Origin: Halosimplex salinum | Lineage (GTDB): Archaea; Halobacteriota; Halobacteria; Halobacteriales; Haloarculaceae | Assembly (NCBI RefSeq): GCF_003730195.1 | Contig: NZ_QWGG01000002.1 | Location: forward strand, 186,001-250,000 | Direction of reading: 5' to 3' | DNA: 64,000 nt | Part shown: in pieces, positions 1-64,000 of the stretch | Layout: every line of letters begins with the position of its first letter | Numbering within the stretch: the first letter of the stretch is position 1 | The notes under the pieces: generated by a model | Told to the model about the DNA's origin: nothing | The model's database searches: none | Seen by the model: the letters and a program-made list of their open reading frames with translations, nothing else | Program-made: the position numbers and the translations under genes

Positions 1-47
1 GAGAGCCCGAAGGCCGCCAGATGCTCCCTGATCCGCTCCTCGCTCAT
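1..47 (-). CDS. 5' end of a divergent gene, possibly an HTH regulator (partial)
   Basis: The minus strand reads ATG at 47-45 and stays open to the window edge, giving MSEERIREHLAAFGL. This resembles the N-terminus of TrmB/MarR-like helix-turn-helix regulators, which often begin with an acidic helix followed by 'FGLS'. Only 15 codons are visible, so the family is a guess. A TATA-like stretch (minus TTTTGTAG, about 79-72) lies 25-32 nt upstream of the ATG, fitting a leaderless haloarchaeal mRNA. It is divergent from the MFS transporter, as expected for a local regulator. Confidence 0.4.
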   Translation of the reverse strand, partial: MSEERIREHLAAFGL

Positions 48-65
48 TGGCGAGCTTTCTTGGAC

Positions 66-80
66 TATCTACAAAAGCGT
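66..80. promoter_or_regulatory. Shared divergent promoter region
   Basis: The stretch ctatctacaaaagcg sits about 30 nt upstream of the ATG at 109 on the plus strand and about 25-32 nt upstream of the minus-strand ATG at 47. It could serve as TATA element for both directions. Inferred from position and composition only. Confidence 0.35.
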
Positions 81-108
81 TTTCCGATACGGTCCGGTAC
101 GGGGAGCC

Positions 109-156
109 ATGCAACCGACGAGCGAGTGGTACGTGACGCGGGAGGACGCCCAGTGA
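109..156 (+). CDS. Possible 15-codon leader ORF overlapping the MFS start
   Basis: ATG at 109 opens the peptide MQPTSEWYVTREDAQ and ends at TGA 154-156, which overlaps the GTG start of the transporter at 153 in a GTGA arrangement. The TATA-like element at 66-80 is at leaderless distance from this ATG. Translational coupling of the transporter to this mini-ORF is an inference. It may simply be 5' untranslated sequence. Confidence 0.3.
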   Translation: MQPTSEWYVTREDAQ

Positions 157-1457
157 GCGGGCCAGCGGCGGACGGCGAAGGGGCAGACGGCCCGCCCCCG
201 AGTGGTGACACCGGCGGTGGCGCGCCACCGAGCGACGACACCGACGGCGACGGTTCGGCCGCGGCGGACGCCCGCAACCGACGGCTGTGGACGGTCGCCA
301 TCTTCCTGATGATGGCGTGTACGGGCGCGGTGATGCAGGTCCGCGGCGCGGTGTTACCGACGCTGGGAGGGTATTTCACCGTCCCGGAGTGGCAACTCGG
401 ACTCGTCGCGCCCGCGGGGACGGCCGGCTACCTGCTGGTCATCCTCGTCGTCGGGTCGAGCGCGGGTCGTGTCGACGCGCGGCGGTTCATCGCCGGCGGC
501 GCGTTCCTGACGGCGGGCGCGCTCATCGCGATGGGGCTGGCTCCCTCCTTTCCCGTGTTCCTCGGCGCGCTCGTCGTCCAGGGCGCGGCCGTCGGGGTGT
601 TCCGCGCGCTCGACCGGCCGCTCCTCAGCCACTTCTATCCGAACCAGCGCGGGCGCGTGTACAACCGCTACGACGCGACCTGGGCGGTCGGCGCCGCGCT
701 CGGGCCACTGGCCGTCGTGCTCGCGCTCCGAGCGGGATCGTGGCGGCTCGTCTACGGCGCGGTCGGCGTCGGCGTGCTCGCCCTCGCCGTCGTCTTCCGG
801 TCGCTCCGTGCGCCCGCGGTCGAGTCGAACGAGGAGCCGCTCACCCGTGCGGGTCTGGCCGAACTGGTCCGCCGACCCGAGGTGCTCGCCCTGCTCGCCG
901 CCCTCTTTTTCGTGACCGGCGTCGAGGGCGGCCTGTTCACCTGGCTCCCCTACTACGCGCGGGCCGAACTCCCGGCCGGGTGGGCGGAGCTGACGCTGAC
1001 GGCCATGCTCGTCGCCTACATCCCCGGCCGATTCGCCTGCGGCGCGCTGACCGACCGGCTGGGACCGCTCACGCTCCTGATGGGCGTGCTCGGCCTGCTC
1101 GTCCCGGCGTTCGCGTTCACCTTCTTCGTCGCCGAGGGCCCGGTCGTGCTGGCGGGCGTCGTCGTCATCGGCCTGCTCGTCTCCGGCGTGTTCCCGACGA
1201 TGATGGCCTACGCGACCGACGCCGTCCCGGAACACAGCGGCCCGGTGAACGCCCTCGCGTCGGCGGTTTCCTCGATCTCGGTCGGCGGCGTGCCCGCGCT
1301 CATGGGCGTCGTCGTCGGCGGGGCCGACGCCGCGACGGCGATGCGCCTGCTCCTCGTCCCCGTGGTCGCCGCGCTGGGCGTCGTCTCACTCGCACGGGTG
1401 GCTGAGGGACGCCGACTCGCCAGCGAGACCGGCGGCTCGACGGCCGTCGACGACTGA
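153..1457 (+). CDS. MFS transporter
   Basis: A 434-residue integral membrane protein of the major facilitator superfamily with about 12 hydrophobic segments. The N-terminal ~45 residues are a Gly/Asp-rich cytoplasmic leader ending in ARNRRLW just before helix 1. Family features include the loop 'ADLTDRLGPLTLL'-type region (here ACGALTDRLGPL) between helices 8 and 9. The substrate cannot be told from sequence. I chose GTG 153 because a start at 21 would overlap the divergent gene and add a basic, non-halophilic-looking tail; GTG 153 also overlaps the stop of a mini-ORF. The gene is probably controlled by the divergent regulator at the window edge. Confidence 0.85.
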   Translation: MSGPAADGEGADGPPPSGDTGGGAPPSDDTDGDGSAAADARNRRLWTVAIFLMMACTGAVMQVRGAVLPTLGGYFTVPEWQLGLVAPAGTAGYLLVILVVGSSAGRVDARRFIAGGAFLTAGALIAMGLAPSFPVFLGALVVQGAAVGVFRALDRPLLSHFYPNQRGRVYNRYDATWAVGAALGPLAVVLALRAGSWRLVYGAVGVGVLALAVVFRSLRAPAVESNEEPLTRAGLAELVRRPEVLALLAALFFVTGVEGGLFTWLPYYARAELPAGWAELTLTAMLVAYIPGRFACGALTDRLGPLTLLMGVLGLLVPAFAFTFFVAEGPVVLAGVVVIGLLVSGVFPTMMAYATDAVPEHSGPVNALASAVSSISVGGVPALMGVVVGGADAATAMRLLLVPVVAALGVVSLARVAEGRRLASETGGSTAVDD

Positions 1458-1468
1458 AAACGCGGGCG

Positions 1469-1642
1469 TCAGCGGGGACTGGCCCGACGACCGGACCCGA
1501 CGAACTCGGGGAGGACGAGCGCGAAGGCGCCGGCGGCGGCGACCACGCCCGCCAGCGGGACTGTTTCGCCGGCCGTGAAGAGGACGAACCCGGCGAGGAT
1601 CCCCGACAGCGCCACGACGTCGAGCGTCCAGTGTCGGTCCAT
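1469..1642 (-). CDS. Small membrane protein (57 aa), unknown function
   Basis: A 57-residue protein beginning MDRHWTLDVVAL with two predicted membrane helices (about residues 8-27 and 30-48) and a basic C-terminus (GRRASPR). It is convergent with the MFS gene, 11 bp apart. The upstream minus-strand sequence holds a TTTTTG box and, further up, the palindromic CGTCTGACG element shared with other genes in this window. Function unknown. Confidence 0.7.
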   Translation of the reverse strand: MDRHWTLDVVALSGILAGFVLFTAGETVPLAGVVAAAGAFALVLPEFVGSGRRASPR

Positions 1643-1698
1643 ACTCGTGTCATCGCCCCAACCAGACAAAAAGGCCGGGCAGACGAGCGGCTGACGCG

Positions 1699-1707
1699 CG
1701 TCAGACG
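1699..1707 (-). promoter_or_regulatory. CGTC-N-GACG palindromic element, copy 1
   Basis: Minus-strand CGTCTGACG, ending 57 nt upstream of the 57-aa membrane protein ATG. The 40 nt from here to the TTTTTG box closely match the promoter of the gene starting at 63783. See findings. Confidence 0.4.
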
Positions 1708-1823
1708 TGCGGTCGTCCAGTGGGTGTGAGAGCGGCGGTCGGGGACGGCGAACGGCCGGCGGCGGTCGCGCGACGAGGCGAACGAACACAACGGCCAAAT
1801 ACGCGGGTGTGCTTGGTCGAGAC

Positions 1824-2411
1824 ATGACAACGCGGACGGCGGCGGTAACCCGAGAGACCGCCGAGACGGCGATAGAGGTGACGCTGGACGTCGACGGCGA
1901 CGGCGACGCAACCGTCGAGACGGGCGTCGGCTTCTTCGACCACATGCTCGGCGCCTTCGCCACCCACGGGCTGTTCGACCTCACAGTCCAGTGCGACGGC
2001 GACCTGGAGATAGACGACCACCACACCGTCGAGGACGTGGCGATCACAATCGGCGAGGCGTTCACCGAGGCACTGGGCGAGAAGCGCGGTATCGTTCGCT
2101 TCGCCGACCGGACGGTCCCGCTCGACGAGGCCGTCGCCAGCGTCGTCGTCGACGTGAGTGGTCGCCCACACTTCGAGTTCGACGGCGAATTCTCACAGAG
2201 CGAGGTCGGCGGCATGACCAGCCACATGGCCCAGCACTTCCTGCGCTCGCTGGCGATGAACACCGGGCTCACCCTCCACGCCGGCGTCGAGGGGGAGAAC
2301 GCCCACCACGAGGTCGAGGCGCTGTTCAAGGGACTGGCTCGCGCGCTCGACGACGCCACGCGGATCGACGAGCGCCGGAGCGACGTGGCGAGCACGAAAG
2401 GCGAGCTATAA
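1824..2411 (+). CDS. hisB: Imidazoleglycerol-phosphate dehydratase
   Basis: Catalyses the sixth step of histidine biosynthesis, dehydration of imidazole glycerol phosphate to imidazole acetol phosphate, in the cytoplasm. The 195-residue protein is the monofunctional archaeal form without the phosphatase domain of enterobacterial HisB. The duplicated metal-binding HHxxE motifs are visible at residues 66-70 (HHTVE) and 161-165 (HHEVE), with the family sequence GVGFFDHML at 35-43. The start is ATG 1824; upstream codons give an arginine-rich, non-conserved extension. The stop overlaps the next gene's ATG (TAATG), so the two genes are translationally coupled. Confidence 0.97.
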
Positions 2412-2986
2412 TGGCCGACGACGAGCTCGACGCCGGGGACGACACCGACGGAAACGGCGGCGGGGCGAGCGCCGAGACCGCCACCTTCGACGCGATCATG
2501 GAGAAGTTCGCCGACTCACCCAGCCAGCAGGCGGTCATCCGCCTCCTCCTCGAACGCGGCTTCTCCGTCAACGACGAGGGGCGGGTCGTCTCGGGCGGCA
2601 TCGAGATCCCCAACACCGGCATCGCCCGCGAGGTGGGCGTCGACCGCCGCGTCGTCGACTCGACGACCGACGCCATCCTCGCCGACGACCAGCTGCGCCG
2701 GATCTTCCAGAACATCTCCGCCATCCCGAGCCTGATGGATCTCGCGCCGGTGCTCGACCTGACGGCGCTGGCGATCACCGTCCGCGACGCCGAGGAATCG
2801 GGCATCGTCGCCACCGTCACGGGCGCTATCGCCGACCGGGACATCTCCATCCGCCAGACCATCAGCGAGGACCCCGAGTTCACCGACGAGCCCAAGCTCT
2901 ACGTCATCACCGACGGCGAAATTCCGGGCGACCTCCTCAACGAGATCCGCGCGATGGGGTTCGTCCACAAGATCGAGTTGCGGTGA
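2411..2986 (+). CDS. ACT-domain regulator of amino acid metabolism
   Basis: A 191-residue predicted regulator. An acidic N-terminus is followed by a winged-helix-like region (about 30-100, containing QQAVIRLLLERGFSVND and GIAREVGVDRRVVDSTTDAI) and a C-terminal ACT domain (about 115-190, ALAITVRDAEESGIVATVTGAI) of the kind that binds amino acids. Coupled to hisB by a one-base overlap, it probably senses an amino acid, but ligand and target are unknown. After the stop, another frame continues with an acidic coding-like stretch to 3110 (see findings). Confidence 0.85.
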   Translation: MADDELDAGDDTDGNGGGASAETATFDAIMEKFADSPSQQAVIRLLLERGFSVNDEGRVVSGGIEIPNTGIAREVGVDRRVVDSTTDAILADDQLRRIFQNISAIPSLMDLAPVLDLTALAITVRDAEESGIVATVTGAIADRDISIRQTISEDPEFTDEPKLYVITDGEIPGDLLNEIRAMGFVHKIELR

Positions 2987-3135
2987 CGCCAGCGAGGACG
3001 CGCAGCCACCGACGACCGACGAGGCGACGCTCGCGGTCAGCGTCGGGGACGACGAGATGACCGCCCCGTCGACCGAGGGGTACGAGACGGACGGCGACGG
3101 TGGGACCTAAGACCGGGCCGTCCGAACGTCCGGGT

Positions 3136-3753
3136 GTGACAGACGAGCCCGGCACGACCGACGAGCCATACCGGACCGTCGCCGGCCGCGGCGAGGCGCG
3201 GTTCGAGGTCCGCGGCTCGGAGTTCATCGGCCACGTCGCCCCCGCCCGGACGGTCGAAGACGCCGAGTCCTTCGTCGAATCCGTCCGCGCGGAGTACGAC
3301 GACGCGACGCACAACGTCCCGGCCTACCGCGTCCGCGCCGACCCCTTCCGCGAGTGGGCCAGCGACGACGGCGAACCCTCCGGGTCCGCCGGCGACCCGG
3401 CACTGAACGTGCTCCAGCAGGAGGACGTGGAGAACGTCGTCGCCGTCGTCACCCGCTACTACGGCGGGACGAACCTCGGCGTCGGCGGGCTCGCCCGCTC
3501 GTACTCCCGGGCGGTCAAGGACGGCCTCGACGCCGCCGGGACGACCACCGAGCGCCCCCACGAGACGTTCTCGGTGACCGTCGCGTACGACGACTCGGGC
3601 ACCGTCCGCGGGATCCTGGAGAGCGAAGGCGTCGAGTTCGACGCCGACTACGCCGAGCGCGTCGCCTTCGACGTGCGCGTGCCCGTCGCCGACGGCGCCG
3701 CCCTCCGCGACCGGATACGCAGCGCCACCAGCGGCCGCGCCGACATCGAGTAG
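3136..3753 (+). CDS. IMPACT/YigZ family protein (UPF0029)
   Basis: A 205-residue YigZ-type protein. The N-terminal UPF0029 domain carries the hallmark HNVPAYRV, DDGEPSGSAG and VTRYYGGTNLGVGGLARSY segments. The C-terminal ~70 residues match the DUF1949-type ferredoxin-fold domain (FSVTVAYDDSGTVRGILE). Bacterial and eukaryotic relatives are linked to translation and stress responses, but the archaeal role is not established. GTG 3136 is preferred over ATG 3100 because homology begins shortly after it and the upstream codons are not conserved-looking. Confidence 0.9.
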   Translation: MTDEPGTTDEPYRTVAGRGEARFEVRGSEFIGHVAPARTVEDAESFVESVRAEYDDATHNVPAYRVRADPFREWASDDGEPSGSAGDPALNVLQQEDVENVVAVVTRYYGGTNLGVGGLARSYSRAVKDGLDAAGTTTERPHETFSVTVAYDDSGTVRGILESEGVEFDADYAERVAFDVRVPVADGAALRDRIRSATSGRADIE

Positions 3754-3882
3754 CGAGCGCGGCTGACGTGGAACCCGGACGGACAGGCGAGCACCGATCC
3801 CGTCGCTCTCGGTCGGATCTCCAGTCGAAACGAAGGCGTTTGCGACGAGGTCACAAGCGGGGCGAGTCGGAGCCGTACTGCG

Positions 3883-5292
3883 TCACTCGGGCTGGGCTTC
3901 GCCGGTGTCGGCTTCGACCTCTTCGTCGGGGGTGTCGTCGGGGTCGTAGTCCTCGGTGCGGGTGACGCGGGCTTTCATGATCCGGGTGTTCTCGACGCTT
4001 TCGACGGTGATCTCGACGCCGTCGTAGTCGATCACTTCGCCCTCCTCGACGAGGCGGCCGGCGAGGTTGAAGATGAACCCCGCGATGGTCTCGAACTCCT
4101 CGCCCTCGGGGATGTCGATCTCGAGGGCCTCGTTGACCTCCTCGATGTTGACCTCGCCCTTGACGACGACGGTGTCGTCGCCGACGTACTCGATGGGCTC
4201 TTCCTCGCCGCCCTCGAGGATCTCGCCGACGATCTCCTCGGTGAGGTCCTCCATGGTGACGAGCCCCTCGGTCGTTCCGAACTCGTCGATGACGATGACC
4301 ATGTGGAGCCGTTCGTTGCGCATCTCGGCCAGCAGGTCGTCGACGTTCTTCGACTCGGGGACGTGCAGCGTGGGCTCGATGATGTCTTCGAGTTCGAGGT
4401 CGCCGTCCTCGGTCTCGCCGTAGTTCAGGTCGCGGACCAGATCGCGGATGTGGACGATCCCGATGACGTTGTCCAGACTGCCCTCGTACACCGGCAGGCG
4501 CGCGTGGCCGCTGTGGATGCACTGCTCGATGGCCTCCGAGATGGTCGCGTCCGTGGAGATGGCGTCCATGTCCAGGCGCGGCGTCATCACCTCTTTGACG
4601 ATCGTGTTGTTGAACCGGAGGGTGCGCTGGAGCATCTCGCGCTCCTCCTCGTCGAGGACGCCCTCCCGCTCGCCCGTCTCGATGATATCCTGAATCTCCT
4701 CGCGGGTGACGTACGAGGACTCGATGGCCGAGCGACCACCGGTGATCTTGTTGACGACCCGCGTGAGGTAGTCGAACAGGACGATCAGCGGGAGCAGGAG
4801 CGCCTCGGAGGCCTTGAGCGGCCGTGAGATACGCAGTGCCCAGGACTCGGTGTTCTCGACGGCGTAGGACTTGGGCGCGCTCTCGCCGAACAGCAGGACG
4901 ATGGCGGTGATCCCGAAGGTCGCGGCGACGACCGCCTGGCCCTGTCGCAGGTAGAGACCGAACAGCCCCGTCGCGATGGAGGACATCGCGATGTTGACGA
5001 GGTTGTTCCCGACGAGGATCGTCACGAGCAGTCGGTGGGGGTCGGCCTTGAGTCCCTTGAGCGTGCGCGCGCCGCGGCGGCCGTCCTCGACGAGCGCCTC
5101 GACGCGGTGGGCCGGCAGCGAGAACATCGCGATCTCCGAGGAGGAGAAAAACGCCGAGAGCCCGATCAGGACGACGATAACGAGCACTCCGGCGGTCGCG
5201 ATGGCACTCTTCGGGACCAGATAGCCGTAGACGTTGAGCTCCTGCTGTGCAACGGGCGCCAGCTGCGGCCACGCCACTGCCGGTGTGAGCAT
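3883..5292 (-). CDS. CNNM/HlyC-CorC family membrane protein with paired CBS domains
   Basis: A 469-residue protein with a DUF21/CNNM transmembrane domain (about residues 25-185, including AFFSSSEIAMFSLPAHRVE), a pair of CBS domains (about 205-320) and a C-terminal CorC_HlyC transporter-associated domain (FETIAGFIFNLAGRLVEEGE). Family members are implicated in Mg2+/Co2+ efflux or its regulation. The start is a choice between ATG 5334 and ATG 5292. A minus-strand TATA-like CCTTAATT at 5326-5319 is 27-34 nt upstream of ATG 5292, the leaderless distance, so I favour 5292; starting at 5334 would add MASLNSAARQISPS. The gene stands alone. Confidence 0.9.
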   Translation of the reverse strand: MLTPAVAWPQLAPVAQQELNVYGYLVPKSAIATAGVLVIVVLIGLSAFFSSSEIAMFSLPAHRVEALVEDGRRGARTLKGLKADPHRLLVTILVGNNLVNIAMSSIATGLFGLYLRQGQAVVAATFGITAIVLLFGESAPKSYAVENTESWALRISRPLKASEALLLPLIVLFDYLTRVVNKITGGRSAIESSYVTREEIQDIIETGEREGVLDEEEREMLQRTLRFNNTIVKEVMTPRLDMDAISTDATISEAIEQCIHSGHARLPVYEGSLDNVIGIVHIRDLVRDLNYGETEDGDLELEDIIEPTLHVPESKNVDDLLAEMRNERLHMVIVIDEFGTTEGLVTMEDLTEEIVGEILEGGEEEPIEYVGDDTVVVKGEVNIEEVNEALEIDIPEGEEFETIAGFIFNLAGRLVEEGEVIDYDGVEITVESVENTRIMKARVTRTEDYDPDDTPDEEVEADTGEAQPE

Positions 5293-5453
5293 CGACGGCG
5301 AGATTTGTCGGGCGGCGGAATTAAGGCTTGCCATACCGGACCTCCCCGTCCGTCGGCCGTCTTCGGGATTCGCGGCCTCTCTGCCGCGTGCGAGGCCTCG
5401 CTCGTGAGTCGGTCCCATACGACGCGACACGGACCCCGTGACCAACGGCGTCC

Positions 5454-6029
5454 TCACGACGCCTGCACCTCGATCTGGGCGATCTGACCGTTGCTCGAAC
5501 GGTGGATCACGCGGACGGTCGCGCGGTCGCCCGACCGCAGGTCGACCGCCCGCTGGGCGATCCGCACCGACGCGGCTTCCCCGCTCTCCCACCGACCGTC
5601 GGTGTGGGCGGCGTCGAGTTCGCCGTCGACGCCCGCGTACGTCCGGTCGAACAGGTCCGCACCGCGGACGTGGTCGTCGGTGAGCCGTCGCGTCGGGAAC
5701 TCGCGCGCCCTCGTCGCCTCGCCGGTTCGCTCTACCTCGACGACGACCGCGAGATCCGCGACCGCGAGCGTGTCCCCCGCCTCGTGGACGAGGCGGAGTC
5801 GCTGACCGTCGGGCCAGCCGTCGGTCGCGGAGAGCTCCGCACTCAGGTGGGCCTGCGGCGTCGACTCCGGGCGAGCGCCGTCGATTCCGACGGCCGCGAC
5901 CGCCACCGACGCCAGCAGGACCGTCAGCCCGACGAGGACGACACAGCCGACGACGGGGCTCGTCGCGCGGTTCGAGCGGCGGCGCTGGCGACCAGTCGGT
6001 GGGCTCCCGTGCGGACGGCGCTCGGTCAC
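5454..6029 (-). CDS. Type IV pilin-like protein with archaeal pilin N-terminus
   Basis: A 191-residue protein with a basic N-terminus (RRRSNRATSPVVG) followed by one long hydrophobic helix (about 27-48), the class III signal peptide layout of haloarchaeal pilins, where prepilin peptidase cleaves just before the hydrophobic stretch. The remainder is a polar, beta-rich extracellular domain. It is predicted to be exported and membrane-anchored or assembled into a pilus-like structure. No pilus assembly genes are adjacent, so it may use machinery encoded elsewhere. Confidence 0.75.
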   Translation of the reverse strand: MTERRPHGSPPTGRQRRRSNRATSPVVGCVVLVGLTVLLASVAVAAVGIDGARPESTPQAHLSAELSATDGWPDGQRLRLVHEAGDTLAVADLAVVVEVERTGEATRAREFPTRRLTDDHVRGADLFDRTYAGVDGELDAAHTDGRWESGEAASVRIAQRAVDLRSGDRATVRVIHRSSNGQIAQIEVQAS

Positions 6030-6117
6030 GCGCCGGGGTGGTCGCTCCTTCGGACTTAAACCTCGGGAGCGTCTGCGGCGAAGCGCTTACACGGCTGATG
6101 GCCGTACGTTCGGCGAG

Positions 6118-6387
6118 ATGAGCGACCCAGACATCACGTTCTACCGATTGCAGGCGTGCCCGTTCTGCGAGCGGGTCACCCGCAAACTCGAGGAGTACGA
6201 CCTCGACTACCGCTCGCGCTTCGTCGAACCGATGCATAGCGACCGCAACGTGGTCCAGCGCCTCACCGGCAAGCGCACGGTGCCCGCCATCGTCGACGAG
6301 TCCACCGGCGTCACGATGTCCGAGAGCGCCAACATCGTCGAGTACCTCGACGCCACCTACGGCGAGCGCGGCATGGGGGGTGCCTGA
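6118..6387 (+). CDS. Glutaredoxin/GST N-terminal domain protein
   Basis: An 89-residue thioredoxin-fold protein with a CPFC redox motif at residues 14-17 and the conserved cis-proline segment TVPAIVDE. The C-terminal SANIVEYLD resembles the N-terminal domain of glutathione S-transferases. It likely performs thiol-disulfide exchange, perhaps with gamma-glutamylcysteine, the usual haloarchaeal thiol (family knowledge). It overlaps the next gene by one base (TGATG), so the pair forms an operon. A TATA-like cgcttacacg lies about 25-32 nt upstream. Confidence 0.88.
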   Translation: MSDPDITFYRLQACPFCERVTRKLEEYDLDYRSRFVEPMHSDRNVVQRLTGKRTVPAIVDESTGVTMSESANIVEYLDATYGERGMGGA

Positions 6388-6902
6388 TGGACCTCCCCTT
6401 CGACGTCGTCGACCTCCCCGACACCGACCACCCCGAGGAAGGCGACCGCGTCCCCGACTTCGAGCGCCCGCTGGTCAACGACGAGTACTGGGAGGACGTC
6501 TCCCTCTCGGAGTTGACCGACGACGGGCCCGTCGTGCTCGTCTTCCACCCGATGGACGGCGCGTTCCCCGCGACGTACATCTGGAACGAGATCCGGGACC
6601 GGGGATGGACCGAGGTCGACAACTGCGAGGTCGTCGGCGTCTCCATCTCCACGCCGTACGAGCACGAGACGCTCCTCGACGAGCGCGGCGTCGACGCGCG
6701 ACTCTACTCCGACCCCGCCAACGGCGTCGCCGAGCAGTTCGACATCGTCAACGACCTCGACGGCATGAGCGGCATCTCGGAGCCCAGACCCGCCATCTTC
6801 GCCCTCGACGAGGAGCGCGTCGTCCAGTACGCCTGGGTCGCCGACGAGTGGCCCGACTTCCCCGACTACGACGAAGTCGGCGACGTGATCGAAGGCCTGT
6901 AG
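6387..6902 (+). CDS. Peroxiredoxin-like protein without a peroxidatic cysteine
   Basis: A 171-residue AhpC/TSA-fold protein. The strand VVLVFHP leads into DGAFPATYIWNE, the place where peroxiredoxins carry the catalytic TxxC; here no Cys is present. The only cysteine is C80 in VDNCEVVGVS, where peroxiredoxins have the 'evvgiS' strand. It is therefore unlikely to reduce peroxides by the usual mechanism. It may be a binding or regulatory partner of the coupled glutaredoxin-like protein. The fold assignment is firm, the function open. Confidence 0.8.
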   Translation: MDLPFDVVDLPDTDHPEEGDRVPDFERPLVNDEYWEDVSLSELTDDGPVVLVFHPMDGAFPATYIWNEIRDRGWTEVDNCEVVGVSISTPYEHETLLDERGVDARLYSDPANGVAEQFDIVNDLDGMSGISEPRPAIFALDEERVVQYAWVADEWPDFPDYDEVGDVIEGL

Positions 6903-7040
6903 GCGGTTTCGGGAGCGTATCGATGGACCTGTAATCGGTTTCTGGCGCGCGCTGGAGCGCGCTTTCATGCGCGCGACAGTAGTCGTGCGAGGTCTTCGCG
7001 AGTGGAACGAGCGAAGGCTCGGAAGACGACCGGAGGGAGT

Positions 7041-7281
7041 CTTCCGGTGGATGAGTGAGGGAGCGAAGCGACCGAGCGAATCGGCTGGGGAGGTGTGAGG
7101 CCGTCTGCGGTGCCATGCGGTGCTACGGTAGTTCCCTGGCGGACTGAAAGGGCGAGGCTCGCTCGCGTTCAGTTCAGTCGCCTGAACGGCCCCTATCCGA
7201 GCGAGCGAAGCGAGCGAGGATATGCCGTTCAGCGACCGCGAGCGGGTCGAGGGCTTTCGTCGACTGTTGTCGACTGCGGTC
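7041..7281 (+). repeat. Non-coding repeat, copy A (inverted partner at 9219-9470)
   Basis: Sequence rich in gagcgaagcgagcgag-type motifs. Its reverse complement recurs at 9219-9470. The strongest shared core starts at ggcggactgaaagggcgagg (7139-7158) and runs to gggctttcgtcg (7251-7262). Together the copies bracket the dioxygenase and Sua5/YrdC genes. 6903-7040 and 7282-7431 hold no convincing gene; the latter ends with a TATA-like tattcaagtag about 30 nt before ATG 7432. Confidence 0.7.
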
Positions 7282-7431
7282 GAGACGACTCATAGCGATC
7301 CAGTCGAGGGGTATCGTCGTCCGCCGATCCCGGCCGAGCCAGAACCGCCGACACACGCAGTGACACCGCCGAGGACCGGTTACATCGATGTCAGCGCCTA
7401 TTCAAGTAGAAGCAGTCCATACGGAGAGTCA

Positions 7432-8421
7432 ATGGCAGACGTTACACCGACGCCGGGTATCCATCACGTGACGTGTATCGCGGGCGACCCGCAGGAGAAC
7501 ATCGACTTCTGGGTCGAAACACTCGGTCTCAGACTCGTCAAGCGCTCCATCAACCAGGACGACTCGGGGACGTACCACTTCTTCTTCGCCGACGCGGAGG
7601 GCAACCCCGGAACGAGCATGACGTTCTTCCCGTGGGAGGGCATGACCCAGGGGAAGGTCGGCTCCGGGCAGGTCTCGCGGACCGCCTTCCGCGTCCCGGA
7701 GGGCAGTCTGGACTACTGGGAGGACCGGTTCGACGACTACGGCGTGGACTACGACGACCGCGTCGAGCGCTTCGGCGAGACGGTCCTTCCGTTCCGCGAC
7801 CCGGACGGGCTCCCCGTGGAACTGGTCGGAGTGGCGATTCCCGACGACGACCCGACCGAGCCGTGGACGGAGTTCGTCCCCGAGGAGTCGGCCATCCGCG
7901 GGTTCCACTCCGTGACGCTCTGGCTGGCCGACCCCCAGCCCACCGAGGAACTGCTGGAGACGATGGGGCTGGAGCGGGTCGGCACCGAGGAGGCGGAGGG
8001 TGACACGCCGGGCGACGAACGCACGCGCTTCGCCGCGACGGGCGAGGTGGGCAAGTACGTCGACGTGCTGCCGACCATCCAGGGCGGGCGGCAGGGACAC
8101 GGGACGGTCCACCACGTCGCGTTCCAGACGCCGACCGACGAGGACCAGGAGGCGATGCGCAAGGCCGTCCGACTGGAGGGGCTCAACCCGACACAGCAGA
8201 TCGACCGCCACTGGTTCCGCTCGGTGTACGTCCGCGAGCACGGCGGCGTCCTCTTCGAGTTCGCGACGAGCGGCCCGGGCTACACCAGCGACGAACCGCT
8301 CGACGAACTGGGCGAACGGCTCGTCCTCCCCGGGAAGTTCGAGAACCAGCGCGAGCAGATCGAGGCGCAACTGACTGACGTGACGATCCCGCGGGCCGAG
8401 ACGGCCGACGCCGACGACTGA
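7432..8421 (+). CDS. VOC-family ring-cleaving dioxygenase / glyoxalase-like protein
   Basis: A 329-residue protein with two vicinal-oxygen-chelate modules. Module 1 (about 5-150) starts GIHHVTCIAGDPQENIDFW and ends DPDGLPVELVG. Module 2 (about 160-310) starts GFHSVTLWLADPQPTEELLE. Possible metal ligands are the first His of each module and a C-terminal Glu (GGVLFEFATSGPG). This matches the MhqO/YfiE-type ring-cleaving dioxygenase group, which acts on hydroquinone-like aromatics; the substrate here is unknown. ATG 7432 is chosen because homology begins immediately and a TATA-like box lies about 30 nt upstream; the open frame continues to 7222 through repeat DNA. Confidence 0.88.
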   Translation: MADVTPTPGIHHVTCIAGDPQENIDFWVETLGLRLVKRSINQDDSGTYHFFFADAEGNPGTSMTFFPWEGMTQGKVGSGQVSRTAFRVPEGSLDYWEDRFDDYGVDYDDRVERFGETVLPFRDPDGLPVELVGVAIPDDDPTEPWTEFVPEESAIRGFHSVTLWLADPQPTEELLETMGLERVGTEEAEGDTPGDERTRFAATGEVGKYVDVLPTIQGGRQGHGTVHHVAFQTPTDEDQEAMRKAVRLEGLNPTQQIDRHWFRSVYVREHGGVLFEFATSGPGYTSDEPLDELGERLVLPGKFENQREQIEAQLTDVTIPRAETADADD

Positions 8422-8521
8422 GCCGACGCGAACGGCCGACGCCGACGACTGACTGCGGGACTCGGCCGAATCACCGGTCCGTCGCGTCACGCTTTTCTCG
8501 CCGACCGACGGACACTCGACC

Positions 8522-9109
8522 ATGAGCGACGTGGACCGGGCGGCGCGGGCCATCGAGGACGGCGAGGCCGTCGTCTACCCGACGGAGACGGTGTACGGGC
8601 TGGGCGTGAACGCCGTCGATCCCGACGCGGTAGAGCGGGTGTTCGAACTGAAAGGGCGGGACCGAGACAAGCCCGTCTCGCTGGGCGTTCCGAGCGTCGA
8701 GCGCGCGCGTGAGTACACCCACCCGACCGAGCGGGAACTGGCGTTCATGCGCGAGTTCCTGCCCGGTCCCGTGACTGTGGTGGTCGAACGACGGGACGTG
8801 GTACCCAACGTTCTCACCGCCGGGCGTGACCGTGTCGGGGTTCGAGTGCCCGACCACGAGCTGGCGCTGGAGCTGTTCGAGGCCGCCGACGTGCCCGTGA
8901 CCGCCACCAGCGCGAATCTCTCGGGAACCGGGAGCGTTCGTGAAGTCGAGGCGTTGAGTTCGGAGGTTCGCGACGCCGTGCGCGTCGTCCTCGACGGCGG
9001 TCGAACAGACGGAAGGGAGAGCACCGTCGTTGATGTCGAGAGCGGGGAGATTCACCGCCGCGGCGCGATGAGTGACGCGATCAAGGCGTGGCTCTCTGAG
9101 TCCGACTGA
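8522..9109 (+). CDS. L-threonylcarbamoyladenylate synthase (Sua5/YciO/YrdC family)
   Basis: A 195-residue YrdC-fold protein. It probably makes threonylcarbamoyl-AMP from threonine, bicarbonate and ATP for the t6A tRNA modification. Family motifs are visible: GEAVVYPTETVYGLG (about 13-27), KGRDRDKP and the SANLSG signature. The short length shows it lacks the extra C-terminal Sua5 domain. ATG 8522 follows a typical spacer. It lies between two inverted repeat copies together with the dioxygenase gene. Confidence 0.92.
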   Translation: MSDVDRAARAIEDGEAVVYPTETVYGLGVNAVDPDAVERVFELKGRDRDKPVSLGVPSVERAREYTHPTERELAFMREFLPGPVTVVVERRDVVPNVLTAGRDRVGVRVPDHELALELFEAADVPVTATSANLSGTGSVREVEALSSEVRDAVRVVLDGGRTDGRESTVVDVESGEIHRRGAMSDAIKAWLSESD

Positions 9110-9163
9110 GTCGGTCGAACTGGATGTCTCTCTCGGCCGACGCCCTCTGAGTCGAAGTGGCCG

Positions 9164-9259
9164 CAGACGATAGTAGACGACGAAAGCCCTCGGCCCGCTC
9201 ACAATGAATCGGAATGACTGCAGACGACAGCACGCGACGAAAGCCCTCGGCCCGCTCAC
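9164..9259. repeat. Partial tandem duplication inside repeat copy B
   Basis: A 25-nt stretch with aaagccctcggcccgctcac occurs at 9178-9202 and again, identical, at 9235-9259, an offset of 57 bp. The flanking gcagacga sequences also match, so roughly one 57-bp unit has been duplicated at the end of the repeat element. Confidence 0.65.
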
Positions 9260-9470
9260 GGTCGCTGAGCGGGATATTCTCGGTCGCTTCGCTCCCTCGA
9301 ATAGAGCCCGCTCAGGCGACTGAACTGAACGCGAGCGCGCCTCGCCCTTTCAGTCCGCCAAGGACAGCACTGCACAACACCACACAGCACCGCGCCTCAC
9401 GCCTCCCCAACCGACTGCGGTGCTCACTCCGTTGCGCTCCTCATCCCTCGCGCGACGCCGTCTCGCGATG
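9219..9470 (-). repeat. Non-coding repeat, copy B (inverted partner of 7041-7281)
   Basis: Read on the minus strand it contains ggcggactgaaagggcgagg (9358-9339), the same core as copy A, followed by agttcagtcgcctga, a variable stem-loop rich in gcgaagcga, and gagggctttcgtcg. Similarity to copy A extends over roughly 230 bp with scattered substitutions. No gene is supported in 9110-9514. Confidence 0.7.
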
Positions 9471-9514
9471 AAACGCTCGACGGCGCGCGCCACCGCGGAC
9501 CGCTACGGACACCT

Positions 9515-10168
9515 CTACATCATCGACTTCAGCGACCTCGTGACCACGCCACACTGGTCCTGGTACTCGCAGGGGGTGCACTTCGAGCGGTTCGAGGTAC
9601 GCGAAGGCGGGCCGTCGATGGCGTCGGCGGTGCGGACGGCCGAGCGGTAGGTCGCCTTCCGGCGGGTGGTGAGCGGGACTTCGCGGACGACGCCGTAGGC
9701 GGGGTACTCGGCGAAGGCGGACTCGACAGGCGTCTCGCGCTCCCACGCCAGCGCCTTCGCGGCGGCGACGAGGCGGACTGTCTGTGGCTCCCACACCCCC
9801 TCGTCCGGTGGGTCGCCGGCGAAGACGAGCGAGGGGCGGGGCGGCCCCTCCAGCACCTTGTGCGCGACGCCGCGACACTCGCGGCCCTCCAGCAACACCT
9901 CGCGGCCGGCGGGATCCACGAGGTCGTCCCACGCGTCGAGGCTCGCGCGCAACTGGCCGAGTCGCGAGCGGTACTGAGTCGGGGTGATCTCTATCGGCGC
10001 GGCCTGTATCTCGGGGTCGCACTCGAGCAGTTCGGGGTAGCGGAAGGCCAGATCTCGGCGCGCGCGAACCCGCTGGGGAACCTCGGTGTCGGCCGCTGGG
10101 TCGCGGTGACGGTAGTAGAGCTTGCGCGGGCAGTACGCCGCCGTCGCCACGTCGCGAAACGTGTGCAT
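9515..10168 (-). CDS. Cas4-like PD-(D/E)XK-fold FeS protein, probably degenerate active site
   Basis: A 217-residue protein of the stand-alone Cas4-related (DUF83) family. The single N-terminal Cys of the 4Fe-4S cluster is C13 in AAYCPRKLYY, and the C-terminal trio is C197, C200 and C206 (KCTPCEYQDQC). The expected D...ExK nuclease residues are not seen; the corresponding strand reads GPPRPSLVFAGDP, with AHK where a Gly-x-Asp is usual. Cas4 proteins process spacers in CRISPR adaptation, but no cas genes or array lie nearby. This is probably a non-CRISPR relative kept for its FeS or DNA-binding role. Start ATG 10168. Confidence 0.72.
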   Translation of the reverse strand: MHTFRDVATAAYCPRKLYYRHRDPAADTEVPQRVRARRDLAFRYPELLECDPEIQAAPIEITPTQYRSRLGQLRASLDAWDDLVDPAGREVLLEGRECRGVAHKVLEGPPRPSLVFAGDPPDEGVWEPQTVRLVAAAKALAWERETPVESAFAEYPAYGVVREVPLTTRRKATYRSAVRTADAIDGPPSRTSNRSKCTPCEYQDQCGVVTRSLKSMM

Positions 10169-10236
10169 GGCCGGCGCTGGCCGCGTACTCGGTGATAAGG
10201 GTTCGGTCGAACTCGCGAAAAAACTGGGACCGCTGT

Positions 10237-10836
10237 TCAGAACGACACGTCGGTCTCGATGTCCTCGGCGGCCTCGTCGAGGCCGTCTTCCGCGATCTGG
10301 TCGGTGAACTGCCCGGAGAGGGCAGTGTCGGTGAGGATCTCGTCGAACTCGGTCTGATAGCGGTGGTTCGCGGCCCGGGCGGCGTCCTGGGCGGCGACGA
10401 CGTGGCGATAGTGGCGGATCGTCGCTTCGTCGACACCGAACTCCGCGGCGAGCGTCTCGTCGCTCGCGTCGCGGCGCCGTCGCAGTTCGCAGACGTCGAA
10501 CGGCGCGTCGGTGTCCTCCCCCCGGAGCAGGTGCAAATCCATGCGTGCGCGGAACACTTCGTCGGCGGAAACCTCCAGTTGCTCGGCGATGGCCTCGTCG
10601 GACTCGTCGTCGTAGAACGCGCGGACGAGCCGCACGTACGTCGCCGTCTCGAAGTCGGTGGCGACGTCGTACCGGCTCCGGAGCGCCTCGATAACCCCCC
10701 GCAGGCGCTCCCGGGTCGTCTCCTCGTCCGTCGACTCCGGTATCGAGCCGCGTAGCTCCTCCTGGGTCTCCGTGACGGTCTCCTCGTCGGAGACGTCCAT
10801 GAAGATGTCCCGCAGTTCCTCTGTCTTTTCGTCCAT
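10237..10836 (-). CDS. Conditioned medium-induced protein 4-like
   Basis: A 199-residue acidic soluble protein beginning MDEKTEELRDIFMDVSDEETVTE. I recall this opening from the haloarchaeal 'conditioned medium-induced protein 4' family. A central region (about 70-150: ALRSRYDVATDFETATYVRLVRAFYDDESDEAIAEQL; ETLAAEFGVDEATIRHYRHVV) contains two helix-turn-helix-like segments, so a DNA-binding role in growth-phase or quorum responses is plausible but unproven. The in-frame start at 10863 is rejected because the signature N-terminus begins at 10836. It lies directly upstream of the Cas4-like gene on the same strand. Confidence 0.75.
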   Translation of the reverse strand: MDEKTEELRDIFMDVSDEETVTETQEELRGSIPESTDEETTRERLRGVIEALRSRYDVATDFETATYVRLVRAFYDDESDEAIAEQLEVSADEVFRARMDLHLLRGEDTDAPFDVCELRRRRDASDETLAAEFGVDEATIRHYRHVVAAQDAARAANHRYQTEFDEILTDTALSGQFTDQIAEDGLDEAAEDIETDVSF

Positions 10837-11000
10837 CCCCGACCTGAGACCGGGGGCGCACACCTAAATAATTGTTGACACCTGCGGCGTCTCGCGACTC
10901 GTCCGGCCCTCGAAAACCCGTACACGACGAACCTGTTGTGAACGGTTGTCGTGTGAATTCGTAGCAAGCTTTAAGCGCGCCGTCGCCCGCGTTCTAGGAA

Positions 11001-13163
11001 ATGTTGCTCCAGTCGGGCGCGCCGACGCGGCCCACCTTCTGGGGGATCGGACCCGTCGGGAAGGCCGCGTTCTACTACCTCGCCGCGCTGGCGATCGTCG
11101 TCTTCCTGCTCGGGGCTTACCGACGAGTCACCCGCTACGCGGCGGGGCGCGAAGACCCCCTCCCGCGACTCGACGACCTGCCCGGGCGGGTCGTCGCCGC
11201 GGCGCGAACGGTGGGCTCGAATCGGACGCTCCGCGACGGCGACGTCGTCGCCGGGTTCGCCCACGCGTTCGTCCTCTGGGGATTCCTCACCCTCCTGATC
11301 GCGACGACCATCCTCGGCATCGACATGGACTTCTACCGCCCGCTGACAGGCGAATCGTTCTTCGTCGGCGACTTCTACCTCTCGTACTCCTTCGTCGTCG
11401 ACGCCATGGGCCTGCTGTTCGTCGTCGGCCTCGGCGTCTTCCTCTACCGCCGGTACGCCGCCCGCGACGGACGTCTCTGGGGCCGCCACACCAGCAACGA
11501 GGACGACCTGTTCGTCTGGGCGCTGTTTCTCCTCGGCGTCGGCGGCTACCTCACCGAAGGGTTCCGCATCCTCGGGCAGAACTACCCCGACTTCGAGACG
11601 GTGAGCTTCGTCGGCTGGGCGACCGCTCTCGTCCTCGACGGCGCCGGGATGACCCCCGGCATGGCCGAAGCGGCCTACCCCCTCGTCTGGTGGAGCCACT
11701 CGATCCTCGCGCTGGCCTTTATCGCCGCCATCCCGCTGGGCAAACCGTTCCACATGCTCTCCTCGTACGCCAACGTCGTCACCCACGACGACGACGCGGG
11801 CAGGCGACTGCCCGGTGTCCCGGCCGACCTGGAGGAGACCAACGCCGAGTCCATCGACGACTTCACCTGGAAGGAACTGCTCGACCAGGACGCCTGTACC
11901 AAGTGCGGCCGGTGTTCAGCAGCGTGCCCGGCGAAGGCCGCCGGCCGCCCGCTCGACCCGCGCGACGTCATCCTCGACCTGAAGAACTACCGCGAGTCCC
12001 GCGACGCCGGCGACGAGGAGGTCCCCATCGTCGCCGACGGCGGAACCTCGGTCATCGACGCCGAGACGATGGAGTCGTGTATGGCCTGCATGGCCTGCAT
12101 GGACGCCTGCCCCGTCGAGATCGAACACCTCACCTCGTTCACCCGGCTGAACCGCCAGCTCGTCGACCAGGGCGACCTCGACCGCAACGTGCAGGACGTG
12201 TTCCAGAACGTCATGCAGCAGGGCAACACCTTCGGCGAGTCACAGCGCAATCGCGCCGACTGGGCCGACCCGCTCGACGCCGACCCGGCGGACGCCCGCG
12301 AGCAGTCCGTCGAATACCTCTGGTACGTCGGCGACTACCCGAGCTTCGACGACCGCAACGAGAAGGTCGCCCGCTCGCTCGCCAGACTGTTCGAGGAGGC
12401 CGACGTGGACTACGGGATCCTCTACGACGACGAGGTGTACGACGGCAACGACGTGCGCCGCGTCGGCGAGGAGTTCCTCTTCGTCGAGCAGGCCGCGACG
12501 CTCGTCGACACCTTCGACGACTGCGAGTTCGAGAAGATCGTCTGCACCGACCCCCACGCGTTCAACACCTTCGCCAACGAGTACCCCGAGGTCGACTTCC
12601 AGGAGTTCGCCGACGACCCGATGATGGACGTCCCCGAGGAGAACTGGGCGGGTGCCCCGGTCTTCCACTGGACGCAGGTCGTCGAGGACCTCGTCGACGA
12701 CGGCCGACTCGGCCTCCGCGGCGACGAACTCGACTACACCGTCACCTACCACGACCCCTGTCACCTCGGGCGGTACAACGGCGAGTACGAGGCGCCCCGC
12801 GACCTCGTCCGCGCGACCGGCTGTGACCTCGCCGAGATGCCGCGCAACCGCGACGATTCCTTTTGCTGTGGCGGGGGCGGCGGCGGGCTCTGGATGGAGT
12901 TCGACGAGGAGCCCAAACCCAGCGAGGAACGCCTGCGCGAGGCCGTCGAAGACACCCGCGCCGGCGCCGCCGTCGAGAAGTTCGTCGTCGCCTGCCCGAT
13001 GTGCACGACGATGTTCGAGGACGGCCGCAAGACCGGCGACTTCGAGGACGAGATCGAGGTCGTCGACGTGGCCGAACTGCTGATCGAGGCGGTCGAGGTT
13101 CGGGAGACCGGCGGCGTGGTCGCCGGAGAAGGCGGCGCGGCGGAGTCCCCGGCGGACGACTGA
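11001..13163 (+). CDS. Membrane-bound FeS oxidoreductase (EtfD/HdrD-like)
   Basis: A 720-residue protein. The N-terminal ~250 residues hold five or six membrane helices with histidines, resembling a NarI/HdrE-type heme b domain. Two 4Fe-4S motifs follow: CTKCGRCSAACPA (about 299-311) and CMACMACMDACPVE. The C-terminus carries a CCG/HdrD-type domain (HDPCHLGRYNG, FCCGGGGGG, ACPMC). This layout matches proteins that pass electrons from ETF or acyl-CoA oxidation to the quinone pool. Substrate assignment is by analogy. ATG 11001 has a TATA-like ctttaag at 10968-10974, about 30 nt upstream, typical of a leaderless mRNA. Confidence 0.88.
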   Translation: MLLQSGAPTRPTFWGIGPVGKAAFYYLAALAIVVFLLGAYRRVTRYAAGREDPLPRLDDLPGRVVAAARTVGSNRTLRDGDVVAGFAHAFVLWGFLTLLIATTILGIDMDFYRPLTGESFFVGDFYLSYSFVVDAMGLLFVVGLGVFLYRRYAARDGRLWGRHTSNEDDLFVWALFLLGVGGYLTEGFRILGQNYPDFETVSFVGWATALVLDGAGMTPGMAEAAYPLVWWSHSILALAFIAAIPLGKPFHMLSSYANVVTHDDDAGRRLPGVPADLEETNAESIDDFTWKELLDQDACTKCGRCSAACPAKAAGRPLDPRDVILDLKNYRESRDAGDEEVPIVADGGTSVIDAETMESCMACMACMDACPVEIEHLTSFTRLNRQLVDQGDLDRNVQDVFQNVMQQGNTFGESQRNRADWADPLDADPADAREQSVEYLWYVGDYPSFDDRNEKVARSLARLFEEADVDYGILYDDEVYDGNDVRRVGEEFLFVEQAATLVDTFDDCEFEKIVCTDPHAFNTFANEYPEVDFQEFADDPMMDVPEENWAGAPVFHWTQVVEDLVDDGRLGLRGDELDYTVTYHDPCHLGRYNGEYEAPRDLVRATGCDLAEMPRNRDDSFCCGGGGGGLWMEFDEEPKPSEERLREAVEDTRAGAAVEKFVVACPMCTTMFEDGRKTGDFEDEIEVVDVAELLIEAVEVRETGGVVAGEGGAAESPADD

Positions 13164-13181
13164 GCGGCGGAAGAGACGAGA

Positions 13182-14102
13182 TCAGTCGCGGACTTCCACG
13201 TCGAACTTGCTCCGCCAGCGATACCGGCGGCCGCCCCAGACGAACGTCCGCCGGAGGTGGGCGTAGGTCCCCAGCGGGACCGACGCGAGGAACGACGGGT
13301 AGGCGAGCAGGAACGTCGGGCTGGCGACGCCGAACCGGGCGTAGGCCGCGCCGGCCAGCGCCGTCAGGACGACGGCCGACGGGAGCGGGAAACAGAGGGC
13401 CAGCACGAAGGCGATCAGGACGGCGACCGTCGAGACGGCCGTCCCGCGGGGGTCGTGCCGGTGGACGAGCTGGGTGAACCTGACGTGGCGTTCGAGCGTC
13501 TCCCGGACGGTCCCGCCGACCGTGACGAGGCGCGTCCGCCGGAGCGTCGTCACGTCGACGGCGTCCGTGAGGAGGCCATCGTCGCTGACGCTCCGGTGGA
13601 GTCGGTCGACCAGCGCCGCCTCGTCGTCGAGGTCGGAGCGCTCGAAGGCGACCGCGCCGCCCCACGCGTAGTCGTTCGCGTACGTGGACAGCGTGCCGCC
13701 GACGACGTACACCGGCTCCAGCAGGACCGCGAGCGGGTCCTGTCCGACGAAGACGGGGACCTCTGAGACGGGACCGCGGGCCTCGTAGTCGGCGTGGAGC
13801 CGGTCGAGCCAGTCGGGCGGGTGGTGGAAGTCGTCGTCCGTCCAGACGACCCGCTCGTGTGCGGCGGCCTCCATCCCCGCCGCGACGGCGTTGGCCTTGC
13901 CCGAACAGCCGTCCGGCTCGCCGGCCGCGACGAGTTCGACGTTCGCCGGCAGGTCGCCGCGGCGCTCTGTCACCGGGTCGGCGTCGCCGTCGTGGACGAC
14001 GAGCAGTTCGTCGCGGGCGGTCAGCTGGTCGGCCACCTCCGTACAGGCGTCGGTCCACGTCACCGCTGGCAAGATCACGCTCGTCGGCGGGCGGCCGGTC
14101 AT
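13182..14102 (-). CDS. Family 2 glycosyltransferase, membrane-anchored
   Basis: A 306-residue GT-A-fold glycosyltransferase. The N-terminal catalytic domain shows TSVILPAVTW, a Gly/Lys nucleotide-binding region (GCSGKANAVAAGM) and a DDD metal-binding motif (VVWTDDDFHHP, about 88-92). The C-terminal part has two or three hydrophobic segments (about 225-275), so the enzyme sits at the membrane. Sugar donor and acceptor are unknown; glycolipids or S-layer glycans are possible. It is convergent with the oxidoreductase gene, 18 bp apart. Confidence 0.85.
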   Translation of the reverse strand: MTGRPPTSVILPAVTWTDACTEVADQLTARDELLVVHDGDADPVTERRGDLPANVELVAAGEPDGCSGKANAVAAGMEAAAHERVVWTDDDFHHPPDWLDRLHADYEARGPVSEVPVFVGQDPLAVLLEPVYVVGGTLSTYANDYAWGGAVAFERSDLDDEAALVDRLHRSVSDDGLLTDAVDVTTLRRTRLVTVGGTVRETLERHVRFTQLVHRHDPRGTAVSTVAVLIAFVLALCFPLPSAVVLTALAGAAYARFGVASPTFLLAYPSFLASVPLGTYAHLRRTFVWGGRRYRWRSKFDVEVRD

Positions 14103-14247
14103 GTCTGTGCGTTCGGCCGTCGTCGAGGTAAGTCGAGTCGACGCGTGTGAAAGCCGACTCCCCCCGTGCCGGCCGCGTCCAGCGCCGACCCGCTCCCGAC
14201 GGCACCGACCCGACAGCGTTTACCCGCTCTCGTCCGTGGACTCGCCC

Positions 14248-14991
14248 ATGGATGTCGCGCTCGTCACGGTCGGCGACGAACTGCTCGCTGGCGACACCGA
14301 GAACACGAACGCGACCTGGCTGGCCCGCCAGCTCACCGAACGCGGGGCCACCGTCACGCGGATGCTCACCATCCCCGACGACCGGGCCCTGATCGCCAGT
14401 CGCGTCCGCGAGTACGCCGACGCCTTCGACGCCGTGATCGTCACCGGCGGCCTCGGCGACACGCCCGACGACCTGACTGTAGAAGCCGTCGCCGACGCGT
14501 TCGACCGCGACATGGAAGTCCAGCCCGCGGTGCGCGAACGGATCGCCGAGAAGGCCCGACGCTACCGCGAAGCGAACCCCGAGCGCTACGAACAGCACGA
14601 CTTCGACCTCGACCTGGACGAGACGAGCGCGCTCCCGGCCGGAGCCCGCCCGCTCCAGACGGAGGCGAGCTTCAATCCCGGCTGCGTCGTCGAGAACGTG
14701 TACGTCTTCCCCGGGTTCCCCGGCGAACTCAAGGAGATGTTCGACAGCGTCGCCGACGAGTTCGGCGGCGACGCCGTCTCCGACTCGGTCCCCACCTCCA
14801 CGCCCGAGGGCGCGCTCAGAGACGTACTCGACGGCGTCCGCGAGCGCTTCGACGTGGCTGTCGGGAGCTACCCCGCCCGTCAGGGGAAATCCGGGCGCGT
14901 GAAGGTGACCGGCACCGACCCCGCGGAAGTCGAGCGGGCCATCGAGTGGGTCGACGAACGCGTCGCGGACCCCGAACCGGACGACGACTGA
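14248..14991 (+). CDS. CinA N-terminal / molybdopterin-binding domain protein
   Basis: A 247-residue MoCF_biosynth-fold protein (COG1058). It starts MDVALVTVGDELLAGDTENTN, with VTGGLGDTPDDLT in the nucleotide-binding loop and a VFPGFPGELKEMF region. It lacks the C-terminal nicotinamide-nucleotide amidase domain of bacterial CinA, as usual for archaeal forms. In bacteria the N-terminal domain is an ADP-ribose pyrophosphatase; the archaeal function is less certain. ATG 14248 is chosen because the family motif begins at once; the open frame upstream is the antisense of the divergent glycosyltransferase. Confidence 0.9.
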   Translation: MDVALVTVGDELLAGDTENTNATWLARQLTERGATVTRMLTIPDDRALIASRVREYADAFDAVIVTGGLGDTPDDLTVEAVADAFDRDMEVQPAVRERIAEKARRYREANPERYEQHDFDLDLDETSALPAGARPLQTEASFNPGCVVENVYVFPGFPGELKEMFDSVADEFGGDAVSDSVPTSTPEGALRDVLDGVRERFDVAVGSYPARQGKSGRVKVTGTDPAEVERAIEWVDERVADPEPDDD

Positions 14992-15006
14992 GCGCACCGG
15001 CCGTCG

Positions 15007-15564
15007 CTATCGACTCGACCACTCGTCCGCGAGGAGACCGTACTCGACGCGGTCGACGTACTCGCCGCCGACGAAATAGTAGTCGCTCCGCCGCCCCTCC
15101 TCGGTGAACTCCAGCCGGTCGATCAAGGCCGCCGAGCGGTCGTTACTTGCTAGTCGGCCCGCGTTCAGCCGGTGGAGCCGTCGCTCCTCGAAGGCGTAGT
15201 CGACCAGCGTCGAGAGGGCGTCGGTCGCGTACCCCTCTCCCTCCGCGTCGGGCGCGAGCCACGTCCCGATCTCGGCGCGGCCGGAGGCCTCCTCGATCCG
15301 GAACAGCGCACAGAATCCCAGACGGTCGGGGTCCGGATCGTCGCCGTTCCCGTCGCCTCCGTCTCCGCAGATCAGCAGCCCGACCGTCTCGTCGAACCCC
15401 TCGACGTACTCCTCGCGCGCGTCCTCGCGATTCTGGGGATGGACGCGCGGCATCGACAGCCGAACGGCCGGGTCGTTGTGACACCGCTGGAGGAAGTCGA
15501 CGTCCTCCTCCTCGGGCGGTCTGAGCGTGACGCGGTCGCCGCGCAGGAAGACGGGACCGGGCAT
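15007..15564 (-). CDS. GNAT N-acetyltransferase (RimJ/RimL type), copy 1
   Basis: A 185-residue acetyltransferase starting MPGPVFLRGDRVTLRPPEEEDVDFL. The acetyl-CoA loop appears as LAPDAEGEGYATDALSTLVDYAF, the equivalent of the R/QxxGxG/A motif with an E in place of the usual Q/R. Members acetylate protein N-termini, ribosomal proteins or small amines. Its ATG overlaps the stop of the upstream paralogue (TGATG at 15566-15562). The substrate cannot be inferred. Confidence 0.88.
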   Translation of the reverse strand: MPGPVFLRGDRVTLRPPEEEDVDFLQRCHNDPAVRLSMPRVHPQNREDAREEYVEGFDETVGLLICGDGGDGNGDDPDPDRLGFCALFRIEEASGRAEIGTWLAPDAEGEGYATDALSTLVDYAFEERRLHRLNAGRLASNDRSAALIDRLEFTEEGRRSDYYFVGGEYVDRVEYGLLADEWSSR

Positions 15565-16151
15565 CAGTCCTCGCCCTCCGCGGCGCTGGCGTCGCCGCGG
15601 TCGAGCCCGTCCCACTCGCGCTCGACGATGCCGTAGAGGTCGGCGTCGACGTACTCGCCATCGACGTAGAACGTCTCGCGGCGGCGGCCCTCGTGTTCGA
15701 AGCCGACCTTCTCCAGCACGGCACGTGAGCCGTCGTTGAACGCCAGGACGCGAGCGTCGACCTTGTGGAGGCGGCGCTCCGTGAAACAGTAGTCGACGAG
15801 CAGTTCGGCCGCCGCCGTGGCGTAGCCGTTGCCCTGGTGGTCCGGCGCGATCCAGTAGCCGATCTCGACGCTCCCGCGCTGTTTGTGCAGGTCGAACAGG
15901 AACGCCTCGCCGACTCGTTCGACGGAGTCCGGGTCACCGTCGTCGGCGCAGACGAGAAACGTCTCGCTCTCGTCGGAGTCGGTCATCTGCTCGAGCCGGT
16001 CGGCCACGTCGTCCGCCGAGGCCGGGGACCCGCCGCCGAACCCGGGCCGAACGGCGGGGTGGTTCGCGTGGCGGTGGAAGAACTCGTAGTCGGACTCCTC
16101 GACGGGGCGGAGGGTGACGCCGTCGCCGCGGAGGAAGACGGGACCGGGCAT
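15564..16151 (-). CDS. GNAT N-acetyltransferase (RimJ/RimL type), copy 2
   Basis: A 195-residue acetyltransferase starting MPGPVFLRGDGVTLRPVEESDYEFF, almost the same N-terminus as the downstream gene. The acetyl-CoA loop is canonical (APDHQGNGYATAAAELLVDYCF). The conserved tail FEHEGRRRETFYVDGEYVD matches the downstream FTEEGRRSDYYFVGGEYVD. The pair clearly arose by tandem duplication and is translationally coupled by a one-base overlap. Confidence 0.9.
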   Translation of the reverse strand: MPGPVFLRGDGVTLRPVEESDYEFFHRHANHPAVRPGFGGGSPASADDVADRLEQMTDSDESETFLVCADDGDPDSVERVGEAFLFDLHKQRGSVEIGYWIAPDHQGNGYATAAAELLVDYCFTERRLHKVDARVLAFNDGSRAVLEKVGFEHEGRRRETFYVDGEYVDADLYGIVEREWDGLDRGDASAAEGED

Positions 16152-16222
16152 ACGCGGCGACTCTCGCGGAACCCGCGAAAACGTTGCGGTGCCCTGGCAC
16201 CCGGTGACAGGACCGGGCCGGC

Positions 16223-16870
16223 TCAGAAGAAGTTCAGCAGGCCCAGCGTGACCGCGTAGTGGTAGGCCAGCGCGAGCCACGTCTCGAAGATGATCGTGCC
16301 GACCGCCGAGAGCGCGGCGAACTCGCGGACGTCCATCTCGGCGACGCCGGCGGGGACCGTGAGCATCCCGCGGGTGAACAGCAGCGCGTTGCTGACGAGC
16401 ACGGCCCACTTGCCCCAGCGGTCGAACCAGCCGTCGAAGCGGTCGAGTTTCGACTCCTCGATGCGGAACCACGGCTTCTGGAGGAGCCACTCGCGACCGC
16501 CCCGCTTGGCGAGCTGGAACAGGGCGACCTGCCCCGCGGTCGCGCCGACCGTCGCGACCGCCACGATGAGCAGGATGGTTCCCCACTCGTAGCCCGAGGG
16601 GGCGGTCGCCAGCAGTTCGATCGCACCGGGCACGAGCGCCTCGCTCGGGGCGAAGTACAGCAACATCGCCCCTTCGAGGACGAATATCGGGAGGAGCGCC
16701 GGGAGGCCGTAGTCGTCGATGATCCGCTTCGCGAACGCCTCGTCACCGAAGACGAAGAGGAGGACGCCGGCGATAGCCAGGACGAAGAAGAAGCCGGCGA
16801 CGACGATCAGGCCGTAGTCCTCGGCGAAGCCACGCAGCCGGGACCGCTCGGTCGAGGACGGTGTCGCCAT
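16223..16870 (-). CDS. DedA/SNARE-associated family membrane protein
   Basis: A 215-residue integral membrane protein with about five hydrophobic segments. The family core region (VATVGATAGQVALFQLAKRGGREWL) and the amphipathic GYEWGTI-type re-entrant segment are visible. DedA proteins move phospholipids or undecaprenyl/dolichyl carriers between membrane leaflets. The gene is a single unit downstream of a divergent promoter shared with hemB. Confidence 0.85.
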   Translation of the reverse strand: MATPSSTERSRLRGFAEDYGLIVVAGFFFVLAIAGVLLFVFGDEAFAKRIIDDYGLPALLPIFVLEGAMLLYFAPSEALVPGAIELLATAPSGYEWGTILLIVAVATVGATAGQVALFQLAKRGGREWLLQKPWFRIEESKLDRFDGWFDRWGKWAVLVSNALLFTRGMLTVPAGVAEMDVREFAALSAVGTIIFETWLALAYHYAVTLGLLNFF

Positions 16871-17079
16871 CTACCCGATCAGTGTCGACTCGGCGGCAAG
16901 TGTCTTTCTGTCTGTCGGGTCCGCCGGTTTCGTGACTCCAGTGTGACTGGAAGTGACGTTCAGCCATCGATTCCGTCGTCGGATGTCCTCGCTCGCTCCG
17001 CTCGCTGCGGGCACCCCTCCGCGAAAAAGAGGGTGGTCGAGCCGGTGGCCTCTTTACCGAAAGACGACGACAACGGGGT

Positions 17080-18060
17080 ATGGACATGTCACGCCGACCC
17101 CGTCGACTCCGGAGCGACGGCGTCCGACCGCTCGTCCGGGAGACCGACCTCTCCGCGTCGGACCTGATCGCGCCGGTGTTCGTCGACGCGACGACAGAGG
17201 AGCGAGTCGCTATCGAGTCGATGCCCGGTCACGAGCGCGTGCCCGTCGAGCAGGCCGTCGAGCGCGTCCGCGAGGTCCGCGAGACCGGCGTCGAAGCGGT
17301 GATCGTCTTCGGCATCCCCGAGTCGAAAGACGCCGAGGGGTCGCGGGCGTGGGCCGAGGACGGCGTCGTGCAGCGAGCGGTCCGACAGATCACCGCCGAG
17401 ACGGAGGCCTACGTCATCACGGACGTGTGTCTCTGCGAGTACACCGACCACGGGCACTGTGGTATCGTAGAGGACGATGCTCGCGAGAGCCCACACATGA
17501 CCGTCGACAACGACCGCACGCTCGAACTCCTCGCGGAGACGGCGGCTTCCCACGCCGAGGCCGGTGCCGACATGATCGCGCCCTCCAGCATGACCGACGG
17601 GATGGTCGGCGCGATTCGCGAGGCGCTGGACGAGCGCGGCTTCGAGTCGACGCCGATCATGAGCTACGCCGCGAAGTACGAGTCGGCGTTCTACGGCCCG
17701 TTCCGCGACGCCGCGGACGGCGCGCCCGCCTTCGGCGACCGCCGCCACTACCAGATGGACCCCGCCAACGGCCGTGAGGCGATGCGCGAGGTCGCCCTCG
17801 ACGTCGAGGAGGGCGCGGACGTGCTGATGGTCAAGCCCGCCCTGCCGTATCTGGACGTGGTCGCCGACGTGCGCGAGAACTTCGACCATCCCGTGGCCGC
17901 CTACAACGTCTCCGGCGAGTACGCGATGCTCCACGCCGCCGCCGAGAAGGGGTGGCTCGACCTCGAAGCGGTCGCCCACGAATCGCTCCTGTCTATCAAG
18001 CGCGCCGGCGCCGACCTGATCCTCACCTACTTCGCCGAAGACGTGGCCCGGCGGCTGTAG
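17080..18060 (+). CDS. hemB: Delta-aminolevulinic acid dehydratase (porphobilinogen synthase)
   Basis: Condenses two 5-aminolevulinates into porphobilinogen in the heme/cobalamin pathway. The 326-residue protein has the zinc-type cysteine cluster [13 protein letters not shown] (C117, C119, C127) and the two Schiff-base lysines, K199 in [13 protein letters not shown] and K252 in [14 protein letters not shown] 17080 has a TATA-like ctctttacc about 22-32 nt upstream; ATG 17086 is a close alternative. It is divergent from the DedA-type gene. Confidence 0.97.
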
Positions 18061-18182
18061 CGACGCCCCCGCCACCGCGACCTGCCCGGAGCGCGCACGA
18101 GCGCGAACGGACCGATCGACCCCGTGCGGCCCCGACGGCCGTCGACGAACGTCAACTTTCCACTGGACGTTCGCCCACTGAT

Positions 18183-18295
18183 CTGGACGAACGACAACCT
18201 TATATCGATAATATTCTGCGATAGTTCTGACGCACGTCTCGTTATCCGCCCAGAAATTACGTTTTTATCAAGCATAGCCTTATGAGGCAGGATTC
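18183..18295 (+). promoter_or_regulatory. Conserved upstream region of amt copy 1
   Basis: This ~113-bp A+T-rich stretch aligns with 21025-21137 in front of the second amt gene. Shared blocks include ctggacga, acaacctta, taatattct, a tgacg..cgtct segment, gaaatt and a ccttat box. The spacing is conserved to within one base. The rest of 18061-18404 holds no gene. Conservation outside coding sequence points to an operator for nitrogen control. Confidence 0.6.
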
Positions 18296-18404
18296 CAGGA
18301 GCCCTAACCGAAATGTACACCACGAACGTGGTCCGAACGAGTGGAAAGGTAGACGATCATCAAATCCTCTCGGAGAGTCGCGCTCTCTCGGAGGTGACGC
18401 GCTG

Positions 18405-19862
18405 ATGGCGGGCGCGCTGCTGGCGCCGGCAGCCGACGCGGCCCTGCAGCTGGGGCCCGGACCGGTCTCGAACAGCGTGAACTACGTCTGGGTTCTGGTC
18501 GTCTGTTTCCTGATCTTCTTCATGCAGCCGGGGTTCGCCCTGCTCGAGAGCGGGCAGGTCCGGGCGAAGAACGTCGGAAACGTCCTGATGAAGAATATGA
18601 CCGACTGGACGCTGGGGGTCCTGGTCTTCTTCCTCGTCGGGGCAGGCGTCAGTGCGCTCGTCGCACAGCTGACCTCCGGCGCCGCGTTCGACCTCGCGGG
18701 AGCGTTCTCGTACATGTCCGCGCCCGGGGAGAGCGGCACCGGCTGGATCGACTGGTTCTTCGGCGCCGTCTTCGCGATGACGGCCGCGACCATCGTCTCG
18801 GGCGCGGTCGCCGAACGGATGGACTACAAGGCGTACGTGTTCGTCGCCGCGGCGATGACCGCAGTCATCTACCCGGTCGTCACGGGGCTGACGTGGGGCG
18901 GCGGCCTGCTCTCGGCGAGCGGATTCCTCGGCGACGCGATCGGCGTCGGCTACCTCGACTTCGCCGGCGCGACCGTCGTCCACATGGTCGGCGGCATCGC
19001 CGGCCTCGTCGGCGCGAAGATGGTCGGCGCCCGCGCCGGCCGCTTCGACGCGAACGGCGACAGCCAGCCCATCCCGGGCCACTCGATGCTGCTCGCCGTC
19101 CTCGGCACGCTGTTCCTCGCGTTCGGCTGGTACGGCTTCAACGTCGGCACGCAGGCGACGGTGCTCACCTCCGAAGGCGTCTTCATGGGCGGCGCGCTCG
19201 GCCGCGTCGTCCTCAACACGACGCTCGGGATGGGCGCCGGCGGCGTCGCGGCCATGCTCGTCTCCTCGGTCTGGCAGGGCAAGCCCGACCCGCTCTGGGC
19301 GGCCAACGGCCTGCTCGCCGGCCTCGTCGCAGTCACCGGCGCCGTTCCACACGTCACCTGGTGGGGCGGTCTCCTGCTCGGCGGCCTCGCCGGCGCACTG
19401 GTCCTGCCGACCTACCGCTGGGTCGTCGACTCGCTGAAGATCGACGACGTCTGCGGTGTCTTCGCCGTCCACGGCAGTGCCGGCGCCATCGGGACGATCC
19501 TGATCCCCGTGCTCGCGGCCGACAGCGGCGGGGTCGCCATCCTCGGTGACCCCTGGACGTTCCTCGGCGTCGACCAGCTGGTCATGCAGGTCGCGGGCGT
19601 CGCCGTCATCGGGATCTGGACCGTCCTCGCGACGGTCGTCGCGTTCACGGTCGCCGACGTGCTCTTCGGCCTCCGCGTCAGCGAGGAAGAGGAGGAGGTC
19701 GGCCTCGACGAGAGCGAACACGGCGTCTCGACCTACCCCGAGTTCGTCGCCGGCGGCAGCTGGGAGGGGCCGACCGTTAGTACCGACGGCGGTGTCGTGA
19801 ACGACACCTCGTCAGAGCTTCGCTCTGACGGCGGCGTCTCCGGAGGTGTCGACGATGACTGA
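18405..19862 (+). CDS. amt: Ammonium transporter, copy 1
   Basis: A 485-residue Amt/MEP/Rh channel in the cytoplasmic membrane with 11-12 helices. Family signatures include [37 protein letters not shown] and [11 protein letters not shown]; the pore twin histidines are expected at VVHMVGG and in the [14 protein letters not shown] region. The start is set by a strong ribosome-binding site, ggaggtga (18390-18397), just before ATG 18405; upstream codons are unconserved. The C-terminal tail ([10 protein letters not shown]) is the GlnK-contact region. It overlaps glnK by 8 bp. A 28-nt palindromic block near the end of the gene is identical to one in amt copy 2. Confidence 0.95.
19807..19834. repeat. 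Embedded palindrome in the amt copy 1 C-terminal coding region
   Basis: GTCAGAG-CTTCG-CTCTGAC (19811-19829) forms a perfect 7-bp stem with a 5-nt loop and encodes part of SSELRSDGG. The same 28 nt occur at 22565-22592 in the second amt gene. Confidence 0.7.
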
Positions 19863-20220
19863 CGGGGCCGACGACGGCGAGATCGAGATGGTCGTCGCGG
19901 TGATCCGTCCCGACAAACTCGGCGACGTGAAGCAGGCGCTGGCCGAGGCGGGCGCGCCGTCGCTGACGGTGACGAACGTCTCCGGCCGCGGCTCACAGCC
20001 CGCGAAGAAAGGCCAGTGGCGCGGCGAGGAGTACGTCGTCGACCTCCATCAGAAGGTCAAAATCGAGTGCGTCGTCGCCGATATCCCCGCACAGGACGTC
20101 GTCGACGCGATCGCCGACGCCGCCCAGACGGGCGAGCCCGGCGACGGCAAGATATTCGTCCTCCCCGTCGAGGACGCGGTACAGGTTCGGACCGGCGACT
20201 CGGGCCCCGGAGCCGTCTGA
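19855..20220 (+). CDS. glnK: Nitrogen regulatory protein P-II (GlnK), copy 1
   Basis: A 121-residue PII signalling protein that binds ATP/ADP and 2-oxoglutarate and blocks the partner Amt channel when nitrogen is plentiful. Seen: [18 protein letters not shown] at the start of the fold, a T-loop with [21 protein letters not shown] that keeps the conserved RGxEY tyrosine, and the [10 protein letters not shown] strand. The same ggaggtg that ends amt is its ribosome-binding site, placed 6 nt before ATG 19855, so I prefer this over the in-frame GTG 19846. Operon: amt-glnK-lrp. Confidence 0.95.
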
Positions 20221-20226
20221 CTGCCG

Positions 20227-20691
20227 ATGTCGGCAGACATGGACGACACGGACCGGCGGATCATCGGCGCCCTGCTGCAGAACGGCCGGGCGAGCGCGAG
20301 CGAACTCGCGGAACACGCCGAGATCGCGACAGCGACCGCGGCCAAACGGCTCCAGCGCCTGGAGGAAGAGGGCGTCATCGGCGGCTACCAGCCCGAAGTC
20401 GACTACGAGTCGTTCGGCTACGAGGTGACGGCGGTGTTCCGCCTCGACGTCGACGGCACGGGGCTCGCGACCGTCGTGGACGACCTGCGCGACACCGGTC
20501 ACATGGTCGGCGTCTACGAGGTCACCGGCGAGGACGACGTGGTCGCCGTCGGCAAGTTCGAGGATACCCAGACGCTGAACGCCCAGATCAAGTCGCTGCT
20601 CACCCATCCCGAGGTCCGCTCGGCCCGGACGAGCATCGTCCTCGACACCGTCTGCGAGTACGATCCGCTCCCCGTCGACGTCGAGGAGTAA
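20227..20691 (+). CDS. Lrp/AsnC family transcriptional regulator, copy 1
   Basis: A 154-residue regulator with an N-terminal helix-turn-helix (about 5-55; ASASELAEHAEIATATAAKRLQRLEEEGVI) and a C-terminal RAM/AsnC effector domain (DVDGTGLATVVDDL...VTGEDDVVAVGKFEDTQTLNAQI). It starts 7 nt after glnK and so is part of the ammonium operon; it probably regulates nitrogen genes in response to an amino acid. A close paralogue follows the second amt at 23139. Confidence 0.92.
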   Translation: MSADMDDTDRRIIGALLQNGRASASELAEHAEIATATAAKRLQRLEEEGVIGGYQPEVDYESFGYEVTAVFRLDVDGTGLATVVDDLRDTGHMVGVYEVTGEDDVVAVGKFEDTQTLNAQIKSLLTHPEVRSARTSIVLDTVCEYDPLPVDVEE

Positions 20692-20759
20692 CGAGCCACG
20701 CCCGTCTCTTCTGCCACTCTCCGCACGAGTCACTCGGCCACTCGCTACCGTCTCGACCA

Positions 20760-20878
20760 GATTCGAACGGATCCGCCCGACTCGAGCGGATTCCCCCGAC
20801 TCGAACTGATTCCCCCGACTCGAACGTCCCGGCCCTGACCGAACGTCCCGGCCCTGACCGAGCGTCCCGGCCCTCCGC
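20760..20878. repeat. Two adjacent 19-bp-period tandem repeats
   Basis: Three 19-bp units of the type gactcgaactgattccccc lie at 20760-20816, with a partial fourth to 20825. They run directly into three 19-bp units of gaacgtcccggccctgacc at 20822-20878. Different units, same period. They sit in the 546-bp gap between the first ammonium operon and the second amt gene. No gene is supported in 20692-21237. Confidence 0.7.
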
Positions 20879-21024
20879 TCCAGAACAGGCGATCAGTTCT
20901 CGTCCGGCTCCCGATCGGATCGTCACGTTCGGCGCGCGAGAGCCCGAAGGCCCCGATATCGCCGATTTTGCCGCGTTCGATGGTTGACGACCGTCCAGAT
21001 CCGGCGCGTGCCAACCGTCGGTTT

Positions 21025-21137
21025 CTGGACGAAGTACAACCTTAAACACGTAATATTCTACGGTAATTTTGACGTGCGTCTACACAGACCCTGAAATTTG
21101 CCCTATTGTAAAGCCAACCCTTATAGGGAGTGGTTCC
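21025..21137 (+). promoter_or_regulatory. Conserved upstream region of the amt-PII fusion gene
   Basis: Counterpart of 18183-18295. It contains ctggacga, acaacctta, taatattct, tttgacgtgcgtct, gaaattt and cccttatag in the same order. The distal TATA-like ccttatag box lies about 115 nt before ATG 21238, leaving a leader of roughly 90 nt. Confidence 0.6.
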
Positions 21138-21237
21138 GCACACTTCTCCCGTACACTCCGAAACATTCGGAGAGGAAATCGGCGCTGGGGTGGACGTTTC
21201 GGAACCATTCCGGCGCGCCATCGACACGAACACAACC

Positions 21238-23103
21238 ATGCTGGAACTCACCGCGCTGCAAACTGACACGCAAACGTTGATCGACGCGATAAACACCACC
21301 TGGGTACTGGTGGTCACGTTCCTGATCTTCTTCATGCACGCCGGCTTCGCCATGCTGGAGGCGGGGCAGGTACGCTCGAAGAACGTCTCGAACCAGCTGA
21401 CGAAGAACCTCCTCACCTGGAGCATCGGGGTGACGGTGTTCTTCCTCGTCGGCGCCGGCGTCGACAGCCTCGTCGGCGGCGGCGGCTTCTCGCCGGCCTT
21501 CCAGGCCGAGAGCGCCGCCGACTGGACCGGCTGGCTGTACGGCGCCGTCTTCGCGATGACCGCGGCGACCATCGTCTCCGGGGCCGTCGCCGGTCGCGCG
21601 AAGCTCCGCGCGTACGTCGGCTACACGTTCCTGCTGGCGGCGGTCATCTACCCCGTCGTCTCCGGCATCGCGTGGTACGACGCCGGCCTGCTCGGCATCG
21701 ACGGCGCGGTCGGCTCCGCCGTCGGCGCGGCGTTCGACGACTTCGCGGGCGGGACGGTCGTCCACGCGATGGGCGGCATCGCCGGTCTGACGGCGGCGTG
21801 GGTGCTCGGGCCCCGCATCGGTCGCTTCAACGACGACGGCTCGGCGAACGTCATCCCCGGTCACTCGATGACCTTCGCCGTGCTCGGCACGCTCATGCTC
21901 GCCTTCGGCTGGTACGGTTTCAACGTCGGCACCTCGGCGATCTTCAGTTCCGAGGGCGCCTTCCTGAGCGAGCAACTCGGCCGCGTCGCGATGAACACGA
22001 CCATCGCGATGGCCTGCGGCGCGATGGGTGCCGGGCTCGTCGCCTGGCTCAAGACCGGCAAGGTCGACACGCTGTACGTCGCAAACGGGCTGCTTGCCGG
22101 TCTCGTCGGCATCACCGCGATCCCCCACGCGTCGGCGTGGTGGGGCGCGTTCGTCGTCGGCGGCCTCTCCGGCGCACAGCTCCCGGTCGTCTTCTCCTTC
22201 GTCGAGAAGCGCCTGAACATCGACGACGTCTGCGCGGTCTTCCCCGTCCACGGCAGCGCCGGCGTGCTCGGCACGCTCATGCTGCCGGTCGTCGTCGCGC
22301 CGAGCTACCTCGCCGACGCGGGCGTGACCCGCGTCGAGATGTTCCTCGCCCAGTTCGCCGGCGTCGCCATCATCGCGGCGTGGACCGTCCTCACGACCGG
22401 CCTCATCTGGGGCGCGTTCAAGGCGCTCGGGCAGGCCCGCGTCAGCCGCGAGCACGAACAGGACGGCCTCGACGTCAGCGAACACGGCGTCGAGACCTAC
22501 CCCGAGTTCGGCGACGAGGGCGCTGCCGTTGCGGACGGCGGTTTCGTGAGCGAGGCGAACGAGGCCTCGTCAGAGCTTCGCTCTGACGGCGGAACGATTC
22601 GCACGGACGGTGGCATCGACACTGACGAGCCCGAAATTCGCACGGACGGCGGTATCAACATGGACGAGACCGACAACGAGATTCGCACGGACGGTGGCAT
22701 CGACACGGAGACCGAACGCGAGATCCGAACGGATGGCGGAGAAGACGCGCCGAACGACGGCGACATCAAGATGGTCGTCGCGATGGTGCGCCCGGACAAG
22801 CTGGGCGACGTGAAACAGGCGCTCGCGGAGATCGGCGCGCCGTCGCTGACGGTGACGAACGTCTCCGGTCGGGGCTCACAGCCCGCGAAGAAAGGGCAGT
22901 GGCGCGGCGAGGAGTACGTCGTCGACCTCCACCAGAAGGTCAAGATCGAGTGCGTCGTCGCCGATATCCCAGCACAGGACGTCGTCGACGCCATCGCGGA
23001 GGGTGCCCAGACCGGCGAGAAGGGCGACGGCAAGGTGTTCGTCCTGCCGGTCGAGAGCGCGACGCAGATCCGGACGGGCAAGACCGGACCGGACGCTGTC
23101 TGA
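21238..23103 (+). CDS. Ammonium transporter fused to P-II domain (copy 2)
   Basis: A 621-residue single frame. Residues 1 to ~430 are a full Amt channel ([20 protein letters not shown] start; [52 protein letters not shown] tail). Residues ~431-508 are an acidic linker with four EIRTDGG-type repeats. Residues ~509-621 are a complete PII domain ([20 protein letters not shown]-loop [27 protein letters not shown]). No stop separates them. The PII part is nearly identical at DNA level to glnK copy 1. Tethering would give each Amt subunit its own regulator. ATG 21238 is chosen because the upstream codons are not Amt-like. Confidence 0.93.
22565..22592. repeat. Embedded palindrome in the amt-PII linker
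   Basis: GTCAGAG-CTTCG-CTCTGAC at 22569-22587, identical over 28 nt to 19807-19834. It encodes SSELRSDGG immediately before the linker repeats. Confidence 0.7.
22597..22740 (+). repeat. Four imperfect repeats encoding the Amt-PII linker
   Basis: Units beginning attcgcacggacgg (the last one atccgaacggatgg) start at 22597, 22636, 22681 and 22723, with spacings of 39, 45 and 42 bp, all multiples of three. They encode (E)IRTDGGI-type motifs joined by acidic spacers. In-frame expansion of a short motif seems to have lengthened the tether. Confidence 0.75.
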
Positions 23104-23138
23104 CCACTCCCGGGCAGCATCCATCACCCTCTCCACCA

Positions 23139-23600
23139 ATGGTAGACATCGACGACACCGATAGACAACTGATCGACGCGCTCCTGGCCGACGGGCGCGC
23201 GAGCTCGAACGAACTCGCGGCGGAGGCCGGCATCGCGACCGCGACCGCGACCAAGCGCGTCCAGGCGCTCGAAGCGGACGGCGTCGTCGACGGGTACCGA
23301 CCCGACGTCGACTACGACGCCTTCGGCTACGACGTGACCGCGGTGTTCCACCTCGACGTCGTGGGCGACGGCCTCGACACCGTCGTCGCGGACCTGCGCG
23401 ACACCGGCCACATGGTCGCGGTCTACGAGGTCACGGGCGGCGACGACGTGGTCGCCGTCGGCAAGTTCACCGACACCGAGTCGCTGAACGCCGAGATCAA
23501 GACGCTGCTCGTGCACGACGACGTCGAGTCGGTCTCGACGAGTATCGTCCTCGAGACCGTCTGCGAGGACGACCCGCTGCCCGTCTCCGGGGCCGACTAG
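23139..23600 (+). CDS. Lrp/AsnC family transcriptional regulator, copy 2
   Basis: A 153-residue paralogue of the regulator at 20227, with matching helix-turn-helix (ASSNELAAEAGIATATATKRVQALEADGVVDGY) and RAM domain (VTGGDDVVAVGKFTDTESLNAEIKTLL). It lies 35 bp after the Amt-PII fusion, completing the duplicated module. ATG 23139 is chosen; in-frame sequence upstream is antisense-like and unconserved. Confidence 0.92.
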   Translation: MVDIDDTDRQLIDALLADGRASSNELAAEAGIATATATKRVQALEADGVVDGYRPDVDYDAFGYDVTAVFHLDVVGDGLDTVVADLRDTGHMVAVYEVTGGDDVVAVGKFTDTESLNAEIKTLLVHDDVESVSTSIVLETVCEDDPLPVSGAD

Positions 23601-23739
23601 CCGTCGCGGGCGGCCGGATTCGGATCACTGGAGGGGCTCTCTTGTCGGCGATCGGACGACTCGCGTCGACCGGTTCCGTGTGAACCGTGACCGGGGAAGT
23701 GTAAGGTCTTAGTATTTGGGGCTGGGAGTACGCTGTACT

Positions 23740-24588
23740 ATGAACGTCGCAGACGTAATGACGCCCCGCGAGGACCTCGTCACGGTCGAACTACCCGGCA
23801 CCCGGGACGACGTCCTCGAGTACCTCCAGGAGCGGTCCTTCTCCTCCGTCCCCGTCGTCACCGAGGGCGACGACGGCGAGGAGTTCCGCGGTCTCGTCTC
23901 CCGGGACGCGCTGATCGACCAGCCCGACGAGGACCAGCTGGCCCTCCTCGTCGAGGAAGTGCCGACCGTCACCGCCGAGGCGAGTCTCGAGGAGCTCGCG
24001 ACCCTGATGGTCGACGAGCGCGCGCGCCGGGTCCCGGTCGTCGACGGCCGCCTCGAAGGGATCGTCACCATCACCGACGTGGTCCGCGCGATCGCCACCG
24101 GCGACGTCGACGGCGACGTGACCGTCGAGGAACTCGCGACCACGGAAATCAACTGCGTCTACGATGGCGCACCGCTCCACGTGGCCGAGCGAGAGCTCTC
24201 CCACGGCAACGTGCCCTACGGCGTCGCGCTGGACGAGGAGGGGGAGACCAGCGGGATGATCACCGAGGTCGACATCATCGACGTGGCCCGCGTCGTCGAC
24301 GGCGAGGAGGAGACCGGCGACAACCTCGCCAGCGACGACGACGACTGGAAGTGGGAGAGCGTCAAGGCCGTCGGCAGTCGCTACATGCCCACCCGGAACG
24401 TCGAGATCCCCGCGGGCCCGGTCTCGGAGTTCATGACCAGCGATCTCGTCACCATCAGCGGTCGGCGCACGGTCCAGGAGGCCGCGCAGCTGATGATCGA
24501 ACACGACATCGAGCAGATCCCGATGGTCTCGGGCGACGACCTCGAGGGCATCGTCCGGGACATGGACCTGCTGGAGGCGCTTCGATGA
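23740..24588 (+). CDS. Protein with four CBS domains
   Basis: A 282-residue cytoplasmic protein made of two CBS pairs. Typical CBS starts are visible at ADVMTPREDLVTVELPG, VPTVTAEASLEELATLMV, TTEINCVYDGAPLHVAEREL and SEFMTSDLVTISGRRTVQEAAQLM. CBS pairs bind adenine nucleotides or S-adenosylmethionine and act as energy or metabolite sensors. A TATA-like cttagtattt sits about 25-32 nt before ATG 23740. Its stop overlaps the glyS start (ATGA), so it is co-translated with glycyl-tRNA synthetase. Confidence 0.9.
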   Translation: MNVADVMTPREDLVTVELPGTRDDVLEYLQERSFSSVPVVTEGDDGEEFRGLVSRDALIDQPDEDQLALLVEEVPTVTAEASLEELATLMVDERARRVPVVDGRLEGIVTITDVVRAIATGDVDGDVTVEELATTEINCVYDGAPLHVAERELSHGNVPYGVALDEEGETSGMITEVDIIDVARVVDGEEETGDNLASDDDDWKWESVKAVGSRYMPTRNVEIPAGPVSEFMTSDLVTISGRRTVQEAAQLMIEHDIEQIPMVSGDDLEGIVRDMDLLEALR

Positions 24589-26369
24589 GCGAGGGCGACA
24601 GCCCGGACCTGGCCGAACTCGCCAAGCGACGCGGTTTCTTCCTGCAGTCCGCGGGCGCCTACGGCGGCGTCTCCGGCTTCTACACCTTCGGCCCGCAGGG
24701 CGCGAGCCTCAAGGACAACATCGAGAACTCCTGGCGCGACCGGTTCACCCTCCAGGAGGGCAACATGGAGATCGACGCGCCGACGATCATGCCCGAACCC
24801 GTCTTCGAGGCGTCGGGCCATCTGGACGGCTTCGACGACATGCTCGTCGAGTGTCCCGAGTGCGGCGAGTCACACCGCGCCGACCACGTCGTCGAGGACA
24901 ACACCGACTACGAGGAAGCGGAGGGCCTCGGCCCCGAGCGCGTCGGCGAGATCATCGAGGAGTACGAACTCGTCTGTCCGACCTGCGGCACCGGCCTCGC
25001 CGGGCAGGCCATCGAGGACTTCAACCTCATGTTCGAGACGAACATCGGCCCGGGCTCGTCCTCGCCGGGCTACCTCCGGCCGGAGACCGCCCAGGGCATC
25101 TTCGTCGAGTTCCCGCAGCTCGCGGAGTACGCCCGCAACCAGCTCCCCTTCGGCGTCACCCAGGTCGGCCGCGCCTACCGCAACGAGATCAGCCCGCGGA
25201 AGTCGCTCCTGCGCGTGCGGGAGTTCACGCAGGCCGAACTGGAGCTGTTCATCGACCCCGAGGACGGCGAGGGCCCCGACCTCTCGTCCGTCTCGGACGT
25301 GGTCGCGCCGTTCTACGGCGTCGACCAGCAGGAGGACGACGACAGCGACCCCCTCGAGATCACCGTCGGCGAGGCCCACGAGCGCGGGCTCGTCGCCGAC
25401 CCGTGGATCGCCTACTACCTCGGCGTCGCCGCGGAGTGGTACGAGTCCATCGGCGTCGACATGTCCCGGTTCCGCTTCCGCCAGCACCTCTCGGGCGAGC
25501 GGGCCCACTACGCCGCGGACTGCTGGGACGCCGAGGCCGAGGTCGACGGCGACTGGATCGAACTGGCGGGCTTCGCCTACCGCTCGGACTACGACCTCTC
25601 GAAACACGACGAGTACTCCGACGAGGACTACACGATATTCAAGCAGTACGACGAACCGGTCACTGTCGAACGGCCCACCGTCGACCCCGACATGAGTGCC
25701 CTCGGGCCGGAGTTCGGCGGCGCGGCCGGCGACGTGGCCGACGCGCTGGAGGCACTCGCCGAGTCCGACCCCGACGCGTTCGAGGACGCCGGCGAGGACG
25801 GCAGCGTTACCGTCGACGTCGACGGCGAGAGCCACGAAGTGCCGGTCAGCCAGACCGGGTTCGCCGTCGAGGAGGTCACGGAGTCCGGCGAGCACATCAC
25901 GCCCCACGTCGTCGAGCCGTCGCTGGGTATCGACCGCGCGCTGTACACCGTCCTCGACCACTGCTACCGCGAGGACGAGGTCGACGGCGAGGAGCGGACG
26001 TTCCTCGAACTCCCCCCGGCGGTCGCGCCGACGACCGTCGGCGTCTTCCCGCTGATGGACCGCGACGGCCTCGGCGAGCACGCCCGCGACGTCGCCGCCG
26101 ACCTCCGCGAACGCGGTCTCTCGGTCGCCTACGACGACTCGGGCGCCATCGGCCGGCGCTACCGTCGCCAGGACGAGGTCGGCACTCCGTTCTGCGTCAC
26201 CGTCGACTACGCCACTATCGGCGAGGCCGAGGACGCATCGGAGGGGGCGCCCGGCACAGTGACCGTCCGCGAGCGCGACACGACCGCCCAGCGACGGATC
26301 CCCGTCGAGGAGGTCCCCGCGACGCTCGAAGCGCTCCGCGACGGCGAACTGTCCTTCTCGGAGCTATAG
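24585..26369 (+). CDS. glyS: Glycine--tRNA ligase
   Basis: A 594-residue class II synthetase of the archaeal/eukaryotic alpha2 type. It charges tRNA-Gly. Seen: the N-terminal RGFFLQSAGAYGGVSGFYTFGPQG, two zinc-type pairs (CPECGES and CPTCG), motif 2 (AYRNEISPRKSLLRVREFTQAE), the glycine-pocket region PHVVEPSLGIDRA and a C-terminal anticodon-binding domain (VGVFPLMDRDGLGEHARDVAADL). The start overlaps the CBS gene by 4 bp. Confidence 0.97.
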   Translation: MSEGDSPDLAELAKRRGFFLQSAGAYGGVSGFYTFGPQGASLKDNIENSWRDRFTLQEGNMEIDAPTIMPEPVFEASGHLDGFDDMLVECPECGESHRADHVVEDNTDYEEAEGLGPERVGEIIEEYELVCPTCGTGLAGQAIEDFNLMFETNIGPGSSSPGYLRPETAQGIFVEFPQLAEYARNQLPFGVTQVGRAYRNEISPRKSLLRVREFTQAELELFIDPEDGEGPDLSSVSDVVAPFYGVDQQEDDDSDPLEITVGEAHERGLVADPWIAYYLGVAAEWYESIGVDMSRFRFRQHLSGERAHYAADCWDAEAEVDGDWIELAGFAYRSDYDLSKHDEYSDEDYTIFKQYDEPVTVERPTVDPDMSALGPEFGGAAGDVADALEALAESDPDAFEDAGEDGSVTVDVDGESHEVPVSQTGFAVEEVTESGEHITPHVVEPSLGIDRALYTVLDHCYREDEVDGEERTFLELPPAVAPTTVGVFPLMDRDGLGEHARDVAADLRERGLSVAYDDSGAIGRRYRRQDEVGTPFCVTVDYATIGEAEDASEGAPGTVTVRERDTTAQRRIPVEEVPATLEALRDGELSFSEL

Positions 26370-26370
26370 C

Positions 26371-26994
26371 GTGACGACACGCGACGAGGTGGCACGGCGG
26401 CTCGTCCACGCCAGCGGGACAGCGGTGCCGCTCGCGTACCTGTTCGTGCCCGCGTTCGAGTGGCGCCACGTCCAGGCGCTGCTGGTCGCCGGCCTCGGCG
26501 TCGCGCTCGTCCTCGAAGTCGTCCGCCTCGTCGTCGGCCTCGACTGGTGGATCTACGAGAAGCTCACCCGCGAGTACGAACAGGACAACCTCGCCGGCTA
26601 CTTCCTGGCCGTGTTCAGCATGGCCGTCGTCGCGCTGGCGTTCCCGCCGACGACCGAGACCATCGTCCCCGGCCTCGACCCGTCCGACGTGGCCGTCCCC
26701 GCGCTGTTGATGCTGACTATCGCCGACCCCGTCAGCGGCCTGCTGGGTTCCGGGGAGCTACGGACGGCCAAGGACGTGACCGTCCTGCTCGTCACCTTCG
26801 CCGTCGCGACCCTGCTCGCGGTGCCGTTCGTCCCGCCGCTGGCGGCAGTGCTCGGCGGCGCGGCCGCGACCCTCGCCGACGGGATCAAGCCCGTTATCCG
26901 CGGCTACGTGGTCGACGACAACTTCTCGATCCCGCTCGCCAGCGCCGTCGTCATGTACGTCGCCGTCGAACTCCTGCCCGCCAGCCCGGTCTGA
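26371..26994 (+). CDS. Dolichol kinase / CDP-alcohol-type membrane protein
   Basis: A 207-residue membrane protein with about six helices, starting VTTRDEVARRLVHASGTAVPLAYL. The cytidylyltransferase/dolichol-kinase signature is visible as TIADPVSGLLG...TAKDVTVLLVTF...AATLADGIKP. Homologues phosphorylate polyprenols for N-glycosylation or lipid synthesis. It uses a GTG start one base after the glyS stop, so it belongs to the same operon. Confidence 0.8.
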   Translation: MTTRDEVARRLVHASGTAVPLAYLFVPAFEWRHVQALLVAGLGVALVLEVVRLVVGLDWWIYEKLTREYEQDNLAGYFLAVFSMAVVALAFPPTTETIVPGLDPSDVAVPALLMLTIADPVSGLLGSGELRTAKDVTVLLVTFAVATLLAVPFVPPLAAVLGGAAATLADGIKPVIRGYVVDDNFSIPLASAVVMYVAVELLPASPV

Positions 26995-27024
26995 GCGGCC
27001 GACGCGCGTTCCGGTCGTCCCGCC

Positions 27025-27318
27025 TCATTCGACCTGATACCGCAGGAGCCCGCCGACCTCGAACGGCTCCGCGAAGCGCGCGCCCCGCTCGCCGTCGTCC
27101 GGGACGACGAGCGTCTCGCCGCCCTGCTCCGCGACGTCGGACTCGATCTCCGTCCGGCGCTGGACCGGAACGTCCGCGGAAACGAGCGCGGTGTCTACCG
27201 CGCCGTACTCGACGGCCCGGTCGATGTCGTCGCTGCCGTAGGCGACCCGATCACCGTCGCGGAGGCGCGCGAAGAAGTCGTCGAGCGACCGCGTAAAGTC
27301 GGTTTCGCGAGCGTATGA
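27025..27318 (-). pseudogene. pelA: 3' remnant of the mRNA surveillance gene pelota
   Basis: The minus strand between 27318 and 27025 encodes an uninterrupted Pelota/eRF1 domain 3: ETDFTRSLDDFFARL, then RVAYGSDDIDRAVEYGAVDT, ALVSAD, DVAEQGGETLVVPDD and the C-terminus VGGLLRYQVE, stop TGA. Intact Pelota is about 350 residues; domains 1 and 2 are absent. The frame stays open upstream only to a TAG at 27390-27388 and contains no ATG, GTG or TTG, so there is no usable start. Pelota rescues stalled ribosomes with aEF1alpha/ABCE1. Whether an intact copy exists elsewhere cannot be seen. Confidence 0.75.
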
Positions 27319-27398
27319 TAGTATGACACAGCAAGGTCGCGGTTCGGGCTTGCCACGGCAGGCCCGGCGCTCTTGCTCGAACCGCGGCTACGACGACC

Positions 27399-27722
27399 AT
27401 GCTCGAAGACCCGAACTGGCAGGACTACCTCGGCGAGACCGTCTCCGACCGCGGGAAGCCGATCGGGACGGTCGTCGACTACGACGACGAAGTGGGCGAG
27501 TTCTATCTCGAACCCTCGCCCGAGATCGACGCGAACACGTGGGACGGGCTGGGCTGGGGCGACCACGCCGAGTACGACGTGAACTGGGAGGACGTGAACT
27601 ACGAGCGCTGGCAGAACGGGGAGTCCGACCTCCCCGTCGACTACGACGAGTGGCCCTGCACGCTCCCGAACGCCCGGCTGGAGGACAGCGAAGACGGCCT
27701 CGCGCTCGTCGATCTGCCCTGA
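27399..27722 (+). CDS. Acidic hypothetical protein, PRC-barrel-like N-terminus
   Basis: A 107-residue, strongly acidic, Trp- and Asn-rich protein starting MLEDPNWQDYLGETVSDRG. The segment GKPIGTVVDYDDEVGEFYLEP resembles the PRC-barrel strand pattern. The rest (WDGLGWGDHAEYDVNWEDVNYERW) is not a domain I recognise. Composition is typical of haloarchaeal cytoplasmic proteins. It lies 90 bp upstream of hef on the same strand. Function unknown. Confidence 0.7.
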   Translation: MLEDPNWQDYLGETVSDRGKPIGTVVDYDDEVGEFYLEPSPEIDANTWDGLGWGDHAEYDVNWEDVNYERWQNGESDLPVDYDEWPCTLPNARLEDSEDGLALVDLP

Positions 27723-27815
27723 GCCGTCCGGGCGACAGCGGCCGCGGAGCACGCCGGTTTCACTTCCACCGCGCTACCTGAAGGCTTAACCGCGGGGGCG
27801 GCCAACCCCAGACAA

Positions 27816-30371
27816 ATGGCGACGACCGACGAGGGAGACGGCATCGAGGGGCCGCTCCTGGTCGACGGATTCCTCGAGGACCGGGGCTACCAGCGCCAGC
27901 TGGCCGAGGCGGCCCTGCGCACGCACACGCTGGTCTGTCTCCCGACCGGACTCGGGAAGACGGCGGTCAGCCTGCTGGTCACCGCCGAGCGACTGGCCGG
28001 CGACGTGGTCAACAAGTCCCTCCTGCTCGCTCCGACCAAACCCCTCGTCCAGCAACACGCCGACTTCTACCGCGAGGCCCTGGAGGTCCCCGACGACGAG
28101 ATCGTCGTCTACACCGGCGACACCCGCCCCGACGCCCGCGCCGACCTCTGGTCGGGCGCCCGGGTCGTCGTCGCGACCCCGGAAGTCGTCGAGAACGATC
28201 TGGTGGGATCGCGGATCGATCTGTCCGACGTGGTCCACTGCACGTTCGACGAGTGCCACCGCGCGACCGGCGACTACGCGTACAACTACATCGCGGAGCG
28301 CTACCACGAACAGGCCCGCGATGCGCTCGCGACCGGGATGAGCGCCTCCCCCGGCGACGACGAGGAGGCCATCCTCGAAGTGTGTCACAACCTCGGGCTC
28401 CGGCAGGTCGAGGTGATGACCGAGGACGACGCCGACGTTGACGCCTACACCCACGAGACGAGCGTCGACTGGGAGCGCATCGAACTCCCGGAGACGGTCG
28501 TCGAGATCCGCGACGCGCTCAACGACGTCATCCAGGAGCGCCTCTCGAAGCTGAAGAAACTCGGCGTGACCAACACCAGCCAGCCGGACGTGTCCGAACG
28601 CGAGATCCAGAAGATCCAGGGGAAGCTCCGGGAGCTGATGAACAACGACCAGTCAGAGGGGTACGAGGGGATGAGCCTGCTGGCGGAGGTGCGGAAGATC
28701 CGGACCGCAGTCACCTACGCGGAGACCCAGAGCGTGGAGAGCCTCCGCCGGTACTTCGAGCGCCAGAAGCAGGCCGCCCGGTCGTCCGGGGCGTCGAAGG
28801 CCGACCAGCGGATGATCTCCGAGCCCAAGGTTCGAGAGGCGATCCGGCGAGCCGAGGACTACGACGACCTGCACCCGAAGTTCCGCCGGACGCGGATGCT
28901 GATAGCCCAGACGCTCGGCATCGAAGGCGGAGAGCGCGTCATCGTCTTCACGGAGTCCCGGGACACCGCCGAGACGCTGACGGACTTCCTGAACGAGCAC
29001 TTCACGGCCCGGAAGTTCGTCGGCCAGTCCGACACGGAGGGCAGCGACGGGATGACCCAGACCCAGCAACAGGACACGCTCGACGAGTTCCGCGCCGGCG
29101 AGTTCGAGGTGCTCGTGTCGACCTCCGTGGCCGAGGAGGGCCTCGACGTTCCCGAAGTCGACCTCGTACTCTTCTACGAACCAGTCCCGACCGCCATCCG
29201 GGCGATCCAGCGCAAGGGCCGAACCGGGCGCCAGACCGAGGGCGCCGTGTCGGTCCTCCTCGCCGAGGACACCCGCGACGAGGCGTACTTCTGGAAGGCC
29301 CGCAACGACCAGAAGCGCATGCGCGAGGAACTGCGCTCGCTGAAGTCGATCACCGGCGAGATCGAGAGCGAACTCACCAGCCAGACGCAGGTCGCCGAGT
29401 TCGACGAGGGCGGGAGCGAATCGGTGAACGCGGGCGAGTCCGCTGCACACGAAACGGGGGGCGAAACCGCATCTACCGGCGGTGACTCCGTATCCGAAAC
29501 CGACGACTCCGCAACCGAAGCGGCGGAGTCCGCAACCGACGGTGAGGAATCGTCAGCGTCCGACGGCGAAGTCGCAACCGCCTCGAAAGCGACCGACGAC
29601 GGCGACGGACAGGCGGGGCTCGACGCGTTCGCGGGGGACGACGATTCGGCGACGGAATCCGCGGACCGGGACGACCCGGAGGGCGAGATCGCGACCGCCA
29701 GCGCCGACGACGAGGAGTCCGTGGAGGTCGTGGTCGACCAGCGCGAACTCGACGCGGCCATCGCGAAGGACCTCTCGCGGAAGGACGAAGTGGAGACTCG
29801 CCTGGAGACGCTGGCGGTCGGCGACTACGTGCTCTCCGACCGGGTGGTCGTCGAGCGAAAGACCGTCTCGGACTTCCTCGACACGCTCACCGGCGGTGAC
29901 GAGCGCTCGATGTTCGAGCAGGTCAAAGACGCGACGCGCTACTACGCCCGTCCGATCGTGGTGATCGAGGGCGAGGACCTCTACGGCGAACGGAACGTCC
30001 ATCCGAACGCGATCAGGGGCGCGCTGGCCTCGCTCGCGGTCGACTTCGGCGCGAGCGTCCTCCGAACGACCGACGAGGACGAGACCACCGAGCTACTCTC
30101 GGTGATCGCCGCCCGCGAGCAGGAGGACGAGGACCGAACGGTGAGCGTCCACGGCGAGAAGAGCTCGAAGACACTCGCCGAACAGCAGGAGTACGTCGTC
30201 GCCAGCGTCGCCGAAGTCGGCCCCGTCACCGCCGAGTCACTCCTGGCCGAGTTCGGGAGCGTCGAAGCGGTCCTGACCGCCGACGCCGACGAGTTGCAGA
30301 CGGCCGACGGCGTCGGCGAGGTGACCGCCGAACGGATACGCGAAGTGGTAGGAAGCGACTACGACGGGTGA
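27816..30371 (+). CDS. hef: Hef helicase/nuclease (XPF/FANCM-like)
   Basis: An 851-residue DNA repair protein that remodels and cleaves stalled forks. The N-terminal SF2 helicase has Walker A PTGLGKT (43-49), a DECH box (FDECHRATGDY) and motif VI QRKGRTGRQ. A long Ser/Thr/Asp/Glu-rich linker (about 530-650) is longer than in thermophilic Hef. The XPF nuclease follows with VVDQRELDAAI, GDYVLSDRVVVERKTVSDFLD (ERKxxxD catalytic motif) and tandem helix-hairpin-helix motifs at the C-terminus (AEVGPVTAESLLAEFGSVEAVL). A TATA-like ggcttaacc is about 27-33 nt before ATG 27816. Confidence 0.96.
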   Translation: MATTDEGDGIEGPLLVDGFLEDRGYQRQLAEAALRTHTLVCLPTGLGKTAVSLLVTAERLAGDVVNKSLLLAPTKPLVQQHADFYREALEVPDDEIVVYTGDTRPDARADLWSGARVVVATPEVVENDLVGSRIDLSDVVHCTFDECHRATGDYAYNYIAERYHEQARDALATGMSASPGDDEEAILEVCHNLGLRQVEVMTEDDADVDAYTHETSVDWERIELPETVVEIRDALNDVIQERLSKLKKLGVTNTSQPDVSEREIQKIQGKLRELMNNDQSEGYEGMSLLAEVRKIRTAVTYAETQSVESLRRYFERQKQAARSSGASKADQRMISEPKVREAIRRAEDYDDLHPKFRRTRMLIAQTLGIEGGERVIVFTESRDTAETLTDFLNEHFTARKFVGQSDTEGSDGMTQTQQQDTLDEFRAGEFEVLVSTSVAEEGLDVPEVDLVLFYEPVPTAIRAIQRKGRTGRQTEGAVSVLLAEDTRDEAYFWKARNDQKRMREELRSLKSITGEIESELTSQTQVAEFDEGGSESVNAGESAAHETGGETASTGGDSVSETDDSATEAAESATDGEESSASDGEVATASKATDDGDGQAGLDAFAGDDDSATESADRDDPEGEIATASADDEESVEVVVDQRELDAAIAKDLSRKDEVETRLETLAVGDYVLSDRVVVERKTVSDFLDTLTGGDERSMFEQVKDATRYYARPIVVIEGEDLYGERNVHPNAIRGALASLAVDFGASVLRTTDEDETTELLSVIAAREQEDEDRTVSVHGEKSSKTLAEQQEYVVASVAEVGPVTAESLLAEFGSVEAVLTADADELQTADGVGEVTAERIREVVGSDYDG

Positions 30372-30417
30372 TCGTCCGGCCGAACCGCCGGAAATCGGGG
30401 AGTCCGCCCCGGCCAGA

Positions 30418-30443
30418 CACCCCTTCGTTTCGAGTCGAGATTC
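30418..30443 (+). promoter_or_regulatory. Isolated origin-recognition-box-like sequence
   Basis: caccccttcgtttcgagtcg... matches the boxes at the origin (37231-37254 and reverse complement of 37531-37558) at most positions, including ccccttcgtttcgagt. It lies in the hef-redoxin intergenic gap, 6.8 kb from the origin. Binding is inferred only. Confidence 0.4.
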
Positions 30444-30503
30444 TGACCGATCACAACAACGATTACCCCCGGGTTCAATGTTGATACTGCCAGGGGGCAA
30501 TAA

Positions 30504-31034
30504 ATGAGCGACGGCATGCAATGGATAGTCAGGTTCGAGTTGCCGAACGGGGGGCCAGGGCCGGCCACGGTCGCGAGCGACGATCTCGCGGCCGAGTTCG
30601 ACGCCGTGGTCGTACTCCTGTTGCGAGACCACTACTGTCAGGTATCACGGGAACGGGCCTCGGCGTACAGCGACGCGTTCGGCCAGTTCGCCGCGGAAGA
30701 CGTCGCCGTCGTCGGCGCGCTCTCGGACACGGAGGAGCGCGCGGGCTACTGGCGCAAGCGCTACGATCTCGACTACCCAGTCCTCGCGGACTCCTCGGAG
30801 GGGCCGTCGGCCGCCGAGGCCGACGCCGGGGCCGCGACCGCGATGACCGACGGGACGCCGCGGTTCGACGCCTTCTCGGACATCGAGCTGGGCGTCGACA
30901 CGCTGCCGGGGATCGGCGTCCTCGACACGCGTTCGAAGTATCCGCGACTCGTCCACTCCGAGGGCGGCGAGACCCTCCAGGAGTGTCCGACTCCCGAGGA
31001 GGCGCTCGACGCCGCGCTCGAAGCGATCGCGTAG
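30504..31034 (+). CDS. Thioredoxin-fold redoxin (AhpC/TSA-like)
   Basis: A 176-residue protein with a peroxiredoxin-like pattern. The strand DAVVVLLLRDHYCQVSRE places a single Cys at C45 where the peroxidatic Cys is expected, followed by AFGQFAAEDVAVVGALSDTEERAGYWRKRYDLDYPVLADSS. The canonical TxxC context is changed to HYC, so activity is uncertain. A small insert (SEGPSAAEADAGAATAM) is atypical. It probably acts in thiol-based detoxification. The gene is monocistronic. Confidence 0.72.
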   Translation: MSDGMQWIVRFELPNGGPGPATVASDDLAAEFDAVVVLLLRDHYCQVSRERASAYSDAFGQFAAEDVAVVGALSDTEERAGYWRKRYDLDYPVLADSSEGPSAAEADAGAATAMTDGTPRFDAFSDIELGVDTLPGIGVLDTRSKYPRLVHSEGGETLQECPTPEEALDAALEAIA

Positions 31035-31072
31035 AAGCGCGAGAAACGGGGGACTCGACGGAGCTTTTCGAT

Positions 31073-31807
31073 TCAGTACGAACCCGACAGCGCCGACAGC
31101 GTCTCGGCCGCCTCGCGAGCGGCCGCGAGGTGGTCGCGTGCGCGGCGCGGATCGTCGCAGTTCTCGGCGCGCTCGGCGTGCGTACGGAGCGTGCGGACCA
31201 GCGACGCGCGCGCCGCGCCGAACTCCTCGTCGGTACTCCCCTGCGTCGACGGGGCCGTCGGCTGCCCGTCACGTCCCGTCGACGGAGCGGGCGCGGGCTG
31301 TGACTGCGGCTGGTCCCGCTGTGAACCAGTTCCCGCGGTCTCCGCGGATTCGTCGGCGCCGGCCGGCGAGTCGTCGGCCGTCTGTCGGTCGGCGTTCGCG
31401 TTCGCGTTGCCCGCGGTGTCGCTCCCGGTCTGTACCGCGGGGCCGTCGGGCTGTTTGATCTCGATGTGGTCGGGCGACGCCGCGTCGGCGTTCTCGTCTC
31501 CGTTGGCCGCGTTCGCCGCCTGGCCGTCGGCATCTCCGCCGGTCCGGGCCGCCTCTTCGTCGGCTCCTTCGCCGGCTTCGGCTTCCATCGCGTCCTCGTT
31601 CGTCACGACCTGCTGGCAGGTGGGACAGAACTCGTCGCCGTCGTAGCGGAAGATGGGGTCGCCGCAGTTGTTACAGTGGGCGTTCGTCATCGTCGCGCCC
31701 TTCAGGAGGAGGTCGCTCATCCGCTCGCTCGCCTCCCGTTTCTGCTGGTCCTGCTCGTACTTCTCGCGAAGCCGCTCGCGCTCGGCTTCCTTGTCGAAGT
31801 CGCTCAT
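31073..31807 (-). CDS. Zinc-ribbon protein, Sjogren's autoantigen p27 family
   Basis: A 244-residue protein with a charged N-terminal helix (EAERERLREKYEQDQQKREASERM), then MSDLLLKGATMTNAHC and a zinc ribbon CNNCGDPIFRYDGDEFCPTC. This is the archaeal SSSCA1/autoantigen p27 domain. The middle (about 75-180) is low-complexity Ala/Asp/Gln; the C-terminus is helical (SLVRTLRTHAERAENCDDPRRARDHLAAAREAAETL). Function unknown. ATG 31807 has a TTTTTG box about 25-30 nt upstream. It is divergent from mdh. Confidence 0.82.
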   Translation of the reverse strand: MSDFDKEAERERLREKYEQDQQKREASERMSDLLLKGATMTNAHCNNCGDPIFRYDGDEFCPTCQQVVTNEDAMEAEAGEGADEEAARTGGDADGQAANAANGDENADAASPDHIEIKQPDGPAVQTGSDTAGNANANADRQTADDSPAGADESAETAGTGSQRDQPQSQPAPAPSTGRDGQPTAPSTQGSTDEEFGAARASLVRTLRTHAERAENCDDPRRARDHLAAAREAAETLSALSGSY

Positions 31808-31968
31808 ACCCGTACGATACCAGCGCCCGCCAAAAAGGCCGTCGCCACGTGCGGCCGCGAGATGTACAACATATATCGACGCCTGTCGAACACAGAATGG
31901 ACGTTTGACGGGGAAACGAGCGGGTTCCGATAGTTTTACCCCCTCAACGTGGGAACAAATCACGTGGT

Positions 31969-32892
31969 ATGACGAAAGTTAGCATCGTCGGTGCGGCAGG
32001 CACCGTCGGGGCGGCAGCGGGGTACAATCTGGCCCTTCGGGACATCGTCGACGACCTGGTGTTCGTGGACATCCCGGACCAGGAGGACGTCACGATCGGC
32101 CAGGCCGCGGACGCCAACCACGGCGTGGCCTACGACTCGAACACGACCGTCCGGCAGGGCACCTACGAGGACACGGCCGGGTCGGACGTCGTCGTCATCA
32201 CGGCCGGCATCCCGCGCCAGCCCGGTCAGACGCGCATCGACCTCGCGGGCGACAACGCGCCGATCATGGACGACATCGGCTCCTCGATCGCCGAGCACAA
32301 CGACGACTTCGTCACCGTCACGACCTCAAACCCGGTGGACCTGTTGAACCGCCACCTCTACGAGACGGGCGAGCGCGCACGCGAGAAAGTGGTCGGCTTC
32401 GGCGGCCGACTCGACTCCGCGCGCTTCCGGTACGTCCTCTCCGAGCGCTTCGACACGCAGGTCGGCAACGTCGAGGCCACCATCCTCGGCGAACACGGCG
32501 ACGCCCAGGTCCCCGTGTTCTCGAAGGTCCGCGTCGACGGCCGCGACCCCGAGTTCTCCGCCGACGAGCGCGACGAGATCCTCGAAGACCTCCAGGAATC
32601 GGCGATGAACGTCATCGAACGCAAGGGCGCGACGCAGTGGGGCCCGGCCACCGGCGTCGCCCACATGGTCGAGGCGATCCTCCGCGACACCGGCGAGGTC
32701 CTCCCCGGCTCCGTCGTCCTCGACGGCGAGTTCGGCTACGAGGACACCGCCTTCGGCGTCCCCGTCAAACTCGGTTCCGACGGCGTCGAAGAGGTCGTCG
32801 AGTGGGAACTGAGCGACTACGAACGGGACCTGATGGACGACGCCGCCGAGAAGCTCTCCGACCAGTACGACCAGCTGACGAGCGACGACTGA
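31969..32892 (+). CDS. mdh: Malate dehydrogenase (LDH-like, halophilic type)
   Basis: Interconverts malate and oxaloacetate with NAD(H) in the citric acid cycle. The 307-residue protein shows the Rossmann start [21 protein letters not shown], the active-site loop region [45 protein letters not shown] and the catalytic His in [15 protein letters not shown]. From memory it is very similar to the Haloarcula marismortui enzyme. A TATA-like agttttacc sits about 28-36 nt before ATG 31969. Confidence 0.97.
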
Positions 32893-33205
32893 CGACGAGC
32901 GCCGGTTCGACGGCGCAGCGTCGCGCCGAGATATCGATTCTCAACCGCTCTGGCGTGGATCGTGAGCGACCCGGTGGTCGTCGCGTCGGCAACCGCCCTC
33001 CAGGGCGTCCTCCGAGACGCGTTCGTTCAGTAGCGATGCCCACTCGTCGACGTGTGAACGCTCTCCGCGCACGGAAACACCTCCGTCGGACGGGGGATCG
33101 CCGTGAGAGAGTATAACGATTGTGCCTGCACGGGGCAAGTTTCGAACCGTCCGAGGGGCGTCCAGGCACCCCCGCGCGGAACGGGTGCCGTGCAGGCAGT
33201 TCCCC
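32893..33205. other. Convergent intergenic region, possible minus-strand small ORF
   Basis: This 313-bp gap separates mdh and the aldehyde dehydrogenase gene. A minus-strand TTG-started frame (33138-32941, MPRAGTIVILSHGDPP...) has somewhat protein-like composition. A TTATACT box inside it could instead drive a shorter frame from a GTG at about 33077 (VRGERSHVDEWASLLNER). I cannot match either to a family. There is no strong terminator. Confidence 0.25.
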
Positions 33206-34720
33206 TCAGAACGGGTAGCGCCGCCGAGTCCGCTGGACGGACACCCACTTCTCCTCGGTGAACTCGCGGATGGCGGCTTCGCCGTTGTAGCGGCCGATAC
33301 CCGAGGCCTTCCGGCCGCCGAACGGGACGTGTGGCTCTTCGTTTATCGGTTGGTCGTTGACGTGAACCATCCCCGCGTCGATGCGGTCCGCGACCGTCTC
33401 CGCCCGCCCGAGGTCGCCGCCGAACACCGCCGCCGCGAGGCCGTACTCCGTGTCGTTCGCGAGTTCGACCGCCTCCTCGTCGTTCGCGAACGGGATCACC
33501 GGCGCTACCGGCCCGAAGTGCTCGTTGCAGGCGGCCGGCATATCGTTCGCCGCGTCGGATAGCACCGTCGGCGCGACGACGAGCGAGTCGGTGACTCCCC
33601 CCAAGTCGACCGTCTCGCCCCCCGTTTCGAGTGCGGCACCGGCTTCGACGGTGTCCTCGACGAATCCGAGCACGCTGTCGCGCTGTCGCTCGTCGATCAG
33701 CGGCCCGACGACGGTCTCGTCGTCGTGCGCGCTCCCGACCGGCAAGTCCTCGAAGCGGCGGACGAGTCGGTCGACGTAGTCGTCGGCGAGCGACTCGTGG
33801 ACGAGGTGGCGGTTGATCGAGATACACGCCTGCCCGCTGTGATACACCGTGCCGTAGACACCCGCGTCGACCGCGGCGTCGAGATCCGCGTCGTCGAGCA
33901 CGACGAACGGCGCGTTCCCCCCGAGTTCGAGTGCGGGGAGCGCGAGCGACTCGACCGCCCGCTTCCCGACGCGTTTCCCCACCTCGGTCGACCCGGTGAA
34001 CGCGACAACGTCGGCCGCGCTGTGCCCAGTTATCGGGTCTCCGACAGTTTCGTCGCGACCCGTCACGACGTTCAGAAGGCCCGGGTCGAGCCCCGCTTCC
34101 TCGAAGAGTCGGGCGATGGCGAGTCCACCCGAAACCGGCGTCGCGGGCGCGGGTTTCAGGACGACGGCGTTGCCCAGCGCGAGCGCCGGGAGGACCGCCC
34201 GGGCGGCGAGACTGAGCGGGAAGTTCCACGGCGTGACGACCGTGACGACCCCCGCCGGGACGCGCTTGACCTGGTTGTCCTTCCCCGGAATGAGCGAGTC
34301 CTTGTACTCCCCCGACAGCCTGGTCGGGAGGCTCGCTGCCTCCCGTGCGACGCCGGTCGCCGTCATCACCTCGAACTTGGCCTTCGTCGCGGCGCTCCCC
34401 GACTCCGCGACGAGCAGCGACTGTATCTCACCGAACTGCGACTCGAGAGCGGCGACGAACGAACGAATCACCGACGCTCGCCGATGGGGCGGCGTCTCTT
34501 CCCACTCCGATTGCGCCGCCTCCGCGGCCGCGTACGCCGCGTCGACGTCCTCGGGCGTCCCCGCTGGAACAGTCGCTATCGACTCTCGCGTCGACGGGTC
34601 CATGACTTCGATGCCGTCCCGGTCCCCCCGTTCGAGCCACTCGCCGTCGACGTACTGGAACCCCCAGTCTGTCCCGGCAGAGAGCGGTCCCTCCGATGGG
34701 TGTGGCGCCTGCTGTGCCAT
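33206..34720 (-). CDS. NAD(P)-dependent aldehyde dehydrogenase
   Basis: A 504-residue ALDH-superfamily enzyme that oxidises an aldehyde to its acid. Seen: TPWNFPLSLAARAVLPALALGNAVVLKPA (cofactor-binding region), FTGSTEVGKRVGK, the general-base Glu in LALPALELGGNAP, the catalytic Cys in HSGQACISINRH and the C-terminal VPFGGRKASGIGR. It resembles the benzaldehyde/vanillin dehydrogenase subgroup, but the substrate is not assignable. ATG 34720 is preferred; the open frame upstream adds a hydrophobic, unconserved extension. Confidence 0.92.
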   Translation of the reverse strand: MAQQAPHPSEGPLSAGTDWGFQYVDGEWLERGDRDGIEVMDPSTRESIATVPAGTPEDVDAAYAAAEAAQSEWEETPPHRRASVIRSFVAALESQFGEIQSLLVAESGSAATKAKFEVMTATGVAREAASLPTRLSGEYKDSLIPGKDNQVKRVPAGVVTVVTPWNFPLSLAARAVLPALALGNAVVLKPAPATPVSGGLAIARLFEEAGLDPGLLNVVTGRDETVGDPITGHSAADVVAFTGSTEVGKRVGKRAVESLALPALELGGNAPFVVLDDADLDAAVDAGVYGTVYHSGQACISINRHLVHESLADDYVDRLVRRFEDLPVGSAHDDETVVGPLIDERQRDSVLGFVEDTVEAGAALETGGETVDLGGVTDSLVVAPTVLSDAANDMPAACNEHFGPVAPVIPFANDEEAVELANDTEYGLAAAVFGGDLGRAETVADRIDAGMVHVNDQPINEEPHVPFGGRKASGIGRYNGEAAIREFTEEKWVSVQRTRRRYPF

Positions 34721-34849
34721 ACGGTATCGTGGCAGCGGAAGCGACAAAAAGATCGTGTTAAATCCGGCGGTCGGTGCGAATGTTGACGGCACCGAAGTGG
34801 ACCGCCACGTCGGGACGTGGTCGGGTCGAACGGTGGCGCAGGAGGATAG

Positions 34850-35785
34850 TCAGGCGTCCGCTTGCCGCCAGGTGTCCGGCACCTGGATGCTGTAGCGACC
34901 GTCTTCCTGGAGGGCGATGATGTACTCCTCGCGGTCGTACAGCTCCATCAGGTTGAGTTCGTACTGTCCGGGTTCGACGACGCGGATGCTCTCGAACTGG
35001 TCGTTGAGCTCCTTCCGGAGTTCCGAGAGTTCCGGGCGGTCGGTCCGCTCGGCGTCCGGTTCGTCCGCAACGGACCGCTCGGCGTCCGGTTCGTCCGCGA
35101 CCGACTGCTCGGACTCGGCGTCGCTGCCGGCGCCGTCGACTGCTGGTTCGTCCGTCGCGGCGTTGGCCGTCGTCGTCTCGGCCGTCTCGGCGACGTCCGC
35201 CGGAGTGTCCGCGAGGCGTCCGGGGTCGTCGGCCATCGACCGGTCGTCGTCCGCCGGCTGGTCGGTCGATTCGCCGCCGTCCGTCTCGGCCGGATCGAAT
35301 CCGTCGGTCCCCGGCATCTCGTCGGGTTCGACGAGCTGCGTGCGGGCGTCGGCCTGGGCCGTGTCCTCGGCCGCCGTGGGGTCGGACTCGGCGACGATGA
35401 TGTCGTCGTCACCGCCGTCGGCCGGTGACTCCCGGCCGTCCGCGCTGGCTGGTCCCGCGGTCTGCTGGGGTGGTTTGGCCCGCGTCGCGTCCTCGCTGGC
35501 TGAGCCGCCGACCAGGTCTCGAACCGTCGCGGCCGCGTTGCCGACCGTTCGGGTCACCGTGTCGCCCGGTCGGTCGGTGGGTTCCGGCGGCGACTCGGCG
35601 ACGGGGTCGGTTCCGCCCGAATCGTCGGTCGGACCCGCGTCGACGGCGCCGCTCTCGCCGGACCCGCCGTCGAAGCCGTCGGGCCGGAACTGGAACTTCG
35701 TGCCGCCACACTCCGGACAGCCCGACAACATCTCCTTCGAGCCGTCGTCGAACGTCCGGTCGCAGTTCGTACACTGGTGGGGCAT
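34850..35785 (-). CDS. oapC: Origin-associated Zn-ribbon protein OapC
   Basis: A 311-residue protein. The N-terminal zinc ribbon (CTNCDRTF...LSGCPECGGTKFQF) is followed by ~190 residues of very acidic low-complexity sequence with an exact SVADEPDAER direct repeat. A conserved C-terminal domain comes last (ELSELRKELNDQFESIRVVEPGQYELNLMELYDREEYIIALQEDGRYSIQVP). The three-gene set oapABC next to oriC and orc1 is a known haloarchaeal arrangement. The biochemical role is unproven. It starts 6 bp after oapB. Confidence 0.85.
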   Translation of the reverse strand: MPHQCTNCDRTFDDGSKEMLSGCPECGGTKFQFRPDGFDGGSGESGAVDAGPTDDSGGTDPVAESPPEPTDRPGDTVTRTVGNAAATVRDLVGGSASEDATRAKPPQQTAGPASADGRESPADGGDDDIIVAESDPTAAEDTAQADARTQLVEPDEMPGTDGFDPAETDGGESTDQPADDDRSMADDPGRLADTPADVAETAETTTANAATDEPAVDGAGSDAESEQSVADEPDAERSVADEPDAERTDRPELSELRKELNDQFESIRVVEPGQYELNLMELYDREEYIIALQEDGRYSIQVPDTWRQADA

Positions 35786-35791
35786 GCCTGG

Positions 35792-36181
35792 CTATTTCCG
35801 CGAGACGAGCGCGCTGATGAGCGTCTCGTCCTTGTGGAGCGTCTCGATCTGGTTGGCCGGACCGATGACGGTCAGTTTCTTGGTCTCCTCTTTGCCCATC
35901 AGGCGCCCGAGCAGACTCGAGTCGTCGGCCTGGGACTTCGGGTAGGTCTCGATCTCGATGCCGTTGAACTCGTCGGGGCTGATCTCGGTCATCGTGACCT
36001 CGATGAGCCGCGACTCCTCGTCCGGGGTGAGCCCCGCTTCGAGGATGACGATGTTGTTGTCCCGGACGCCGTCGAGGATCATCCGGATCTTCTCCATCGT
36101 CGTCTTGCCGTCCATCCGCTCGGCACTGATCAGGTCGATCTGGACACCGTCTTCGTCTTCGGGATGTTTTGCTTCCGCCAT
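35792..36181 (-). CDS. oapB: Origin-associated protein OapB (DUF2073)
   Basis: A 129-residue DUF2073 protein starting MAEAKHPEDEDGVQIDLISAERMDGKTTMEKIRMILDGV. The domain is conserved in archaea next to the Era-like GTPase encoded just upstream, with a 4-bp gap here. It is thought to function with OapA; in haloarchaea the pair flanks the replication origin. No catalytic motif is visible. Confidence 0.9.
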   Translation of the reverse strand: MAEAKHPEDEDGVQIDLISAERMDGKTTMEKIRMILDGVRDNNIVILEAGLTPDEESRLIEVTMTEISPDEFNGIEIETYPKSQADDSSLLGRLMGKEETKKLTVIGPANQIETLHKDETLISALVSRK

Positions 36182-36185
36182 GATA

Positions 36186-36827
36186 TCACCCGAAGTACTC
36201 CGCTATCTGGTCGTATACTTCGTCCATGTTGTCTCCTTCCAGCGCCGACAGCTCCGTCGTCTCGTGTTGCGGGAACGCGTTGCGGATCCGCTGGACGCTG
36301 GACTCCTCTAGGTCTATCTTGTTCGCGAGGATCAGCACGGGCAGGTCCTGGCTCTCGATGATCCCGATGAGCATCGTGTTGACCTGCGTGAACGGATCCT
36401 CCGTGGAGTCGAGGACGTAGATCACGCCGTCGACGTCCTCGCGGAGCCAGTGCATCGCCTCGGCCACGCCCTCCGTGGCCTCGCGGGAGCGACGCACCGC
36501 GTCGTCTTTCTCCATGTCGTGTTCGAGAAACTCCGTGTAGTCGACCTTCGTCGTCACGCCGGGCGTGTCGACGATGTCGATGGTTACCTTCTTGCCGTCG
36601 CGTTCGATCTCGACGTTCTCCTTCCGGCGCGCGCGTCGAGTCTCGTGGGGAATGTGACTCTCCGGACCGACCGCGTCGCCGGTCCAGTCACGCGCGATGC
36701 GGTTCGCGAGCGTCGTCTTCCCCGCGTTCGGCGGGCCGTAGATGCCGATACGTTTCGGGTCTTCCTCCGAGAACAGCGTCGATGCTGCCCGTGAGATGCT
36801 GTCTTTGAGTTCTGTGAACAGTCCCAT
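36186..36827 (-). CDS. oapA: Era-like GTPase OapA
   Basis: A 213-residue small GTPase. G1 is GPPNAGKTT (about 31-39), G3 is VDTPGV, G4 is NKID; the region IPHETRRARRKENV precedes G3. The origin-proximal position and the oapB-oapC operon support the oapA name. Start: ATG 36827 is preceded at short distance by an AGGAGGAT ribosome-binding site, so I reject GTG 36845, which would lie upstream of that site. A CTTAAG box at about 36886 with a CGTC-N-GACG palindrome just upstream forms its promoter. Confidence 0.93.
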   Translation of the reverse strand: MGLFTELKDSISRAASTLFSEEDPKRIGIYGPPNAGKTTLANRIARDWTGDAVGPESHIPHETRRARRKENVEIERDGKKVTIDIVDTPGVTTKVDYTEFLEHDMEKDDAVRRSREATEGVAEAMHWLREDVDGVIYVLDSTEDPFTQVNTMLIGIIESQDLPVLILANKIDLEESSVQRIRNAFPQHETTELSALEGDNMDEVYDQIAEYFG

Positions 36828-36891
36828 CCTATCCTCCTGCGCCACAGGGGCGCATCTGAGCGAATAAGCCGCGCCGACTCACTTAAGCCTA

Positions 36892-36900
36892 CGTCAGACG
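36892..36900 (-). promoter_or_regulatory. CGTC-N-GACG palindromic element, copy 2 (oapA)
   Basis: Here extended to an 11-bp palindrome ACGTC-N-GACGT (36891-36901). It abuts the CTTAAG box of oapA on the minus strand. On the other side the plus strand continues into tacataaaatttatg, so it could serve both directions. Confidence 0.45.
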
Positions 36901-37220
36901 TACATAAAATTTATGATAATAACTGCCAGGATCGGACGGTTCGAAGCCGTTCGCGGCGAATATGTAGAGTGGGACGATATTGTATCAAAATTCCATGATA
37001 TGTCCCGACCGTTACCCCACCGGTTCGAGTGGAGTACGTCACCAGGAAGGGCGAGTCAGCAGTCGAGGTGTGAAGACTGGTCCGACCAGATCCGATATCG
37101 GTTGCGGTCGACTGGAACGTCGCGACGGAGCGACCTCGTCGGACGGCCGACTCAACCTCGTCCGACGACGGGCTCGACATCGTCCGAAGGCCGGCTCGAC
37201 CTGTAGACGAGCAGGACTGT

Positions 37221-37254
37221 CCCCCAACCCCCACCCCTTTGTTTCGAGTGGAAC
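37221..37254 (+). promoter_or_regulatory. Origin recognition box 1 with C-string
   Basis: cccccaacccccaccccttt followed by gtttcgagtggaac. The core ccccttTgtttcgagtgga is the inverted partner of the box at 37531-37558. It is the predicted binding site of the neighbouring Orc1/Cdc6. Confidence 0.8.
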
Positions 37255-37327
37255 TGCGGCACCCCCCGGGACGGGTTCGAGAGCGAATCAGATGTGACCT
37301 CGAAGCGACGACGGAACGAGATGCCTC

Positions 37328-37490
37328 TCAGTGATTGATTGCTAGTCTAGAATGGGTCGAAGTAATTCGCCGATAACTAGGAAGCATAGACGCTCTACAA
37401 CTAGACATAAAACCCAGTGGAAATTACTTTTCTCTCTGGTGCGGCTTTGGTTACCGTGACTAGGTGGTAAAGCTTTCTCTCTAGCAGGGC
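37328..37490. other. Probable duplex unwinding element
   Basis: The most A+T-rich stretch between the two inverted boxes, including ttgattgctagtctagaatg and a run around aattacttttctctctgg. Expected melting site of the origin; inferred from composition and position. Confidence 0.65.
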
Positions 37491-37530
37491 TTCTCGATCT
37501 CCGCTACACCCCCCACCCTCTCTTTGTCTA

Positions 37531-37560
37531 TTCCACCCGAAACGAAGGGGTGGGGGGGTT
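37531..37560 (-). promoter_or_regulatory. Origin recognition box 2 with G-string
   Basis: ttccacccgaaacgaagggg followed by tggggggg. It is inverted relative to box 1 and about 280 bp away, facing the A+T-rich element. Confidence 0.8.
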
Positions 37561-37860
37561 CCCGCCCTACTGGTTAGCAGTTCAACAGTATCCCCGGCGA
37601 GGTCGAGGTCGGTTCACTCTCGTCTCACCCCCGCCTTCGTCGGAGTCCATCGCGATATCCCCGTCCTCACCGCTCGTATCCGGTGTTCGATCCCGATCTC
37701 TCGCGCGTGGAGTCGATACGTCTGCGACCGTCACCGAAATATTTAATATCGTATCAACCCCGGGTTCTTGTGGTTCAACTGGACTCGTCGCGTCTGCAGA
37801 AACCGGCGGACGGCGACGAATTGTTCGGTGTGAGACGCGTTCCACGGGGAACTGTCCGCA

Positions 37861-37886
37861 CTTCCACGCGAAACAGAGGGGTTCGG
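37861..37886 (-). promoter_or_regulatory. Origin recognition box 3 at the orc1 start
   Basis: cttccacgcgaaacagaggg, same orientation as box 2, ending 13 bp before ATG 37899. A box here suggests that Orc1/Cdc6 represses its own gene. Confidence 0.6.
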
Positions 37887-37898
37887 AATCGTACTATC

Positions 37899-39620
37899 AT
37901 GGACGGGGACGACACAGACCAGGACACGACGCTCGATTCACATCGGTTCGTGGATGGAGCGGACGGAAACGGCGAACCGGCACCGGCGTCGACCGGCGAG
38001 GAGACGTCGCGAACAGCGCTCGACGGCGACGGACCGTCGGACGGCTCCGGCGACTCGACCGACACCGACGAGGCGTCGGACTCGCCACCGGCCGTTCGAG
38101 GCGGTTCGGGGACCTCCCCATCGGTCGACATCGGCTCGGGCACCGACGACGGGAGCAGGGATCCCGACTCGACAGCCCTCGACGACGTAATGCTCGACGA
38201 CGTGGGGTCGGACGAACCCGAAGAGGCGTCGCAAGGACTGTTCGACGACCTCCTGGCGGGCGACCCGATCTTCGAGAACAAGGAGGTGCTGCGACCCTCG
38301 TACACGCCGCGAAAGCTCCCCCACCGCGAGGAGCAGATCAACAACATGGCGACCATCCTCGTGACTGCACTCCGCGGGGACTCTCCCTCTAACATCCTCA
38401 TCTACGGGAAGACCGGGACGGGCAAGACCGCCAGCGCGAAGTTCGTCAGCACGGAACTGGAATCGACCTCCCAGAAGTACGAGGTCCCCTGCGAGGTCGA
38501 GTACATCAACTGCGAGGTGACCGACACCCAGTACCGCGTCCTCGCACAGCTCGCCAACAAGTTCATCGAGAAGAACGAGGCGGTCATCGACGAGGAGGTG
38601 GCGGAGCTCACCGACCTCCGCGAGCGCGCGAGCGAAGACGGCTCCGTGCTCGCCGAGACGGAGTACGACTCGGTCGAAGCCCTCGAGGAGCGCATCGAGT
38701 CGCTCCGCGAGGACCGCGAGTCGTTCGAACACGTCCCCATGACGGGGTGGCCGACCGACCGCGTCTACAGCACGTTCTTCGACGCCGTCGACTACCACGA
38801 GCGCGTCGTCGTCATCATGCTCGACGAGATCGACAAGCTCGTCGAGAAGAGCGGCGACGACACCCTCTACAACCTCTCCCGGATGAACTCCGAACTCGAG
38901 CGCTCCCGCGTCTCGATCATGGGCATCTCGAACGACCTGAAGTTCACCGACTTCCTCGACCCGCGCGTCAAGTCGAGCCTCGGCGAGGAGGAGATCGTCT
39001 TCCCGCCGTACGACGCGAATCAACTCCGCGACATCCTCGAACACCGCGCCGAGGTCGCCTTCGAGGGCGACGCGCTCACCGACGACGTCATCCCGCTGTG
39101 CGCGGCCTTCGCCGCGCAGGAACACGGCGACGCGCGGCGCGCGCTCGACCTCCTCAGGACGGCGGGAGAACTCGCCGAGCGCGACCAGACCGACGACGTC
39201 GACGAGGACCACGTCCGCAAGGCCCAGGAGAAGATCGAACTCGACCGCGTGGTCGAGGTGGTCCGCACCCTCCCCACGCAGTCGAAACTCGTCCTCTTCG
39301 CGATCATCATGCTCGAGAAGAACGGCGTCCACAACATCAACACCGGCGAGGTGTACAACGTCTACCAGCGCCTCTGCGAGGAGATCGACGTCGACACGCT
39401 CACCCAGCGCCGCGTCACCGACCTCATCTCCGAACTCGACATGCTCGGCATCGTCAACGCCGTCGTCGTCAGCAAGGGCCGCTACGGCCGCACGAAGGAG
39501 ATCTCCCTGTCGGTCCCCATCGACGAGACCGAAGCCGTCCTCCTCTCGGACTCGCGGCTCTCGGACATCGAGGACACGCAGCCGTTCGTCCAGACGCGCT
39601 TCGACAACGACAACGACTGA
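37899..39620 (+). CDS. orc1: Orc1/Cdc6 replication initiator
   Basis: A 573-residue AAA+ initiator that binds ORBs and loads MCM. A ~115-residue acidic Gly/Ser/Asp-rich N-terminal extension precedes the conserved core (DPIFENKEVLRPSYTPRKLPHREEQI). Walker A is IYGKTGTGKT (about 167-176), Walker B is VVVIMLDEID, sensor-1 region MGISNDLKF. A C-terminal winged helix (NTGEVYNVYQRLCEEIDVDTLTQRRVTDLI) binds DNA. A region of ~65 extra residues after SQKYEVPCEVEYINCEVTDTQYRV is acidic and helical. ATG 37899 is chosen because the in-frame sequence upstream overlaps ORB 3 and the origin. Confidence 0.96.
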   Translation: MDGDDTDQDTTLDSHRFVDGADGNGEPAPASTGEETSRTALDGDGPSDGSGDSTDTDEASDSPPAVRGGSGTSPSVDIGSGTDDGSRDPDSTALDDVMLDDVGSDEPEEASQGLFDDLLAGDPIFENKEVLRPSYTPRKLPHREEQINNMATILVTALRGDSPSNILIYGKTGTGKTASAKFVSTELESTSQKYEVPCEVEYINCEVTDTQYRVLAQLANKFIEKNEAVIDEEVAELTDLRERASEDGSVLAETEYDSVEALEERIESLREDRESFEHVPMTGWPTDRVYSTFFDAVDYHERVVVIMLDEIDKLVEKSGDDTLYNLSRMNSELERSRVSIMGISNDLKFTDFLDPRVKSSLGEEEIVFPPYDANQLRDILEHRAEVAFEGDALTDDVIPLCAAFAAQEHGDARRALDLLRTAGELAERDQTDDVDEDHVRKAQEKIELDRVVEVVRTLPTQSKLVLFAIIMLEKNGVHNINTGEVYNVYQRLCEEIDVDTLTQRRVTDLISELDMLGIVNAVVVSKGRYGRTKEISLSVPIDETEAVLLSDSRLSDIEDTQPFVQTRFDNDND

Positions 39621-39711
39621 GATTTCGATCCCGGCAGCCCAGTTTTGCGGAGAATCCTCGCGACGTTCGACTCGAAACAGCGGTGTGTCGCGTAGTTCGG
39701 CCCCTGCCAGA

Positions 39712-40656
39712 CTACGGGGCGAGTGCGGTCCGGTTCCCGGTGCCCGCTGCGACCGCGTCCGTCGCGGGCGCTCCCTGAACGCCGATGGCACAGCCCTGGT
39801 TCCGCAGGCGGATACAGCCGAGCTTCGGGACGCGGACTTCCGCGGTCCCGACGACCCAAGACGGTTTGACGGGGCTGCTCAGTCCCCGGGACTGGTCATA
39901 GACGCCGTTCGCGTCGCCTTTCGTGACGAACCCGGCGTGGGGGGCCGGACAGTTCTTCAGGGCGTCACAGTCGCCGGCGTTCCCGACGTACTGTCGGTTG
40001 GCCTCGTCGTACCAGTTCTCGCCCTCGTCGACCCAGAACATCGCTCGATGGATGATAGGCGTCGTGTCTTCTCTACCGTCCGGTTTGTAGACGATCACGT
40101 CGCCGGTCTTCGCGAACTTCCGGTAGTCGGTCGTCTCACCGGTGCTGGCGGTGACAACGCCCGTCCCCGCGATCGCGCCGTCGCCGGGGAACCGCTGTTC
40201 CTCCATGACGAAGACCAGGTCGCCCGTCTGCATGTTCGGCGTCATGCTGGGGCTCTCGACGGCGACCATCGGCGGCCAGACGCCGCTGACCGCGAACAGC
40301 AGGACGCCGACGAGTACCACCGCGAGTGCGCTGCTCACCACGTCGAAGACGAACGTTTTGAGCGCCGACTCGTCATCGGAGCTGTCCTCGGCGTGCCGTT
40401 CGGTCGGCGCGCGAACGGTCGGCTCGCCGCCGTTCACCGCGACGCCGTCACCGCCGCCCGTGGCACCGTCGCCTTCGGGGCCCGTACTCTCGGCCTCGTG
40501 GCCTCCACCGGGGGGAGACTCCTCGGAGCGCGTCGGGTCGGTACCGTCGGCAGTGTCGCGACGACCGGGGTCGTCCGGTTCCGGGGTATCGCGATCGGGA
40601 GGGTCGGCCCGTCCAGAGTCGTCGGAGGGCGGCGCGTCGTCGCGGGGCGGACTCAT
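39712..40656 (-). CDS. sec11: Signal peptidase I (archaeal Sec11 type)
   Basis: A 314-residue membrane protease that removes Sec signal peptides. An acidic, Pro-rich cytoplasmic N-terminus (~105 residues) precedes a membrane helix (FDVVSSALAVVLVGVLLFAVSGVW). The catalytic Ser is in VAVESPSMTPNMQTGD. The archaeal His replacing the bacterial Lys is in TTPIIHRAMF, and the Asp is in FVTKGDANGVYD. ATG 40656 is chosen; an upstream start would overlap the divergent polymerase promoter. It is convergent with orc1. Confidence 0.92.
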   Translation of the reverse strand: MSPPRDDAPPSDDSGRADPPDRDTPEPDDPGRRDTADGTDPTRSEESPPGGGHEAESTGPEGDGATGGGDGVAVNGGEPTVRAPTERHAEDSSDDESALKTFVFDVVSSALAVVLVGVLLFAVSGVWPPMVAVESPSMTPNMQTGDLVFVMEEQRFPGDGAIAGTGVVTASTGETTDYRKFAKTGDVIVYKPDGREDTTPIIHRAMFWVDEGENWYDEANRQYVGNAGDCDALKNCPAPHAGFVTKGDANGVYDQSRGLSSPVKPSWVVGTAEVRVPKLGCIRLRNQGCAIGVQGAPATDAVAAGTGNRTALAP

Positions 40657-40778
40657 TGCCCGTCCGTTGGTGCAGTGGGCGTTTGAATGTTCTGTCCCGA
40701 CGCGGTCGGCCTCCCTCGCGTCGGTCCCACCGGTCACCGGTTCGCTACGCTTTTGCTGGCCGCCGCCGATCACCGACT

Positions 40779-42404
40779 GTGCCGCTCGAGACGCCGGTCC
40801 ACGTCGCCAACGAACTCGCCAGGCGCGGGTACAACGCCGACCCCGAAGCCGTCACCCTCCTCGCGTCGACCGCGGACCCCGGACGGGCGCTGGAACGGAC
40901 GCTCGAAACTGTCCCCGACGACGCCGTCAAACTCACCGCCGCCCACGTCAAGGAGGTCGTCGACACCCGGTCCCGATCGAACGCCTCGTCCGACCGAGCA
41001 GGCTCGAACGCCCCGGGATCGACCGATCCGACGCCCGTCGAAGACCCCCCTGTTTCAACTGGAAACCCGGCGACCGAATCGGAAGACGCGGGGGACGCGG
41101 CTCCAGTCGAAACGAAGGGGGTCGACGGTGCGGACACGGCGGGATCGGACAGCAGCGCCGGAGCCGGTACGACGCGAGGCGGCCGGGCGCCGGCCGACCC
41201 GGCCCAGCAGTCGGTCTCGGTGGAGGGCGACATCAGCAGCACCGGGACGGGCGAGTACTCGGACTTCGTGGCGGTGTTTCGCGACCGCTACGAGAAGCTC
41301 TCGAAGCAACTCCGTGGCCGGGTCAACCACCGGCCGTCCGACGCCATCGAGTCCATGCCCGGCAACAGCGAGGCCGCGATGGTCGGGATGGTCTCGGACA
41401 TCCGGTCGACCGCCAGCGGGCACTGGCTGGTCGAACTCGAAGACACCAACGGCACGTTCCCCTGTCTGGTGATGAAAGACCGGGACATCGCCGAACTTGT
41501 GGAGGAACTCCTGTTGGACGAGGTGATCGCCGTCGACGGGACGCTCGCCGACGACGGCGGCATCCTGTTCGTCGACTCGCTGTACTTCCCGGAGATCCCA
41601 CGCACCTACGAGCCCTCGACCGCCGACCGCGAGGTGGAAGCGGCGCTCATCAGCGATGTCCACGTCGGGAGTCAGGAGTTCGAGGCGGACGCGTGGCACC
41701 GCTTCACCGACTGGCTCCACACCGCGGACGCCGACCGCGTCGAGTACCTCCTCATCGCCGGCGACATGGTCGAGGGCGTCGGCGTCTACCCCGGTCAGGA
41801 CGAGGAACTCGACATCGTCGACCTCTACGAGCAGTACGAGCGGTTCAACGAGTACCTGAAAGAGGTCCCCGGGGACATGGAGATAATCATGATCCCCGGC
41901 AACCACGACGCCGTCCGACTCGCCGAACCGCAACCGGCGTTCGACGAGGAACTGCGCGACATCATGAGCGCCCACGACGCACGCATCTCGGGCAACCCCT
42001 CGACGGCCACCGTCGAAGGCGTCGACGTGCTCATGTACCACGGCGTCTCGCTGGACGAGGTCATCGCCGAACTGCCCGACGAGAAGGCGACCTACGACGA
42101 GCCCCACAAGCCGATGTACCAGCTTCTCAAGAAACGTCACGTCGCGCCGCAGTTCGGCGGCCAGACCCGGTTAGCGCCCGAGGAAAAGGACCACCTCGTC
42201 ATGGAGACGGTCCCCGATATCTTCCACTCGGGTCACGTTCACAAGCTGGGGTACGGCAAGTACCACAACGTCCTGACGATCAACTCGGGCTGCTGGCAGG
42301 CCCAGACCGACTTCCAGGAGCGCATGAACATCGACCCCGACGTGGCCTACGCGCCCATCGTCTCGCTGGACACGCTCGACCTGCGCATCCACGACTTCGA
42401 GTAA
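40779..42404 (+). CDS. polD1: DNA polymerase D small subunit (DP1, exonuclease)
   Basis: A 541-residue subunit of the archaeal replicative polymerase D carrying the Mre11-like 3'-5' exonuclease. An N-terminal domain and a Ser/Asp/Ala-rich linker (about 75-155) precede an OB-fold (AAMVGMVSDIRSTASGHWLVELED). The calcineurin-like phosphoesterase has all metal-binding blocks: LISDVHVGS, IAGDMVEGVG, IPGNHDAVR, YHGVS and HSGHVHKLG. GTG 40779 is chosen since homology starts at VPLETPVHVANELARRGYN and a T-rich gcttttgctgg box lies about 27-35 nt upstream. The linker DNA holds two inverted ORB-like boxes. Confidence 0.95.
   Translation: MPLETPVHVANELARRGYNADPEAVTLLASTADPGRALERTLETVPDDAVKLTAAHVKEVVDTRSRSNASSDRAGSNAPGSTDPTPVEDPPVSTGNPATESEDAGDAAPVETKGVDGADTAGSDSSAGAGTTRGGRAPADPAQQSVSVEGDISSTGTGEYSDFVAVFRDRYEKLSKQLRGRVNHRPSDAIESMPGNSEAAMVGMVSDIRSTASGHWLVELEDTNGTFPCLVMKDRDIAELVEELLLDEVIAVDGTLADDGGILFVDSLYFPEIPRTYEPSTADREVEAALISDVHVGSQEFEADAWHRFTDWLHTADADRVEYLLIAGDMVEGVGVYPGQDEELDIVDLYEQYERFNEYLKEVPGDMEIIMIPGNHDAVRLAEPQPAFDEELRDIMSAHDARISGNPSTATVEGVDVLMYHGVSLDEVIAELPDEKATYDEPHKPMYQLLKKRHVAPQFGGQTRLAPEEKDHLVMETVPDIFHSGHVHKLGYGKYHNVLTINSGCWQAQTDFQERMNIDPDVAYAPIVSLDTLDLRIHDFE
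41043..41123. promoter_or_regulatory. Inverted pair of ORB-like boxes inside polD1
   Basis: gacccccctgtttcaactgg (41043-41062) and ccagtcgaaacgaagggggt (41103-41122) face each other with about 40 bp between them. Both resemble the origin boxes, including the run of C/G and the tttc/gaaa core, and lie in the low-complexity linker-coding part of the gene. Confidence 0.5.
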
Positions 42405-42455
42405 CGTACGACATCGAGTAGCGCGGCGGTCGGGCCGTCAGCGGAGTACGCCGTT

Positions 42456-42755
42456 TCAGTTCCCGAGCAGCGGTGTGTCCTCGCCGGCGACGATCAGGAC
42501 GAATCCGATCACCGCGACCGTCGGGTACGCGGGATGCGCGGCGGCGAACTCGACCACGGCGGCCGCGGCACCGATATCGGCGACGACGGTGGCGGTGTTC
42601 GACGCCGACCGGCCGGGGATCGAGAGCCCGTGGGGCGTGCCGAGGCTCAGCGCCGTGACGGCCGAGGTACAGGCGATCGTCACGAAACCGACGATCCGGA
42701 GCGTCTGTCGGTCGAGCGCCGGTCCCAGTCCGCGTTCGCCGCCGAGTCGCGCCAT
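42456..42755 (-). CDS. Small membrane protein (99 aa), tandem paralogue 1
   Basis: A 99-residue protein with about three hydrophobic segments (RIVGFVTIACTSAVTALSLG; VVADIGAAAAVVEFAAA; YPTVAVIGFVLIVAG) and the C-terminus GEDTPLLGN. It shares the FAAAHPAYP...GFVL.VAG..TPL.G ending and overall length with the gene at 42842. A TTTATG box at 26-32 nt upstream and a CGTC-N-GACG element at 36-44 nt upstream form its promoter. Function unknown. Confidence 0.75.
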   Translation of the reverse strand: MARLGGERGLGPALDRQTLRIVGFVTIACTSAVTALSLGTPHGLSIPGRSASNTATVVADIGAAAAVVEFAAAHPAYPTVAVIGFVLIVAGEDTPLLGN

Positions 42756-42790
42756 CGTGTCCGTGAACAGGCTATCCGCTCATAAATGTA

Positions 42791-42799
42791 CGTCAGACG
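42791..42799 (-). promoter_or_regulatory. CGTC-N-GACG palindromic element, copy 3
   Basis: Extended to the 11-bp palindrome ACGTC-N-GACGT at 42790-42800. It begins 44 nt upstream of ATG 42755, immediately ahead of the TTTATG box. Confidence 0.45.
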
Positions 42800-42841
42800 T
42801 CGGGTGTCCTCGACGCGGTGTGTCCTCGACGCGGGGAGCGA

Positions 42842-43141
42842 TCAATCGCCGATCAGCGGCGTCTCGTCGCCGGCGACGACGAGGACGAAGCCGACCAGCA
42901 CCGCCGCCGGGTAGGCTGGGTGAGCGGCGGCGAACTCGGCGAACGCGGCGATGGTACCGACGTCGGCGGCGTACGCGGCGGTCTGACCGGCCGACTCGCT
43001 ACCGACTGTGAGGCCGTATTCCGTGGTGACGCTCATCGAGGCGACGCCGGCAGACATGAGGACGGTGACGAACCCGACGACGCGGAGCGCGTGTCGACTC
43101 GTGGCCGCGACCAGCCGCGAACCGACTCCGGTAGAGCTCAT
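42842..43141 (-). CDS. Small membrane protein (99 aa), tandem paralogue 2
   Basis: A 99-residue protein starting MSSTGVGSRLVAATSRHALRVVGFV, with three hydrophobic segments and the C-terminus AAVLVGFVLVVAGDETPLIGD. It is the same length as its neighbour and has a matching tail, so the pair is a tandem duplication. ATG 43141 has a TATAAG box at about 28-32 nt and the CGTC-N-GACG element at 36-44 nt upstream, exactly the same geometry as paralogue 1. Function unknown. Confidence 0.75.
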   Translation of the reverse strand: MSSTGVGSRLVAATSRHALRVVGFVTVLMSAGVASMSVTTEYGLTVGSESAGQTAAYAADVGTIAAFAEFAAAHPAYPAAVLVGFVLVVAGDETPLIGD

Positions 43142-43176
43142 ACCGTACACGGAGTCGGTCGACCGCCTTATACCCG

Positions 43177-43185
43177 CGTCAGACG
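43177..43185 (-). promoter_or_regulatory. CGTC-N-GACG palindromic element, copy 4
   Basis: Minus-strand CGTCTGACG begins 44 nt upstream of ATG 43141, directly before the TATAAG box. Same spacing as copy 3. Confidence 0.45.
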
Positions 43186-43346
43186 CCGAGCGGTCGAGGA
43201 AGGGCGACGCGGGGTCGAGGAGCGGGGGTTTGACTGGGGACGCGAATCGGTTCGGGATCCGTCGAAAACCTGCCGGAATCGGCGACACCTGGCGTAATTG
43301 GCCCGCTGACGGGGACTTATGGTGTCGGGGTCCCTCGGTGGAACGT

Positions 43347-44639
43347 ATGGCAGACGACTGGGATCCGGCGACCGAGGCACTGCACGTTGGACAGGAAGAG
43401 CCAGACGCGGCGACGGGTGCGCGCGCGCCACCGATCTATCAGACCACCTCGTACGTCTTCGAGGACGCCGACGACGCCGCGGCGCAGTTCGCCCTCGAGA
43501 AGCCCGGTCACATCTACTCGCGGCTGATGAACCCGACCAACGCGATGCTCGAACAGCGCCTGGCGGCGCTGGAGAACGGCGTGGCCGCGGTCGCCACGTC
43601 CTCCGGGATGGCCGCGCTGAACCTCGCGACCTTCATGCTCGCCGACGTCGGTGACAACGTCGTCACGGCCTCGTCGCTGTACGGCGGCACGTACACCTAC
43701 TTCACCCACACCGCGCCCCGGATGGGCGTCGAGGCTCGCTTCGTCGACACGCTGGACTACGAGGCCTACGAGGAGGCCATCGACGAGAACACCGCATACG
43801 TCCACTTCGAGACCATCGGCAACCCCGCGCTCGTGACGCCGGACATCGAGCGGATCGCGGACATCGCGCACGACCACGGCGTCCCGCTGTTCGTCGACAA
43901 CACGTTCGCGACGCCGCACCTCTGCCAGCCGCTGGACCACGGCGCCGACCTCGTCTGGAACTCCACCACGAAGTGGATCCACGGCCACGGCACGACCGTC
44001 GGCGGCATCCTGGTCGACGGGGGCTCGTTCCCGTGGGACGAGCACGCGGACAAGTTCCCCGAGATCGCCGAGCCGAACCCGGCCTACCACGGCGTCAACT
44101 TCCGCGAGCGCTTCGGCGAGGCCGCGTTCACCTACGCCGCGGTCGCCCGCGGCCTGCGCGACCTCGGGTCACAGCAGTCGCCGTTCGACTCGTGGACCAC
44201 CCTACAGGGACTAGAGTCGCTCCCGATGCGGATGGACCGCCACTCGGAGAACGCGATGGAAGTGGCCGAACACCTCGCCGACCACCCCGAGGTGTCGTGG
44301 GTCACCTACCCCGGCCTGGAGGACCACGAGACTCACGACACGGCCAGCGAGTACCTCGACGGCGGCTACGGCGGCATGATCACCTTCGGCCTCGCCGAGG
44401 GGTACGACGCCGCTCGAACGACCGTGGAGTCCACGGAGATCGCCTCGCTGCTCGCCAACGTCGGCGACGCGAAGACGCTGATCATCCACCCCGCCAGCAC
44501 CACCCACCAGCAGCTGAGCGACGAGGAGAAAGCCGCCGCGGGCGTCACCGACGACATGGTTCGCCTCTCGGTCGGCCTCGAATCCGTCGACGACATCGTC
44601 GCGGACCTCGACGCCGCTATCGAGACCGCGACCCAGTAA
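43347..44639 (+). CDS. metY: O-acetylhomoserine sulfhydrylase (PLP-dependent, Cys/Met metabolism)
   Basis: A 430-residue fold-type I PLP enzyme that converts O-acetylhomoserine and sulfide to homocysteine. Seen: FAL EKPGHIYSRLMNPTNAMLE-type substrate loop, ATSSGMAALNLATF, DNTFATPHLCQPLDHGADLV, the PLP lysine in VWNSTTKWIHGHG and the C-terminal THQQLSDEEKAAAGV and RLSVGLESVDDI. Length and motifs fit MetY rather than the shorter cystathionine synthases. A TATA-like gacttatgg is about 27-35 nt before ATG 43347. No metX partner is adjacent here. Confidence 0.93.
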   Translation: MADDWDPATEALHVGQEEPDAATGARAPPIYQTTSYVFEDADDAAAQFALEKPGHIYSRLMNPTNAMLEQRLAALENGVAAVATSSGMAALNLATFMLADVGDNVVTASSLYGGTYTYFTHTAPRMGVEARFVDTLDYEAYEEAIDENTAYVHFETIGNPALVTPDIERIADIAHDHGVPLFVDNTFATPHLCQPLDHGADLVWNSTTKWIHGHGTTVGGILVDGGSFPWDEHADKFPEIAEPNPAYHGVNFRERFGEAAFTYAAVARGLRDLGSQQSPFDSWTTLQGLESLPMRMDRHSENAMEVAEHLADHPEVSWVTYPGLEDHETHDTASEYLDGGYGGMITFGLAEGYDAARTTVESTEIASLLANVGDAKTLIIHPASTTHQQLSDEEKAAAGVTDDMVRLSVGLESVDDIVADLDAAIETATQ

Positions 44640-44771
44640 GCGACGCGGCAGTCGACCCTTCGGCCGCGACGGATTCGTCGGAAACCGGAGTGTCCCGGTT
44701 TCTCGGGCCCGGAGAACGGTCTGTCATTATTATATGATCTTACGTCGTAGGAGCAACTGGAGGGTACGACA

Positions 44772-45326
44772 ATGTCAACGCAGCGGCGGACGCTAGAGGC
44801 CGAACTACTCGGCCGTGAGACACACTTCGAATACTCGGAAGACTGGATCGGATACGCACTGCTCGGGCTCCGGGTCGTCATGGCGTGGGTGTTCCTGCAG
44901 GCGGGGCTGGACAAGCTCCTCGCGCCCGGCGGCTGGACGGCGGCGGGATACCTGGGGAACGCCATCCCCGAGGGCAACCCGTTCGGGTTCTGGAGCGCGA
45001 TGGGGAGCGCACCGCTGGTCGACCCGCTCGTGATCTGGGGACAGATCCTGATCGGGCTCGCGCTGCTGGTCGGCGTCGCCGTCCGGTTCGCCGCCTTCTG
45101 GGGGGCCGTCCAGATGATCCTCTTCTGGATGTCCCACCTCGAGGGGGGACTGCTGGCCGGGTTCCCCATCGAGCACGGCTGGTTCGTCTCCAGCCACATC
45201 GTGTACGCCCTGTTGCTGTTCGGCCTCGGCGCCATCGGCGCCGGCCGGATCCTCGGCGTCGACAGCTACCTCGAGGAGACCGAGTTCGTCCAGTCGAACC
45301 GGTGGCTCCGGTACTTCCTGGGGTGA
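44772..45326 (+). CDS. DoxX family membrane protein
   Basis: A 184-residue protein with four membrane helices. The DoxX signature is visible as ALLGLRVVMAWVFLQAGLDKLLAPGGW. Other hydrophobic segments are IWGQILIGLALLVGVAVRFAAFWGAV and FVSSHIVYALLLFGLGAIGAG. Archaeal relatives are quinone-linked oxidase or thiosulfate:quinone oxidoreductase subunits; the specific role is unknown. A ggagg ribosome-binding site lies 9 nt before ATG 44772, with a TATA-like tattatatg further upstream. Confidence 0.85.
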   Translation: MSTQRRTLEAELLGRETHFEYSEDWIGYALLGLRVVMAWVFLQAGLDKLLAPGGWTAAGYLGNAIPEGNPFGFWSAMGSAPLVDPLVIWGQILIGLALLVGVAVRFAAFWGAVQMILFWMSHLEGGLLAGFPIEHGWFVSSHIVYALLLFGLGAIGAGRILGVDSYLEETEFVQSNRWLRYFLG

Positions 45327-45392
45327 GCGGGGGCATCAGCCTCTCTCGTTTCGCTGCCGAAAGCTAGTGTGAGAACGACCGTTCGTCCCTCG

Positions 45393-46031
45393 TCAGTCCA
45401 GCACGTCTTCGCCTTCGAGGACCTCCTGCAGGTCGGCCATCGTCTCGACGATGGTGTCACAGGCCGGCGCGACGGCCGGTTTCGGGTCGAAGCCGACGGC
45501 GAGGCCGGCGACCTGGAGCATCGGGAGGTCGTTGGCGCCGTCGCCGACGGCGATCGTGTCGTCGCGGTCCGCGCCGACGACGGCCGTCAGGACCTCCAGC
45601 GCGTCGTCTTTGGTCCCCTCGATGAGCGGACCGTCGACGGTGCCGGTCAGTTTCCCGTCCGCGACGGGGAGTCGGTTCGCCACGATGGCGTCGACCTCGA
45701 CGCCCTCCGTTTCGAGTGCGGCGGCGACGCCGCGCTCGAACCCGCCGGTGAGGATGGCGACGTAGACGCCGGCCTCGCGGAGCGCGGCGATCACGTCGGC
45801 CGCGCCGGGTCGCAGTTCCACCTGGTCGAAGGCCGCCTGGGCCTCCTCGTCGGGGAGGTCCTCCAGGAGCGCGCAGCGCTGGCGGAGGCTCTCCGCGTAC
45901 TCGATCTCGTCGTTCATCGCCCGCTCGGTGATCTCGGCCATGTCCACGGCCGTCCCGTTCCGGTTCCCGAGCAGGACGGTCATCTCGGAGTCTGAGAGCG
46001 TGCCGTCGAAGTCGAAGGCGACTACGGTCAT
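45393..46031 (-). CDS. serB: Phosphoserine phosphatase
   Basis: A 212-residue HAD-family phosphatase that releases serine from phosphoserine. Motif I is FDFDGTLSDSE (nucleophile Asp near residue 6), motif II LTGGFERG, motif IV VGDGANDLPML. The cap and substrate residues (MNDEIEYAESLRQRCALLEDLP) fit SerB rather than other HADs. ATG 46031 is chosen since motif I follows at once. Its pathway partner serA lies at 61014 in this window. Confidence 0.93.
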   Translation of the reverse strand: MTVVAFDFDGTLSDSEMTVLLGNRNGTAVDMAEITERAMNDEIEYAESLRQRCALLEDLPDEEAQAAFDQVELRPGAADVIAALREAGVYVAILTGGFERGVAAALETEGVEVDAIVANRLPVADGKLTGTVDGPLIEGTKDDALEVLTAVVGADRDDTIAVGDGANDLPMLQVAGLAVGFDPKPAVAPACDTIVETMADLQEVLEGEDVLD

Positions 46032-46048
46032 TGCCAATCCGTTCATCG

Positions 46049-46069
46049 CGGGGGGATTCAAACCCCCCG
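46049..46069. terminator. G/C-rich hairpin between serB and the effector-binding gene
   Basis: cgggggg-attcaaa-ccccccg forms a perfect 7-bp stem with a 7-nt loop. It lies downstream of the minus-strand gene at 46164-46637 and just upstream of serB, so it may terminate the former. There is no T-run, so the assignment is tentative. Confidence 0.35.
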
Positions 46070-46163
46070 ATTTCGGGTGGACGACGGCGTCCGACGACGC
46101 CGCTACGGTGGGGGCGGTTCGTCTCGACTGGACCGCTGAGAAACAGCGGGGCGCGTCGTCGCG

Positions 46164-46637
46164 TCAGTCCTCCCGTACGGGGACGTAGAGCTCTCGCTTG
46201 GCGGCGCCGACGGGCGTCTCACCGGCGGGGTACCGTTCGAAGACCGGGGAGTGAACGTCGTCCGCATCGGCGTGGCCGCTGTGGGTGAGGTCCGCCTCGT
46301 GGACCTCGACGACCATCTCACGGACGGTCTCGTGTTCGGGATAGAGGACGGCGTAGGTCGCTTGCGGGATCTCGACGGCCGTCAGCTCAGCGGAGAGCGA
46401 GTCGGTCGACTCGACTTCGCGGCCGGCGACGTACGCGAACTCCCCGCTGTCGGGGTCGACGTCGAACATCACCGCGTACCGGTCGTCGCCGACGGCGACC
46501 TCCTCCAGGTCGTCGGCGTAGTCGTCGAGTGACCGCCACAGCGCAGCCTCGTCGACGCTGGTGCCACGGTGTCCGACGCCCGCGATTGTGAAGTTGCCGT
46601 GCCGTTCTGTCTCCGGGTCTTCGAAGTCGAGAACCAT
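46164..46637 (-). CDS. GyrI-like / effector-binding domain protein
   Basis: A 157-residue protein resembling the stand-alone GyrI-like (AraC effector-binding) fold: FTIAGVGHRGTSVDEAALWRSLDDYADDLEE, YAVMFDVDPDSGEFAYVAGREVE, AVEIPQATYAVLYPEHETVREMV and a C-terminal VFERYPAGE...ELYVPV. These domains bind hydrophobic cations or other small ligands. No DNA-binding domain is attached, so it may act as a binding or hydrolase protein. Confidence 0.8.
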   Translation of the reverse strand: MVLDFEDPETERHGNFTIAGVGHRGTSVDEAALWRSLDDYADDLEEVAVGDDRYAVMFDVDPDSGEFAYVAGREVESTDSLSAELTAVEIPQATYAVLYPEHETVREMVVEVHEADLTHSGHADADDVHSPVFERYPAGETPVGAAKRELYVPVRED

Positions 46638-46803
46638 ACCCGCGGTTGGGGGGGAACGGGCTTACGTACCCGGAATCGGGGGAGTACCCGACGACCACAC
46701 CGCGGCAAGACCGCACGTACACACAGCCAGCGCTTGCGAGTTCAACCAGCGGCACGTCGTGCGACGCTCACTGCGTTCGCGTCCGGTGAACCGCTCGCGG
46801 ACG

Positions 46804-49032
46804 CTACGGCCGCGGCGGCTCGCCGTCGTAGCCGTCGACATCCTGATAGAAGTTCAGCAGCGCGAACTTCAGTTTCCCGGGGTCGACGTCGACCATCTCG
46901 CGGCGCTCCTCGGGCGGGAAGGTCCCGCGCACGGAGTAGTCGCGCATCTCGACGCCGGACCGCTCGGTGTAGCGCTTGTCGAGCAGGATGCGCGCGCCGA
47001 AGTCCTCGGGGGAGCGAACGACCCGTCCGAGCGCCTGCCGGGTCTTGCGGACGGTCGGGATCTCGACGCCGTAGCGCCAGCCCGCGCCGTCTTCGTCGTC
47101 GTCACGGCGGCGCTGCGAGTCGTCGTCGTCGCCGAACGCGGCGTCGTAGGCCTCCTGGACGGCGTCCATCCGGTCGTCGAGGTGGGGGTACGGGACGCCG
47201 ACGACGACGACAGTCCGGGCGTCGTCGCCGTCGAAGCTCACGCCCTCGGCGAGGGTCCCCCACAGCGACGTGAACAGGACCGACCCGTCGTCGTCGGTGA
47301 AGGCCTCGCGGAGGTCCGCCGCGGAGGTACCCGGGCGGTCGAGATACGTCGCGCCGTCGGTGTCAACCCGCTGGTGGTAGCGCTCGGCCTCGCTGTAACT
47401 CGGGAAGAACGCGAGGGTGTTCCCCGGCGTGAACCGCGCGGCGTCCTCCAGTACGCCGGCGACCGTCGACTGCACCTCCATGTCGTCGCGCTTGCTGGCG
47501 AACAGGGCGGGACCGTCGACGGCGTAGGTCCGCCGGCGCTCCTCGGGGAACTGCGGGCCGTAGGCCAGCGTCGCCGGGTCTTCGAGGCCGAGGACGTCCT
47601 CGGTCACGTCGAAGGGCCGCAGCGTCGCGCTCATCAGGACGCTGGCGTGCATGTCGGCGAACAGTTCCTCGGTGACCGAACTCGGGATGCACGTGTACAG
47701 CTCCGCACGGCCGTATATCTCGCCGGCCTCGCGAGGCCCGCCCTCTTCGGCACGGCGGACGCTGACGACGGGGTACTGCCCCTCGGCGGCGGACTCGTCG
47801 AGCCAGTCCTCGACGAAGGACGCGGCCTGCAGAGTCTGGCACTCCTGGCGGGTCGTCGTCTCGCCGTTCTTGTACGCCTCCTCGTAGGACTGGTCGAGTT
47901 CCCGCGCGAGGTCGAGCGTCCGGTCGAGTTCCTCCCGGAACCCCGGGCCGGAGTAGCTCTGGAGGAAGTTCAGCGTCAACTCGTCGCGGGCGTCCTCGTT
48001 GTCGATGGACAGGTCGTACCAGTTCTCCTCGACGCCTTCGCGCTCACCGAAGGAGAAGGCCTCCTGGTAGGCGTCGGTCAGCGCCCGGCGGAAGGTGTCG
48101 AGAACGTTCAGCGCGCCGTCGCTCCGCGGGTCGTCGGTCGTCTCGAGTTCCTCGACGGCCTGGTCGAGCGTCGTCTCGGTGAGGGTGCGCCGGGCGTGGT
48201 CGCGCGCGGCGTCCTCGACGTTGTGGGCCTCGTCGAAGACGGCGATCACGTCCTCGGGGTCGCGACCCAGCCACCGGAAGAACTGCTCGCGGATCATCGG
48301 GTCGAGCAGGTGGTGGTAGTTACAGACGACGAGGTCGACGCCGTCCATCCCCTCTTTGAGTAGTTCGTAGCCACACAGCCCCTCGCGCTCGGCGTAGCCG
48401 TACACGTCCTCGGGGGTGCGCACGTCGTCGAACAGCCAGCCGTAGAACTCGTCCGTGTCGACGGTCAGGTTCCGGTAGTAGTTGTCACAGACGTTCTGCT
48501 CCGTCCGGATCTGCTCGATCTCGTCCTCGACGGAGTCGAGTTCGTCCATCAGGGCACCGCGGGCGTCGGCGGCCTCGGCGCTCCCGTCCTGGCTCTCCTC
48601 GAGCAGCGCGCGCTGCTGGGATTCGAGCTCCGCCCTGTTCTCCTCGGCGTCGACGAGTTCCCGGGTCGTATCCCGGAGCGCCTGGCACTCCTCGTAGCCC
48701 ACGTCGATGTGACACATCGAGGCTTTGCCCTGGAAGACGACGGCGCGGATGGGCTCCTGGTCGGTGATCGCGGCGGCCTCGCGGACGAACTGGCGCATCT
48801 GCTGGTGGACGTTGGTCGTGATCACGACCGTCTTGTTCGTCTCGCGGGCGTACTCCAGGGCGGGCGCCAGCGCGGCGAGCGTCTTGCCGGTGCCGGTCGC
48901 GCCCTCGAAGAGGACGTTCCGGCGCTCGTCGAGCGCGTCGTAGATGGTCCCCATCGCCTCGGTCTGGTGGTCGTAGGGCTCGTCGTACGGGAAGAATCGG
49001 AGATACTCGGGGGGATCGGACGCGCTCGCCAC
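46804..49032 (-). CDS. XPD/DinG-type SF2 DNA helicase
   Basis: A 742-residue ATP-dependent 5'-3' helicase. Walker A is FEGATGTGKT (about 42-51), the DEAH box is VIAVFDEAHNVED, and the C-terminal motifs include LMSATLRP and RKTRQALGRVVRSPEDFG. Four cysteines of the FeS domain are recognisable: SMCHIDVGYEEC, NVCDNYY and GLCGYELL. A long charged helical insert (LVDAEENRAELESQQRALLEESQDG) lies within the FeS domain. It is predicted to act in nucleotide excision or recombinational repair. GTG 49032 is used as start. Confidence 0.93.
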   Translation of the reverse strand: MASASDPPEYLRFFPYDEPYDHQTEAMGTIYDALDERRNVLFEGATGTGKTLAALAPALEYARETNKTVVITTNVHQQMRQFVREAAAITDQEPIRAVVFQGKASMCHIDVGYEECQALRDTTRELVDAEENRAELESQQRALLEESQDGSAEAADARGALMDELDSVEDEIEQIRTEQNVCDNYYRNLTVDTDEFYGWLFDDVRTPEDVYGYAEREGLCGYELLKEGMDGVDLVVCNYHHLLDPMIREQFFRWLGRDPEDVIAVFDEAHNVEDAARDHARRTLTETTLDQAVEELETTDDPRSDGALNVLDTFRRALTDAYQEAFSFGEREGVEENWYDLSIDNEDARDELTLNFLQSYSGPGFREELDRTLDLARELDQSYEEAYKNGETTTRQECQTLQAASFVEDWLDESAAEGQYPVVSVRRAEEGGPREAGEIYGRAELYTCIPSSVTEELFADMHASVLMSATLRPFDVTEDVLGLEDPATLAYGPQFPEERRRTYAVDGPALFASKRDDMEVQSTVAGVLEDAARFTPGNTLAFFPSYSEAERYHQRVDTDGATYLDRPGTSAADLREAFTDDDGSVLFTSLWGTLAEGVSFDGDDARTVVVVGVPYPHLDDRMDAVQEAYDAAFGDDDDSQRRRDDDEDGAGWRYGVEIPTVRKTRQALGRVVRSPEDFGARILLDKRYTERSGVEMRDYSVRGTFPPEERREMVDVDPGKLKFALLNFYQDVDGYDGEPPRP

Positions 49033-49127
49033 TGTGTAGGTGTGTTCGCGCGCCCGGATAAAAGCCCTAGCCCCATCGCGGTGAAAGTGGTCCGGGGCCC
49101 GGTTCTCGGCCGTCCGCCCGCCGAGCG

Positions 49128-50087
49128 CTACACCTCGGGTTCGATGTAGACCGTGCGGACGCTCGTGTTCGCCGCCTTCATCTCCTCCTCGATCTCGGTG
49201 ATGATGGCGTCGAGGTCGCCGCCCTGGAATCCGGGTGCGAACTCCACGTCAGCGGAGACGACGATGCGCTCGGGGCCGAAGTAGACGGTCCGGAAGTCGA
49301 CGATGCGGTCGACCTCCTCGCGGTCCGTGACGATGGCCCTGAGCTTGCGTTCTTCGTCCTGCGGGAGGCTCTCGCCGAGGATGAGACGCTTGTTCTCCCA
49401 GGCGAGCGCGACGGCGAACACCATCAGCATCGCCCCGATGACCAGTGCGCCGGCGGCGTCGAACAACGGCTCGTCGAACACTCGCGCGAGGGTGATCCCG
49501 ACGAGCGCGACGATCAGCCCCAGCAACGCGATGGTGTCCTCGGTCAGCGCCGTGAGCGTGGTCACGTCGCTGGTCTTTCGGAACGCCTCCCGGATCCCGC
49601 CCCAGTCGTTCTCGGCCATCTGTCGGCGCATCTCGGCCCAGGCCTTCTTGAACGCCCACGACTCGAAGACGATGGCCGCGAGCAGGACCGCGACGTTGAC
49701 GTAGAACAGGTCGAACCCGAACACGGGTTCGTAGCTGAACCCGAGGAACTCGATGGCCCCGCCCGCCTCGGTGCCTCCGTGCGTGAGGACGTGGTACCCG
49801 TGTTTCAGCGACTCCCAGCCCGCGATCCCGAAGAGGAACACGGAGACGAGAAAGGCGTAGAAGAACTGCGCCTTCCCGTAGCCGAAGGGATGTTGCCGGT
49901 CGGCCTCGCGGCCGCCGAAGCGGAGGCCGATCAGCAAGAACACCTGGTTGCCCGTGTCGGAGATGGAGTGGTACGTCTCCGAGAGCATCGACGGGCTCGC
50001 GGTCAACAGGAACCCGATGAACTTCAGGATCGCGATCGCGCCGTTGGCGAACAACGCCGCGATCACGACGCCTCTGCTACCTGCCAT
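49128..50087 (-). CDS. Cation diffusion facilitator transporter
   Basis: A 319-residue CDF-family protein with six membrane helices, exporting divalent metals such as Zn2+ in exchange for protons. Metal-site regions appear as SETYHSISDTGNQ in helix 2 and ALTEDTIALLGL in helix 5. A cytoplasmic C-terminal domain (RIVDFRTVYFGPERIVVSADVEF) completes it. The HxxxD/ExxxD pattern resembles the ZnT9-like subgroup, so metal specificity is open. Confidence 0.9.
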   Translation of the reverse strand: MAGSRGVVIAALFANGAIAILKFIGFLLTASPSMLSETYHSISDTGNQVFLLIGLRFGGREADRQHPFGYGKAQFFYAFLVSVFLFGIAGWESLKHGYHVLTHGGTEAGGAIEFLGFSYEPVFGFDLFYVNVAVLLAAIVFESWAFKKAWAEMRRQMAENDWGGIREAFRKTSDVTTLTALTEDTIALLGLIVALVGITLARVFDEPLFDAAGALVIGAMLMVFAVALAWENKRLILGESLPQDEERKLRAIVTDREEVDRIVDFRTVYFGPERIVVSADVEFAPGFQGGDLDAIITEIEEEMKAANTSVRTVYIEPEV

Positions 50088-50169
50088 TTGCTGTCAGGTC
50101 GACCGGATCCGGCAAAACGCTTGGGTTCGACTCGCGACACTTTTACACTTCGCCGACCGCGGTTCGGGC

Positions 50170-50712
50170 GTGATAACGGTCGTCTCGGACACGCACGGCA
50201 CGGACGGGCATCGACTCGAGGGGCGGACGCTGACGGCTGTCCGCGAGGCGGAACTGGTGATCCACGCGGGTGATTTCACGACGGAGGCGGTGCTGGACGC
50301 GTTCGAAGCGGAGGCGGGGGCCGAGGTAGCGGGCGGCGGCGAGTTCGTCGCGGTCTCCGGGAACAACGAAGACGCGGGCGTTCGCGAGCGACTGGACGAA
50401 ACGAGAGTAGTGGAGCGGGCGGGCGTTCGGTTCGTCGTCGTTCACGGCCACGAACACGACGACACCGCCCTCTCGCTCCTCGGGCGCCAGGAGCGGGCGG
50501 ACGTCGTCGTCGTCGGGCACTCCCACGAACCGGGACGTCGGGAGGGTGGGGCCGTCACGATCCTGAATCCGGGGAGTCACGCCGACCCGCGCTGGTACCG
50601 TCCGGCGCACGCAGAACTCGAACCGTCAGAGGCGGGACTGACCGGGCGACTCGTGTCGCCGGACGGGGAGGCGTTCAGCGAGTTCGACCTCACCGTCACC
50701 GGGCGAGAGTGA
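50170..50712 (+). CDS. YfcE/MJ0936-type metallophosphoesterase
   Basis: A 180-residue calcineurin-like phosphodiesterase. Metal-binding blocks are clear: VVSDTHG at the N-terminus, IHAGDF, VSGNNEDAG, VVHGHEHDD and VVGHSHEPG, with the C-terminal LNPGSHADPRW. GTG 50170 places the DxH motif at residues 7-9, as usual; the open frame upstream is antisense to the divergent CDF gene. Substrate unknown, cyclic nucleotides or phosphodiesters. Confidence 0.92.
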   Translation: MITVVSDTHGTDGHRLEGRTLTAVREAELVIHAGDFTTEAVLDAFEAEAGAEVAGGGEFVAVSGNNEDAGVRERLDETRVVERAGVRFVVVHGHEHDDTALSLLGRQERADVVVVGHSHEPGRREGGAVTILNPGSHADPRWYRPAHAELEPSEAGLTGRLVSPDGEAFSEFDLTVTGRE

Positions 50713-50859
50713 CGGCGGGCCGTGCGGGGCGGCGCGCACTCGCAACTACCGGCCGGACAAAAAAGTAAGCGCCGTAAACTCAAACCCGCGTTTCAGTGTC
50801 AGACGGACGACCGGCGTTCCCGCGTGGACCCGGCCGGTCGAACCGGATCGCTCGAACGG

Positions 50860-51495
50860 TCACTGCGTGAGGTACCAGACGAGGAACCCGCCGGCGAGGA
50901 CGGCGGCGCCGCCCAGGAAGAAGAAGGCGCCGGGCGGGAGGCCCGCGGCGGCGCCGGTCGCGGCGTCGACCGCGCCGGCGTCGGCGACCGGTGTCGGCGT
51001 CCGCGCGGCGGCCGCGGCGCCGTCCTCGGCCGTTCCGGCGGTGGTGCCGCCGAAGAGGTCGTTCCCGGCCAGCGCCTGCACGACGAGGCTGACGACGGCG
51101 AGCAGGCCGACGGCGCCGAGCAGTCGCGAGAGGGCGGTGCGGATGCTCGTGGACTTCTCCTGGTCGCCCGCGAAGATCACGAGGGGCTGGTCGGCCGGGG
51201 CGTACACGTCCATCTCGCGGCCCTTCTGGGAGTAGGCCGTGTCGACGACTTCGACGGCGCCGGCGTCTTCCAGGTTCTCGAGGTGGTACTGGGCGTTCTG
51301 CAGCGAGGTGTCGACGCGGTCGGCCAGTTCGGCCGGCGGCGCGGGCGTCTCGTGGAGTTCTCCGAGCAGTCGGCGGGCGGTCTCCGAGGAGAGCGCAGAG
51401 AGGAGGTCGTCGGCGTCGTCGCTCTCGACGCCGACTACCCGCGGCTCCGCGTCGTCCGCCGCGGTTGTGTCGGGTTTGGAGGGCAGCAGCGACAT
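50860..51495 (-). CDS. Membrane-anchored ArsR-like helix-turn-helix regulator
   Basis: A 211-residue protein. A winged helix (DDADDLLSALSSETARRLLGELHETPAPPAELADRVDTSLQNAQYHLENLEDAGAVEVVDTAYSQKGREMDVYAP, in segments) occupies about residues 25-105. Two membrane helices follow (ALSRLLGAVGLLAVVSLVVQAL; PPGAFFFLGGAAVLAGGFLVWYL), joined by an Ala/Thr-rich loop. A membrane-tethered transcription factor is implied. It is divergent from a 50-aa membrane protein, a natural candidate target. Confidence 0.85.
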   Translation of the reverse strand: MSLLPSKPDTTAADDAEPRVVGVESDDADDLLSALSSETARRLLGELHETPAPPAELADRVDTSLQNAQYHLENLEDAGAVEVVDTAYSQKGREMDVYAPADQPLVIFAGDQEKSTSIRTALSRLLGAVGLLAVVSLVVQALAGNDLFGGTTAGTAEDGAAAAARTPTPVADAGAVDAATGAAAGLPPGAFFFLGGAAVLAGGFLVWYLTQ

Positions 51496-51668
51496 CTCAC
51501 GTCTCGCTTTGCACCGCTGGAGTATCAGTCTTGTCACCTGACAGTCTCGTTCGCGCGCGTTCGTTCGCGCCCGAGTAAAAAACATTAAAACGGCCGGTCC
51601 TCGTCGTCCGCACCGGCGGGGCTCCGCGTCCCGAAACCTCTTTGCCGGCCGGGGCGGTAGCCGGGGAT

Positions 51669-51821
51669 ATGCAGATCGGTGATCTGGTCTCCGGGTTCTT
51701 CGACGATCCCGTCCTCGTCGCCATCGTCGTGATCCTCCTCGGGTTCGTCTTCCTCGTGTATCTGTTCCTCCGCCGGACCGCAAAGGGGTTCAAGGAAGGC
51801 ATGAACCAGGGTCGACAGTAG
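51669..51821 (+). CDS. 50-residue single-span membrane protein
   Basis: MQIGDLVSGFFDDP is followed by one strongly hydrophobic helix (VLVAIVVILLGFVFLVYLFL) and a basic tail (RRTAKGFKEGMNQGRQ), ending at TAG 51819. Composition and codon use are protein-like, and a ctctttgcc box lies about 25-33 nt upstream of ATG 51669. Function unknown. Confidence 0.75.
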   Translation: MQIGDLVSGFFDDPVLVAIVVILLGFVFLVYLFLRRTAKGFKEGMNQGRQ

Positions 51822-51864
51822 AGCAACCGGTCCGTCGTCTTCACACTCACCGGTCAACAGCCGC

Positions 51865-52875
51865 TCACGCGACCGCTCGGCCCACCCGCTCGACCGCTCG
51901 TTCGACGTCGTCGTCGCTCACGTCCCAGTGCGTACAGAAGCGGACGCTGTAGTCGCCGAAGGCGACACAGCCCACACCCTCGCGTTCGCAGGCGTCGACC
52001 ACGTCGTCGGCGGGCGCGTCGGTCTCGGCGACGACGATGTTCGTCTCCGGGTCGGGCGCCGCGATGCCGTCGATGCCGTCGAGGCCGGCGGCGAGTCGCC
52101 GGGCGCGCTCGTGGTCCTCGCCGAGTCGGTCGCGGTTCTCCAGCGCGAGCAGGCCCGGTGCGGCGATCAGTCCGGCCTGGCGCATCCCGCCGCCCATGAG
52201 TTTGCGGACGCGGTGGGCGCGTTCGACGAACGGCTCGCTCCCGGCGAGCACGGACCCCACTGGCGCGCCCAGCCCCTTCGAGAGACAGACCATCACGGAG
52301 TCGACATCGCGGGTGAACCGGTCGGCGGGGACGTCGAGCGCGGCGGCCGCGTTGAACAGGCGCGCGCCGTCGAGGTGGACCGGGACGCCGCGGTCGCGAG
52401 CGGCGGTCGCCGCGGATTCGATCGCCCCGGGCGCGATGGCGGTGCCGCCCTTGCTGTTGTGCGTGTTCTCGAGGGCGAGCAGGCCGGTCCCCGCGCGGTG
52501 GCCGTCGGCCTCGACGTGTGCCTCGCGGACCTGTTCGGCGGTGACGACGCCGCGGTCGTCGCCGTCGACGGGGCGGGTCTGGACGCCGGAGTGTTGAGCG
52601 ACGCCGCCGAGTTCCCACTTGTAGACGTGACTCTCGCGTTCGAGGATCAGCTCCTCGCCGCGGTCGGTGTGAGCGCGGACCGCGACCTGGTTGCCCATCG
52701 TGCCAGAGGGGACGTAGAGGGCGTCGTCGAGGCCGAGCACGTCGGCGACGCGGGCTTCCAGTTCGTTGACGGTCGGGTCCTCGCCGTACACGTCGTCGCC
52801 GACGTCGGCGTCGCGGGCGGCGACCCGCATCGCGTCGCTCGGTTTCGTGACTGTATCGCTGCGAAGGTCGATCAT
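51865..52875 (-). CDS. ltaE: Low-specificity L-threonine aldolase
   Basis: A 336-residue PLP enzyme splitting threonine into glycine and acetaldehyde. The family start MIDLRSDTVTKPSDAM is intact, followed by YGEDPTVNELE, FVPSGTMGNQVA-type loop (here YVPSGTMGNQVAV), NTHNSKGGTA, HLDGARLFNA and the PLP lysine in VMVCLSKGLGAPVGS. Length is normal. ATG 52875 begins directly with the signature. Confidence 0.95.
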   Translation of the reverse strand: MIDLRSDTVTKPSDAMRVAARDADVGDDVYGEDPTVNELEARVADVLGLDDALYVPSGTMGNQVAVRAHTDRGEELILERESHVYKWELGGVAQHSGVQTRPVDGDDRGVVTAEQVREAHVEADGHRAGTGLLALENTHNSKGGTAIAPGAIESAATAARDRGVPVHLDGARLFNAAAALDVPADRFTRDVDSVMVCLSKGLGAPVGSVLAGSEPFVERAHRVRKLMGGGMRQAGLIAAPGLLALENRDRLGEDHERARRLAAGLDGIDGIAAPDPETNIVVAETDAPADDVVDACEREGVGCVAFGDYSVRFCTHWDVSDDDVERAVERVGRAVA

Positions 52876-52946
52876 GCACCCCCGTTCGCGCTCGGGGCGG
52901 AAATAGGTGGCTCGCCGGAGGCGCCCTCGTCGAGAGGGCCGTTCTT

Positions 52947-54194
52947 CTACTGCTGGTTCACCAGTTCGGTCGGCGTGAGTTCGTGGCCGTTGTACTCGAT
53001 ACGGAAATCGGCGTCTCCGGCCGTTCGCTGGAAGTCGGTCACGTCGCCGGTGACGGCGTAAGTATCGCCGTACCCCTCGTTGCCGGTGAACCCGTCGACG
53101 GTCACGGTGCCGTCGCCGTTGTCCGTCACCTGGTCGTTCCCCGCCGCGGAGCGCCTGTCGCCGACGTTTGGGATCCCGCGAGCGGTGCCGTCGACGATGA
53201 ACTCGTAGTCGACGTCGCCCGATTCGGTGGCGACGACGGCGAGGAGGTCGGTCGACGGCGACGTGTCTTCGAGGATCCGCCACTCGCACTCCCGGAGGAC
53301 GTAGTCGCCGGAGCCCCCGGTCTGGGTGAACGACTGGACCTGGCCCTCGACGGCGTAGGTGTCGCCGTATCCAGGGTTCCCGGTCCGGCCGGTCGCGGTC
53401 CACGTCCCGTCGCCGTTGTCCGTGATCGCGTCGTTGCCGCCGGGGCTGGCGTTGCGCCGGTCCGAGAGCGAGACCGCCCGGATCGGGCCGTCGACGGTGA
53501 ACTCGTAGTCGACGGCGCCCTCGGTCGCGCCCATCACCTCGATACAGCGGTCCTGACAGTCCTCCTTGCCGAGGAGGTGCTTGTCGGCGGCCGGGTTGCG
53601 GATGTAGTGGCGCGTGTCGTTGAGGTTGTAGTCCACGTCGAACGCCTCGATGACTTTCCCATCGTGTTCGCCCGTTCCGCGATACACGTCCGCGACGGAC
53701 TTCGGCGGGCCGTCGTACTGGTAGACGTTTTGGGTGGTCCCGTCGACGAAGTGGAGGTCGAGCTTCGAGATCACGTTGTCCGGGGGTTTCTCGATGTCGA
53801 CGAACTCGCTCCCTCGGACCGTCACGCGCGAGTCCGTGAACGTCACCGCCCTGTCCTCCGGGTCGCAGTCGGTCGAGTCGTTCGAGACGGTCAGCTCCTC
53901 GTCGTTCGACCCGTAGAACGTGACCGTGTCGACGACGCGCCCGGGCGCGCCGAACTCGTCCGGGCCCGCCTGTCCGACCCTGACGTAACTCCCGTCTCGG
54001 AAGACGACGCGGGCCCAGTAGGTCGTGTCCCAGTCGTCGACGGTGACCGTCGAGCAGTGTATCGTGAAGTCGGGATTCGGCCGTGTTGCGACTGTTTCAC
54101 CCGCACTCCCAGTCGTTGCGATCCCCGCGAGTGCCCCCACCGCGCTCGATGCGAGGAACGTCCGCCGCGTGTTGCGCAGTTGTCTGTCCGTCAT
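52947..54194 (-). CDS. Tat-exported protein with two internal repeats
   Basis: A 415-residue secreted protein. The twin-arginine signal is RNTRRTFLASSAVGALAGIA. The C-terminal half holds two ~75-residue repeats: the first with VDYEFTVDGPIRAVSL and NPGYGDTYAVEGQVQSF (about 230-300), the second with VDYEFIVDGTARGIPN and NEGYGDTYAVTGDVTDF (about 335-405). Both share a DNGDGT loop and a DRRxxxxGND segment. The N-terminal ~200 residues are not recognised, but contain CSTVTVDDW and CDPEDRAVTF cysteines. Function unknown, probably cell-surface or secreted binding. Confidence 0.8.
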   Translation of the reverse strand: MTDRQLRNTRRTFLASSAVGALAGIATTGSAGETVATRPNPDFTIHCSTVTVDDWDTTYWARVVFRDGSYVRVGQAGPDEFGAPGRVVDTVTFYGSNDEELTVSNDSTDCDPEDRAVTFTDSRVTVRGSEFVDIEKPPDNVISKLDLHFVDGTTQNVYQYDGPPKSVADVYRGTGEHDGKVIEAFDVDYNLNDTRHYIRNPAADKHLLGKEDCQDRCIEVMGATEGAVDYEFTVDGPIRAVSLSDRRNASPGGNDAITDNGDGTWTATGRTGNPGYGDTYAVEGQVQSFTQTGGSGDYVLRECEWRILEDTSPSTDLLAVVATESGDVDYEFIVDGTARGIPNVGDRRSAAGNDQVTDNGDGTVTVDGFTGNEGYGDTYAVTGDVTDFQRTAGDADFRIEYNGHELTPTELVNQQ

Positions 54195-54360
54195 AGCACG
54201 CTACCGGTGTAGCGTGGTTCCCCTATTTCGTTATAGAGTGCGAACGGACGATAATCCCGGCTTATCGCCCGACACCGCGGGTGCGGTCCCCGGGTTTCAG
54301 CTTGTCATACGTCACCTCGTCACAAATTAACACTTTACCCTTCGCGTACACGTTTCGACC

Positions 54361-55401
54361 GTGACGCGACTACCCGCGCACTACGAGACCGTTCGCGACC
54401 GCAACGACTACGAGGCAGTCGAGGGAGCCGTGGGACCGGTCGACCCCGCTGACCGGCGTCGCTTCGTCGCAGTCGACGACCCCGGGGTGTTGGGGCGCGC
54501 GCTCGACCGGCCGACGCTCGTCTCGACGGGCGTCGGGATGACGGGCCCGCCTCATCTGGGCACGGTCGGTCAGATCGTGACGGCGATCACGCTTCAGGAG
54601 GCGGGTCTGGACGTGCAGTTCGTGATCGCCGACCTCGAACCGTACCACGGCGGCGCGCCGCTCGACCGAGTGCGAGCACTCGCGGAGCGCTACCGCGAGT
54701 TCGTTCGGGAGTCGGGGTTCGACTCCGACCGGGGACGGCTCCGAACGCAGTCGGAAGCCCGGGACGTGATGCACACCGCCCAGCTGCTGGCGCCGTACTT
54801 CGACCCGGACTCGTGGGACGACGGCGACGACCCGCCGGCGACCGAGTGGGAGCGAGCCGTCGGCGACGCCTACGATGCCGCGGAGGACGGGCCGACCATC
54901 GACCGCTCGGGGCCGAGTTCCGAGGCCGCGAAACAGCACAGCGCGGTGCTCCACGGCGTCGACTTCCTCCACCCGCTCTACGCGGGCGAGTACGAGCAAC
55001 TCGTCCTCGCGTTCGGGGTCGACGAGCGCCATCTGACGCCGTGGGCGCGGCGATTCCGCGACGCCGCGCCCGTGGAGGGGTCCATCGCGGGACTCTACAC
55101 GCGGATGCTCCCGGGGTTCGACGGCGCGCCGAAGATGGCCAAGTCCATCCCCGGGTCGGGCGTCTCGCTCGACATGTCGTCCGAGCGGATCCGCGAGCGG
55201 ATCGGCGGCGACGACGGCGGCGACCCCGCCGCGTCCCCGGTGTTTCAGGCGATGTGTCTGGCCTCGGGGTACGACGCCGACCGACTGGACCGGCTCGAAG
55301 CGGCCTGCGAGTCCGGCGGCGAGGGGTGGGACGCTGCGAAGGCGGAGTACGCGGACTTCCTGGTCGGACTGGCCGAGCGGTGGCGGGCGACTGGGGAGTG
55401 A
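54361..55401 (+). CDS. TrpRS/TyrRS-like class Ic synthetase paralogue
   Basis: A 346-residue class I aminoacyl-tRNA synthetase core. The HIGH-type motif is PPHLGT (63-68) and the KMSKS-type motif is KMAKS (258-262), followed by IPGSGVSLDMSSERIRERI. The region DFLHPLYAGEYEQLVLAFGVDERHL corresponds to the amino-acid pocket side. It is shorter than typical archaeal TrpRS (>400 aa) and has no recognisable anticodon-binding extension, so it may not be the main TrpRS or TyrRS. GTG 54361 has an A+T-rich ttaacactttaccc box at about 25-38 nt upstream. Confidence 0.7.
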   Translation: MTRLPAHYETVRDRNDYEAVEGAVGPVDPADRRRFVAVDDPGVLGRALDRPTLVSTGVGMTGPPHLGTVGQIVTAITLQEAGLDVQFVIADLEPYHGGAPLDRVRALAERYREFVRESGFDSDRGRLRTQSEARDVMHTAQLLAPYFDPDSWDDGDDPPATEWERAVGDAYDAAEDGPTIDRSGPSSEAAKQHSAVLHGVDFLHPLYAGEYEQLVLAFGVDERHLTPWARRFRDAAPVEGSIAGLYTRMLPGFDGAPKMAKSIPGSGVSLDMSSERIRERIGGDDGGDPAASPVFQAMCLASGYDADRLDRLEAACESGGEGWDAAKAEYADFLVGLAERWRATGE

Positions 55402-55472
55402 GGTCAGAGTTCCACGAGATCTAGATTCCAGCGACGCGACATTTATCAACCACGAGCGTAAAGCATCTGTAT

Positions 55473-55766
55473 ATGTCCGATGCCCATGCTGCCGGGGACG
55501 ACGGGCCAGAGACGGTGCAGATCAATCTCCGGCTCACGGAGTCGTTTCTCGAAGACATCGACGCGACGTGGCGCGAGGAGGGGTTCAACTCCCGGAGCGA
55601 GTTCCTGCGCCACGCCGCCCGTGACGCGGTGAAACACCCGTCGTTCACACGGGAGGGGTGGAAGCAGATCGCCGCGAGCGAACACGACCTGCGGAGCGGT
55701 GACGCGGAACTCGTGTCTCGCGAGGAGGTCTTCGACATGGTCGATCGCGACGACGATGCCGAGTGA
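55473..55766 (+). CDS. Ribbon-helix-helix antitoxin (CopG-like)
   Basis: A 97-residue protein with an N-terminal RHH fold: TVQINLRLTESFLEDIDATWREEGFNSRSEFLRHAARDAV (in two segments, about 15-54). The C-terminus (REGWKQIAASEHDLRSGDAELVSREEVFDMV) is typical of antitoxins whose tail wraps a RelE/ParE toxin. It overlaps the toxin frame by 11 bp, as in classic toxin-antitoxin operons. A TATA-like gacatttatcaac lies about 25-35 nt upstream. Confidence 0.88.
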   Translation: MSDAHAAGDDGPETVQINLRLTESFLEDIDATWREEGFNSRSEFLRHAARDAVKHPSFTREGWKQIAASEHDLRSGDAELVSREEVFDMVDRDDDAE

Positions 55767-56037
55767 GGAGTGGACGTAGCGGTTCGCACCGCGTGCGGTC
55801 GACCAGTTCGACGGACTCGATACGCACGTACAGGACCGTATCGTCTCGAAACTCGACGGCGTGACCGAGTCGCAGTGGCGAGACCCCGACGAGTTCCTCG
55901 AACCTCTCACGGGCGGTCCCTTCGAGAAACTCCGGGTCGGTCAGTATCGACTCGCCTGCGTCCTGAATCGTGAAGAAGGGGTCCTCGAAGTACATCGGAT
56001 CGAACACCGGAGCGGTGCGTACACGGCCGACGATTGA
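55756..56037 (+). pseudogene. RelE/ParE-type toxin with in-frame TAG at codon 8
   Basis: ATG 55756 opens MPSEEWT, then TAG (55777-55779), then continues uninterrupted in the same frame: RFAPRAVDQFDGLDTHVQDR, IVSKLDGVTESQWRDPDEFL, EPLTGGPFEKLRVGQYRLAC, VLNREEGVLEVHRIEHRSGA, YTADD, stop TGA. The expected residue at the stop is Trp (family pattern EWTW), so a single TGG-to-TAG change explains it. The downstream RelE fold, including the KLRVGQYRL strand, is intact. No ATG or GTG restart gives a complete fold. Readthrough would be needed for a toxin. Confidence 0.82.
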
Positions 56038-56082
56038 TCCGACGACGAAACCGGTTTCACCGTTCCGTCCGAGGGGTCGGGC

Positions 56083-57177
56083 ATGGACCCGCGCGTTCGC
56101 GAACACGCCGAGATAATCTGTGACCACTCCGTCGACCTGCAGGCGGGCGACACGGTCGTCATCGACGCCCATCCGGTGGCCGAGGACCTGGTGACGGCGC
56201 TCCACGAGGTCATCGCCGACCGCGAGGCCCACCCGCTGGTCGTCCAGAACCGCATGGGCAAGCGCTTCAAGCGCGCCTTCCTGCGCAACCACGACGGGGA
56301 GTTCTCGCTCCCCGAGCACCAGATGGCGCTGTACGAGGCGATGGACGTGTACATCGTTATCCGCGGGAGCGACAACGTCACCCAGACCAGCGACGTCGAC
56401 CCCGAGCGGTCGACGGCCCAGGCGGCCGCCGAGCAACCCCTGCTCGAGGAACGGCTCTCGAAGCGCTGGTGTCTCACGCAGTACCCCGCGCCCGCCAACG
56501 CGCAGTTGGCGCAGATGAGCACCGAGGGCTACGAGAACTTCGTCTGGGACGCCATCCTCCGCGACTGGGACGAACAGCGCGAGTTCCAGGCCAACATGGT
56601 CGAGATCATGGACGACGCCGACGAGGTGCGCATCGTCTCCGGCGACACGACCGACGTGACCATGAGCGTCGCAGGCAACCCGACGCTCAACGACTACGGC
56701 GAGCGCAACCTCCCCGGCGGCGAGGTGTTCACCGCCCCCGTCCCCGACAGCGTCGAGGGCGAGGTGTACTTCGACAAACCCCTGTACCACCAGGGGCGGG
56801 AAGTGACGGACGTGTACTGCAAGTTCGAGGGCGGCGAGGTCGTCGAGCACTCCGCGGGGAAAAACGAGGCGGTCCTGACGAACGTGCTGGAGACCGACGA
56901 GGGGTCGAGCCGGCTGGGCGAACTCGGCATCGGGATGAACCGCGCCATCGACGAGTTCACCTACAACATGCTGTTCGACGAGAAGATGGGCGACACCGTC
57001 CACATGGCGGTCGGCCGCGCCTACGACGACACCGTCGGCGAGGGCAACGAGCAGAACGACTCGGCGGTGCACGTCGACATGATCGTCGACATGAGCGAGG
57101 ACTCGTTCATCGAGGTCGACGGCGAGCGCGTGCAGGAGGACGGGACGTTCCGGTTCGAGGACGGGTTCGAGGGATAG
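56083..57177 (+). CDS. M29-family aminopeptidase
   Basis: A 364-residue metallo-aminopeptidase of the thermophilic (AmpS/PepS) family. It starts MDPRVREHAEIICDHSVDLQAGDTVVID. A conserved region LPGGEVFTAPVPDSVEGEVYFDKPLYHQG and ELGIGMNRAIDEFT...MGDTVHMAVGRAYDD contain the expected Glu and His metal ligands, with HVDMIVDM near the end. It hydrolyses N-terminal residues of peptides in the cytoplasm. Length is slightly short of 400 but all core blocks are present. Confidence 0.9.
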   Translation: MDPRVREHAEIICDHSVDLQAGDTVVIDAHPVAEDLVTALHEVIADREAHPLVVQNRMGKRFKRAFLRNHDGEFSLPEHQMALYEAMDVYIVIRGSDNVTQTSDVDPERSTAQAAAEQPLLEERLSKRWCLTQYPAPANAQLAQMSTEGYENFVWDAILRDWDEQREFQANMVEIMDDADEVRIVSGDTTDVTMSVAGNPTLNDYGERNLPGGEVFTAPVPDSVEGEVYFDKPLYHQGREVTDVYCKFEGGEVVEHSAGKNEAVLTNVLETDEGSSRLGELGIGMNRAIDEFTYNMLFDEKMGDTVHMAVGRAYDDTVGEGNEQNDSAVHVDMIVDMSEDSFIEVDGERVQEDGTFRFEDGFEG

Positions 57178-57217
57178 GCTCCGGTCGGGATCCGTCGAGG
57201 CTCACGGACGCCGCCGG

Positions 57218-58272
57218 TCAGTTTCTGTAGCCAGCCGCCAGGAACGTCGCCGCGAGCAACGCGAGGAAGGCGGCGGCCACATCGAATCCGGGACCGGATC
57301 CGGTCGTCGTCCGCGCGTCCTCGGCGGTGTCACTCGTCTCGGCTGAGGGGGAGGGCGTCGCCGTCGTCGTGGGCGCGTCCGTGGTCGCGGTCGCCGTAGC
57401 CGGCGTCGGGGAGGCAGACGGCGTCGCCGTGGGTGCGTCAGTGTCCGTACGCTCCGGGGTCGGGGACGGCCTCGGCGTCTGGACGGTGACGGTCGCTAGG
57501 TTGGAGATCTCTCCCCCGTCGACCAGGATTGGGCCGTCGTTTTCCGGATAGTCCCAGCGTTCGTCGTCGTCGGAGTCACGGTGTAACACCGCGGCCAGCG
57601 TCTCGTTTCCGTCGACCGGTCGGTCGAGGTCGACGGCTACGTTCGAGTGCTGCCCGGCGCGAAGGTAGTCGCTAGCGCCGAGGACCGACCCGTTGGCACG
57701 ACCCTGACGGATGGCGACGAAACCGCCGTTGGACAGTGTCACTGATCTGATGACGGCCGACCGGCCGGACGAGTCGACCCGCTGGTCGGAGAATGTGACG
57801 GAGCCGGGGAGGGAGTGGATCAACCGGCCGTCGTAGCGCGGACTGATCCGGGTCCCGTTCCGGGAGACCCACGCGGTGAAATTGAAACCACTCACCTTGT
57901 CCGTGAACGCGTCCGTCGTCACGCTGAAGTTGCCGCTCTCACGGACGCCCACGGAGAACGTCTCGTGGAAGGGGTAGTGCTCGGTGTCCCTCTGGACGTG
58001 GATCATCAGGTTCGTCCCGGGAGCCGCGTTCGTCTCGCCGCTGATGGTCTGTCGCGGACGGTCCCGCAGGACCATCTCCCCCCGGGAATCGTATCCAGCG
58101 TCGCGTTGGCCTCGTCGGGCGTCGCCGTCTCCGGGCTCCCGCGGTCGTCGACAGCGTCCGACGGAACGGCGCCGGCGACCGCGAGCGTCCCGAAGACCGC
58201 CACTGCGAGCAGAAGCGCCGCGACGACTGTCCCGAACGGGCGGTTCACAGGCGTGCTATCTGGGGACCTCAC
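57218..58272 (-). pseudogene. PGF-CTERM surface protein split by a one-base frameshift
   Basis: The N-terminal part (58272 to about 58083) encodes a signal peptide (VNRPFGTVVAALLLAVAVFGTLAVAGAVP) and the mature start up to LDTIPGG. The remainder continues in another frame from about 58075: MVLRDRPRQTISGETNAAPGTNLMIHV, a BGTF-type surface domain, a Thr/Pro/Ala-rich linker and the sorting tail GPGFDVAAAFLALLAATFLAAGYRN, a PGF-CTERM signal for archaeosortase A. The break lies at a run of six C (58078-58083; G on the coding strand). One extra G restores PGGEMVLRD. Real mutation or assembly error cannot be separated here. Confidence 0.75.
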
Positions 58273-58323
58273 GTGCGAACCGCGTTCTCGCCTTCGTAAG
58301 TGTTTTGTGACTGAACAATTCGG

Positions 58324-58929
58324 TCACTCGGACAGGGCTCGTTTTCGCTCTCGTCTGTGGGCCAACAGGTCTGCAGAGGTCTTGATAAACAGCAGGACCA
58401 CGACCGTTCCGGCGGCGCTCTCCGTGATCGCCACCGCTCCGAGGCCGAAGATTTGGACGACCACGAGTCCCCAGAAGTACGGGACCGGTTCGACCAGCAG
58501 CGACACCGGTCCTCGCCGCTCGGACTCCCGGCGGGCGACGTACTTGAACCAGTAGGACCCGACGTGGTAGGAGACGAGGCTGACCGTCGCGAGAGCGACC
58601 GTGACCGGTGTGGCCGCGTCGAACTCGCCGGTCAGGCCCACGACTCCGAAGAAGAACCCGACGAAGAGCCAGTCCATTACGAACTCCAGCACGAGCGCGT
58701 CGGCGATGGCCCGGTTGTCCTCGCCGACGTACGATTCGGCGGGGTCCCCGTCGAACGTCATCAGCGTGCGGATCTGCTCGGGGTCGTCCGTCCCCTCCGC
58801 CCGGGTGATCTTCACTGCCGACACGGCGATGACGACGCCGGTCTCCAGCCAGTAGACGAGCAAGAGCGCGTGTGCCGGCCAGCCCTGCCACCAGACCACG
58901 GCCAGCGTCACGAGGTTCGCGGCGAGCAC
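58324..58929 (-). CDS. DUF6498-like membrane protein
   Basis: A 201-residue membrane protein starting with NLVTLAVVWWQGWPAHALLLVYWLETGVV, with five or six hydrophobic segments. A loop carries DDPEQIRTLMTFDGD, and the segment FVMDWLFVGFFFGVVGL follows. I recall this pattern from the DUF6498 family. Function unknown. GTG 58929 is the only start in frame; hydrophobic codons continue upstream to a stop, so the true start could lie there only if unusual. Confidence 0.72.
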   Translation of the reverse strand: MLAANLVTLAVVWWQGWPAHALLLVYWLETGVVIAVSAVKITRAEGTDDPEQIRTLMTFDGDPAESYVGEDNRAIADALVLEFVMDWLFVGFFFGVVGLTGEFDAATPVTVALATVSLVSYHVGSYWFKYVARRESERRGPVSLLVEPVPYFWGLVVVQIFGLGAVAITESAAGTVVVLLFIKTSADLLAHRRERKRALSE

Positions 58930-59017
58930 CCCGACGAGACCTGTGAGCGCTTCCAGCGTCGTCTCACGCCTCCTGCAATCGTTCGCCGAGCCGACACGTA
59001 GTGATCTCTCTCCCGTG

Positions 59018-59677
59018 TCACCCCACCAGCGCGCCGAACACGGACCGTTCGATCTTCTGGAGGTGTTCGCCGACGGTGGCAGGCGAGCAGTCGACGACCT
59101 CGGCCACGTCCTCGTGGGTGGCCTGCCGGGGCGTCTCGTAGTAGCCGACGGCGACGGCGGCTTCGAGGACTTCCCGCTGGCGACTGGTGAGTGCGTCGAC
59201 GAGACGGCCCCCTTCGGGGTGGTACTCGCCGGTCTTCTCGATCCGGATGTCGTAGCCGTCGGGGTCGTCCAGCTGGGCGGCGCGAGCGAACGCCTCCTCG
59301 GTACCGACGAGGGTCACGCGCTGGCCGCCGTCGTCGGTGATCTCGATGGGCGAGTCCCGGACGAGTTCGAGTTCGCGGTCGCGTTCGAGCATGTACTCGG
59401 TGAGGTCGTTCGTCTCGGTTCGGGAGTAGCCCCACGCCCGGTCGCCGTCGCCGTCGGCGACCGTGAACTCGTGGACCTCGGGGGAGTCGGCGAGGATCTC
59501 CCGATACCGGTCGGTGTCTCCCGTGATCTCGGCCAGTAACGTCACCGTCCCGTCCCCGAGGTCGTCCATCCGATGTATCGCTTCCGGGGTCACGTCCGGG
59601 TCGCGGGCGATCCGCTCGCCGACCGGATGGAACCCCGAACCCTCCGCCGGAGTCACCACCAGTGTGACGTACCGCAT
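59018..59677 (-). CDS. Bacterio-opsin activator-like HTH regulator
   Basis: A 219-residue regulator with an N-terminal sensor-like domain (RYVTLVVTPAEGSGFHPVGERIARDPDVTPEAIHRMDDL; about 1-150) and a C-terminal HTH_10 domain: LTSRQREVLEAAVAVGYYETPRQATHEDVAEVVDCSPATVGEHLQKIERSVFGAL (in segments). This is the Bat-type domain abundant in haloarchaea. The ligand is unknown. It is divergent from the MBL-fold hydrolase, a candidate target. Confidence 0.9.
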   Translation of the reverse strand: MRYVTLVVTPAEGSGFHPVGERIARDPDVTPEAIHRMDDLGDGTVTLLAEITGDTDRYREILADSPEVHEFTVADGDGDRAWGYSRTETNDLTEYMLERDRELELVRDSPIEITDDGGQRVTLVGTEEAFARAAQLDDPDGYDIRIEKTGEYHPEGGRLVDALTSRQREVLEAAVAVGYYETPRQATHEDVAEVVDCSPATVGEHLQKIERSVFGALVG

Positions 59678-59795
59678 GGGCGGTCCTACGGGGGCCTACC
59701 CAAAGATTCGTCGGTTAGTCCTCGCGGGCGGCTCGCGCCGTCTCGTCGCGGGTCTCGGCCCCGACGTACTTTGGGACACGGTCCGAATTCGGGGT

Positions 59796-60473
59796 ATGGA
59801 GCGACTCACAGACGGCGTCTACGCGTTCACGGAGACGATCGAGACAGACGACGGCGAGCGGGCCTTCCACCCGGCGGCCGTGGAGACCGACCGCGGGCTC
59901 CTGTTGATCGACGTCGGCCTCCCCGGACAGGCCGACGCGCTCGGCGACGAGATCGACCGGGCGGGCTTCGAGTGGGCCGACGTATGGGCGGTCCTACTCA
60001 CCCATCAGGACGGCGACCACGCGGGTTCGCTGGCGGCCGTCCGCGAGGAGACGAACGCGGTCGTGTTCGCCCACGAGGGCTGTGCGCCGTACGTCGACGG
60101 TCGCGAGGAGCCGATCAAGGGCGACGGGGACCGCTACCCGCCGGTCCCGGTGGACGTGGAACTGGTGGGCGAGGAGACGTTCCGGACCGCGGCGGGGCCG
60201 ATGCGGGTGGTGTACACGCCCGGCCACGCGCCGGGACATATCTCGCTGTACCTGCCCGAGGAGCAACTCCTGATCGCCGGCGACGCGCTGACGGCCGCCG
60301 ACGGGGAGTTGCGGGGCCCCAAACCCCACTTCACGCCGGACGTGGCTGAAGCGGGGCAGTCGGTGGCGCGGCTGTCCGCGCTGAACGTCGAGCGGGTCCT
60401 CTGCTTCCACGGCGGTGTCGTCGCAGCAACCGACGACCGGATCGCAGAGATCGGCGAGTCGATCGAGGGGTGA
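59796..60473 (+). CDS. MBL-fold metallo-hydrolase
   Basis: A 225-residue metallo-beta-lactamase-fold hydrolase. The metal-binding motif is THQDGDHAG, in which the second His of HxHxDH is replaced by Asp, a variant seen in some subfamilies. Later ligands are visible in PGHAPGHISLYLP, LIAGDAL and LCFHGG. The substrate is unknown. ATG 59796 starts MERLTDGVYAFTE and fits the family N-terminus; the open frame upstream is antisense. Confidence 0.9.
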   Translation: MERLTDGVYAFTETIETDDGERAFHPAAVETDRGLLLIDVGLPGQADALGDEIDRAGFEWADVWAVLLTHQDGDHAGSLAAVREETNAVVFAHEGCAPYVDGREEPIKGDGDRYPPVPVDVELVGEETFRTAAGPMRVVYTPGHAPGHISLYLPEEQLLIAGDALTAADGELRGPKPHFTPDVAEAGQSVARLSALNVERVLCFHGGVVAATDDRIAEIGESIEG

Positions 60474-60568
60474 CTCCCGCCATAGCCCGCAGTCGCCCGG
60501 GTAGGCGGCTCCATCCGACTCTGAAAAACCCCGGCAGTTTTTGCGCCGACCGTCCCCCGTCGTTCACA

Positions 60569-60588
60569 CGTCTGACGGGCGTCTGACA
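60569..60588 (+). promoter_or_regulatory. CGTC-N-GACG palindromic element, copy 5, with half-repeat
   Basis: CGTCTGACG at 60569-60577 is followed by a degenerate second copy CGTCTGACA at 60580-60588. It lies 77-85 nt before ATG 60654 and about 45-50 nt before the tttata box of that gene. Confidence 0.4.
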
Positions 60589-60653
60589 CCGGGTTTTCAA
60601 TCCGTGAGAATCGTTCCGGCAGGTTTATAGGTGGATGATACATGTTGTCACAC

Positions 60654-60821
60654 ATGGCGCCGGATATGGTCGCTGAAGCCGAGGTGGAAACGAACGCCGA
60701 AGTCATGGCCTCCGTCGAAGAGGGCCCCACCGAGACGCTCGTACTCGCCGATATCAGCTGTGACGACGCCTATCTCACAGTGCCGCTCGCCGACGCCGCC
60801 TCCCTTCCAGAGTGGCGGTAG
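60654..60821 (+). CDS. Small acidic protein (55 aa), DUF7556-like
   Basis: MAPDMVAEAEVETNAEVMAS is followed by VEEGPTETLVLADISCDDAY and LTVPLADAASLPEWR, ending at TAG 60819. The ending ('AYLTVPL..AA.LP.WR') is one I recall from a small conserved haloarchaeal family. A tttata box (60624-60629) is 25-30 nt before ATG 60654, supporting this start over ATG 60642. Function unknown. Confidence 0.8.
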   Translation: MAPDMVAEAEVETNAEVMASVEEGPTETLVLADISCDDAYLTVPLADAASLPEWR

Positions 60822-61013
60822 GCTCAACTTCCGTTCTCCACTGAACGCTCGAACGCGCGCGGGTCCCGACGACGTGCTGGCTTTCGCGTCTCCGATTCTC
60901 ACGGTCCGTCACTGCGCGTGCCGCGACCGGGACTGTGTCGTCACTGTCGATAGTGTCCTCGCCCGCGTCCGGAGAAAACAAACGTTATACCCGCTGGTCG
61001 GGATTTGACGCGC

Positions 61014-62603
61014 ATGAAGGTACTCGTCACGGACCCGATCGCGGACGCGGGTCTGGACCGGTTTCGCGATGCGGGCCACGAAGTCGAGACAGCATACGAC
61101 GTCGAGGGCGACGCGCTCCTGAACGCCGTCGCGGACGCCGACGCGCTGGTCGTCCGGTCGGGGACGGAGGTCACCGCCGAGGTGTTCGCCGCCGCGCCGA
61201 ACCTCCAGATCGTCGGCCGCGCCGGCATCGGCGTCGACAACATCGACATCGAGGCCGCGACCGACCACGGCGTCATCGTCGCCAACGCACCGCAGGGCAA
61301 CGTCCGCGCCGCCGCCGAACACTCCGTCGCGATGGCGTTCGCCACCGCTCGCTCCATCCCGCAGGCGCACAACCGCCTGCGCGGCGGCGAGTGGGCGAAG
61401 GGCGACTTCCTCGGCACCGAACTCAACGAGAAGACGCTCGGCGTCGTCGGCTTCGGCCGCGTCGGGCAGGAGGTCGCTCGCCGTCTCGACGCGCTGGGCA
61501 TGGATCTCGTCACCTACGACCCCTACATCAGCGAGGAGCGCGCCGAGCGCTTCGGCGCCGAACTCGTCGACTCGCTCGACGAGTGTCTCGAGCGCGCGGA
61601 CTTCATCACCATCCACACGCCGCTGACCGACGAGACCGAGAACATGATCGGCGAGGAGGAGATCGCCCAGCTCGAGGGCGGCTACGTCGTCAACTGCGCC
61701 CGCGGCGGGATCATCGACGAACCCGCCCTCGCCGAGGCCGTCGAGGACGGCCTGCTCAAGGGCGCCGCCATCGACGTGTTCGCCGACGAACCCGTCGACC
61801 CCGACAACCCGCTGCTCGACGTCGAGGACGTCGTCGTGACGCCGCACCTCGGCGCCTCGACGGAGGCCGCCCAGGAGCACGTCGCCACCTCCACGGCCGA
61901 CCAGATCATCGCCGCGTTCAACGGCGAGCCCGTGATCAACGCGCTGAACGCTCCCTCGATGGACGAGAGCGCGTTCCCCGCCGTCGAGCCGTACCTCGAC
62001 CTGGCCGACACTGCCGGTACTATCGCCGTCCAGCTGTTCGACGGCCACGTCTCGAACGTCGAGGTGTCCTACGCCGGCGACATCGCGGAACACGACACCG
62101 AGATCGTCACGGCCACCGCGCTGAAGGGCGTCTTCGAGCGCGCGGTCGAGACGCAGGTCAACGCCGTCAACGCCGAGCGCATCGCCGAGGAGCGCGGCAT
62201 CGACGTGACCGAGTCCAAGACCAGCTCTGCGGAAGACTTCCAGAGCCTCATCACCGTCACCGTCTCCGACGACGAGAACGAGGTCAGCGTCTCCGGGACG
62301 CAGTTCGCCGGCGACGACGCGCGCATCGTCCGCATCGACGGCTACCGCGTCGACGCCGTCCCGCACGGCCACATGCTCGTCGCTCGCAACGAGGACGTGC
62401 CGGGCGTCATCGGCTTCATCGGGACGGTCCTCGGCGAGGCCGACGTCAACATCGCCGGGATGTTCAACGGTCGCGAGACCATCGGCGGCGAGGCCCTGAC
62501 CGTCTACAACCTCGACGACCCCGTCCCCGGCGAGACCGTCGAACGACTGCTCGACGACGAGCGCGTCATCGACATCACGCAGATCCAGCTCAACGGGCAG
62601 TAA
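61014..62603 (+). CDS. serA: D-3-phosphoglycerate dehydrogenase
   Basis: First enzyme of phosphorylated serine synthesis. The 529-residue long form has a substrate-binding domain (MKVLVTDPIADAGLDRF), a NAD domain (LGVVGFGRVGQEVARRLDALGMDLVTYDPY), catalytic region INCARGGIIDEPAL and HLGASTEAAQEHVA, then an intervening ASB domain and a C-terminal ACT domain (HMLVARNEDVPGVIGFIGTVLGE) for feedback control, probably by serine. ATG 61014 has gttatac about 28-33 nt upstream, typical leaderless spacing; serB is at 45393. Confidence 0.97.
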   Translation: MKVLVTDPIADAGLDRFRDAGHEVETAYDVEGDALLNAVADADALVVRSGTEVTAEVFAAAPNLQIVGRAGIGVDNIDIEAATDHGVIVANAPQGNVRAAAEHSVAMAFATARSIPQAHNRLRGGEWAKGDFLGTELNEKTLGVVGFGRVGQEVARRLDALGMDLVTYDPYISEERAERFGAELVDSLDECLERADFITIHTPLTDETENMIGEEEIAQLEGGYVVNCARGGIIDEPALAEAVEDGLLKGAAIDVFADEPVDPDNPLLDVEDVVVTPHLGASTEAAQEHVATSTADQIIAAFNGEPVINALNAPSMDESAFPAVEPYLDLADTAGTIAVQLFDGHVSNVEVSYAGDIAEHDTEIVTATALKGVFERAVETQVNAVNAERIAEERGIDVTESKTSSAEDFQSLITVTVSDDENEVSVSGTQFAGDDARIVRIDGYRVDAVPHGHMLVARNEDVPGVIGFIGTVLGEADVNIAGMFNGRETIGGEALTVYNLDDPVPGETVERLLDDERVIDITQIQLNGQ

Positions 62604-62657
62604 CACGCCGGGAAACGGGACCGTCCTTCGACCACTACGGCTTCTCCGCACGCGGCT

Positions 62658-63257
62658 TCAGTCGGTCCGCTCCGGGCCGTCGGCGGGCGGGAACTCGAAC
62701 TCGAGCCGACCGTCGAGCGAGTAGGCTCCGCCGAGCGGACCGTCGACCTCGGCCGTCACGTCGACGGCGAGAGTCGTCGCCGTCTCGGAGCGCGGCGTGA
62801 CGAGACACTCCAGCCCGACCGTCTCGTCGGCGAGCGCTCCGAACTCGTCCACCTCGACGACGGTGCCCGCCCCTTCTCCCGAGTGATACAGCGAGACCGA
62901 CGGCGTCGGCGGCGAGTCCCCCGCGAGTGGCGCTTCGAGCGCGACGCCGACGGGCTCCGCGGACTCGTCGGTCGGGGTCCGGAACCGGAGCCGGAGGTTC
63001 GTCAGTTCGGTCCCGTCGCGGTGGGAGAGGTCCACGTCGAAATCGAACGGCGCCGTCCCGCGGAGCAACGCCATCTCGATCCACACGAGCGTCTCGTCGT
63101 CGGTCCGGAAATCGAGATACCGCCTGACGGCGCCCTCGCGTCGCCGCTCGATCCCGCGTTCGGGGTCGGATACGGCTCTGCGAACGACTGCTTCCTCACA
63201 CCCGGCGGTCCCGATCAGACCGGCGGTAGCGGCCGCGAGGAACGCCCGTCGTCGCAT
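62658..63257 (-). CDS. Tat-exported lipoprotein, unknown function
   Basis: A 199-residue protein. The N-terminus MRRRAFLAAATAGLIGTAGC combines a twin-arginine signal with a lipobox (GTAGC, Cys 20), so it is predicted to be lipid-anchored outside the cell. The mature part is beta-rich (WIEMALLRGTAPFDFDVDLSHRDGTELTNLRLRFRTP) and not recognised. The upstream in-frame codons (MPAVG) are rejected because the Tat motif starts at 63257. Confidence 0.78.
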   Translation of the reverse strand: MRRRAFLAAATAGLIGTAGCEEAVVRRAVSDPERGIERRREGAVRRYLDFRTDDETLVWIEMALLRGTAPFDFDVDLSHRDGTELTNLRLRFRTPTDESAEPVGVALEAPLAGDSPPTPSVSLYHSGEGAGTVVEVDEFGALADETVGLECLVTPRSETATTLAVDVTAEVDGPLGGAYSLDGRLEFEFPPADGPERTD

Positions 63258-63375
63258 GCCGACTGCTGGCACTCCTACGCTGATAATGTTTTACACTTGA
63301 CTGGTGGGATCGGCCACTGGAACGGGCCCGCTGTCTGTAAAACGGGGTTCTCCTCCCCACGTGCGACGGCCGCGA

Positions 63376-63783
63376 CTATCTGAACAGTTCCCGGAGTCGG
63401 CCGAGCGCGCCGGGGTCGGCGGTCCGGTCGGCGCGGTCGGCGGTCGGCCCGCGGTGGTCGGTGGTCGGCTCGGGGATCGACTCGTCGGTCACGAGTGGTT
63501 CGTCGCGGCAGGCGTCACGTTCCTGGAGAACGTGTTCGTAGCGATCGACGACGTGCTGGAGGTCGCGCTCCTTCGATTCGAGGCTGCGTTCGAGCGCTGC
63601 GACTCTCGCTTCGAGCGTCGCGATCCGTACCAGATACAGCGTCTCCGGCGTGTGATCGACGGTGTCGTCGGTGGTCCCGACGTCCGTAGCGTTCGGCGCT
63701 GGTGCTCCGCACGACTCGCCCGCCGACAGGCGGTCGGTGCATGGGATGTCCCCCTGTTCGGGTGGGTCGGCGTTCGCGGCCAT
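63376..63783 (-). CDS. Coiled-coil hypothetical protein (135 aa)
   Basis: MAANADPPEQGDIPCTDRLS is followed by a long helical segment (ETLYLVRIATLEARVAALER, SLESKERDLQHVVDRYEHVL; about 46-90) likely to form a coiled coil, then a polar tail ending LGRLRELFR. The upstream promoter has a TTTTTG box about 30 nt before ATG 63783 and matches the promoter at 1642-1707 over 40 nt. Function unknown. Confidence 0.65.
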   Translation of the reverse strand: MAANADPPEQGDIPCTDRLSAGESCGAPAPNATDVGTTDDTVDHTPETLYLVRIATLEARVAALERSLESKERDLQHVVDRYEHVLQERDACRDEPLVTDESIPEPTTDHRGPTADRADRTADPGALGRLRELFR

Positions 63784-63841
63784 GCCTTCAGACAGTCGTC
63801 TCTCTCGGGCAAAAAGACCGAGCAGACGAGCGCCCGACACG

Positions 63842-63850
63842 CGTCAGACG
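63842..63850 (-). promoter_or_regulatory. CGTC-N-GACG palindromic element, copy 6
   Basis: Minus-strand CGTCTGACG beginning 67 nt upstream of ATG 63783, followed by CGCTCGTCTGC and the TTTTTG box in the same order as at 1699-1707. Confidence 0.4.
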
Positions 63851-64000
63851 GCCCTCAAAATTCGACTACGGTCTTGCGGTTCCGTCGGTCGAGAACCCGT
63901 TACGAACTGTCTGACTCTCTCACCGACGACAGCGCGCCGGACGGGGCGAGTCACTGGCTCTCCCCGTCGGGACCTGCCAGCGACCGATCCGGTGGGGTTT
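63851..64000. other. Window edge, no supported gene
   Basis: I see no frame with clear protein character in these 150 bases on either strand. An A+T-rich ctcaaaattcg (63853-63863) could belong to a divergent promoter. A gene beginning beyond 64000 cannot be excluded. Confidence 0.3.

Follow-up and report, generated by a model that had tools for sequence, protein, structure and literature searches.

The closest described counterpart of the locus reported here is the complex between the ammonium channel AmtB and the PII protein GlnK (Escherichia coli and Archaeoglobus; PDB 2ns1 and 2nuu), a 3:3 assembly in which the T-loop of GlnK lies inside the pore; the plugged state is favoured by ADP and opposed by ATP, Mg and 2-oxoglutarate (PMC10433425; PMC8395244). 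GlnK is a separate, diffusible protein in this system and comes and goes. In the haloarchaeon Haloferax mediterranei, amtB and glnK are likewise separate genes, and GlnK both binds AmtB and activates glutamine synthetase (PMC3831643; GlnK2, PDB 4ozj). Sensor Amts (6eu6; Sd-Amt1, 8qj3 and 8qj4; Amt–histidine kinase proteins) form a third group, in which an Amt and an extra signalling domain share one chain.

Here we describe an amt2–glnK2 gene, located in a 64,000-nucleotide stretch of Halosimplex salinum DNA (hereafter the window), in which a PII domain is carried on the Amt chain itself. The protein families, the plug arginine of the T-loop and the Amt C-terminal region are those of the AmtB–GlnK pair, and a 3:3 stoichiometry would be expected, but the PII is no longer a separate protein. 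From H. mediterranei it shares the haloarchaeal setting, a strongly similar PII and long Amt tails, but a tethered PII may not reach glutamine synthetase. Compared with sensor Amts, the attached domain is a PII, that is, a channel plug. We consider it probable, mainly from sequence comparison, that the fusion is a self-regulated ammonium channel whose architecture derives from an old fusion with later fissions, and that the two parts were re-fused in this species. The Amt–PII architecture is probably listed in domain databases. Searches of an open-access library brought up no paper on natural Amt–PII fusions, and they are not mentioned in the Amt reviews PMC10433425 and PMC10794816. The features of the locus are as follows.

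18282–19862, + strand: amt1, paralogous Amt gene; PF00909, 334 bits, with the Pfam domain beginning at residue 69 and the true start uncertain
19855–20220, + strand: glnK1, free PII; PF00543, 100.7 bits; GGAGGTG upstream of the ATG
20227–20691, + strand: Lrp/AsnC-type regulator following operon 1
21238–23103, + strand: amt2–glnK2 fusion gene, 621 amino acids plus stop; stop-free frame with Pfam Amt and P-II domains
21301–22500, + strand: ammonium transporter domain, residues 22–421; PF00909; AlphaFold model mostly confident and matching Amt structures
22438–22509, + strand: Amt cytosolic C-terminal region, 24 amino acids, aligned with E. coli AmtB RVPEEQEREGLDVNSHGENAY; its counterpart touches GlnK in E. 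coli
22510–22761, + strand: linker, 84 amino acids, Asp/Gly-rich with RTDGG repeats, predicted to be disordered; longest among 87 fusions
22768–23082, + strand: PII domain, residues 511–615; PF00543; close to H. mediterranei GlnK2 (PDB 4ozj)
22867–22917, + strand: T-loop, 17 amino acids, residues 544–560; equivalents of GlnK Arg47 and Tyr51 at residues 556 and 560
23139–23600, + strand: Lrp/AsnC-type regulator following the fusion

The fusion gene runs from an ATG at 21238 to a TGA at 23103 with zero internal stops. Its Amt part scores 315 bits against PF00909 (cut-off 23.2; profile positions 2–399 of 399) and its PII part 91.6 bits against PF00543 (cut-off 25; positions 2–102 of 102). A sequence-only reading of the DNA had described a complete Amt, a linker and a complete PII with an intact T-loop in one frame, and this description holds in each of its parts. 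In an AlphaFold single-chain model, the channel and the PII are ordered, pLDDT falls below 50 at residues 411–501 (the linker stretch), confidence is low at the T-loop (residues 541–565), and the structural matches are Amt structures and H. mediterranei GlnK2. The C-terminal end of the chain, at residue 621, is free.

The same reading had pointed to an adjacent operon with amt and glnK as separate genes overlapping by 8 bp, which is indeed what is found: the end of amt1 (19862) and the start of glnK1 (19855) share ATGACTGA. A similar Lrp/AsnC-type gene lies 3′ of each amt–glnK unit, which suggests that the whole three-gene unit was duplicated. Beyond these two Amt and two PII genes, no further Amt or PII gene was found in the genome.

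The residues that the AmtB–GlnK plug depends on can be compared between 87 fused and 74 separate haloarchaeal PII sequences, with E. coli GlnK (checked against PDB 1gnk) as the yardstick for ligand positions. The Arg47 position is an arginine in all 87 fused and all 74 separate sequences, and the Tyr51 position is a tyrosine in 85 of 87 and 74 of 74, respectively. Gln39, Lys58 and Lys90 are kept in 87 of 87 fused PII domains and Arg103 in 86. The window's fusion keeps Gln39, Lys58, Gly87, Lys90 and Arg103, but not Arg101, the equivalent of which is a glutamine in 86 of 87 fused and 72 of 74 separate haloarchaeal proteins. The T-loop and most ligand-binding positions are thus conserved equally in fused and separate proteins. 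On the channel side, D168, H176 and H338, which align with the pore aspartate and twin histidines of E. coli AmtB, are invariant in 56 fusions, as are R401, V402, H406, E407, G410–D412, E415–G417 and T420–E423 of the Amt C-terminal region. The free C terminus of PII aids 2-oxoglutarate binding (PMC8395244); in all fusions seen, PII is attached via its N terminus, leaving the C terminus free, which fits this role.

A tethered PII trimer gating its own channel is likely to be the best functional reading of these features. Three chains would form the Amt trimer, and the three PII domains, hanging on flexible acidic linkers, would assemble into one PII trimer beneath it, an arrangement modelled on the known 3:3 AmtB–GlnK complex. 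With ADP bound, the T-loops would plug the three pores; with ATP, Mg and 2-oxoglutarate bound, they would shift and the channel would open, while PII would stay tethered.

The tether may, however, be cut in cells, as a C-terminal fragment of 20 kDa was the main form in which tagged AmtB1 of H. mediterranei was seen (PMC3831643). The fusion could be a delivery form only: proteolysis of the exposed linker would free PII, and the outcome would equal that of separate Amt and PII proteins produced at a 1:1 ratio. The linker is both long and exposed and is predicted to be disordered, and the separate Haloferax GlnK acts on glutamine synthetase as well as on AmtB (PMC3831643). But no motif for cleavage was noticed on inspection, linker length is variable (19 to 84 residues; median 30 in the 87 fusions), and the 20-kDa fragment is thought to begin before the last membrane helix, so that it would remain membrane-bound. 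We regard cleavage as the working of the fusion as unlikely. We think it distinctly improbable that the fused Amt is mainly an ammonium sensor, its attached PII signalling to other membrane or cytosolic partners in the manner of sensor Amts. Chains that combine an Amt with a signalling domain are a known design, and sensor Amts (6eu6, 8qj3 and 8qj4) rank among the solved Amt structures closest in sequence and fold; against this, the Amt and PII parts retain the positions that form pore and plug in a transporter–regulator pair, and no partner gene was identified.

The sequence-only reading had proposed a survey of haloarchaeal amt–glnK loci, and this revealed the fusion to be common. PII was searched for in 391 genomes of the class Halobacteria, with three families covered more fully; open-frame length was used to flag fusions and the loci were then read. 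Among 161 Amt–PII pairs read, 87 are in-frame fusions and 74 are separate, and the fusions come from seven haloarchaeal families and have linkers of one kind. This census rules out a fusion that is unique or due to chance, because the same in-frame fusion was read at 87 loci. In a second collection, of named haloarchaea, the fusion is found alone at 68 of 80 loci and beside a separate PII at two more. For counts per family, a PII was scored as fused when its frame had at least 540 amino acids, to which one gene cut off at a contig end was added after reading. In family f3, which includes Haloterrigena salina, PII is fused in 107 of the 113 genomes with PII and is only fused in 99 of them; in the window's own family (f1), the corresponding numbers among the matches listed are 45 and 31 of 102. 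The suggestion that the free GlnK1 covers the other tasks of PII therefore fits this genome, which has a separate glnK1, but does not extend to fusions generally, as the f3 genomes with only fused PII attest. Outside Halobacteria, none of the PII matches listed in a phylum sample lies in a frame of more than 243 amino acids.

Fusions in Natrinema, Halorubrum, Natronomonas and Haloterrigena have the same domain order and the same TDGG/RTDGG/PNDG linker as the window's gene. Their linkers, however, are usually of about 30 residues and they often provide the sole PII, whereas the window's copy sits within a group of separate genes and appears to have been re-fused. An extra separate PII gene follows the fusion gene at L155, L112/L156, L020, L028 and L076 (genomes G068, G284, G116, G181 and G441); the same PNDG head recurs in some of these extra genes, which look like renewed copies of the PII domain taken from the fusion. 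Several near-complete haloarchaeal genomes have no PII among the matches listed (G032, G043, G047, G101, G208, G362 and others).

An Amt tree of 157 rows divides into clade A, with amt1 (39 rows, all separate), and clade B, with the fusion (87 fused and 31 separate). The window's gene has the features that define the fusion class, namely an Amt of clade B, Amt followed by PII in one frame, and a DGG-repeat linker. When the tree is rooted between the two clades, the fused or separate label needs ten changes. Under equal costs, and also when a gain costs up to three times as much as a loss, parsimony yields a single gain, which is the window's fusion, and many losses; if the cost of fission (loss) is doubled, the preferred solution becomes 13 fusions and 2 fissions. 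The Amt2 clade was probably ancestrally fused, with several later fissions, and the separate-gene lineage of Halosimplex probably descended from the older fusion.

Within Halosimplex, the window's genome is the only one of eight listed in which the amt2 locus is fused. The seven others have an amt2 tail followed by a stop, and then the start of a separate glnK2 with a head containing RTDGG repeats; on alignment, the stop, the start and the GGAG site are absent from the window's junction. In amt2 DNA trees, the window's gene is sister to that of G408 within the separate congeners (support 98/97). AU tests reject its placement outside the separate congeners, with p = 3e-14 against all seven and p = 3.7e-5 against five, two gene-exchange rows being left out. 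Trees of amt1 and of glycyl-tRNA synthetase place the window near G418 inside Halosimplex, and PII genes are too short to resolve the genus. In two Halosimplex genomes (G275 and G414; loci L057 and L060), amt2 groups with genus g87 and amt1 groups within Halosimplex, which suggests exchange of the operon between genera and is a reservation on the amt2 tree.

Given that the congeners have separate genes and that the window's gene is nested among them, the latter is most likely a secondary re-fusion. Retention of the ancestral fusion in this species is disfavoured by the AU tests and by the stop–start junction common to the seven congeners. The simplest reading of the alignments is a deletion between repeats: an in-frame deletion between RTDGG-coding repeats would have removed the amt2 stop together with the glnK2 start and ribosome-binding site. 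The 84-residue linker, longest of the 87, is what would be expected if both tails had been joined. The origin first proposed for the fusion, by loss of the stop and expansion of the linker, was close in that the amt2 stop has been lost, but incomplete, as the deletion would also have taken the glnK2 start and ribosome-binding site and the lineage probably had separate genes before. Sequence elements of the linker are as follows.

22597–22610, 22636–22649 and 22681–22694, + strand: direct repeat ATTCGCACGGACGG, three exact copies
22568–22588, + strand: perfect palindrome CGTCAGAGC-TTC-GCTCTGACG, coding SSELRSD, in the amt tail of the fusion

The linker contains a tandem array with a period of 39 and three copies, and comparison with relatives makes the ATTCGCACGGACGG repeats likely points of deletion and expansion. 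The palindrome, in the form CGTCAGAGC-N3-GCTCTGACG, is present in both amt tails of the window (19810–19830 and 22568–22588), each time coding SSELRSD. A shorter form has 8 genomic sites, some of them outside long convincing ORFs, compared with 0 in a reversed control. Of 59 haloarchaeal genomes sampled, 13 contain the palindrome, and in the linkers of other families it is preserved via paired synonymous changes. It looks like a dispersed repeat.

The fusion in this species is known from one genome assembly, and the join could be an artefact of assembly or an accident of this strain, with genes that are in truth separate as in the congeners; the fused copy is single among the eight Halosimplex genomes listed and its junction lies within repeats. 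We nevertheless hold this to be very unlikely, because the fusion lies on a 644 kb contig, the frame is open throughout, and the linker has diverged repeats of its own, in greater number than most relatives have, which is unlike a simple collapse.

Translation signals bear on whether the fusions give one protein or two. A Shine–Dalgarno match of at least 5 bases precedes the start codon in 61 of 74 separate PII genes, compared with 1 of 87 fused ones, and the window's fusion has no such match before its PII domain; in 57 of the 87 fusions, the stretch between the domains offers no start codon in frame. The scarcity of ribosome-binding sites and the missing start codons argue against separate translation of PII and are compatible with cleavage. 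Translation starting also inside the linker, so that one gene would yield tethered and free PII, is highly improbable and not supported by this survey of 87 fusions, even though the linker of the window's fusion contains two start codons in frame, one of them the ATG in INMDETDN.

Few signal proteins are as widespread as PII, which as a rule shuttles among many targets. We put at about even the chance that two things hold together: that PII no longer occurs as a diffusible protein in a large group of haloarchaea and exists there only as a built-in channel gate, and that Halosimplex has passed through fusion, fission and re-fusion via DGG-coding repeats. A sole PII fixed to the channel throughout a large group would test which role of PII is indispensable, the gating of Amt or the control of enzymes and genes. 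Halosimplex offers a paired comparison of nearly the same proteins, joined in one species and separate in others, and the locus would clearly illustrate how genes fuse and split via repeats in disordered tails.

Follow-up and report, generated by a model that had tools for sequence, protein, structure and literature searches.

Archaeal aRF1 and eukaryotic eRF1 (TIGR03676) are built from domains 1, 2 and 3, with NIKS and YxCxxxF as stop-codon motifs and GGQ as catalytic motif. All three motifs are named in the abstract of PMC2613156. Pelota/Dom34 (TIGR00111) has a domain 3 without a zinc ribbon, and the Dom34 family is described as inactive as a hydrolase (PMC6514570, section 2.2). Many accessory relatives of aeRF-1, with proposed rescue roles, have been described by Burroughs and Aravind 2019 (PMC6514570); in many baeRF families, according to section 2.2 of that paper, two beta-strands replace the zinc ribbon. 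In Methanosarcina barkeri, two release factors exist, of which only one is apparently active in termination, as stated in the part of PMC2943090 used here.

The locus described here lies in a window of 64,000 nucleotides of Halosimplex salinum (contig NZ_QWGG01000002.1) and carries a fragment of an aRF1-like paralog. The family of this paralog is little described, although plasmid records already name it aRF-1. Its intact members share the domain order 1-2-3 with aRF1/eRF1, but their domain 3 has no zinc ribbon, many copies have no stop-codon motifs and some no GGQ, and the fragment in the window consists of domain 3 only. The absence of the zinc ribbon is shared with Pelota/Dom34, whereas the tree sets the fragment and its intact relatives among aRF1-like proteins. 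Like the baeRF-1 and VLRF-1 clades in the sections of PMC6514570 considered, the paralog is an accessory aeRF-1 relative beside a main release factor, but baeRF-1 is bacterial, after one transfer from archaea (section 2.2). Methanosarcina barkeri is likewise an archaeon with two such factors, but of another lineage and in a pyrrolysine context, and it is likened here by description only (PMC2943090, in part). In the part of the literature covered, we found no paper on the haloarchaeal zinc-less paralog or on a plasmid-borne aRF1, and the main text of PMC6514570, as far as covered, has no word beginning with “halo”. As argued below, we are highly confident that the fragment is a pseudogene remnant, i.e. 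the last third of a dead second release-factor gene.

The locus and its states in the genus

The gene order at the locus is glyS, 207-aa gene, X, 107-aa gene and hef, with X as the paralog site (Table 1). The 207-aa gene may be dolichol kinase-like. At X, the minus strand contains an open frame whose larger part matches Pfam eRF1_3 with 46.9 bits (cut-off 25.8), which is far beyond chance. An earlier note, made from this DNA alone, had claimed a Pelota C-terminal domain on the minus strand at 27025-27318, in an undisrupted frame, with no usable start codon and with domains 1 and 2 missing. Apart from the label Pelota (see below), these points hold, and the three motifs quoted for the domain are present in the translation. 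The frame is open over 120 codons and contains no ATG, GTG or TTG; among the near-cognates checked (CTG, ATT, ATC and ATA), there are ATA at 27324, ATC at 27225 and 27147, and CTG at 27045. The codon-recognition domain 1 and the GGQ domain 2, which a class I factor such as aRF1 requires, are absent from the fragment, and as the next gene starts only about 110 bp from the domain, there is too little space for two further domains before it. An Rfam search of 26900-27450 up to an E-value of 1 matched no structured RNA family.

Table 1. Features of the paralog locus in the window.
Feature	Coordinates	Strand	Basis
glyS, syntenic marker (start as read in this analysis)	24585..26369	+	NCBIfam TIGR00389, 630 bits
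207-aa gene, convergent neighbour	26371..26994	+	match in 8/8 genus genomes; no Pfam or NCBIfam family
Open frame without ATG/GTG/TTG	27025..27387	-	frame reading
Remnant of domain 3 (eRF1_3) of the aRF1-like paralog; TGA at 27025-27027	27028..27288	-	PF03465, E 4.3e-12; 63% identity to the C-terminus of the intact G001 copy
Putative former upstream sequence of the paralog, joined to domain 3 by a deletion of ~1 kb	27289..27340	-	alignment to G001 and G003 DNA on either side of the junction
TTGCCACGGCAGGC, conserved upstream of the 107-aa gene	27350..27363	+	7/8 genus genomes; one exact site in own genome
107-aa gene, divergent neighbour	27399..27722	+	tblastn match in 8/8 genus genomes (G007: 24-residue piece only); no Pfam match
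hef nuclease/helicase, syntenic marker	27816..30371	+	NCBIfam NF010337 Hef nuclease, 1056 bits

A comparison of this intergenic region in relatives, as proposed in the earlier note, revealed full, decayed, domain-3-only and empty states. In Halosimplex aquaticum (G001), the full paralog and about 1.8 kb lie between the 207-aa and the 107-aa genes. This copy, which is identical to one in NZ_CP118158.1, has 355 residues with domains 1, 2 and 3, an intact GGQ, a retained YxCxxxF and QIRS in place of NIKS, and its domain 3 is devoid of the cysteine-rich zinc ribbon of canonical aRF1. In G003, the paralog at the same place has lost domain 1, its GGQ is changed to TDD and its C-terminus is altered. 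The window genome (G000) has only domain 3, and four congeners (G002, G004, G005, G006) have only 70-100 bp and no paralog. In G007, a 71% complete genome, a 24-residue piece of the 107-aa gene was found, and no paralog was seen. Thus, an intact homolog exists at the same locus of a relative, together with an inactivating change in the window genome, and the fragment illustrates gene decay in which intermediate stages can be seen. The eight-genome tree from glyS and the 207-aa gene has no starred branch, and independent losses are therefore not countable.

The intergenic region also contains TTGCCACGGCAGGC, some 35 bp ahead of the 107-aa gene. This sequence includes the inverted repeat TGCC-N2-GGCA and is kept while much of the surrounding intergenic DNA varies. 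It may be an operator or a 5' UTR element. A genome-wide repeat was ruled out, as there are only two sites with one mismatch besides the exact one.

Truncation and fate of the remaining domain 3

How did the gene lose its start? In alignments with G001 and G003, the homology of the window DNA passes from the divergent upstream region straight into domain 3. Compared with G001, about 1 kb is lacking, and the junction falls within approximately 27285-27325. From the alignment of these three sequences, we infer that one deletion of this size fused the former upstream region to domain 3, which would account for the missing start codon, and the residues that precede domain 3 in the open frame look like formerly non-coding sequence. 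The ancestral locus would have contained an accessory gene of the aRF1-like type, about 355 codons long, which encoded domains 1, 2 and 3 but no zinc ribbon. In the window lineage, the deletion would then have removed the start codon together with domains 1 and 2, including the GGQ loop of the latter, as well as the very beginning of domain 3, thereby placing the old upstream region directly before the remaining part. The remaining domain 3 DNA is probably untranslated and neutrally drifting, and its frame would still be open because it is short and rich in G+C. Most likely, the fragment thus has no function.

Codon models of domain 3 (seven copies, 89 codons, three topologies) agree with this idea. 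For the window branch, the comparison of an own w with a shared w gave likelihood-ratio test (LRT) values of 6.54, 4.52 and 3.04, and that of an own w with w=1 gave 0.42, 0.31 and 0.19. In simulations, carried out for the first topology only, the observed value was reached in none of 40 replicates under shared constraint and in 15 of 40 under w=1. For the intact G001 copy, w=1 is rejected (14.15, 14.03 and 10.32). The same holds for the G003 copy in spite of its damage (7.68, 10.54 and 13.96), so that damage and constraint can coexist or the damage is younger. As synonymous sites are saturated, with unrealistic w estimates of 0.006, the codon test is weak and its strength depends on the topology, and the branch of the fragment mixes the time before and after truncation; the test is therefore supportive of neutral evolution but not decisive. 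The earlier note had concluded from the open frame that the truncation is recent or that the fragment is under selection, for example as a standalone domain. A recent truncation is doubtful in view of about 0.45 changes per codon on this branch under w=1, part of which may predate the truncation. A very old decay is in turn disfavoured by the GC3 of 0.92 over 89 codons. The open frame itself says little, as the probability of finding no stop in it after 40 random changes is still 0.40-0.50.

Could the fragment nevertheless function as a domain 3 on its own, with translation beginning at a non-standard codon such as ATA 27324, and bind rRNA or compete with aRF1 and pelota on the ribosome? The 120 open codons with a coding-like composition, the conserved core of domain 3 and the old upstream region that is retained directly before it would be compatible with such a role. 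However, there is no standard start codon in frame, w=1 fits the window branch, and the gene is absent in four congeners. Moreover, only four frames among the 81 places of the family (see below) are shorter than 300 aa, and the window's with its 120 codons alone comprises nothing but domain 3, whereas the next shortest (204, 220 and 255 aa) still include some of domain 2, two of the three genes being frameshifted. Two further pieces limited to domain 3, one in G076 and one on a plasmid of Haloarcula marina, are interrupted by a stop or a frameshift. Selection on a standalone domain is therefore unsupported, and we regard such a function as highly improbable.

Still less probable is an assembly or sequencing error that hides a real full-length paralog at the locus. 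The assembly is a draft of 28 contigs, but both flanks are contiguous in a 643-kb contig, domain 3 itself has drifted, and at this locus some congeners have lost the paralog in part or altogether. An intact copy of the paralog elsewhere in the own genome was searched for and not found, nor did a lax full-length profile search of this genome detect any stray paralog domains 1 and 2. This search gave five matches, namely aRF1 in two pieces, the fragment, pelota and a weak match of 53 positions. The latter (C21:62869) belongs to a separate gene and was ruled out as a stray piece of the paralog. The reading as a pseudogene remnant thus agrees best with the state of the locus.

Relation to aRF1 and pelota

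The own genome contains three eRF1_3 matches, which are the fragment, an intact aRF1 on C21 (414 aa, TIGR03676 526 bits) and an intact pelota on C4 (TIGR00111 302 bits). The genes for termination and for Dom34-type rescue are thus intact, and the loss of the paralog is therefore ordinary gene decay. The earlier note had labelled the fragment as Pelota and seen in it a truncated pelA, with a search for an intact pelA as a check. The truncation stands, but with the intact pelota on C4 it is not one of pelA, and the label was not borne out either.

In a tree of 28 proteins, the fragment groups with the copies of G001, G003, G064 and G061 (support 100/99), and the five pelotas are separated from it by a split of 100/100; the exact sister of the fragment (G003, 91/78) is not firm. 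Together with the nearest kin at the same locus, this indicates that the fragment stems from the C-terminus of an aRF1-like paralog that has no zinc ribbon. The full-length gene of G001 at this locus (P0001) agrees, as it scores 261 bits with TIGR03676 (cut-off 234.7) and only 50.6 bits with the pelota model TIGR00111, far below the cut-off of 177.65. The plasmid type is also above the TIGR03676 cut-off with 333 bits, and P0002 is below it with 228 bits. By itself, the fragment has pelota as best NCBIfam match (43.8 bits, under the cut-off of 177.65, a whole-protein score that the fragment is too short to reach), followed by aRF1 with 24.7 bits. That the domain 3 of the paralog shares the absence of the zinc ribbon with pelota may explain this leaning. 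The fragment cautions that the tail of a zinc-less aRF1 can be mistaken for pelota. A remnant of the former pelA of this genome, for which only this best match speaks, can practically be dismissed, as it is contradicted by the intact C4 pelota, by an identity of 33% to this pelota versus 63% to the G001 paralog, by the tree and by the aRF1-type score of the syntenic G001 gene.

The paralog family in Halobacteria

When 391 Halobacteria genomes were searched with a profile of domain 3 (A3), 75 of them had matches at an E-value of 8.1e-23 or better, at 81 places in total. This line was set at a gap in the E-values, and the matches below it have pelota-like lengths, with at least one (G076) being a broken paralog piece. 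With a full-length profile (A2), at least 77 places in at least 72 of the 391 genomes were found at which the match, in contrast to that of canonical aRF1, extends to the model end; one of these places (G070:C2) is partial. The synteny of the window locus was also looked for outside the genus. In 18 small loci of other genera, which extend no more than about 0.5 kb upstream of the paralog, glyS, the 207-aa gene, the 107-aa gene and hef had no match. The same result was obtained for 17 loci from other genera that span 15-17 kb, and for L009 and L098, the second copy of G001. L009 (G001:C1:3284450) is a second, diverged full-length paralog of H. aquaticum that has lost NIKS and YxCxxxF and kept GGQ.

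Decay is also found elsewhere in the family. There are frameshifts in G070:C2 and G414, G163:C1 has no domain 1 and EGQ in place of GGQ, G122 has an internal deletion, the domain 3 piece of G076 (below the A3 line) contains a stop, and the frameshifted domain 3 piece on the Haloarcula marina plasmid is unannotated. Among 19 full-length paralogs (two partial copies and the fragment being omitted), GGQ is present in the catalytic loop of 14, YxCxxxF in nine and NIKS in six; 15 GGQ strings were counted, but that of L028 lies outside the loop. L016, L021, L022, L027 and L028 are full-length paralogs with intact frames and without the catalytic GGQ, and the first four of them form one clade (100/100) within one genus.

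The plasmid-type protein, covered to at least 80%, occurs in 13 plasmid records, ten with more than 90% and three with 56-57% identity. The gene is labelled prf1, “peptide chain release factor aRF-1”, in 11 of these records, and the other two are unannotated. Records of Halostella and Salinibaculum contain an identical paralog protein, and pHME132 of Haloferax mediterranei is also among the 13. From this distribution, the paralog is best described as an accessory gene that moves between families, sometimes on plasmids, and is often lost. As an extra aRF1-type gene that is scattered over Halobacteria, the family is more useful than the fragment, and as it also occurs on plasmids, pHME132 among them, it is open to laboratory tests.

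What could the intact paralogs do? Judged from the motifs, copies with NIKS, YxCxxxF and GGQ are probably alternative release factors that do not contain zinc, those with GGQ only may hydrolyze peptidyl-tRNA on stalled ribosomes, and those without GGQ are probably unable to carry out such chemistry. It is conceivable, if tentative, that the fragment is the fossil of a mobile, zinc-independent second haloarchaeal release factor, which is found on plasmids across families and would keep the GGQ chemistry and domain 3 while the stop-codon motifs fade. Such a factor might serve as a backup terminator, e.g. under zinc shortage or with aRF1 blocked, or as a hydrolyzing factor for ribosome rescue, and it would be gained by transfer and lost by repeated decay.

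The plasmids with L083 (Halostella pelagica CP040680.1, 316,071 bases) and L090 (Salinibaculum litoreum CP046867.1, 316,107 bases) come from different families and are identical around the paralog at 16,036 of 16,036 compared bases, which points to a recent transfer or to mixed cultures from one kind of source. A Natrinema thermotolerans plasmid (CP031304.1) carries an annotated pelota. Halorubrum virus BJ1 (AM491333.1) has a weak match to the paralog (E 1e-7) in a gene annotated as putative cell division protein. Outside the window, C21 of the own genome encodes at L108:1196-2098 (-) a protein of 300 aa that has a long, charged N-terminal part and contains KGGYSQ; by description, it resembles the aVLRF-1 type with its coiled coil and GGxSQ, as given in the part of PMC6514570 considered.
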